Assembly: GCF_034702125.1 (NCBI RefSeq)
Contig: NC_085872.1
Span: 32,834,376-32,898,375, forward strand
Length of the DNA: 64,000 nucleotides
Direction of reading: 5' to 3'
Source of the DNA: Engraulis encrasicolus
Taxonomy: Eukaryota; Chordata; Actinopteri; Clupeiformes; Engraulidae
Position numbers and translations under genes: made by a program. Within the stretch, counting starts at the first letter, position 1. The number at the start of each line of letters is the position of its first letter. This document shows positions 1 to 64,000 of this stretch, in pieces. The notes beneath the pieces are model-generated. The model was given only the letters and a program-made list of their open reading frames with translations, searched no databases and was not told where the DNA came from.

Positions 1-114
1 CTTATTATATGGTTGTGACGTCATCTGTCGAATGCTCCATTCATTTCAACGGGGCCCCCCAACGTTCGGACGTCTGTTATTTTTCGATAACGGACGGGTT
101 GGTCTATAACAGAC

Positions 115-400
115 CGCTGTCAATGGCAACAAGACTTTTCACTGCTAAAGCGACTTTTCAACAAGACTCTAATCAACTGCTGTGATAGACAGCACCCGTT
201 GTCCTGGCTACCGCTGTCAATGGCAACAAGACGTTCACTGCTAAAGCCACTGGCTTGTATACAAGTCAGTGGCTAAAGCGAATGTTTCATATCACTCCGC
301 AGGGGGTCCGGTCTTTTGTCACTCTAATCAGCTGCTGTGATAGACAACACCTGTTGTCCTGGCTAGCCTACCTAGCTGTTGCCTAGCGGTGTTCCACAAC
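115..400. repeat. Imperfect direct repeats at window start
   Basis: Two blocks are repeated: one beginning cgctgtcaatggcaacaag (near 115 and 212) and one beginning ctctaatca (near 165 and 323) that runs on for about 45 bp. No coding frame is supported in 1-660. The family is unknown. Confidence 0.6.
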
Positions 401-497
401 GGCACTGTTTTGTTTTGCGCAGCAACAATCTTAACATTAAATAGGTCTAAAGAAATGTCCCCGCATGTGTGAATCATTTAAGTATATCCATATAATA

Positions 498-649
498 AGC
501 GGGTTAACTTTCGGCGAGTCGGTCGCTTTGTGGAATAGCAGCACTTCAGAGAGAACAAGACCCCTCCGCTCCGCGTCGGGGTCTAAAGATTCTCTCTGTC
601 GTGCTGCTATTCCACGGTAGCGACCTTCTCGCCGAACGTTAACCCTTAC
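498..649. mobile_element. Palindromic foldback/MITE-like insertion
   Basis: The segment folds back on itself. The left arm (from gcgggttaac through tggaatagcagcac) is matched inverted by the right arm (gtgctgctattcca through gttaaccctta). The unpaired centre is GC-rich and symmetric. A direct repeat, ataata, flanks it at 492-497 and 650-655 and may be a target duplication. There is no open frame, so this would be a non-autonomous element; its superfamily is not assignable. Confidence 0.6.
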
Positions 650-659
650 ATAATAGCCT

Positions 660-1854
660 TTGGGGCCCTAAGCGGCTACCTCGAGCTGCCTGGTGACAAG
701 ATGCAACTCTGACGACAGGTTCAAAGCAAAGCAACAGTCAGAGTAGCTGCCTTTTGCCAAAATGCTAACACAGACAAAGCACACACCACCAACAACAACA
801 ACAACTGCATGTGCACATGATGAGGTATTAGATGAGAGCAACAAGCATCTCAAACTGAATAGCCTACAAAACAAAACACCACGGCGCGGCGGCCGGGTAG
901 GCTATTTCAAAGCAACCAACAGAAACATAGTAGCCTACAAATTGCAATTGCATCACACAGAGATGCGCGCGCACACACATACACACACACACACAATGTG
1001 ACTTACTATGAGTAGCGACAGGTAACAATTATTCGGACATTCTAACCCGGAAGTGGTCGTATTTTTGTAGTTTTTGCCTTTAAAACTACAAAATTTTGTA
1101 CCACCGGGTCACCGTTAGTACTTCCGGTTTACATTACTGAAAAGACGAGATTCTCGACTTCAAAACAAGACGCGATTCATCCATATCTGAACGATGTAGC
1201 TAATGTTTCAACCGATTATTTGCGGCAAGTCTCATATTTATGTGACACGCAGGTTTCGTCTTAACGTTCGTAAAGGGGTAACAGTATTTCGGATGCCTCT
1301 ATTGAAGTGCAAATCGTACAAACATATTACATTCTTACCACTTTTCATTTAGTGCACATTGTCAATATACTTGTTAGCTGTGAATTTGATCGGTTGTTGG
1401 GTAATTGTTGTCGCTAATAAGAACACATGTTAATCATAAATATCGATTGAAATTTTGCCTAACCTCAACTGTAAATTAAGATATGTTTCATACTTACGTG
1501 TCAATCAACTGCTTATTTCTGATACCGTTGTAATTGAAATGTTTAAATAAAAGTCATGAAAGAAGTCGTGAAGTAAGTGGTAATCATATAGTTTGCAGAT
1601 TTATGTTCAAGTTAAGTTAAGAGAACATGAGGTCAATAAGTAGCGTGAGTACCAACACGGTTTGCGGCTGCGGAGGCCATTTTTAGACCAAGTCATGTAA
1701 ACAATGGAGTGGAAGTCAACTTCCTGCTTGTGGGAGTACTTCTTGCAACCAAAACGTGCTCAAATGTCTCCCTCTGCTGGCACAAAACTTGAACATCAGT
1801 TTGGCATACATACATTTGTGAAATGATGGTGCTTTAATGTTCAATAATAAAAAG
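660..1854. other. No gene recognised
   Basis: AT-rich sequence with no supported exon. A short CA tract lies at 968-997. A GC-richer stretch near 1045-1135 contains small inverted motifs (ccggaagt and acttccgg) that could be a transposon end, but no partner end was found. Confidence 0.5.
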
Positions 1855-2135
1855 TCATATACACACACAAACACACACACACAAGTAACTAATAATGTTG
1901 TTTTTTTGTTTTTCTTTACAGCAGGTTCACTCTCTCTCACACACACACAAACACAAGTAACTAACAATGGTTTTTTTGTTACAGCAGGTTCACTCACTCA
2001 CACACACAAGTAACTAAAAAAATTTTTTTTTTTACAGCAGGTTCACTCATACACAGACACACACAAGTAACTAACAATGTTTTTTTTATTTTTTAAGCAG
2101 GTTCACTCACACACACACACACACATTCTTTCTTT
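1855..2135. repeat. Minisatellite, about 60-65 bp period, 4 copies
   Basis: Each unit contains a CA run, then caagtaacta, then a T-rich tract ending in cagcaggttcactc. The units read like a tandemly copied 3' splice site on the plus strand, but no plus-strand gene is seen here. It lies directly beyond the 3' end of the minus-strand pogo-type gene. Confidence 0.75.
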
Positions 2136-2138
2136 TTT

Positions 2139-4645
2139 TTAAAGTTCGAAAAGTCTTGCTGCCTCTTGCTGGGCAGCAGTACGGCATGCCGCACAAAACC
2201 AGTCACCCTCTGGTACCCCGCTGATGTCCACACACTCAGCGTGGTACCAGAGGGTGCAGGAGTCACAGGCTACATACACCTCCAGCCCTCCCTCACCACA
2301 TGCAGTGCACCGCATTGCCTCCTGCCTCTCCCTGTCCGCCTGCTGGGCCGCACGAACAGCCTCGGCCGAGGCCCGAAGTGCGGCCCGTTGCTGCAGCGCC
2401 TCTTCCCGTGCCGCCTCCTTCTGCAGACGGGCAGTGGCTCTTGCTGCCTGTCTGGCAGCCACGGCGGCACGGTCAATAGCAGCCTGCTGCTGCTTCCGGG
2501 CTCTCTCGGCTGCCCGTTCCTGCCACTCCTGCTCCTTCCTGGATGCCTCTGCCTGCTTTTCCTGCAATTCTTGGTAATATTCATCACTGGTGATCACTCT
2601 AGCAGGCAGAGGCACTCTCCTTCCCCGCCCCCGCCCCCTCCCCCGCGATGGCCGGTCAAACTGCGAGGGCAGCAAAATTCTCGCAAGGTTTGTGTTTATG
2701 ACACCGGCCGCCACGAGGTGGTTGGGGCCCCGGCTGCAGGTCGGGCACTCCTGTGTTGGATCATAGTCCGGAGCAGCAGTGGTGGTGGTGGTGGTCGTGC
2801 TGGAGGACGCGGCAGCGTTGGTGGTGGTGCAGGAGGTGGTGGGACAGGGACAGGCAGCAGTGATGGTGGTGGAGGCCGGGCTGGAGGTGGCGGCGATGGT
2901 GCTGGCCGGGCTGGAGGTGGCGGTGATGGTGGTGGCCGGGCTGGAGGTGGCGGCGATGGTGGTGGCCGGGCTGGAGGTGGCGGCGATGGTGGTGGTGGTG
3001 GCGGCGGTGGTGGTGGCAGGGCTGGAGGTGGCGGCGATGGTGGTGGAGGTGGCGGCGGTGGTGGTGGAGGTGGCGGCGAAGGTGGAGGCCGGGCTGGAGG
3101 TGGCGGCGAAGGTGGAGGCCGGGCTGGAGGTGGCGGCGATGGTGCTGGCCGTGCTGGAGGTGGTGGTGGTGGTAGGGCCAGGTGAGGAGGAGGCAGGTGG
3201 CGAAGGCATCGGGCGTCGATGATGGTGGCGGGACCCCGGGGCGACGAGACTTCGGCGACGTCGCAGGTGTCCATGGTGTCGGACCGGGGCACTGTGTCGG
3301 GTACGGCAGGGCCGGTGGGGGCATCGCCGGTGCTGGGAGGGGTGGACGAGTCCTCGCTCGTCTCACCTGCTGGACGGTGACGAGAGCTCTGCAAGAGCTG
3401 AACAAAAAAAAAAACATACATTACAGACTGTGAGTGAAGTGCTACAGATAAATGAAAAAATATAACAAAATAATATACTGACTACATTTGTCATGCTGTG
3501 TTACATTTCTCACTGAACTCACCTTGGACTCGTCCACCGCCTGCCTGTCTAGCGGGAACAGGCCCGTCTTCCGGAATCCGCTCTTGATGTTATGCGGATT
3601 CAGGGCCTGCTCGACCGCGACCTTCAGCACTGGCGAGAACTTGCTTTTTCCGATGACGAGGTTGCCCCTCACCAGCCCGAGATTCCTGGCGGCACTGTGG
3701 AATGCCGCCTTCAGCGGGCCGTACACCGACACATCCAGCGGCTGGAGCACATGGGTGGTGTGCGATGGAAGGCACACCACCAAAATCTGATTCCTCCGGC
3801 AGAAGTCGACCACCCCCAAGTTGGTGTGGCTGTCGTGTTGGTCTACGAACAGCAGGAGTGGCCGCTCCTGCCGGGCATGCCTAACAAAGTGTTCCAGCCA
3901 CTTCAAGTAGAGAGCACTGTCCATGTACCCCGTGTCCGACACACCATACAGCGCGTTGGTGGGCCCCTCCAGGCCGTAGGCTGTACTGGGGAGGCACTTT
4001 GCGAAGATGACAAACGGTGGTATGACCTCCCCAGCAGCATTCACGCAGCAGTGGACGGTGATGTGGTCTCTGGTGGTAACCTGCTGCGCGAACACGGTCC
4101 TCTGGCTTGACTCGCAGAGGACCCGCTGGCTTGAAGGGGCCTTGTCGCCGAATCCATGGGTGTAGAGGGTCTGACAGATGTGGAAGAGGCGGTTGACTCT
4201 CCCCACCGTAGCCCCACGTACCCTCTCGCCCTCAATCATACTTGGCCTCCGTGAGGCCACGGTGGGGTGTCGGGCTCTAAACCTCCTCCACCACATCTTG
4301 CTCAGACCCTCCTCCATGTTAACAAAGGGATTGTTCCGCCCCGACGCCTTACAAATCTGGATGGCCAGCACCATGGGCACCGCTCGGGTTATTGGGAAGC
4401 CATGGGCTGCCATCCAAAAAATATGATATTAAGTCCTCCTCCTCACTGGGCGTTAAGGCCCTATTGGGGTGTGGATTCGCCTCCACCCGACCTCCCCGCT
4501 TCCTCCAGTCCATTAGAGTGCTTTTGAGGATTTGATACTCCCGTGCCACAGCACGGAAGCTGCCTCCTTCCTCCAGGGTCTCTGGAGGACAGCCTTCTCG
4601 ATCTTCTTGTATGGCATCTTCTGTTGGAAAGAACATGGCGTACAC
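2139..4645 (-). pseudogene. Pogo/Tigger-like DDE transposase with C-terminal PHD finger (frameshifted)
   Basis: Read on the minus strand. The N-terminal part (about 4617-4420) has a psq/CENP-B-type helix-turn-helix (GGSFRAVAREYQILKSTLMDW). Next comes a DDE core with VDQHDSHTN and LPSHTTHVLQPLD followed by VYGPLK, typical of the pogo group. An intron at 3398-3522 has a clean donor (AAG|GTGAG) and acceptor (TTCAG|CTC). The 3' exon encodes a Ser/Thr/Ala repeat, an Arg/Gly-rich stretch (GRGRGRGRR), a long Ala/Arg/Gln-rich coiled coil and a C4HC3 PHD finger (CTACGEGG ... CDSCTLWYHAEC ... WFCAAC). The frame is lost at a T6 run at about 4414-4419, near 3205-3212, and possibly near 4590. It is therefore a recently degraded gene or carries assembly errors. 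The alternative start MPYKKIEKAVL at 4617 follows a good acceptor. No flanking TIRs were identified. Domain calls are firm, and the fusion reading rests on one continuous 3' exon. Confidence 0.8.
2774..3180 (-). repeat. Coding minisatellite in the PHD-transposase gene
   Basis: Units of about 27-36 bp built on ggccgggctggaggtggcgg are repeated more than ten times. In the minus frame that continues into the PHD finger they encode Ala-Thr-Ser-Ser-Pro type repeats. The array keeps all three minus frames open, so frame here is uninformative and replication slippage is a likely source of the neighbouring frame change. Confidence 0.8.
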
Positions 4646-4649
4646 AAGC

Positions 4650-4965
4650 TTGTTGTTAATTTAACTGTATTTAAACACTACTATCAAGGCACACAGCAAG
4701 GCATTATGTTAAGTACTTCATGAAAACACATTAATAAGAATAGGTTAATGATGGAATGATGTTAATTTATTTAATTTATTAATTTAATTTAACTATTTAA
4801 ACACTACTATCCACAGCAAGGCATTATGTTAAGTACTTCATGAAAACACATTAATAAGAATAGGTTAATGATGGAATGATATTGTTAATTTAACTGTTTA
4901 AACACTACTATCCACAGCTTTATGAAAACACATTAATAAAAATAGGTTAATGATGGCATACAACC
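4650..4965. repeat. AT-rich tandem repeat, 3 copies
   Basis: Three diverged units of about 115, 125 and 70 bp share aaacactactatc, catgaaaacacattaata and aataggttaatgatgg. The third unit is shortened. The array lies immediately upstream of the pogo-type gene. Confidence 0.8.
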
Positions 4966-7065
4966 AGCCAGAACACTGCTCTTGATATTATCGTTTATTA
5001 TTGTTTATTTCAAACAAAATACTTTCATGAATGACATTAATCTTTGAATACCACTTGAGGCTAACCAGTTATGTACTACAACCCACAACATCTGTGATAC
5101 ACAACTGAGAAAGTGACGGTAAATACTGATGGAAGCTCAGAACCATAATATGAACTGGCTATTAAGCTATGCTAGCTACGTCTGTATTTCTATAACGTTC
5201 ATTGAAATGTCCGTTATCTCCTCCGGACATTAAATTCAACATGTCTACTATAAACTTAATGAGTTCACACGGTCACATTTCATCACAAGATATCGCTACA
5301 GGCTTTTAAACTTTTCCCCACTCTATCATCAAAAGGGGGCCAGACACCGCCCAGAAGTTTTCTTACATGTGACCATTTCAGAAAGGGGTGTAGCCATTAC
5401 TTACTCGTAGATAGCAGACAGCACAGCAGGCGATCTCTTGCGAAGCGTAGTCGTGAATGAAGAAGACAACTGAAAGTATCCCTTGACAATTACGTTTTTT
5501 GACTAGCCAATACGTAAATTGTTGTATTCATGAAAACAAACAGGGTGTCCAATCTACTGTGCCCGACGCAGATGTATGCAAAAGGCGAAAGAACGTTGAG
5601 AGACCGCTGTCCGAATTACTGTTACTTCCTATTAGAGTGGCAGCGCTGTCTTCTGTCAATCATGTGTCGGCATTTTTCCAAGCTGAGCTTCCACATCTCA
5701 TCTCCTGTTAGCGTCCAGAACTAGCCAGCAATATCGCCACGTAACGCAGATGAAATAAAAACTCCAGCATATCTAGCCAACGGCTGACATGTCACTTATC
5801 TCTGCGAGCCAACTGTTCTGCAGTTTTCTGAATCTCGCCATATGGCTTCAACTTCAAGTGACTGAATGTTCCTTGAAAGCGGCATGCTTTCCCAGTTTCG
5901 ATAGCATGTTTCTGAAATCATTTCAGGGATTGAAAGGTTGTGTCTGATGAATTTCTCTGCAAGGAATAGCCTATCCTCTGCGATGGAATAACTTAGAGCT
6001 ACTCGAGCCAATCCCAATTCCCAAATACAGGAAAATGAACGTCTTTTCGAACCAAAATATATCACGAGGTATTCTTTCAACAAAACCTGATTGGGGGATA
6101 GCCACAGTGACCTGGCTACTAGTGCTACTTTAGGGCACCGCTTCCTCGCTCTCGGTCCGGCTGTCATGGTCAGGAGGATCCACGAAGATAGTCCAGGCTT
6201 TTCTAACATGTCATGTCGTGGGTTATCCAAAGTTACCGATGTTGGCGTTTTAAAACATTTGCGCATAGTGTTGTCCATTGGAAAGCACGAAGACTTGCAC
6301 GTCTGCTGCAAGAACTAACTTTATTTCCCTCCACAAATGTGTTTACTGATGGTTGCTGAGCAACACTGACGTAGACCAACTTTCCAACAATCTCACACGG
6401 TTTTAATAATATTTCATGTCTTAATGATTGCATAACACTAGGTTTTAACCCAAAACAAGTGCAACAAAATGAAATTATGATTTTATATATCTATTTTAAT
6501 ATTATTATTATATGTTATGTAACCTAGCCCCTTTTACTTGGGGCTGTACCAATCCCACTCAGGGGTCAAGTGAATGACCACAAGGCTGATATCACAAGAA
6601 TAATTCTTTTTATTATTAAATGCAATTATCACAAGGCATAAATATGTTTTAAAAGTCTTTCTTCAAGGCAGCGGTCAACAGGCACCCCAAGACCAACACT
6701 TCTCACAAAACACTTCTAAGTCAAAAGAAAATAACACCACAAACCACCACTCTCACATGGTCTTGCAATTGCAAAAGAAACAAAATAATGGAGGAGGGGA
6801 GGGAGAGACTAGGAGCTTGAAATAGATTAGAAACGACACTGCACTCAGTAGTTCCGAACGCATGCATATCGTAAATCTCTAACCAACTGTCTGTCGAGTT
6901 TGTGTCAATGACAAACGCATGCATATCGTAAATCAACCACGAGGCTCAATCGTAAATCGACCACGAAACACGGGCAATAAGAAGAGTTTACGAAAGACGT
7001 GAGATACGGTTGTAGTTCCACACTCAGAGGGCCCTTCAATGGACACCAGTTGACGCATGCATACT
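4966..7065. other. No gene recognised
   Basis: Unique-looking AT-rich sequence. A 171-codon open frame on the minus strand (5796-6311) shows no known domain and no splice support. A short direct repeat, cgcatgcatatcgtaaatc, occurs at about 6858 and 6914. Possible 5' sequence of the pogo-type element cannot be delimited. Confidence 0.4.
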
Positions 7066-8449
7066 CGTCGCTCTAGGATTATAAGGTTCTATCTGACATT
7101 TTGGTCGAAATTGAGTTATTGCCATAGACATATTATAGTAACACTGCTTTACATCCTAGAATATGTTTTGAAACGTTTTATGCATTTTTCACCGTTTAAT
7201 CCTCAGAACCATAAGGTTCTATCTGCAAAACCGCACTTCAACTTAGAATTATAGGGTTCTATCTGACGCAATTGAACGTAGCAGCTTTGCAAAGCGGCTA
7301 ATCAGCTGCTTTTTCGTTTGTTATGATACCAACGCATGTCTCCAGTCTCAGTGCTACCATTTCCTCGCAAAATCTTGCAAATATGAGCTTCTGTTTGCCA
7401 TTCAAAGCAAGGATGGCGACTCCAATGCACCCCCGCTTATTTAATCAGCAAAAGGCGGAGCTATGCACCAAGTTGGACAGATCTTGCAACTTACGGTGAC
7501 ACTGATGTAGCCCACGTTAGAAAGTTGAAGTCGAAACACATTCAAAGAACAAACGTGGCAATTCTTAATCCCATGCTTGCCAATTAGCTGTGCTTACGTG
7601 AGGCAACATTAGGTTTTGCGTTGCGTTGGGTCAGAATTGCTCAAAAAGTAGCCAGTAGTAGGCTATCATGGACATGACCAAACTAGCTATCAATATTAGG
7701 CCTACCTTACGCGATGAGATGCCATCACAGTCGATTTTACTGAGCCAAGCAGTCCCTATTTATATGGGAAGGTATAATGACGGTAAACCTTACGTTACGC
7801 ACGTGTTGTAGACTTGCAGTGTTCGTATTTGACCAAGTGCTCGCTGGTTGCGCATGGCGTACCAGCATGGTATTATCTAACCATTTAATATACTATGGCT
7901 TTGGGTCACAAATTATTATTATTTTTACACTTTTTGGTTCCCACTGCAATAATGGGACAAACGTTAAAATAAAATATCTCTATCTAGCTAGCTCTATCTA
8001 ATCTTGCCATGGCTAGCCTTTCCCAGGTGCCATCTGTGGAACAGGTGCTGTATATCCTATTGGACCTTTACTTTTTGGTAAATTAAGCTGATGTTAAGAT
8101 TTTTTAGTGGCTTTTAGCATATTAGGCCTATTTATTAAGATAATGTTGTGGGCTCAATGATAGATTACACCGACCCACCCAGGCCAAGTGACCCAAGAAC
8201 CAAGGAGGCCCTAAACCTCATCATCCACTTTTAAAACATTGTGCATATCATTATTCATTCCCTGAATGTGAAAAGCAGGTACCTGTTGTAATGTATTATA
8301 TGGAGCCCTGGAATAGTCTAACAAGTACACCTTTACTGCAGTAAATGCAATATGTTAGATACATACCTCCATACTATACAAAAACATTGACTGTAATGCA
8401 CATTTGAATTGTATTGCAGTGCTGACAGATCTGTACCTGGTATATATTT

Positions 8450-8620
8450 TACAGTACATTACATAACAGTAGGCCCTCATCCAAAGGGACTTAGTACATG
8501 GTATTTGTACAGGGTATTGGCTATAGTCCCTGGAGAAGTAAGGGGTTAGGTTTCTTGCTCAAGGACATCTCAGCCAGGGAGTGAGATGGTGGGATTTGAA
8601 CCTGTAACAATTAGTCTCCT
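8450..8620. repeat. Dispersed teleost repeat
   Basis: It contains acagtacattacataa, catccaaagggactta, ttgctcaaggacat and gggatttgaacc, a combination seen in many fish genomes. Its start is related in inverse to the end of the repeat at 35196-35395. Confidence 0.6.
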
Positions 8621-9049
8621 TAACCACTTGGAGAAACTTTTGCATCTGTACTATGAACACAAACCAGGATTTCCCCCTGCACTTTAGGCCTATATTGAAG
8701 GCGGCCACCTTCACAACAGACCCCACCTTCACTAGGTCCCCTGAAAATGCAACTTAATTGTATTGCAAATGTAATTCCTAAGAATACTTTACAAAATATG
8801 TCATATTTCATGTGAAGCTGCATAACATTAAAAGTATATCGGGCCCGGATAAGATGATTACGGCCCTTGGGACATAGGTTCTCCACCACACTGGGCCATG
8901 GGCCATTCTGATATTGTGTTAAAATTTGACTTCCCCCCCCCTCATTTTCTTGGGGGACAAGCCCCTGAACCCCTAATAACCAAGGGTTTCTAATATCTAG
9001 GTTAAACTACGGGTATTGTATAAATACATACAATATAGGCTACATATAG

Positions 9050-9785
9050 GCCTTCAGTGGCCTGAAATCTCCAAATGCCAATTCATATTCTTTAAATAGT
9101 GTTGTTACAACCATTGTATTAGTAATCTATGAGTTTTGTTCCGAAATCATTGTTAATTTCTATGTTTTGGTAGATAGAACCCTATAATTCTAAAAACATT
9201 TTGCGGTAAGGTTCTATCTGCATTCTACCTGTTTAAAAAACACCACTTCCCAAAGTTCAATGATTTAAATATTTCAGATTTAGAGTTCATTTAAGGTGTC
9301 TTTAACTCTAGTGTATCAAATTAACATGTTCCATATGCCAATTATGATCTACAGACTGCCCCAATTATACAGTGCAAAATCGCATCTTACAGCAATACAT
9401 ACAGTGGCCTGCAATCTCCAAATACCACTTAATTTTCTTTAAACAGTGTTGTTACAATTATTTTATTAGTAATCTATGAGTTTTGTTCAGAAATTATTGT
9501 TAATTCTGATGTTTTGGTAGATAGAACCTTATAATCCTAAAAACATTTTGCGATTTCAGTGCAATAAGGTTCTATCTACATTTTACCTGTTTTAAAAAAC
9601 ACCACTTCCAAATGTTCGATGATTTTAATATTTTAGATTTACAGTTCATTGAAGGTGTCTTTGAGTCTAGTGTATCAAACAAACCTATTCCATATGCCAC
9701 TTCTGATCTACAGAGTGCAAAATCTTTAAACCTCAATATCTCAGAACTGGTCAAAAGTCAGATAGAACCCTATAATCCTAAGGCG
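9050..9785. repeat. Diverged tandem repeat, about 347 bp period
   Basis: Two full units start at cagtggcctg (about 9055 and 9402). Each contains atctatgagttttgtt, ggtagatagaacc and caccacttcc in the same order. They form the right third of the foldback-like element and multiply its terminal motif. Confidence 0.75.
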
Positions 9786-9788
9786 ACG

Positions 9789-10234
9789 GCTGGTGTGTGA
9801 GGGCTTTTATCATTGATTACATCATGAAGTTAAAAATGTATTGCTCTACGAATAGCAAATATGTCACTATCTCTCATTTAACTCCATTGATTTTCATTGT
9901 GTTGCTTTCCATGATTACAATGACCCTAAACATACACCTAAGGCCAAAGTTGATTTTCTGGAGAGGTGTGAGTGAATCAGTGATGAAGTATGACACCCGA
10001 TCTGCGTATTTGAAGTGTTTTGAAGTGACTTATCTGTTTATTTTCACATTATGTTCGATAGGCGACAAAACTTTTGTCTTGTCAAAATCTGCCCTGTCTG
10101 TGTTCATTAAAGGGTCAATCTTTCTTTGGTGCATGAAATTTATTTTTATACATACATTTTCATTCGAGAGGGTTGTAGCTTTCATATGAGTGACTTCTGA
10201 AGCCAAGTGATTACGGTAATTGAAAGTCAGGTTA
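9789..10234. other. No gene recognised
   Basis: Between the foldback-like element and the transposase relic. A few open frames exist, but none shows a domain or splice context. Confidence 0.4.
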
Positions 10235-11539
10235 TTAGCTGTTATTCCAAACAGATGGGTAGGCGACAACTCTTTTAGAGGCGAGTGTATACATGTCCCC
10301 ATACATGACCCTGAAGTGCTGCACAAACAGATGAAGTGCACTGTCAGCGTAGTCGAAGTGTGCTGCCAACTTGTCGTTTGACAGAATGAAGATAGCAACA
10401 AAAAGCAACAGAAAGTGCTGGTACACAGCAGAGTGCAGCACTGACTTTAAGAGCACAGGCCCGGTGTACAGCAGCAGCTGCCTGAACTCGGACGCCTTCC
10501 ACCTGTCAACCTCCTTGATAGCCCTTGGCCTCCTATTGAACTCCACTGGTGTGAAGGCTCTTGTATGTTCCAGGTCGTCTGACAGGGAGTTGACCTGTCT
10601 ACTCGACAGCCTGCATGCCAGGGGACCCTTCAGCCACAGGTACAGCAGACGCCTCATAACTCCCAAGCACACAAGGTGCATAAAGTCCAGAGGGAAACCA
10701 CTAACGAGACCCAAAGAGGTGGCAAGCAGCCTTCATCAGTCATCTCCCTGAAGTCCTCATCCTGACGCAGAGGTGCAGTAGTGTCAGGGAAAACGCGGTT
10801 GTTGACATATTCTCCCTCCTGTGTGCACTTCTCGTACCCCGAATACCCTGTGTGGCCCTTAAAGCACTTCAGGTAGGCATGTGCTGGTGCATCACAGGCC
10901 TGCAACTTCAGTTGTAAGTTAATTCCCTTGAATTGGAAGCCCCTCTCCAAGCTCCTCAAGTCTTGGACGAAGTCTTCCATGTATTCATGGAGTTCAGGCT
11001 TTGACTTTCCCCAAAAAAAGGGTGATTACAAAAGGCCTATGGGTGGGTATGTTCCGAATGTAACCCAGTATAGGCCAAAACTGCATGGATGAGCTTTTAA
11101 ACAGAGGTAAGCCGTCTACGTTCACCTGGAGTTCAAGGCACATTCCCTCACTCAGCACACTTTGATGGGCCTCCAGGGTCGCCGTCATTGATGCCAGGGT
11201 GCCAAAGTGGTAGTATGTTCCACCAGCCTTGCTCTTTACATCCAAGACCTCCGATCTCTTCGTTTTCAAAAGAGTGCGAGGATCTGCTGGCAGTGATGGG
11301 TGGTGGCACTTGAGGATTTTTAGTAGTTTCCCCAGGGAAGAGTGAGGAATGTTCTCCTCTACAGCCCATCTGGTCAGTTCTTCACCCAGGTCAGCTGCTC
11401 CTCCATCACTGGAGTCTGAGTCAGTGTCTGACTCAGCAAGATCCTCCAAGTCATCCATGTCAGCAGTCGTCAGCTCCATCTCGTCACCGCCATCTCCGTC
11501 ACCCAGCTCCTCCTGCTCAACATGGTCCATGGCCTCCAA
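10235..11539 (-). pseudogene. Decayed transposase-like gene (possibly EnSpm/CACTA-type)
   Basis: Three minus-strand frames follow one another. The first has an acidic N-terminus (DMDDLEDLAESDTDSDSSDG) and a conserved block (IPHSSLGKLLKILKCHHPSLP ... DPRTLLKTKR). The second holds a Cys/His-containing block (ACDAPAHAYLKCFKGHTGYS, GYEKCTQEGEY). The third holds SGFPLDFMHLVCLGVMRRLL. The order fits a transposase-derived family widespread in fish and cnidarians that I believe is CACTA-related. Single-base frame breaks lie near 11000 and near 10712, and similarity stops near 10260 without the expected C-terminal part. This is a dead fragment, and the superfamily is uncertain. Confidence 0.65.
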
Positions 11540-12471
11540 TTGACGCTGGACAATTGCCTTGGCCTTGTGCTACATACATGACTATATTTTTTAGTAGTTT
11601 GAGAATTTATATAGGCCTACCTATATGAATATATTTTTATTAGTTCAATGGAAATATTATTGTACATTTGCACACAACCAAGGCCATTTTCCAAACGACT
11701 GAAAGGTGAATAATGACTTTATTACTTTGTATAAGCATATAAAAGGTTAAAAACATTTAATGGGATATGTTTATGACGGCCTACACTCTTTCATCAGCGT
11801 GCATTCAGCCTTCATTGCTTTGTGTGTGTGTGTGTGTGCGCGCATGCGCAGAGACTCTAGTGTAGCTTTCACTTAAATGATGATAGGCCTGTGTCAAACG
11901 AGGGCGTGTCCAGAGAGTAGTGATAAACCAGACGCTTCGGCCACCGACCGTTTCTTTCGCTTATCCAACCCTTATCGTTATGGCCACAACTCGGCGAGCC
12001 CCTCAATTCAGTATGGTAAAAGATGAATTATACTCGTAAACGCGTAACTTCCACCCAAAGTTGTTATACAAGTTACCCTAGTTCGTGGATCTGACGGTGG
12101 AGAAAGGAATTAAGTTGCGTTAATGCGGTAGGAAAGTTTAAGGAAACTGGTGAGTGAAAACGTTGCACGTGGCTAGTTCAACCTGTAACACGTGTTAGCT
12201 GGTGATCAGCTACAGCGCTTCCTTCGAAAACTAATCGGAGTGAATGCGGGGAATTGCACGTTTTATGCTGATATTAGTCATCTCGGTTACGTTTTGTCAC
12301 TCACATCATGGACTTATTTCACCATATTTGGTGGTTTACGCTGACTATAGCGATATCCACTACCAGGGCAGAAGACTGAAATCTTCCCATCATCGCGTTG
12401 GAGACATTTTATCAGGTAGGCCTACTGGTAATTCAGGGGAAAGCAGGACATACGACCTGGGATTATGGCCA
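11540..12471. other. No gene recognised
   Basis: Left flank of the 11-kb transposon. It holds a short TG tract at about 11821-11840 and two TAGGCCTA octamers (about 11612 and 12416). No exon is supported. Confidence 0.5.
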
Positions 12472-12480
12472 ACCCCAAAC
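12472..12480. repeat. Left 9-bp target-site duplication
   Basis: ACCCCAAAC directly precedes the left TIR and is repeated exactly at 23521-23529 directly after the right TIR. Confidence 0.9.
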
Positions 12481-12933
12481 TAGCCTGAGTATCATCCTCC
12501 GTAGTGAACGCGCTAGCTCAATACTTTCGCTTGCTGACCACCAAAGAAACTCAAGAGAAAGAACAATCTCTTGGCGGGGAATGCATTGGCCACGGTGTAG
12601 TACGGGGGCGTTGCCTGAGGACACGAGTGGATGGAAAATTAACTCCCTTGCGCATGGTCATTGGTCATCCATCCACGATGGATGCCATTTTCGTACTCCG
12701 TAATTTGTGGCCAAGTAACGGCAGCTGTTGGTCAGCAGTAATTGCTGGGGGTAATTAAGGACAGCTGACAGACATTCACGCTGTCCTATGACCTGTTCCA
12801 CAGTGAATAACATTTCCGTACTCCCCTCGCCATCATTTCCTACTACGCTGTTATGACGTGAGTAAGCCCTCTTATCTCAAGCCTCTTTGCTGACCACGGA
12901 GTCTGACCCTGCAGCCACCCCCGGCAGTTGGAA
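12481..12933 (+). repeat. Left TIR, interrupted by a MITE
   Basis: The TIR runs 12481-12541 and resumes at 12898-12933 (61 + 36 = 97 bp) once the insertion at 12542-12889 and its duplicated target (12890-12897) are removed. It matches 23424-23520 in inverse with about two mismatches. Confidence 0.92.
12542..12889. mobile_element. Non-autonomous hAT-like MITE inside the left TIR
   Basis: 348 bp with imperfect ends (CAAAGAAACTCAAGA and inverted CAAAGAGGCTTGAGA), flanked by an exact 8-bp duplication CTGACCAC at 12534-12541 and 12890-12897. The 8-bp target and CA-AG termini suit hAT. The intact right TIR has CTGACCAC only once, which independently proves the empty site. Confidence 0.85.
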
Positions 12934-13241
12934 ATTATCTCACTTAATGAGCTGCGCGTGCTGGGCGGGCCCTCATTTGATTGGGTGACCTGAGAGACCA
13001 ACAGTCCAATAACGCTGCCCCATTTTTCACGTGACCTTGTTGTTTACATGAGTTAGAACGCCCCGCGAAATTCTCACATGGAGGGTGCTTAGCGCGACAT
13101 TTCTCGTTGCACGGTGTCTTTTATTGCCCTTTTTGGGTCCAGTTCTCGAAGAATCGCCATGCAACAGCACGCAACAGTTCTTAGCACCTACCCGTTACGA
13201 AGAAGAGTGTGGGAGAAAATTCCCACTAAGACGGCAGAGAG

Positions 13242-16200
13242 ATGGCGACCTCTGCATCGTGTTCGGCGAAAGTTCCTCGCCCTCCCAACTTTGCAGATTT
13301 TTGTCGTTTGTGCCCTACAAATCTTCGCGTGAATGGGACTCTGACAAATCTCAGAAAGATATTCGACCTACGGGATCCTAATCCTGATCCAGAGAAGCCA
13401 GTCGAAAAGTCCATCTTTGAGCGGCTTGCTGCTGTTGGTGTCATTTTGCGCAGAAGAAAAGATGCCTCCGAGAGGTTATGTTTGAAATGTCACAGATATA
13501 TCAAGCGCGTGGAAGATACCCTAACACGTCTGCAAGAGTGGAAAGACGTGGATGACCGTGAGAGGCAGCCAACTGATCCACAGAAAACACCACAAAGAAA
13601 CGAAAAGCGGACGAGAGAGCCGACCCCCTCCAAAACTCCGAGAGCGGTGAAAAAAAGGCTGGAGACGACCTCAAAGTCACCCGACCCGAAGCCACCAAAG
13701 GCACCGCCAAAGGCGCCTACTCAGAGAACCAGCGAAACCAAAGTAAGGGTTTTCCTTTTTTTAGTCTGGTTATGTAGGCCTATGCATTTGAAATATATAG
13801 CAAAGATCATGTGAATCTTTTTGTGTCTTGTTCTAGGACCAGTGTTGGGAAAGTTACTCAAAAACTGTAATGCATTACTGATTACATATTACTGTCTTTT
13901 CAAAATAATCCCTTACACTACAATATTACTATATTTAAAATGTAAGGCATTACATTACTATTGCATTACTTTAGTTACTTTCGCCAAAAGAACTGTAGGC
14001 CTAAATATGGATCTGGCAATTTATTACAGTGTTAATCAAGCTCATGAATCATTACTTTTTCACCTCCCATGCAGGAGGTGTTTTGGCAGCATACAGACTA
14101 AAAACTACCAGGTTCAGGAATAGCGTCTTTCTGACCCAACACACTGAATACCACTAAAATCCAGGTCATTGTAATGCAATTGTAACTTAAGCTATTTAAC
14201 ATTGTAACTAAGTAAATATTACAGATTTTTGCCATGTAATGCCTTACATAACTGCATTACAGCTAAAAGTAATGCATTACAGTAATTAATTACTTTTGTA
14301 ATGCATTACCTCCCAACACTGTCTAGGACGAACAGGACACTGCACTTTTCATTTTTGTTGTCCATGTTGATTGGTATCAATGCTTATATCTATGCTACTT
14401 CATTTTTTAAATCTTGCCAATCATTTAACGTTACCGGTAGATCAGTATTTTGCATTTATTAGAAACATCTGTGCTCTTCCCTACCAAAACAGGAGTATTT
14501 GAAATGAAAATGTGCCATCATCACAGATGGAACAAATTAACATGTAGGGTGCTGTGTTATTCTAGATATCTTGTTTTCTAGTTTATGGAAAGATGTTTGT
14601 TTATTTGATTGTTGACCTTGTGCAATATGTATCCTTTCAGGTCACTGTGACTTATCGTTCAAGAGTGGAAAGACCTGACAACATTAAATGCAAAGGGGTA
14701 ACAGCAAGCATTGTAGAAAACCTTGCCAGAGGTGAATTTAAGACAGCAGCACGGATGATGTTCACTTGTGAGGGATTAGTAAAAGAGATAAAGGAGCAGT
14801 CACTGAACCTTTTGGAAGAAGAATGCACAAAACTGACAGCTATACAGAGTGACTTCATTTTAAGGAAAACCAGTGCGCAAGACTTGGAGAACTTCTCCTT
14901 CGATAAGTTCCAATCAGACCTGAAGCGATTGTCACCATTCTTTCTGTCCATCCTCAGTAAAGTAACTAAGAACTCCCGAAACCACATCTGTGCAAGTGCT
15001 GCAGTTGCCATACGTGGCCGGAACAGTCAGCTCTCTGCATTTTCGCACTACATAAACACAGTTCTGCAACATGGAGGGGCAAAAACTGCTGTATTTGCTC
15101 GGTTGTGTAAATTCGGAATATCTACTACACAGGACAATGCACGAGTGAAGCAGAGGGAGTTGGCCAGCACATGTGGGAAGGATTTACAAGCCATGAAGAG
15201 GAAGCTGGAAGCACATGCTGAACAAAAGTTGGATATACATACTGTCGGTGGGGACAGGGATACACATGCTGTCGGTGGGGAGGTGGATACACGTGCTGTC
15301 TGTGGGGAGATGTACAACCTATCTATAACAGCAGAAGATTTCAGTGATCTTGCAGTCGGCTTCCTGGCCCCTCCAATTGAACCTGAATGCACTCTACAAT
15401 CTACTCCACCATCCACCCCACCACCACCACCACCACCAACTTACAGTATCATATTCGATAACCTGGACTTCTACAAACAGACACATCACCAGTCAGAAAC
15501 AAACAGCAACAACTCTATCCACTGGACACATCATATTGCCGTACAAGACCGTGTCTCGACTCATCATCTTCCAAACAATGAACCCGTCAAACCACTTCCA
15601 CTATTCCAAATTGGAGACTGTCTTCCCACCCCAGAGATTGAAGCTCACCTTCGTACCGAATTCATTATTCTCGGTAGCCGTATCCTGACCAAACACCTCC
15701 CTGCTCTAAAACAGTTTGCACCTGCTGTAATCTATCACATACCACACCAGTATTCTGAGACTATGACACAGCCATCAACTGAGGTGAGCTACATATAGTA
15801 TAACTGGAATGTAGTAGTCTTGGATTTTTTTTCTGTCAATTATGCTATTCTCTACTAATGTCAAAAGCAAATTATTTATTTCAAACTTCATGCACATAAA
15901 TGTGTTGAACAATTATTAAGTAAATATATAAGCTTTGCATCTTCCTGACCTCTAAATCTAATGTAAGTATCTGGGTACACTTTAGATCGTTATGAATTAT
16001 AATTTGTAGACAATTGATAGTTTGTCATGTTTCTATGCCGTATATAATAACCTCTGGCCACTTGCTTACGCTGGGTATGTTCAATGGAGCATCAGCAACT
16101 ACACACTCTGACAAATTCTTCCTTATTTTCAGTTTCCACTTGGGCTGCTGTTCAAGAATGAGAGTGTTACTTCAGATCTTGTGGATATCCTACAGCACAT

Positions 16201-19200
16201 GCAGAGAGAGTAAGTGTTGTGCACACATACAGTATCAGTTTCTACAATTCTTACCTTACCTACAATTCTACGTTTGATCCATCTTCCAAGTCCAGGTGCA
16301 CTTGCATAACTCTCAGCAGTCTTTGTATCCCTCCACCAATGCTTAAGCATGTCATATTTTATCTAAATTAAACCTTTTATTGTCCTTGGTGGATTGATTC
16401 AAACATGCAATGCTGTCGATTTGTTCACTTCCTTCCAATAATTTTAATGAAAATGGTCCTGTCCGATATCCAAGCAGATGTTTTCTCAGTTTGTTTTATA
16501 TGGTTTGCTCAACCCTGATCCTTTATCTGCTTGGATATGAAGTCCTGAGCCTTGAACAGAATATATGTTGGCAAATACATGACATTAGTGATCGACTAAT
16601 GGACATCATTCTCCTCTTCAGATAGAATCAATGGACAATTCCCTATGTAGTATTGAAGGGAGACATGTACACAAGTAACAGTGTAGAAAATTAGCTTTTG
16701 GCTTGCTTTGTCTCCAGATACGTCCCAAGAACACCAACAGGTCTGCAGAGCATCTTCATCGGGGGTGACCGCCTGACTGAAGGCAACAGCAGATCCGTAC
16801 AATGGGCCTTTGGGGAAGGCGAGACTCCTGAGGACAGGCTGGATGGATTACTCGCCAAATTTGAAGACTGGCATGCCTTCAGGATTCTCTTAGGGGTAAC
16901 CTTTATAAACAATATTTTACTCCCATTACATTTTCCTTTGCAACCCCAAGACATCAATATCTTTTGTATACTGAACATTTGAACAGGACAATTATTCTGA
17001 CATTGTCCAAGTATTTTATTGTCCTACATGTAGCACTTCCAAATTGTCAAAATGGTTTTACATGTGAAATTATCAGATTCCTATTGTTCTCTCAATTACT
17101 TCTTCCATTCATTTCTCTGTTAGTGAAACTTGGCGCTGTAGGTACGACATGTGACAGTTATTTCACAGCATTAAAAGGACTGCCAATCATCACACTTAAT
17201 ATTCTTATGTTTATGGCCTTTGCAGGTACACTTCAAGATCTTCTGCACCGAGAGGTCAGCGCGGGACCATGGAACTTTATTCGCAAATATGAATACAGTC
17301 AAGTGTAGCAATGCTAAGAAGGGACCGCACCATGCCTTCAATGCGTACAAAGAGTTCGTCCGGAAGGACACGTCTGCCCTCTTCATTGCGGCGGCGATGG
17401 AGGTCTTTGGAATGGAAAATGTGGAAGGTGATTTATAAGATTTCTACATTAGATACACCGACATTGCATTATACAGCCTTACATGTCTTTTATGTTGACA
17501 ACATAACCTTACAGCATACGTAGCAATCCATTCCTAGCTTTTGCAATTTGAGTTCCGTGCATTTTTATCGGTGCACAACTTGCATGTGCTTGCACATCCA
17601 TCAGCCTTACTTAATTGTCTCACAAAGGAATAGAGCTGGAATTGGTACTCTACGCATCATCCCTCACTCAGCTTACAGGTGCATCACAGTAGGACAGACG
17701 TCAATGGAAAGGAGAGGCTGGAGCACACTGCAGCTAGTTTTTAAAGACTTTATTTGTGCACACACCCGACTAACGTTTCGGTGTTGCTACACCTTCTTCA
17801 GAGTCGATGTCTCAAAGTAATGAACTGAGTGAGATGATGAAGTTATTGAAACAGCAACAGGAGCAACTATCTCGACTCAGTTGACTCTGAAGAAGGTGTA
17901 GCAACACCGAAACGTTAGTCGGGTGTGTGCACAAATAAAGTCTTTAAAAACTAGCTGCAGTGTGCTCCAGCCTCTCCTTTCCAAAGGAATAGAGCTGCAA
18001 CATTTCAAGTCTGAAGTCACACACCATAGTCCAATGTTCTGTAAGAGGCTTTGTTATGACACTCTTAGGTGTATTAGCTACTGATCTTATGGACAATTTG
18101 TTGGTCCCTTTAGTTGCAGGGATGGATTTTGAATATGCAAATAGATCACAGTATCTACAAATATGACATAGTGTAATTATTTTTGAGAGGACTACATGTA
18201 AGACTACATGCCATTTTGCAGTAACATCTATAAAGCTATCGGTGCTTTTTCATTATGTCTTTTCAGATGTACCCAAGGATTTACCGCAGGACATCATGAG
18301 CATGACCAAACAGGAGCAGCGAACTTGGCTCCACGACAAAGTGGCCAAGGTTGTTGACAGGTTTGTCATCAACGCTGACATTGCCAACATTTTCCAGGGT
18401 GTAAGTCAGGCATCACAGCCCCAGCAAAGGGAGGAAATGAGCTGCCGGGAACCCGGGTGCCAGCGTACCTTTGTTTACCCAAAATGTCGGCTCAAACATG
18501 AGAGGAAAGATCATGGCCTAGACTTTGGGGAGGACACAAGCCACAAGGAAGAGCCCACTGCTAAGCCTCCCTCTTGTGACTACAAAAAAAATCACACGGA
18601 GGCAAGGCTTAGCTTTGGGCTCTTCCTTGAGGACATGCAAGATGCCGTCAGAGAGGGGGACGGGGAGCGGCTGATCCGACTGTATAGAGTCGCTTTGTTG
18701 TACTACAGAGCCTATGGGCGCACCCAGTATGCGTATAGCACCTTGCTTCTGCTGATTCATGTTTCGGCAGTGCTGTCACCAGCAAAAGCACATAGCCTGA
18801 AATGGAACAGGTTTTTCAATGGGAAGGGGGGAAAAGGAAAAAACATCCCATTGGACTTGCACCTCGAACATTTAAATAACTTACTGAAATCATTCTTGAA
18901 GGGAATGGGGCCGAATCTTACAGAGGCCGGCGCAGATAGGGTGAGTAAGTCTCTCGGATCCCTCAAGAAGATTTTGGATAATGCGGACAGAGAGCTTACA
19001 GTTGCCAGTCCCTCTGGCTACCACCACTGTGCGCCAGAAACTCCAGACTTCCTTAAACTAGTGGAAGTTATCAGGAAGGCAGATCTCTTCAACTTCTCTG
19101 CCGACAGGGCATTTGGTGCCTTCCCAAACTTTGATAGAAATCTGCTAGCCCGCGTCAAGTATACCAACATGTGGGAGTGGATCATGGCCAAATTAAAGCT

Positions 19201-19222
19201 TTGGAACAAAAAATACCCGTAA
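13242..19222 (+). CDS. DUF6589-type protein, probable transposase of the 11-kb element
   Basis: Exons 13242-13742, 14641-15783, 16133-16209, 16718-16895, 17226-17427 and 18267-19222 join in frame (3057 nt, 1018 aa) with GT-AG sites. The start ATG follows gagag and begins MATSAS. Residues 21-83 form a ZAD-like zinc pair (FCRLC at 20-24, CLKC at 80-83). A Lys/Pro-rich stretch follows at about 115-165, then a helical region and a three-fold repeat at about residues 365-392. Exon 4 holds IFIGGDRLTEGN (Asp591), the likely first acidic residue of an RNase H-like core. Exon 5 reads HFKIFCTERSARDHGTL. The last exon has a C2H2 finger (Cys760, Cys765, His778, His783) and the conserved block GKGKNIPLDLHLEHLNNLLK. 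Assignment to DUF6589 is by remembered motif similarity, and a transposase role is inferred from the TIR context. The final TAA overlaps a strong donor-like GTAAGTA, so a further exon is possible but not needed. Confidence 0.85.
13840..14321. mobile_element. hAT-like MITE in intron 1 of the DUF6589 gene
   Basis: 482 bp with ends CAGTGTTGGGAAAGTTACT and inverted CAGTGTTGGGAGGTAATGC, flanked by an exact 8-bp duplication TCTAGGAC (13832-13839 and 14322-14329). It is full of taatgcattac motifs and has no coding frame. This terminal sequence is familiar from many teleost genomes. Confidence 0.9.
15228..15312 (+). repeat. Coding tandem repeat, about 30 bp, 3 copies
   Basis: Three in-frame units encode variants of DIHTVGG, DTHAVGG and DTRAVCG within exon 2 of the DUF6589 gene. 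All preserve the frame. Confidence 0.8.
17639..17982. mobile_element. Penelope-like retroelement fragment with inverted arms
   Basis: Flanked by an exact 15-bp repeat aaaggaatagagctg (17624-17638 and 17983-17997), which suits a retroelement target duplication. Inside are two nearly identical 100-bp inverted arms (17706-17805 and 17883-17982) around a 77-bp centre. Each arm carries CTGAAGAAGG, CCGAAACG and then AATAAA, a signature I associate with Penelope-like terminal repeats. It lies in intron 5 of the DUF6589 gene. The arm sequence is seen directly; the family is inferred. Confidence 0.6.
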
Positions 19223-19459
19223 GTATGGGTAAACAGTACCTACAACAATATGTATGTCTAGAAAAGAATGGGAAGGCACTAGATCAAAAAGTCGAATACC
19301 TGCCTATATGTAATGTGATGGCTGAGAGTTATTAATGATTATAGCATTTTTCAATGTTTGTAATGGAAAGAGGTCTCAACGTTGTATGCTTTAGCTTCAA
19401 AATGTACACAGTTGATATTGGAACACTGAGGAAATAGAAATAAACAAGACTGACACTGA

Positions 19460-19481
19460 AATAAAATGACACCTGTTTATT
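19460..19481. promoter_or_regulatory. Facing poly(A) signals of the two convergent genes
   Basis: AATAAA on the plus strand (19460-19465) serves the DUF6589 gene, which stops at 19222. TTTATT (19476-19481) is AATAAA on the minus strand and serves the helicase gene, which stops at 19692. The 3' ends therefore lie back to back and may overlap. Confidence 0.65.
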
Positions 19482-19691
19482 ATAATCACTTTGTGTCTTT
19501 CTCTCTGTTCATAACAAGGATATGATCAACTTACACGCTGGTATTTGGTGTCATTTCATAATTTCTACAACTTATCAAATTGAAAAATCAAACATGATGG
19601 TGTTCATCAAAGAAAAATGAATTTTCCTAAGGTAGGAAATTGTCAAGGAGTCAAAGGTCACAGTCTCTATACCTTGTAGTAGTATTAGCTA

Positions 19692-22600
19692 CTAGTCTAT
19701 ACCAGAGTAACTGTCTGGATCTATACCAGATGAACTGTCTAGATCAGAGTCACTGCCATACAATGAACTGACATCATTTTCGGTAACATTGTCATAGTCA
19801 TCAGGCCCATCAAAATACCCAGGATAATCCAGGTCTGGTTCATCAAAAGATTCCAAAACTGATGGCTCAACATACTCAATGTCTCCAAACACCTCATATA
19901 TAATGCGGAGAATTTCCTTAGCATGTTCTCCATAGAAAACAGGGAGGTGTGTGACAATGTAAACATAGTCAAAGATGTGTGTACAATTCTCAACAACAGA
20001 CTCTATCAATTCGTCACTAAAACCTGTACAGGCTTCAGAGTTGGTATACAGATGTGTAGTATTGAGCAGCAGGTAAGCTCGATACTCCTGCAGTAGTTCC
20101 CTGACCAGGATTCTATCCTCTGGGTCTACATCTCTGTATCTAGTTTGCAACCTGAAAATATTCATGAAGGATTCAGATGGTGGGAAGGGTATTTCACATG
20201 CTTCACCTGCACATTTGCATGTCCTGTGACAGTGTGTACAGCATCTGTGACCAGGTTCCACGCTCACAGGGCCATCTTCAAACAGGCAATATAAAGCCTT
20301 ACGAATGCAGTCACTTGGACTTGTAGTCACCAAGCCCTTAACACCCTTGTCAACTTTTATTAGCTGTGTCCCATGATAGTACAGAACAGCATTAACATGT
20401 GACCCACTACGCCCAGCTCTACCAATTTGCTGGAGTACATCTTCTGCGTCCTCCGGTGGGCCGTACATAATGACATAAGAGACATTTGGGAAGTTCATCC
20501 CCATACTGAGAGCATTAGTTGCTAGTACAATTCTACAGTTGCCATTACCATTCAGTGATGAAACAACATATTTCTTGTATTTAGGCAGGGTGGAACTGTG
20601 GTACATTCCAATGAAACAGTTTTTTGTTCTTTCTTCGGGGTCCCTATCCACCCAGGCATCTGGTCCCAGCTCTGTATGCAGGTAACGATGCACTTTGCCT
20701 GTTGTTTTTACTGACCGACAGTAAATGATTATCTGTGGTGCAGCAACACCACCATCTTTTACCAGTTTAACTACCCAGTCAAGGCATTTCAGCTTATCGT
20801 TTGGCAGTCTTACAATACCTAGTCTAATGTTCTCTCTGTTTGGGGATACGTGTATTCTCCTTGCTCCCTGCATGTTTAGCATACTGATGACCCTCTCTCT
20901 AGATTGGGTGTCCGCTGAAGCTGTCAATGCCAGGATTGGAATGCCTGTAAAACAGTAACAAACATGTATCAATTGTGGAAACCTCCTACCACAGAACCAC
21001 TATTGGGTAAATGTACTAGTGTCATGCAGGTCAAACAGATGTGTCTACATGTTCTAGAGCAATGATGTCTGTATGCAATGTAAATAATGTGACCTTTTCA
21101 TTCAGTAGCAATCAATGTGTTTGTAAGATAGATTTTCCTTCTGTAAAATGTATACATTAGTTAAACTTTAAAAGGTATAAGTGTAAGAACTCTGATGTGT
21201 TACTGTATTGTACATAATATGTGCACATCATGTGTTACAACCTGGAATAAATTCTATGCCTTCAGAAACTGGTTCCTCACATAATGTTACTGTTATGTAT
21301 CTACTTTACCATTTTGAACATACACTGCTCTAGGACATTACTACTAGGTCATAGATAACATTGGTATAATCTAAAACATATGGAAGGACATATAGTTACA
21401 ACATGTACATGTAGTTGTAATAATCTTACCTTCTTTCACAATTGACCGCAGTTCACCCAACCGACTGAAGCTTTCTCGAAAGGCAGGACTTCTCTCTTTC
21501 TTCTTAGCCTGTCCCCTTCAAGTGCAGAAAAAGATTATATTGATTAATTTTTTTGCAAGACAATTGAAGACATAACTTCTACATTGATCACAAGCGTTAG
21601 ATTGCAGATGACGTTGCAGTATTAAAATACATCAATCTGAAAATACCTTTTCAGTATATTGGAATTAATTTCTACTTTGGGCTAAGTTAGGGCTCGTGTA
21701 TATCAAATTATTCCATACCGGTCAGTTCTATATTTCTGATACCAAGTTACCAACGCATAAGAACAGATGTACTAGTACTAGATTTGGGACTAAAACTTTC
21801 AGCTGATGGAATCTATAAAGGTCTTAACTCATTGACTACCAAGGGTTGTTTGGAATTTCAGACGTAGGCTCCCACAGTTTCGTCATTTTTTGTCAGTTTT
21901 TGGACAGTAACCAAATATTTTACCTTAGACCTAAAGACACTTGTTCGAAAGCTGAAAATCTCAGCTTTCTACATGTGAAAACGGTATGCCCCTATCTTCT
22001 TCCATTCCGAAGATATTTAGCTTTAAGTGCGGACTACTTTATCGGAAAATATATAATAATAATCGAGTGGAGAAAAGGCCCTTTATGTCTCGGATGCGCT
22101 CTTTGCCTCTACGAGTTTAAATGATGATCTAATTTTATTTTCACTCCCCCAAGACAAGACCAGTAGCTTCCAAGTACACTATTTCAATGAAAAAACACCT
22201 GGATCAGTGCTGTTTACAGCTAATATTATCATCTGATGTGCTAGTTAGCCTGATGGGCATTTGTCATTCTAGTATAAAAAGTAGAAGCGCCTACACTCAC
22301 CAACGTTAGATTCTGCTGCTATGTTGTGCTGGTTTTTCATTCCAAACTTTCCATTTCACACCTAATTTGATGACAGCAAGCCTTCTTATCCTTCTGTAGA
22401 CATGTGTTTACAATTTAGTTAGCGAAGCCCAGACAGCCGTGTTTTGATGACTCAGGCGACTTCCTATAACGTGAACAGGAAGTGCATGATTTCCTTCACA
22501 GTTCCAGACAGTAGGCTTACGGTTATTAAAATTATTCTTGGGTTGGCGCCGAGCCTGGCGTTGTTATTAAAATCTTCAGATGATGACACGAACTTTGACA

Positions 22601-23300
22601 GCCATCTATGTCTCTTCTACTCATCACAGAGCCACCAAAACCTCACATAATAACCATTGGAGTGTCTAGTTATGAAATATGTAATAAAATATGAAAAACG
22701 GGTTATCCCGTGATTGGTAGTCAATGAGTTAAATTAGCCTCAATCAGTAAGCCTTGATAGAAATGAAAGGATAATAATGTACCATTTGTACGTCACGTGA
22801 ACTTCATCCACAACTATGCCCACGATGTTCTGTCTGTACCGGGGAGACGCCAGCATGCTCCTCCACTTGTCGTTTAGAAGCCAGCTCTCTGGGCCGCCGA
22901 AAACGAGCTCGACATTTCCACTCAAAATCTCCTCGTCGTTTCTGCCCAGTTGCGCGGCCGAAACACCGAATTTCGGGGCCTCTTTCACCTGGTCCTCCAT
23001 TAATGCGACCAGTGGGGAGACAACAATGACAATGGGTTTCTCCACGCCGTGGAACATAGAACTGCCCAGCGCCAACTTCTTGCACACGCGAGGCACGAGT
23101 TGATATATAAGACTCTTCCCGAACCCGGTAGGCAACAATGCCAGAACGTCTTCCCCGCCGACAAAAGCTTGCAAAGCATCTCTCTGTTCGCGTTTAAGCT
23201 CCGAAATTCCTTCGACTTCAGTGAGAACTGACGAAATCGCTTCGTCGATCAAGCGGGCCCGAGCCACCGCTACCAAGTCGGCCATGTTGATTGTTGACAT
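19692..23300 (-). CDS. RecQ-like superfamily 2 DNA helicase of the 11-kb element
   Basis: Exons 22783-23300, 21430-21515 and 19692-20944 (minus) join in frame (1857 nt, 618 aa). Residues 57-63 are Walker A (PTGFGKS). SPLVALMEDQ (95-104) is motif Ia. The DExH box is DEVH (165-168), followed by TYKWGQ where cellular RecQ has QWG. LTASAD (208-213) is motif III and QQIGRAGR (373-380) is motif VI. A Cys-rich zinc patch (CCTHCHRTCKCAGEAC) follows, then an acidic, Ser-rich C-terminus. No winged-helix or HRDC domain was recognised, so it is shorter than cellular RecQ enzymes. Expected role: ATP-driven unwinding or remodelling during transposition. The start could also be MADLV, five codons downstream. 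Its promoter would lie in the right 220 bp, including the TIR. Confidence 0.9.
21824..22732. mobile_element. TTAA-flanked piggyBac-like MITE in helicase intron 1
   Basis: Ends CTCATTGACTACCAA and inverted TTGGTAGTCAATGAG are each bounded by TTAA (21824-21827 and 22729-22732), the target site of piggyBac and Kolobok elements. About 0.9 kb with no transposase. It sits wholly inside the intron between helicase exons 1 and 2. Confidence 0.85.
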
Positions 23301-23423
23301 TGACAGTAAATAGAATGATTGTTGATGATGATAGAAGGCTGGCCTTCACGTAAGAGGGCTTGGGGAGGGGCTTAGACTATCAGCGAGCCTATTGGCCGTT
23401 CAGATACTGAACGAATATCTGAA

Positions 23424-23520
23424 TTCCAACTGCCAGGGGTGGCTGCAGGGTCAGACTCCGTGGTCAGCAAGCGAAAGTATTGAGCTAGCGCGGTCACTAC
23501 GGAGGATGATACTCAGGCTA
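23424..23520 (-). repeat. Right TIR, uninterrupted
   Basis: 97 bp, inverse of the left TIR with about two mismatches. It ends CTCAGGCTA and is followed at once by the duplication ACCCCAAAC (23521-23529). Confidence 0.92.
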
Positions 23521-23529
23521 ACCCCAAAC
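23521..23529. repeat. Right 9-bp target-site duplication
   Basis: ACCCCAAAC, identical to 12472-12480. Confidence 0.9.
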
Positions 23530-23659
23530 AGCCATTGGTCGGAACATTGAGCTGTTGGAGCAAAGGGTTTAATTTAATTATTTCGAGTTAGTGGGCTGTA
23601 GGATCAATGGGAAATTTTCTGAATATTGACGCATCGGACTAAAGAGACGTCGGAAAAAT

Positions 23660-23790
23660 TACATGCTACCTTCGGTATGGGGTCATCAGGACCACAGGCT
23701 GCTCCAAATGGGTACCCGCCGTCCCCGATCAGGTAATAACCTGGTGGAGGATACTGCTGCTCATATGAATGGTGAAAATGAATGGGGGAA
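23660..23790 (-). pseudogene. Possible PIF/Harbinger transposase fragment
   Basis: The minus frame reads PPPGYYLIGDGGYPFGAAC. The YLIGDGGYP core resembles the conserved GDSGYP/GDGGYP block around a catalytic Asp in Harbinger nucleases. No helix-turn-helix or third acidic residue is seen nearby. A single motif, so low confidence. Confidence 0.35.
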
Positions 23791-23939
23791 TATCGAAACG
23801 TTTTAGAGGAAGCAAAAATTCTTTTGGTGCTCAGTTCCTGTGCACAGAGCCAGCGCCTACGTGCAGCGCCAGGTGTAAAAGCAAAAAGGTTGCGTGAGGA
23901 ATTTAATATCTCGCTGACCCGGTATGGTCCCCCCCTGGC

Positions 23940-24475
23940 TGTTTGTGTATGTATGGTTATAGTATGTGATTGTTGGTATGGCCAGTGTTGCCAGATTGGG
24001 CTGTTTCCCGCCCAATTGGGCTGCTTAGAATGGCCGTGTGCGGGTAAAAATGGCATTTATCTGAAAAACCAGCCCAATTTTTGCCATAGAAATCAATACA
24101 ACTGGATTTTGTGCTTCTAGGTGGGTTTTGAGCATTTTTTGGGCTGGAAATCATCAGACTCATCTGGCAACCCTGGGTATGGCTGCATGGTTAATTGTAT
24201 GAGTAAGTGCTTTTGTTGTCTGATTAGTATCTGTGTTGAAGTATGCATGTATGAGTGGGTGTGTGTGTGTGTGTATGTTGAGAGTAGGCCTATGTGTTCT
24301 GTTGACTGTATTTGTGTATATGTATGCATATTGCACTTGATGTTGTCCTTCTGTACTCTATTTGAGTTTGTGTTTTTGTTTTTTGTCTCTGTTTGGCTGT
24401 AAACTTGTTTGATGGTGGTGAAAACAAATTTCCCCTTGGGGACAATAAAGGCATCTAATCTAATCTAATCTCGCG
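23940..24475 (+). mobile_element. 3' end of a truncated LINE-type element
   Basis: The 3' end reads aacaaatttccccttgggg, acaataaagg and then a short atcta tail (24455-24470), typical of non-LTR elements of the L2/CR1/Rex kind that end in short tandem repeats. No reverse-transcriptase frame remains. It is interrupted by the MITE at 23982-24176. Confidence 0.6.
23982..24176. mobile_element. 195-bp MITE nested in the LINE tail
   Basis: Inverted ends CCAGTGTTGCCAGAT and ATCTGGCAACCCTGG, flanked by gtatgg on both sides (23976-23981 and 24177-24182). Superfamily not assignable. Confidence 0.75.
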
Positions 24476-24709
24476 ATCGTTTTTTTGATCGGCAGCCCAG
24501 CCGTCAGCTAAAAATGGCTATTTTTGGAAATTCAAAATGGCGGACCATGGAGAAGATCCCCCTTTTCATGTATTAAAAGTGCCATTTTTCCAGTCATAAT
24601 GAATACTTAGAATTTGATGGTGGTGAAAGTATTCATGAAAAAGGTAACATTAGTGAATGGACAATATGAATTCTGGAAATAAACAACTAAAAATCTCACA
24701 CAGTGTCCC

Positions 24710-25210
24710 TTTAAGGACACGAAATCCGTGTCCAGGAGCACGGATTTTCCCAAAATTTGCCAAAATGGACACGAAATTGTTTTCCGTGATGGGCACACGG
24801 AAGTGCTTTCTATTGGTGATTACCACAGCACTGTGTTAACTCTATCATTAGAAAATACATACCAAATGCTAATCCTAAACAATTTTAATCCTAATACATA
24901 TTTTTGAGAAATACCTTTTCCAGTTGGTTGCTAGGCTATCAATTTCATATAATGATTAAAAGAAAACTAGCTGTGCCCAGACCAAAACAATCCCTAACCC
25001 TAACCTGTCAGTAAGAAATGATGTTTTTGAGGGGAAAAAAATTGAAATTAGAAAAATCCTGAGAAAACACAAGACTGTGGAAACATAGAGTTGTGGGCGT
25101 ATAGAGAGAGCACTTCTGTGTGTCCATCACGGAAAATAATTCTGTGTCCAGGAGCACAGAATTTTGTGTCCTTAACATCCGTGTCCAGGCGCACAGATTT
25201 TTTGGAGATC
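24710..25210. mobile_element. Foldback element with GGACAC-rich arms
   Basis: The arms (about 24711-24805 and 25105-25200) share inverted blocks such as gtccaggagcac, ttttccgtgatgg and ggacacgaaat. There is no open frame. This resembles repeats abundant in fish genomes. Confidence 0.6.
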
Positions 25211-26689
25211 ATGTTGGAACATTAACACGGTATCATGGAAGCTCATATTGCATGTTCTGCCAAAAATTTCATCCATTCGTGTGTGTTTTCACTGTCATCA
25301 GAATCCGGTGTATTACACTACCTTGCCAGGCACATCTGGCATAACCCTGGCCTTTAGTGGGTCGTGGTCGCGCAGCGGTGTTGGCATATTGGTGGCAGTG
25401 CAGTGCAGATCTGCAGACAGAAATATCTAACGTGATTTCTCAAGACATAAAAAAACGCTGCTTCCTACTTGATGCAGCAAGTGAACTGCCCCACAAGCAC
25501 GTGGACTACACCCGCAATTCACATCAGCTAGATCAGTGTGTCTCTACCTTCTTTTAGGCGAGGCACCCTTTCAATTCATGAAAAATCTGAATTTAATTTA
25601 TGTGTGAAAACTATAATAATAATTATAAATAAGTATAAGTAATTCTATGTTGGTAACACTAGAGGGCATTTTGCATTTTGATACACCCAAGTTTCCGCAC
25701 TCAAGGAATTTAATCTGTGCAATTTCGTGTCCAAAAGTAGTAGGCCTACAGCTCAGCTGGCGATCCGATATGTGCTATGCGTGACTTTTCTCCCATTAAA
25801 TACGCCTTAATTGGTCAAATTATGCTCCTCATTCTTCCTGATACACTGCAAGACAAACAACTCTACTGATAAAGCCAGACAATTGTTGCATTTGTTGTGA
25901 CAGGCAATCCACAGCCATCTCTGAGATAACTTCACAACAAGTTTATCTCTGATGAGGCACGTATGCACAAATGCCCCTGCGCCTGGAACATTAGGTGTTG
26001 ACCTTGCTCTCAGGACGCCTTTTCTCTCTCTGCCCATTCATTCTTCATACCATTTTTTTGCTTTGCAATAGGCCTACTGAATCTTGTTCATAAAATCACT
26101 ACATCTAATCTGCTTTTGCAATTATACTGTTGTAAATTTACAATTTAATTTAATTTAATTTAATTGATATGGGACACCATGCAGGGAAGGAGTTGTCCTT
26201 GCCCTTGCTGCTAGAAGCTAGTCTAGCTGAAAACTCATCATAGCCTAAGTTCGATAGCGGTCTTTCTCCTGTGTCACAGTCACAGTGCTGTTATGTACAC
26301 ATTTATATAGTGCAGTATAACCATGAAGTTGAATAAAAATATTAGACAACTGCAGCATGTTGTAATTTTCACTTTTTTTCTTCAAGTCTGAGGCCAGATT
26401 GCACCATCTGGCGGGCAACATCCAGCCCCCTGGCCTTAAATCTGAATGAATACATGGCACCTTTTGGCCACAAGATGGCAGTGTTGTTTATGTCATGAGA
26501 ACTCAGGGCAACAGACCATCTCCGCACAGGATCACCTCAACATTCTAGGACTTACTGAAAAGATTAATCAGTGATGCGTTCTGACGTGAAATGCACAACC
26601 ATAGTCTATAAAATGATGGTCCTTTTTTAAACTTGAGAATGTCTGAGAGCTGATATACTGTGCTGGTTCTCTCATACTGAGGCAGCACT
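25211..26689. other. No gene recognised
   Basis: AT-rich intergenic sequence with two TAGGCCTA octamers (about 25740 and 26072) and a short (taatt)n run near 26140. No exon is supported. Confidence 0.4.
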
Positions 26690-26830
26690 GACTCATTCAT
26701 AATAATAATAATAACTGTGGCCTATTTGTATAGCACTATATCATACAAGGCATGCAGCTCAGAGTGCTTAACAAATGGGGAAAAACATCAATGTTAAAGA
26801 TGGAGTTAAAAAGAGAAGTAGAAAGGAGAG
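26690..26830. repeat. Dispersed repeat with (ATA)n start
   Basis: An (ataat)n tract is followed by atttgtatagcacta, acaaggcatgcagctc and agtgcttaacaaatg, a block familiar from dispersed teleost SINE/LINE tails. Confidence 0.45.
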
Positions 26831-27770
26831 ACAGAAACAACAGAGCAAGACAACCAAAGAAGAAGACAGATAGAGATTGTAGAGTTCATATTGCGAACAT
26901 ACACAGTTTCATAGAGTTCATATTGTATTTTGCATTCAAAACTGACATTTCAAAAATTGAAAATTGGTATACAAATGGCAGACACAACAAATGTAAAATC
27001 TTAACTGCTGAAAAAATCACAACATGACAGAAGAGGGATTTCAGTGAAGAATCACACCGTTGTTATACCCCTCCTTTCCCCTATGTACGTCAGCATCGTC
27101 ATCCTCCACATTTATCAATGTGGGAAACCTCCTCCACTCCTTTCTCAAAAGAGTGGACAGGAATGTGATCTGAGCTGCCCGCTCCAGGCCCATGTTATCT
27201 GCTCAGCGAGATGTTTAGTTTCCCAGCAGAAGCCCAACACTGACGCCCTCCCCGTTTATGTGTGTGTGGGAGCAAGAGTAAGCTTTGTAAATACCTCTGA
27301 GCATGCCTTACTGCATGTGTGTTATTGTTTTCAGGTCATTTCAGCTGGGGATAGATATTCATGTTATCTATATGGGCACCCTGGATCTTTTTTTTTCAAT
27401 CTGTATCTTTTTTTAACAGTCTGTTTATCTATCTGAAATATGTTTTAATGTTGTTAATTCACATTATTTGAATACTAACTCATGGTCATTGGTGCTATGG
27501 TATATAAAGAGGCGGAGACTCCTTTCTGTGGCCACAACGCCTTCTTTGTTTGAACAGTATGGATTCGTTATGTAATCATCATCCTCTGAGATGACCAGCA
27601 TATGCAGCTGCCATCTTCCGCTGTTGCACATGTTTTCCAGAGTGAGGGAAAGGAGAAGGGGGAATGCTATAATCCGTTGCAAGCAAAGAGGCCTCTCCCG
27701 CTCTTAAGCCACTGGTGTGGTGTGACTTGAAGAAACACTAGCCTAATTGCCACCTCAGCACAGCATAGAG

Positions 27771-28060
27771 CTGGGGTCCCCAACCTTTCTGGGTCTGAGG
27801 GCTACCGAGGGCTACCCGAGGGCTACTTTTGTACAAAATCCTCTATAGATGTCTTGGCATCATTCTCAAATCACACTATTATTGAATGATAATTTGCTTA
27901 TATGTTATAATGAATACATAATCTCATATTTAAATTGAGAAAAGCATTAACAGTAACTAAAATCTGGTAGTCGTCACTGTTTATTAACATCCTTCGTGGG
28001 CACCTTAGAAGCTCCTGGAGGGCTACCTGGCGCCCGTGGGCACTACATTGGTGACACCTG
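27771..28060. mobile_element. hAT-like MITE (290 bp)
   Basis: Begins CTGGGGTCCCCAACC and ends TTGGTGACACCTG. Near-identical 8-bp flanks gcatagag (27763-27770) and gcatagtg (28061-28068) fit a hAT target duplication. No coding frame. Confidence 0.75.
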
Positions 28061-30366
28061 GCATAGTGTGTTTACCAATCTTTACTTGAGGAGAGCATTT
28101 AATACCACCACAGCTTGTAACAAGTCAGGTAAAGTCTTCATCATCTGTAAAGGTTATTGGGCTGATATATTTATTTAATCAACCCTGGGTATAAAAAAGC
28201 CATCCGACAGTCAAACTGGGAAAACAGAAATGTTGCCACCTTCAGAAAACACTTTGTTATTTTTTTATTGTAGATATACAGAAGAGAGTTTTGTTTTAAA
28301 AATTGTAGCCCCATAATGCGCGCCGCGCTATCTGAGGAATGCTGTAATAGTCATTGAAAGGTTAATTACCATAGTACAACTCTACTAAGACATAACACAG
28401 GGCCTTTGAGTTTGGGCCTCTGTGTTTTGACGGGATAAAATGAGTGAATAAAAAAGTGACACTTGTATTAGTTAGGAGAGACTGAGAATACTTTAACTTT
28501 TTCACTTTCCACACAAATTTGACTATTAAAACTATTAACTACTTACTATTTTGAACAATATTTCAATAATCATAAAAGATATCTCCACAATCTGTAGACT
28601 GTTTAATACAATATCTGTTGAACATACAACATAAAATATGTTTTATAATATGACTATAATATGGTGGTGCAGAAATGAATACACCCCAATGACAGTCTCA
28701 GAGGAAAGCCATATTTTAGTAATTGAGCAACCATTCAATCAGTCTCAGAAGAGTTTAAGGATTCATTACACAGTTTTTTATCAAACAGGTTATAAAACAG
28801 TATTTGGCAGAGCAAACCCCTTCCCATTTGCGGCTGTAAGCAATGACACCACATGGAAGAGAAAGGACAAATGGCCGGACAAAAAAAAGTCATACACCAG
28901 GCGTTGGAAAATGGTCAATACTATACATGACATGGCTGACTGCGCACTGTTCAACCTCTGATTGTTGCAACCTGGTGTCAGTCAAAAAATGAGCTCACGT
29001 GGTTGGCTGATTAGCATCTAGCCCCTCCTCACAACACGAATGTTTGTAAACGAAAAACCCATGTATTAGAAGACCATCAAAGCTTTACTTATTAGTTAAA
29101 CAACTGTATCCTCTGTGGTCCAAAATTTTAGGACAGGTGCATCTGTAACTGTCTCACAGACATGTCCACTTGGGCCACAGGCTTTAACAACTCAGCAGGA
29201 GCATAATTTGATGAGATGGTCATAGAAAGTTGTTCATCCGTTATCTAGGGAAGTAAAGATGTAAACTGGGGTGATTATTTCCCATGACACAATATGTCGC
29301 ACATGGCGAGGAATAGTGTATGTGGGTGCCTTGCACCAGAGAAGCCTATGCTACAGCCCAGTCACAAAAGAGCCCGCCAAGAATTTACCAAGTCTTATTC
29401 TGACAAAATGAAGGCTAATGGGACTCTACACTCTGAAATTGTGATCCCAAGATCTTAGAGCTTATGGCATCAACACTGTACCTCTATATTGACTGTGATC
29501 TCACTGAATTGGTTTAAGAATTTTGATTTGAATGATTTATTCTGATAGCATTCCCAGTTTATGTGTTTAGAAGAATGCTTTGCAGAATGCTTTTGTGTGG
29601 GTATTAAATAATATTCTGTTGCAACCTCTAGTGAATACAATTTGCAAACAAATCTACAACAATGGGTCATGTCATGCACCACCGTTCTGCTTCTTTTAAC
29701 TTAATTTTCTTCTGATTTAATTTTAACCAACCATTTTTAACCACACTGCTACAGTATAAAGAAGGCAAAGACTTGAATATATTTTAGACATTTAATAGTG
29801 CACAGGCCAGGATTAATCTGTACAGAAATAAAATTAATAATAAAAAAGATAAACCATTTACATTTACATTTTTGTAACTTAAAGTGTAACATTTACAATA
29901 ACATGGTACAAAAATGGCATTATATTTGAGGTATAAATACAAGAATGCTTAAATTAACGTTCATTGTCATGCGTTACTGTTTAGGTGGAATACATGTTTA
30001 ATATACACAAACATTCACAACACAACACAAGGCAGAGCAACTTAATTGTAAAAATTACTTTTATGCAAATTACTTTTGGATCTCAGAGGGTAAATGGAAG
30101 TGTATGCTTTGTTACTATTTACTTGTTTACTTCATTTTTATGTTAAAATTGAAAAAGAAGTACACGCAATAAAGACGTTGACGTTTATATTTTTCCTTCT
30201 AAGTATAGACATTGATGTTTTCTACCTTTTGGTTGCCATCAAGTCCAACTCCCTTACAGTAAAACCTGTAATATTTTCACCTTTATAAAAGGACCTCCCA
30301 TTTACTTTCTTCTTGATTTCCTCTCCCATCCCTTCCATCACTTATTTTCTTTCCTCCAAGGGAGAT
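28061..30366. other. 3' flank of the DLC1-type gene
   Basis: This region should contain the 3' UTR and poly(A) site of the minus-strand gene. TTTATT (AATAAA on the minus strand) overlaps the stop codon at about 30366-30372 and recurs near 28150, so the poly(A) site is undecided. A 107-codon plus frame at 28638-28961 shows no recognised domain. A block at about 28345-28410 is shared with 58155-58225. Confidence 0.4.
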
Positions 30367-54215
<23,849 letters not shown>

Positions 54216-54377
54216 CTGAAAAGGGAGAAGGAGAGATTTAAAAAGAAAAAGCTAAGTATCTTGTTGACATTACAGGGAGGTGACCTTCATAATAACGTGT
54301 TCCTCGCTCCCTTTCTTTCTGTCGTCATCACTGTCCCACATACTCGTGCTTTTTTTCCTCTCAATTTTGCACACATT

Positions 54378-54378
<1 letters not shown>

Positions 54379-54424
<46 letters not shown>
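54379..54424. repeat. (GA)n microsatellite
   Basis: About 22 GA units, some 165 bp upstream of the first identified exon of the DLC1-type gene. Confidence 0.95.
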
Positions 54425-54426
<2 letters not shown>

Positions 54427-56478
54427 TAGTGTTCAACATCCAGATCAGCATTAAAAATTCTCCCATGACCACATAATCAAAAGGTGATAATCAGCCGTCT
54501 ACTGCTGGTAGATGGCCAAGCTGTAAAATGAAGTGACACACTCACTAGAGTGACTGTGGAATACTGAGCTTGCAACCAGCTTGTCCATGCTTTCCACAGC
54601 ACAACTTCCCTGTGAATGTCGTTTGCCATTTCCCGTCACATACAGCTACTTTAAAAAAGGTACCGTTGGTCTGCAAAGTCCACCATGATCTCTTGGTCTT
54701 GGCTTGGTCCTCCTAAAATGTATTGTTCATCTAGGTACCGTCACTTGTTGCTCAATGCTGCTACAATAACTGCTGGTGGACTCTTAAAAAGCTCAAGCCC
54801 TCGTGTAACACTTGTGCGAAATTTGTGACATATGTGCTAAGTAGCTGGTTTGACACCCCAGAAACCAGGGTAGAGTGGGCGAGAAGGAGGGAGGGACAAC
54901 TAGGCCGGTGTTGCCAAAGGGTCTTTAGATACTGTGTGCCAAATGGTAACTGCACTTCACTTCTAACCACCTCTTTCCTCTCAGGCTCCTCCGTGGCTGG
55001 GGCTAATTGCGTATTTACAGTATAGGAGACACTTTCACACAGGCAAAGGTATTCACACACAACAGTGTGTCTGCTGTTGGTGGTTGAAAGCGATTTTGAT
55101 GATTTCGACAGAATTGCTGTTTACTTTTACTGTCAAATACAGGTAATTTTTTGTATCCGTGAACATTTGATTGCAGGTTTAAATAAATAAAACATCACGT
55201 GTTGTCATTTGATCGAAAACACCCAATATTTTACAATATGCTCAGAAGCAATCTTGAATCTGATTTTGGTAACACTTTACTTAAGCCCATTCTATAGTGC
55301 ATTGTGAGCGTATTTATAATGAATTATAACAGGCATCATAATTAGTCACAATGCATTATGGCTACACTCATAATGCTTCATGATGTATTATATCAACAGT
55401 TAAAACTATACATCTAGCTTATTATGCATTATCAATACAGGGGAGTTATTTATTTATTTATATTTATTATAAGGGATTATAAGATAGACATAGTTGATAT
55501 AATACATCATAGCTCTGTGCAGCCATGTTAAATTGTAAGCGCTGACCCTCAGCGGTCAGGGCATTAGAGCATTCCTGATCTTCCTTGGAAGAGAGAGAGA
55601 GAGGCCCAGCGCAGTGCAGCTCGGCTGGGGCAGCTGCTGCACTGTGCACAATTATAACTCACAATGGCACCGCAACCAGATCGGCGAGCCAGGGGCCCCA
55701 CTGGCGTCCCCCCTTCTTTTTTACTAAGTTGAGCACAGTGGCGTGTCTCTCACTTGCGAGACGTAATTGAGCTAATTGTGCAACTGGGACCGGGGAGCAC
55801 TTGGCGTAATCTCGGAGCTGCTAGTGAGGGAACGAGAAGGGAAGCGTTCCACCTCATTTCCACAAAAATTGCAGCGAAAAAGACGGAGAGCAAGTGAGAC
55901 TGACGAAGAGAGAGAGTGGAAGAGAGAAGAAGAGGGTGTTAGATATGGGCCCCCTTCCTCTCTCCCTCTCAAGGGATGTGGTTCACGTGCAAGGGTAGAA
56001 AAACAAAACAAACAGAGATTGACAATGTAAGAAAGCTAGCCTCGTGAGATATTATGGTTCTCTGTATTATGGTGCATGAGGTCTGGAGCTGCTGATTTGT
56101 CATTTCTTCCTTGACTGGCTGTGGTTGCATGAGGTGTGTACGTGCGTGCGTGCCTGCGTGCGTGCATGCGGGTGTGTGTGTGTGTGTGTGTGTGTAGGAG
56201 ATGCAATGAGAGGGCTCGGGAAGACCCCTCAAGCCGCCTGGCAAAGACCGAGAATGAGAAGGAGGGAAGGAGGAGCGGGGGCATTGACATACCATAAACA
56301 AGCCCAGACGGCAACGATATGCGACGGGAGAGAAAGACACAGACCCAGGGAAAGGTGAAAAGATGGGAGTGTGAGTGAATGAAAAGAAAAGCGCAGGCCT
56401 GTGTGTGAGAAAATGACATGGTGGTAGCGGTTGAGCAACAGGCTAGTCTCCAAACCTAAACACACATAAAACCTATAG

Positions 56479-56731
56479 AGGTGTTTCTCAACAGGGGGGC
56501 TACAGCCCCCCAGGGGGCGTTGGGGAGCCCCAGGGGGTGTTAAGAAGGATACAACTGAGAGGGGGCGGTGGTGAGTTGCCATGAAGGTGCATTAGTATAT
56601 ATATATATATATTTTTTTTAAATACTGGGGGGGGGGAGGCGTTGGCGGGCTTATGATTAGGTCAAGATGATGTTGAGAGGCTTACTATGCGATCAAAGGG
56701 CCGTTTGTTCAAAAAAGGTTAAGAACCACTG
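56479..56731. mobile_element. hAT-like MITE (253 bp)
   Basis: Starts AGGTGTTTCTCAACAGG and ends GTTAAGAACCACTG, a familiar hAT terminus. Flanks acctatag (56471-56478) and ccctatag (56732-56739) match at 7 of 8 bases. Confidence 0.8.
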
Positions 56732-56987
56732 CCCTATAGGGACGAGAGGAGCAGCACACAGGTACACTTTCCCACTTCCCCGCGCTTGGGATAACGGCAC
56801 CCTGCAGAGGGCCGTGCCACCACTAAACACTGGCCTGCTAGTTCACTGTGGCTCGAGCTAGAACTGCAAGTCTCCACTGGGCTGTCAGTATGTTGGAATT
56901 CTCAACGCTAAAAATAATACACATAGCACTTTCAGGAATAGGACATAATAAGAGGCTGTGGCTTCCTGTGTGCCGTGTGTGTTGTGT

Positions 56988-56991
<4 letters not shown>

Positions 56992-57083
<92 letters not shown>

Positions 57084-57100
57084 TGTGTGTCTGTGTGTGT
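56992..57100. repeat. (TG)n microsatellite
   Basis: About 42 TG units, then TGTC-interrupted units. Confidence 0.95.
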
Positions 57101-57619
57101 GAGAGAGAGAGCTGTGTCGTGTGTGCTGTGTCGTATGTGTGTGTGTTTGTGTACATACCAGATTTGCATTTAAATAACAATACTGCCTTGAGAGCATATT
57201 TACACACAAGGCTGCGTAAATACCCATTCTTCTTCAGAGTCTCCTTCAGACGGCTGCACAAATACACAAGCAAACAAATTCCCCCCAAGGGAATCACCAC
57301 ACACAAGCAGCTGTCGTTAACTGTTACTGTAGTTGCTAAATTATGGTTAGCTCACTAGTGCGAACTCCAGGCATGTCAATATATCAATTCAACCCAAACC
57401 ATTCTAGCCCCGGCCGCTAATGTCCAGAAACACACCAAAGTCCCTGACCTCGTTTCATGACTAGGACAAAAATATTCATTTCCCCTTCTACCCTCTCTGT
57501 GTGTCCCAGGTGGTAGGTCTGTCCTTGTGCACTTCCTGTGGTTCACTGGGCCAACAATAGATCTCTACCCAGCAGGTATCCCCAAAACATCACTGACAAA
57601 GAGGGAACATAACACGCAC

Positions 57620-57746
<127 letters not shown>

Positions 57747-58422
57747 TAGAGGCCATTCATGCAAGTCATTCATGCGCTCGCCTATTTCTTTGCTCTGCCT
57801 TGTCAGCGTCTCAAGACTGGATCACTGAGAACTGACAATTCTCCTAAATTGTGAGGTATTCGTTTATTGAGATATGCCTGTGGAATGTGTGTGTAGCCAC
57901 TTAACCCATTGTGGAGACACATATACGCTGCATTCAAGTTCTTGAGAATTGAGCTCTTTTATTAAAAATGTGGGTAAGTTAGAGTTGAATGAACACACTC
58001 TAAGGCAAAACGAGGGTCCTAGCTTTTAAATGCAACTCATTTCATGTATATATGTGCTTCGGAGGCTGAGATATTTAGGATTTAATAGGTAGAGGGCACC
58101 CTTTCCCAAAAAAGGGCTTAGGACAAAATGGGTTAATGCACGCCGTATCTCCAATGGCACGTTGTCATAGTCATTGAAAAGTGAACTACCATAGTACTAC
58201 AATACTGTGACATAACACATGGCCTTTAGTAATGCACTACGACTTGGTCATTGCCATTCTGATAACAGCAAATTTATAACGCTGTGTCTTAACGAGTTAA
58301 GCTATATGTTTGTGATTTGTGTGTGCCTGTATTGGTGTGTGCGTGTGGTACTACATGTTTCTGAGTGTGTACATGAAGGAATGTGTGTGAACATGCATGA
58401 AGCCCCCAAACACCCCCCCCCC

Positions 58423-58457
<35 letters not shown>

Positions 58458-58689
58458 CCCACCCAGGAGGTAAGCTCACTCAGGAAGTGCACGTCCGAGC
58501 GCCCCACGTCACTCAGATGAGATGCCACACCCTCCCTTTGTGTCAACTCAAGAGAATGGACCGCACCGGTAGCCAACACAAACACGCGACACGCTGGAGT
58601 CTGCTGCATCTACAAAGACCAGTGGAGTTCCACTGAGGCCATCAGCAGCATGTCCTTTTGACTGATTGGAGGTGTGTGTGTGTGTGTGT

Positions 58690-58722
<33 letters not shown>

Positions 58723-58828
58723 GAGAGCTGCAAAAACTCAGGTACAGAGAGTAACAGCCCTTCCACATGTTTCCTCCCGAAATCACCAAAGCAGGACTTT
58801 TACTCTGTCAATTCAGTTTTTCTATCCC

Positions 58829-58860
<32 letters not shown>

Positions 58861-58981
58861 TGAGTGGATAAACAATATGAGCAACTGTGTCCACATATAA
58901 AAATAGACAGGCATGCATTTGTTACAAATGTGCTGATGTACTTTGTTTGACTGCCTACACTGTAAGATTTGGACCAGCATG

Positions 58982-59155
58982 CAGGGCTCTAGATTAACTT
59001 TTTTCATCACCAGCCACAATGGCTGGTAGATATTAATCTTACTAGCCAAACACACACTCACTAATGGGTCAAAGTGACTAGTCTGTTGGTCTCCTTTACC
59101 AGCCAAACTGAAATTTCACCATTTGACCGGTTGGCTGGTGTTAAATTAGAGCCCT
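58982..59155. mobile_element. MITE with CAGGGCTCTA ends
   Basis: Starts cagggctctagattaac and ends gttaaattagagccct, with inner blocks ccagccacaatggctgg and accggttggctggtg. This terminus is seen in hAT-type fish repeats. No target duplication was recognised. Confidence 0.6.
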
Positions 59156-59632
59156 ACAGTAACTGTATGTAGGCTAGCTGTATGATGGAGACTCATTTCT
59201 AGTTAGTCTGAGTGTCCAAGGCTGTGCATATCATGTGTAACACGTGAATGTGTACTTGTGTACGTGTCTGTGCATAAGTGTGTGATAGCAAAACACATGC
59301 AATTGAAGTCATTGCAGAAGACTGTACAAGGACATCACAAACACCATATACTCTCACATTCACACACTAACACCCGGCACTCATACGTGCACCCTATTCA
59401 ACGCAAATGCGGACAGACAACAAAAGTACATACTTTCACAATAAATAAATAAGCAAATGCCAAGAGACGTGTGGCTAATGGTTGTCCTGTCCTGCCCGTG
59501 GATAGCCCTCATCCTGCTGCATTCCCTGCTCCAGCTGGGCCTTGGCTTGGGAGACCCCTGAACTCTGAGGGTCACTATGGTTACGCTCAAAACAAGCAAG
59601 ACAGGATGTCTGAAACATGTCCATCAGTCAGG

Positions 59633-59635
<3 letters not shown>

Positions 59636-59691
<56 letters not shown>
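59636..59691. repeat. (CT)n microsatellite
   Basis: About 28 CT units. Confidence 0.95.
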
Positions 59692-59694
<3 letters not shown>

Positions 59695-60066
59695 ATGTTA
59701 ATGGCAGTGCTGCTGATGAAGTCCTATTTAATTGTTTGCATGGTGATTTCATACTGTTTAGTGTGTGGGGCCCAACCTAAAAGCACAAATACTGAAACAG
59801 CAAAGCCATATGAAACAACAGCTGCGGTATGATGTGATAATAACAGTCTTCTAACACATGTACAATTAGACTATGCTGGCTTCCCTTTGGCATTAAGCCA
59901 AAACTCAAAAAGTTGTATCTTCTGACTTCTATAATTACCCCTCTCCAAGTCAAGACCCCCCCTCCACCCCCAGCTCCAACTTCAACACACAACCCCCGTT
60001 CCCTGTCTCTTTCTCTTTCCTGTGACAGGAAATTCTCACAATCACTGGCCAATGCACCCCCCCCCC

Positions 60067-60068
<2 letters not shown>

Positions 60069-60101
<33 letters not shown>

Positions 60102-60173
60102 GTGGAGCCAGGGCTACGAATGATGACTACAGCCAGTCCTTGCATTTCAAAAACTTGTAAGAGGCGTGTGTGT

Positions 60174-60252
<79 letters not shown>

Positions 60253-60277
60253 TGTCTGTGTGTGTGTGTGTGTGTGT
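60069..60277. repeat. (CA)n and (TG)n microsatellite pair
   Basis: CA at 60069-60100 and TG at 60167-60277, separated by about 66 bp. Being complementary, the two tracts could form a hairpin. Confidence 0.9.
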
Positions 60278-60652
60278 ATGTTCAGTTGTATATGCGTTTC
60301 TGTGTGTACGTAAAAAAGACAGTGTTTGTCAAATATGGAGATGTTTCTTGTTCAACTATGTTATCCTGGTCGAGAATAATGAGCGTCATCTCAATGTAGC
60401 ATCGGAAGACATCAGAAAAGCTACTATCAAAGTTGTCCAGGAGAGGGCAGCAGCATGAACATGGAATCAACACACCTCAGGCTGGCACAGCAAGGTCCTT
60501 ATCTTGTGCCCTTCAAAGCTGGACCTGGATGCATGGAGCTTTGATGCCGGTTAGCGTAGATAAGCTCAGAGTCATGCTCACAACCAAATGACCAGCTCAC
60601 ACAAGTCAGCATTCTGCACAAACTCAACTGTGTGATAAGGACCACTACTTCG

Positions 60653-60653
60653 A

Positions 60654-60737
<84 letters not shown>
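60653..60737. repeat. (GAAA)n microsatellite
   Basis: About 20 perfect tetramers on the plus strand, CTTT in the sense of the DLC1-type gene. Confidence 0.95.
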
Positions 60738-61028
60738 CCAAATGTGAACATAACAATCATCTGTTTGAGAGATTCTACAGATATTAACACACTATGATCC
60801 CTACTGATGTCTCCTCCATAACTCAACTTTCCCAAGGCTATCGTGTGTTTTCATATCAGCACAAGGGCAAGCACATATGGAGCTGAGTCGAGTTCATCTT
60901 GAAATGAACTGGTGTCCACCATCTGTCTAGATAAATGAGAACCTTTCCCACAAAACCCCCACTGCCCACACACTCACACGATAGCATAAAACCTTGGCAT
61001 ATTACAGTGATCTTTAACCACTAATGCA

Positions 61029-61029
61029 A

Positions 61030-61100
<71 letters not shown>
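61029..61100. repeat. (GA)n microsatellite
   Basis: About 35 GA units. Confidence 0.95.
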
Positions 61101-61102
<2 letters not shown>

Positions 61103-63698
61103 CTTGCACACTGACATTTTATTCACAAGGACACTCATCACTTGAGTGTAGTCAAGAACACCAAGTCTTAGCTCAGAGAATCAGTCTCAGACACCCCAAA
61201 GGGTGTTAAAATAATAGGCCTATCTAGAAAAGTCCTCACCATTCGTCATGAGTGGGTCTACGGCACACGTTATTACTAAACAATATGTTCACCTTTAATT
61301 GTAGGCCTATAGGAAGTAGGCCTACATATAGCCTACAAAGAGGTTTGCTAAAACAGGACATAACATTCAAACATCCATTAGCTCATCATACAAAAGTTCA
61401 TCTTAGGCCTACCACATATAAAATTCACCTTCTGTTTCATCAGCATTAAGCATACAAAGCCTCCTCATCTTTCAAAATTAAAGCTACCAGTATGGTAGGG
61501 CCTATATAACCTTCTCTAAAATAAGACCTACTGAAACACATGTTAAATTTTCCTCAGACAACTGTGGCATAATTAACACTGCAGCAACGACAGGTCGGTT
61601 TCAGTTTGGCAAAAGGTCCATAGACAGTTAAGCAAAAGGTGTCCTGCTGTCGTTTAAAACGCAAACAAGTCATGAAACCCATCACAGCACCACCATTCAT
61701 TCATCATGTTACGCCGATATTTAGGCCATATATGTCCTACCTTAACCAATAGTCGCAACATAGCCATGCTTTGATATTTCTTTCAGGCTATTTATTATAG
61801 GCCTACCTTCATACTGAATTGGGACATGTAACAGTTGGTCATGTCTAATGTTTCTTTGATTCAAACCGTGAGAGAACGCATTAACGACACATGTCTTATC
61901 TAGGAATTCTGTCAAAGTCAAAGGGAGGACGAGTGGAGTGGAGACTGGTTGCGCTCCGGGGGACGCGGGAGTTGGGAGACAGAGATTGCTTATCTGACAG
62001 CCCGCAGCGCTGACGCACAAGATCCCATTGAACAGGATTCAATATCAGGAGTTAGGCGTCCTCTACCAAACAGAATTTTGCCATCCCTCAAACATGTTGA
62101 TTGTGTCGCCAACATCCACACCAGACTCTGTCTGAAGAACAAGCGACAGTGAGTCTCCATAGTCACGTAGCCTATAAGTGTGCCGTCGTTCTCTCTTAGG
62201 GCAGCCTGTGTAATCACCAACACTCTTATAGCCTAATAAACATGGAACACTTACGCGTTAAGATCATTTTGTGTCTCTTCCTTCCAAATGGAATTAGAAA
62301 ATTCCTCGCGAGTCCGTTGCTCTAAATCCGGCGTTAGAGCGACGTATGCATGATATCCGACGTTATTTCACCAAAGGTTTAGAACATATTTCAACTATAC
62401 GTAAAATGTCACAGGAGAGTCTGAACAAGAAGTCCATGCAGTGTCGCGTAAGAACATAATTCCATCATTATTTATCGCCGATTAGCTCCCCGCGCCAAAC
62501 AGGATTCAATAGGCTACCAAAAAGTTCCTTTGCCCCCGCAGAACACGGGGTTTGGAGATCCCTCACAGACCGCTGGAACGTGTGAGAGTGAAGTTGCCTG
62601 ATTCAGAGTTTAGAATGGCAAATTGACTCCTGGCTCCGCCTCCTTACGCACTGTGCCATAGTGGCCTCGCCACCTGACCGGCCGCGGGAAAGAGAGTAGT
62701 CCCAGGTTTTGGCCACTTTTGTGTGGGCTATTTCGTCTAGGAAAGGAAACATTCAGGTTCGACACGGATACTGTGAGAAAACGGTAACACGGGCCTACAA
62801 TATTATCGCAAATGGATGTGATGGGCTACTTTCTGAACAATGTTTAGGCAAAGCGCGCAAACAGATGGAATGCGCTGCCCATTTACCATGCCGATTTAAA
62901 AACTGCATCAGAAATGAGGATAACAAGCGCTGAGACACATGTCTCAGGCTTGCATTTTCTATTTATTACAAGGAAAAAGGACTATAGTCCATCAGCAGAT
63001 GCTGTCTTTGGTTTAGAGACCTTGCTGCCAAGATCAACATCATTGAACAACAATTTAACTTGCTCTGCGTTTGCATATCATTGGAAGAATCTATTAACTA
63101 CAACGGCAATTGAGCCTTTCCTTTGTGGAACCTGATGTTCTGAATGACCCCGACACAATAGAGAATTGCTCTGCCATAGTAATACGAGCGAGACCCAATC
63201 AAGGGGCGTCTATGAGCCTAGACTAGAGTAACACAGCACGCAAGTATTCCGTTGCGATGAAACTCTGTGGATAGATGAAGATAGCAAGGCAGTTACATAG
63301 GCCTACCGCCCGTCATCTACTGGTGTTTTTTTGTTAAGTCTTCCTAATGAAGGATTTTGAACATTCAAATCAAAGGGAGGGAACTGGGTAGGGCCTATAT
63401 AGGCCTATGTTTTAAAAATGTGTGGGTTTTTTTGGTGAAGAGACAGTGATTCCTTAGTCATGCCTGAAAAACAGGACTGCTGCATGACCGTCAGTTTCCC
63501 CCTTTTCTCCCTCACTCATTCCTTTTATTTAGTCTTCATTCTTTCTTTTTTCTCATGTCTACCTCCCTTCCTTTACCACACATGTCCCCTTCAGCAAAAT
63601 AGCCTACTCACAACATGTAATCCAGCTGCTGTTGCTGTAGCAACAGTTCACTTGCCAGACAGCCAAATATGATTGTCACACACCTGCATCATGCATCG

Positions 63699-63789
63699 CC
63701 ATTGTCTCCTAATAAAACAAGCCAGATTATCCCCATGAGTACATTTTACTCATGGGGATAATCGGGTTTGTGTTATTAGGAGACAATGG
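63699..63789. repeat. 91-bp near-perfect hairpin
   Basis: Arms 63699-63741 and 63747-63789 (43 bp each) pair with about three mismatches around a 5-base loop. The outer end is ccattgtctcctaata and the inner stem ccccatgagta. It could be a tiny MITE or a structured RNA. Nothing else supports transcription. Confidence 0.8.
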
Positions 63790-64000
63790 TAAATTCACCT
63801 AATGGTACAGAATAGCTGAATGGTGCATCATAAAATACATCCAGATAACGATTCCGTCCTACCAGACCACCCCCTTCCACTGACCCCTACAAGCACAGTG
63901 TTGTATCCTTCTTAACTCTGGTCATCAGGTAGGCCTACATTGTGTATACTTTTCATGCAATTCCTCAATTATTAAAAATCAATGAACTAAAAAAAATAAT

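Follow-up and report, generated by a model that had tools for sequence, protein, structure and literature searches.

The analysed window, a stretch of 64,000 nt from the European anchovy Engraulis encrasicolus, holds at 12481-23520 an 11,040-bp transposon in which two convergent genes lie between inverted termini. The target-site duplication ACCCCAAAC flanks it as an exact 9-bp direct repeat (left copy 12472-12480, right copy 23521-23529), as the original prediction had claimed, and is present as a single copy at empty sites. The right terminal inverted repeat covers 97 bp (23424-23520, minus strand). Its plus-strand counterpart on the left is split into an outer part of 61 bp (12481-12541), which begins TAGCCTGAGTATC and matches 23460-23520 at 60 of 61 positions, and an inner part of 36 bp (12898-12933) that completes the 97 bp. 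Between the two parts sits a nested 348-bp MITE (12542-12889) with the ends CAAAGA...CTTTG, flanked by an 8-bp duplication of its own (CTGACCAC, 12534-12541 and 12890-12897). This MITE has 40 genome copies scored at 98-100%, out of 1801 first-look candidates, and is missing from the equivalent site in three further copies of the element (C5, C14 and C18). The predicted 97-bp inverted termini are thus real after removal of the MITE (95/97 identical), but as the sequence stands only the outer part, at 60/61, is contiguous. The element had been called intact, a loose word for the left arm, whose terminal repeat the nested insert splits. Two further inserts are found in introns, namely a hAT-like one in intron 1 of the first gene (13840-14321; CAGTGTTGGGA...TCCCAACACTG, 8-bp duplication TCTAGGAC) and one with TTAA flanks and 15-bp inverted ends in intron 1 of the second (21828-22728). 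With three nested inserts, one of them inside the left terminal repeat, the window copy may now be immobile.

The first gene (plus strand) was modelled with six exons, GT-AG introns and an open frame of 1018 aa. N-terminal CxxC...CxxC zinc-type sites are encoded in exon 1 (13242-13742) and the motif FDNLDF with D440 in exon 2 (14641-15783). The short exon 3 (16133-16209) is followed by exon 4 (16718-16895), which holds GGDRLTE (D591/E595) and DWH (D624), by exon 5 (17226-17427), and by exon 6 (18267-19222) with a C2H2 site (C760/C765/H778/H783), the invariant residues D826/E830/D832 and the stop. The second gene (minus strand) has three exons, again with GT-AG introns, and an open frame of 618 aa. 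Its exon 1 (22783-23300) contains the start, the Walker A motif LPTGFGKS and a DEVH box, and exon 3 (19692-20944), beyond the small exon 2 (21430-21515), runs from the LTASA through the QQIGRAGRSG motifs to a Cys-rich segment and the stop. The predicted positions and models of two convergent multi-exon genes, open from ATG to stop, were reproduced.

DUF6589, the block proposed for the first protein, is the sole domain found there by Pfam (E=2.1e-41), and the second protein is a helicase as expected, with DEAD (2.6e-14) and Helicase_C (9e-19) domains; Pfam found a nuclease domain in neither. The closest solved structure to the helicase is 1oyw, an ATP-dependent DNA helicase (5.7e-28), followed by 4tmu, a RecQ. 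The match to the RecQ subfamily TIGR00614 reaches 3.5e-49, yet stays under its cut-off (167.9 of 219.8 bits). Of the zinc sites ascribed to the DUF6589 protein the C2H2 site was recovered, while the ZAD-like site is a mere four-Cys pattern and gave no Pfam match to the ZAD family.

Among the 15 proteins compared, D591 and E595 are invariant (15/15), as are D826, E830 and D832 (14/14), and D440 is kept in 12 of 13. The RNase H fold expected near Asp591 was not confirmed. Both AlphaFold models are weak around DNLDF and GGDRLTE (mean pLDDT 45.9 for P0003-first and 64.8 for P0009-first), and in the latter the stretches that hold DNLDF (176) and GGDRLTE (324), 149-215 and 276-360, fall below pLDDT 50. 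A Foldseek search with this second model, poorly predicted in its core, against PDB and BFVD returned 0 matches at E<=0.001. The invariance of D591 is compatible with a catalytic role, though no proof of one.

Copies and target sites in the anchovy genome

The terminal 26-mer, searched with up to 3 mismatches in the whole genome, has 335 matches (165 forward and 170 reverse), with 0 for the reversed-pattern control. A 9-bp duplication is present in each of the 46 examined copies for which both ends were recovered, exact in 41 and with one mismatch in five, one of these mismatches being an N. The duplicated target varies in sequence from copy to copy, and among 2070 unrelated end pairs used as a control only 2 agreed, and these come from a single duplicated locus. 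Single-target empty sites, in which the flanks of the window element are joined, occur on contig C1058 as well as in copies of a repeat at other loci. Of the checks proposed with the prediction, those for other copies with the same ends and for empty sites had a positive outcome. Since matches to the 26-mer occur on many chromosomes (those listed, 100 in number, fall on C1 to C9) and coding copies lie on four, contamination of the assembly was ruled out.

The near-identical coding copies number four, at 98-100% and on four chromosomes. Besides the window copy, the two whose right end could be read, on C14 and C18, have the same termini as the window element and each its own exact 9-bp duplication. 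In the C14 copy both frames are open, the helicase protein being identical to that of the window and the DUF6589 protein differing at 5 positions. The C18 copy has nearly whole helicase exons and a DUF6589 gene that lacks exon 4 together with the larger part of exon 5. In addition, dozens of non-autonomous copies of about 1.1 kb keep only the ends and differ by a median of 0.8%. The best reading is that the family multiplied in the anchovy mostly in this short form.

Affinity to lancelet elements

Both genes are closest to those of lancelets (Branchiostoma) and nest within lancelet clades, with 73% identity for the DUF6589 protein to its nearest lancelet relative and 79% for the helicase to B. 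lanceolatum, the nearest among the best 120 of 3963 matches. In the helicase tree the window sequence groups with five Branchiostoma sequences (100/99) and 13 other fish sequences form a separate clade (99/99). In the DUF6589 tree the window sequence and its sister copy C5 group with six Branchiostoma sequences (100/99), apart from 14 other fish sequences (100/100). The fish clade includes the other anchovy copies, and for both genes the gene tree conflicts with the host tree. AU tests of the fish against the lancelet grouping gave p=5.84e-8 for the helicase and p=1.5e-6 for DUF6589, with groups defined after the trees had been seen. Among the matches listed (for the helicase the best 120 of 3963), no named protein of other fish exceeded 56% identity to the window proteins in a search that covered annotated or predicted proteins. 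The lancelet affinity of the two genes had no part in the original prediction.

Lancelet-like genes in a fish suggest a recent crossing between very distant animals. Lancelets and fish separated more than 500 million years ago, and the transposons in reports of horizontal transfer are usually small, below the size of this element. Alternatively, two old AcademH lineages (a class assignment discussed below) could have existed in the chordate ancestor, with the lancelet type kept only in lancelets and the anchovy. Several lineages do coexist within the anchovy genome and within lancelets, which in principle would allow lineage sorting, and the coverage of other fish by annotated or predicted proteins only leaves some room for it. 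Against such vertical inheritance, the window helicase shares 79% identity with that of B. lanceolatum, as opposed to 62-71% with the other four lancelet sequences of the clade (within the same best 120 of 3963 matches), and the path between the window and B. lanceolatum helicases (0.26) is shorter than that between lancelet sequences within this clade such as P0046 and P0058, whose end branches measure 0.26 and 0.32. Moreover, the near-identical coding copies number just four, long relatives are absent from the interval between about 55% and 98%, and the non-autonomous copies show a median difference of 0.8%. Vertical inheritance is therefore an unlikely explanation.

Horizontal transfer remains the preferred reading. 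As judged from sequence comparison, a complete, intron-bearing 11-kb AcademH element probably crossed recently from a lancelet or from an unsampled carrier of the lancelet type, and left in the anchovy at least two fully open copies along with young non-autonomous partners. At 73-79% protein identity, the direct donor is not among the lancelet elements sampled. We infer the direction and route of such a transfer, as well as any present activity. Viral contigs scanned with DUF6589 queries for a possible carrier gave no relative. If the transfer is real, a large, spliced two-gene element has moved between long-separated animals. No report of horizontal transfer of Academ elements was found among titles and the opening parts of abstracts, which does not prove the element or its transfer unpublished, and in the available part of the anchovy genome paper (PMC13403563) the string "academ" occurs once, inside "Academy".

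Gene pairing and proposed mechanism

The convergent arrangement of DUF6589 and helicase genes is common to all 34 long DUF6589 matches in the anchovy genome, some of which share no more than about 50% identity with the window copy. In 32 of the 34 the two genes lie less than 6 kb apart, the other two distances being 6.3 and 8.9 kb. Long matches in these resident elements have about 48-55% (DUF6589) and 46-52% (helicase) protein identity to the window. Below the 98-100% coding copies, the genome holds no helicase match above 54% (long ones 52%) and no long DUF6589 match above 55%. The gap is clean for long DUF6589 matches only, because short fragments of 86-94 aa reach 64-70%. In one resident lineage pair each, exon 6 of DUF6589 had a dN/dS of 0.13 and exon 3 of the helicase one of 0.29-0.30; a close pair of resident DUF6589 copies gave 2.40, a value based on very few changes (dN 0.012, dS 0.005).

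These observations bear on whether the two are host genes caught between repeats, or whether the helicase is a captured passenger of a composite element with no role in transposition. The C18 copy, whose losses fall on the DUF6589 gene and largely spare the helicase, would suit a passenger. Such an arrangement is improbable given the pairing in 34 of 34 matches, the constraint on the helicase exon in one lineage pair and the coding copies on C14 and C18 that are bounded exactly by the termini. The predicted self-mobilising two-gene element is well supported by the copies, the empty sites and the conserved pairing.

The DUF6589 protein is most likely a DDE-type transposase with an acidic core around D440/D591/E830. 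Its N-terminal zinc-type sites could serve in end recognition, and it also has an internal C2H2 finger. The protein would bind the 97-bp ends, excise the element and insert it at cuts staggered by 9 bp, whose repair by the host would leave the 9-bp duplication. For the RecQ-like helicase the most likely task is to unwind or remodel DNA, either at the ends or at the strand-transfer or gap-repair intermediate, and the same two enzymes may also mobilise the 1.1-kb copies. With near-identical coding copies (two of them fully open), dozens of young non-autonomous copies bearing precise 9-bp duplications and resident relatives in one fish, the function of the helicase in such transposons becomes testable. 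If the transfer reading is true, the element would lend itself naturally to tests of helicase function and of whether the helicase sets the 9-bp stagger.

Relation to known transposon lineages

AcademH was reportedly described by Kojima in 2020 (Mob DNA 11:15) as a lineage of the Academ superfamily. DUF6589, which we take to be linked to Academ transposases, is a word not found in the literature searched. The XPG-type nuclease of AcademX has no counterpart in the window element, in which Pfam detects no nuclease domain and the duplication is 9 bp. According to the available text of the published descriptions, AcademH belongs to the Academ superfamily (PMC10045372, PMC10799480) and makes duplications of 9 or 10 bp, compared with 3 or 4 bp in AcademX, the length seemingly being tied to the presence of a helicase or a nuclease (PMC10045372). 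The window element has the 9-bp duplication (46/46 copies), a superfamily 2 helicase (DEAD and Helicase_C) and terminal inverted repeats. Since AcademH has already been described with a helicase and a 9-10-bp duplication, no new class is needed and an independent superfamily was ruled out. The suggestion that the long duplication and the convergent layout deserve independent classification was not borne out, as the duplication fits AcademH and the layout is shared by all long DUF6589 matches. The name rests on the published description (helicase and duplication length) rather than on a DUF6589 alignment to a named Academ transposase. Overall, the window element is likely an autonomous AcademH-type transposon of the lancelet kind that reached the anchovy through a recent horizontal transfer.

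Kolobok elements, KolobokH included, target TTAA. The 46 copies examined instead duplicate 9 bp of varied sequence, and the first protein has DUF6589 as its one Pfam domain, so that KolobokH or another RecQ-carrying superfamily is a highly improbable home for the element, even though RecQ is encoded by KolobokH and, on the complementary strand, by a Kolobok from a red alga (available text of PMC9587614).

KolobokH is likewise a lineage of DNA transposons with a RecQ helicase but is known solely from fungi, as far as the available part of PMC9587614 describes it. AcademX belongs to the same superfamily as AcademH but has a nuclease instead of a helicase, with 3-4 bp duplications, in the available text of PMC10045372. 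Like the window element, AcademH encodes a helicase, generates duplications of 9 or 10 bp and occurs in few copies, the last point being reported for fungi in the text available. No difference from it in a defining feature was found, and the window family adds proteins of lancelet type within a fish, 97-bp ends and 1.1-kb non-autonomous partners. AcademH-like elements resident in the anchovy and in other teleosts also combine DUF6589 with a RecQ-like gene (convergent as seen in the anchovy), but they belong to the fish clade while the window element belongs to the lancelet clade.

Structure and coding content

The window corresponds to C16:32834376-32898375 in a 1.43-Gb assembly of 1880 contigs, and the published genome description gives 1.4 Gb, 24 chromosomes and abundant DNA transposons for this species, the European anchovy (PMC13403563). 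The element spans 12481-23520, is flanked on each side by ACCCCAAAC as a 9-bp duplication and carries two opposing spliced genes, in agreement with the original prediction. The predicted 97-bp inverted termini hold in length (95/97 identical) once a 348-bp MITE is set aside, although the left arm is split by this insert (12542-12889, with its own 8-bp duplication); across the outer 61 bp the identity is 60/61. Forty scored genomic copies of the MITE are 98-100% identical (1801 first-look candidates). At C10:36244542-36245012, a locus that also carries the element's terminal repeat, the same MITE occupies the same CTGACCAC target in reversed orientation, so that the site was either hit twice or the insert flipped. 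Further nested features are a hAT-like insert in DUF6589 intron 1 (13840-14321, 8-bp duplication TCTAGGAC), an insert with TTAA flanks and 15-bp inverted ends in helicase intron 1 (21828-22728), and, within DUF6589 intron 5, perfectly complementary 101-bp arms separated by a 77-bp spacer (17705-17983), with most of this spacer absent from the other coding copies on C5, C14 and C18.

The DUF6589 gene (6 exons, 1018 aa) and the opposing helicase gene (3 exons, 618 aa) both have GT-AG introns. The domains expected of their products were recovered with Pfam, namely DUF6589 in the first (E 2.1e-41) and DEAD/Helicase_C in the second. By sequence, the nearest solved structure to the helicase is the DNA helicase 1oyw (E. 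coli RecQ; E 5.7e-28), followed by 4tmu, named RecQ. D591 and E595 are kept in 15/15 aligned DUF6589 proteins, and D826, E830, D832 and the C2H2 residues in 14/14; D440/D591/E830 would form the putative catalytic triad. Structure prediction of the DUF6589 protein left its core unresolved, and fold searches with the model gave zero matches at E<=0.001.

The two genes also occur as a unit elsewhere in the genome. All 34 long DUF6589 matches (at least 290 aa, from 96 in total) face a helicase match convergently, at distances of up to 6 kb in 32 cases and of 6.3 and 8.9 kb in the other two, in a count that drew on 51 of 126 helicase rows. In resident lineages, the anchovy's own other AcademH-like elements, dN/dS was 0.13 for DUF6589 exon 6 (one pair, 80% amino acid identity) and 0.29-0.30 for helicase exon 3 (one pair, 75%). 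Pairs involving the window lineage were saturated, and one close DUF6589 pair with very few changes gave 2.40. Based on the convergent pairing and dN/dS, the helicase looks like a maintained component of the element.

Copies, target duplications and empty sites

The window's family comprises four copies (window, C5, C14, C18). Both frames are open in the C14 copy, with AG/GT at the DUF6589 exons. In the C5 copy, 10 bases are deleted from helicase exon 3, and the readable part yielded no helicase exon 1. In the C18 copy, the helicase exons are almost whole, but DUF6589 exon 4 and the greater part of exon 5 are missing. Protein P0030 is 100% identical to the window DUF6589 protein over 345 residues. 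Another protein, P0045, matches 67% of the window helicase without a single difference and is recorded with three contigs, the longest of 4,033 bases. A resident AcademH-like lineage moved recently too, as its proteins at C16:32668310-32670974 and C18:29775267-29777931 are identical over the compared exons (dS 0.004).

With up to three mismatches, the terminal 26-mer gave 165 forward and 170 reverse matches genome-wide and 0 in the reversed control. The 100 of these 335 places that were listed, every one exact, resolve into 43 close pairs and leave 14 ends with no partner nearby. All 43 pairs were examined together with the window copy and two further coding copies, those on C14 and C18, giving 46 copies: 3 coding, 33 non-autonomous (907-1508 bp) and 10 near-palindromes (103-131 bp). 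The anticipated further copies with the same ends thus exist, each with a 9-bp duplication, exact in 41 and with one mismatch in 5 (one being an N). Outside this set lie the 14 single ends, including the C5 coding copy with its right part as N, 235 other matches and one C10 copy. Among 2070 unrelated end pairs only 2 matched in duplication, both from the palindromes L043 and L047, whose surrounding segments are 98% alike; the two may represent a single event. Divergence among the 33 non-autonomous copies has a median of 0.8% and a mean of 3.1%, with one copy only 62% like the consensus in the alignment used.

The ten near-perfect palindromes (L039-L048; C2, C3, C4, C5, C6, C8, C9) consist of terminal repeats only, with varied centres, and each has the 9-bp duplication (one mismatch in one of them). 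Position 35 carries the same base in both arms in 10/10 palindromes and in 31/33 longer non-autonomous copies. It is as if internal deletion, or copying from one arm to the other, had produced the palindromes. The segments L087 (C6:22734140-22736253) and L088 (C8:50676005-50678117) share 98% identity over 2.1 kb. Each holds, at the same target, a palindrome made of terminal repeats alone, but the two palindromes differ in arm variant (A/A against G/G) and in centre, reflecting either conversion or two insertions.

Empty sites with a single target, also foreseen, were recovered by joining the window flanks. Contig C1058 matches the full 320 bases at 97%, and 37 more places span the junction at 91-96% over ~182-208 bases (40 scored of 377 candidates, the remaining two being the window's own flanks). 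C1058 carries ACCCCAAAC once, without the element, and three repeat copies read alike. Largely collinear with window 2370-26278 (blocks at 85-97%, gaps, and a single block off the diagonal at 72%), this contig may represent either a paralogue or the other allele. The landing site (flanks near 12480 and 23521) is itself repeated, the 37 scored places being near-copies of the empty target.

Lancelet affinity

The feature of interest in this element is its probable lancelet-type origin. Outside their own family, the closest match of the DUF6589 protein is in Branchiostoma floridae (73% over 695 columns) and that of the helicase in B. lanceolatum (79% across 95% of the query). Among the matches listed, no named protein from another fish or from the other anchovy copies exceeds 56%. 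In the helicase tree (window and 34 of 120 listed matches), five Branchiostoma rows and the window make up one clade (100/99), within which B. lanceolatum is the window's sister (99/97), and 13 other fish rows form their own clade (99/99). In the DUF6589 tree (window and 26 of 43 matches), the window and P0030 group with six Branchiostoma rows (100/99), apart from 14 other fish rows (100/100). Forcing the window together with fish was rejected for the helicase (p-AU 5.84e-8, 27 rows) and gave p-AU 1.5e-6 for DUF6589 (21 rows; two long branches, P0030 and some short rows omitted), p-values that are generous because the groups were named once the trees had been seen.

Long anchovy matches are either 98-100% identical, spread over four chromosomes, or at no more than 55%, which is the pattern of a recent arrival; short DUF6589 fragments (86-94 aa) at 64-70% are also present. 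The nesting of the window among lancelet rows suggests transfer from a lancelet type to the anchovy. As an identity of 73-79% is not close, the donor itself would be unsampled.

Mechanism and relation to known elements

The element inserts with a 9-bp duplication, and non-autonomous copies have the same ends. The element's own enzymes would also have moved these copies. The helicase most likely opens DNA at the ends or aids gap repair and strand transfer. KolobokH elements also carry RecQ, but their target is TTAA, which does not fit here. DUF6589 is presumably linked to the Academ transposase. In published work, AcademH is marked by a helicase and 9-10 bp duplications and AcademX by a nuclease and 3-4 bp duplications (PMC10045372). 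Both AcademH marks are present in the anchovy element, which therefore appears to belong to this already known kind rather than deserving the independent classification originally proposed.
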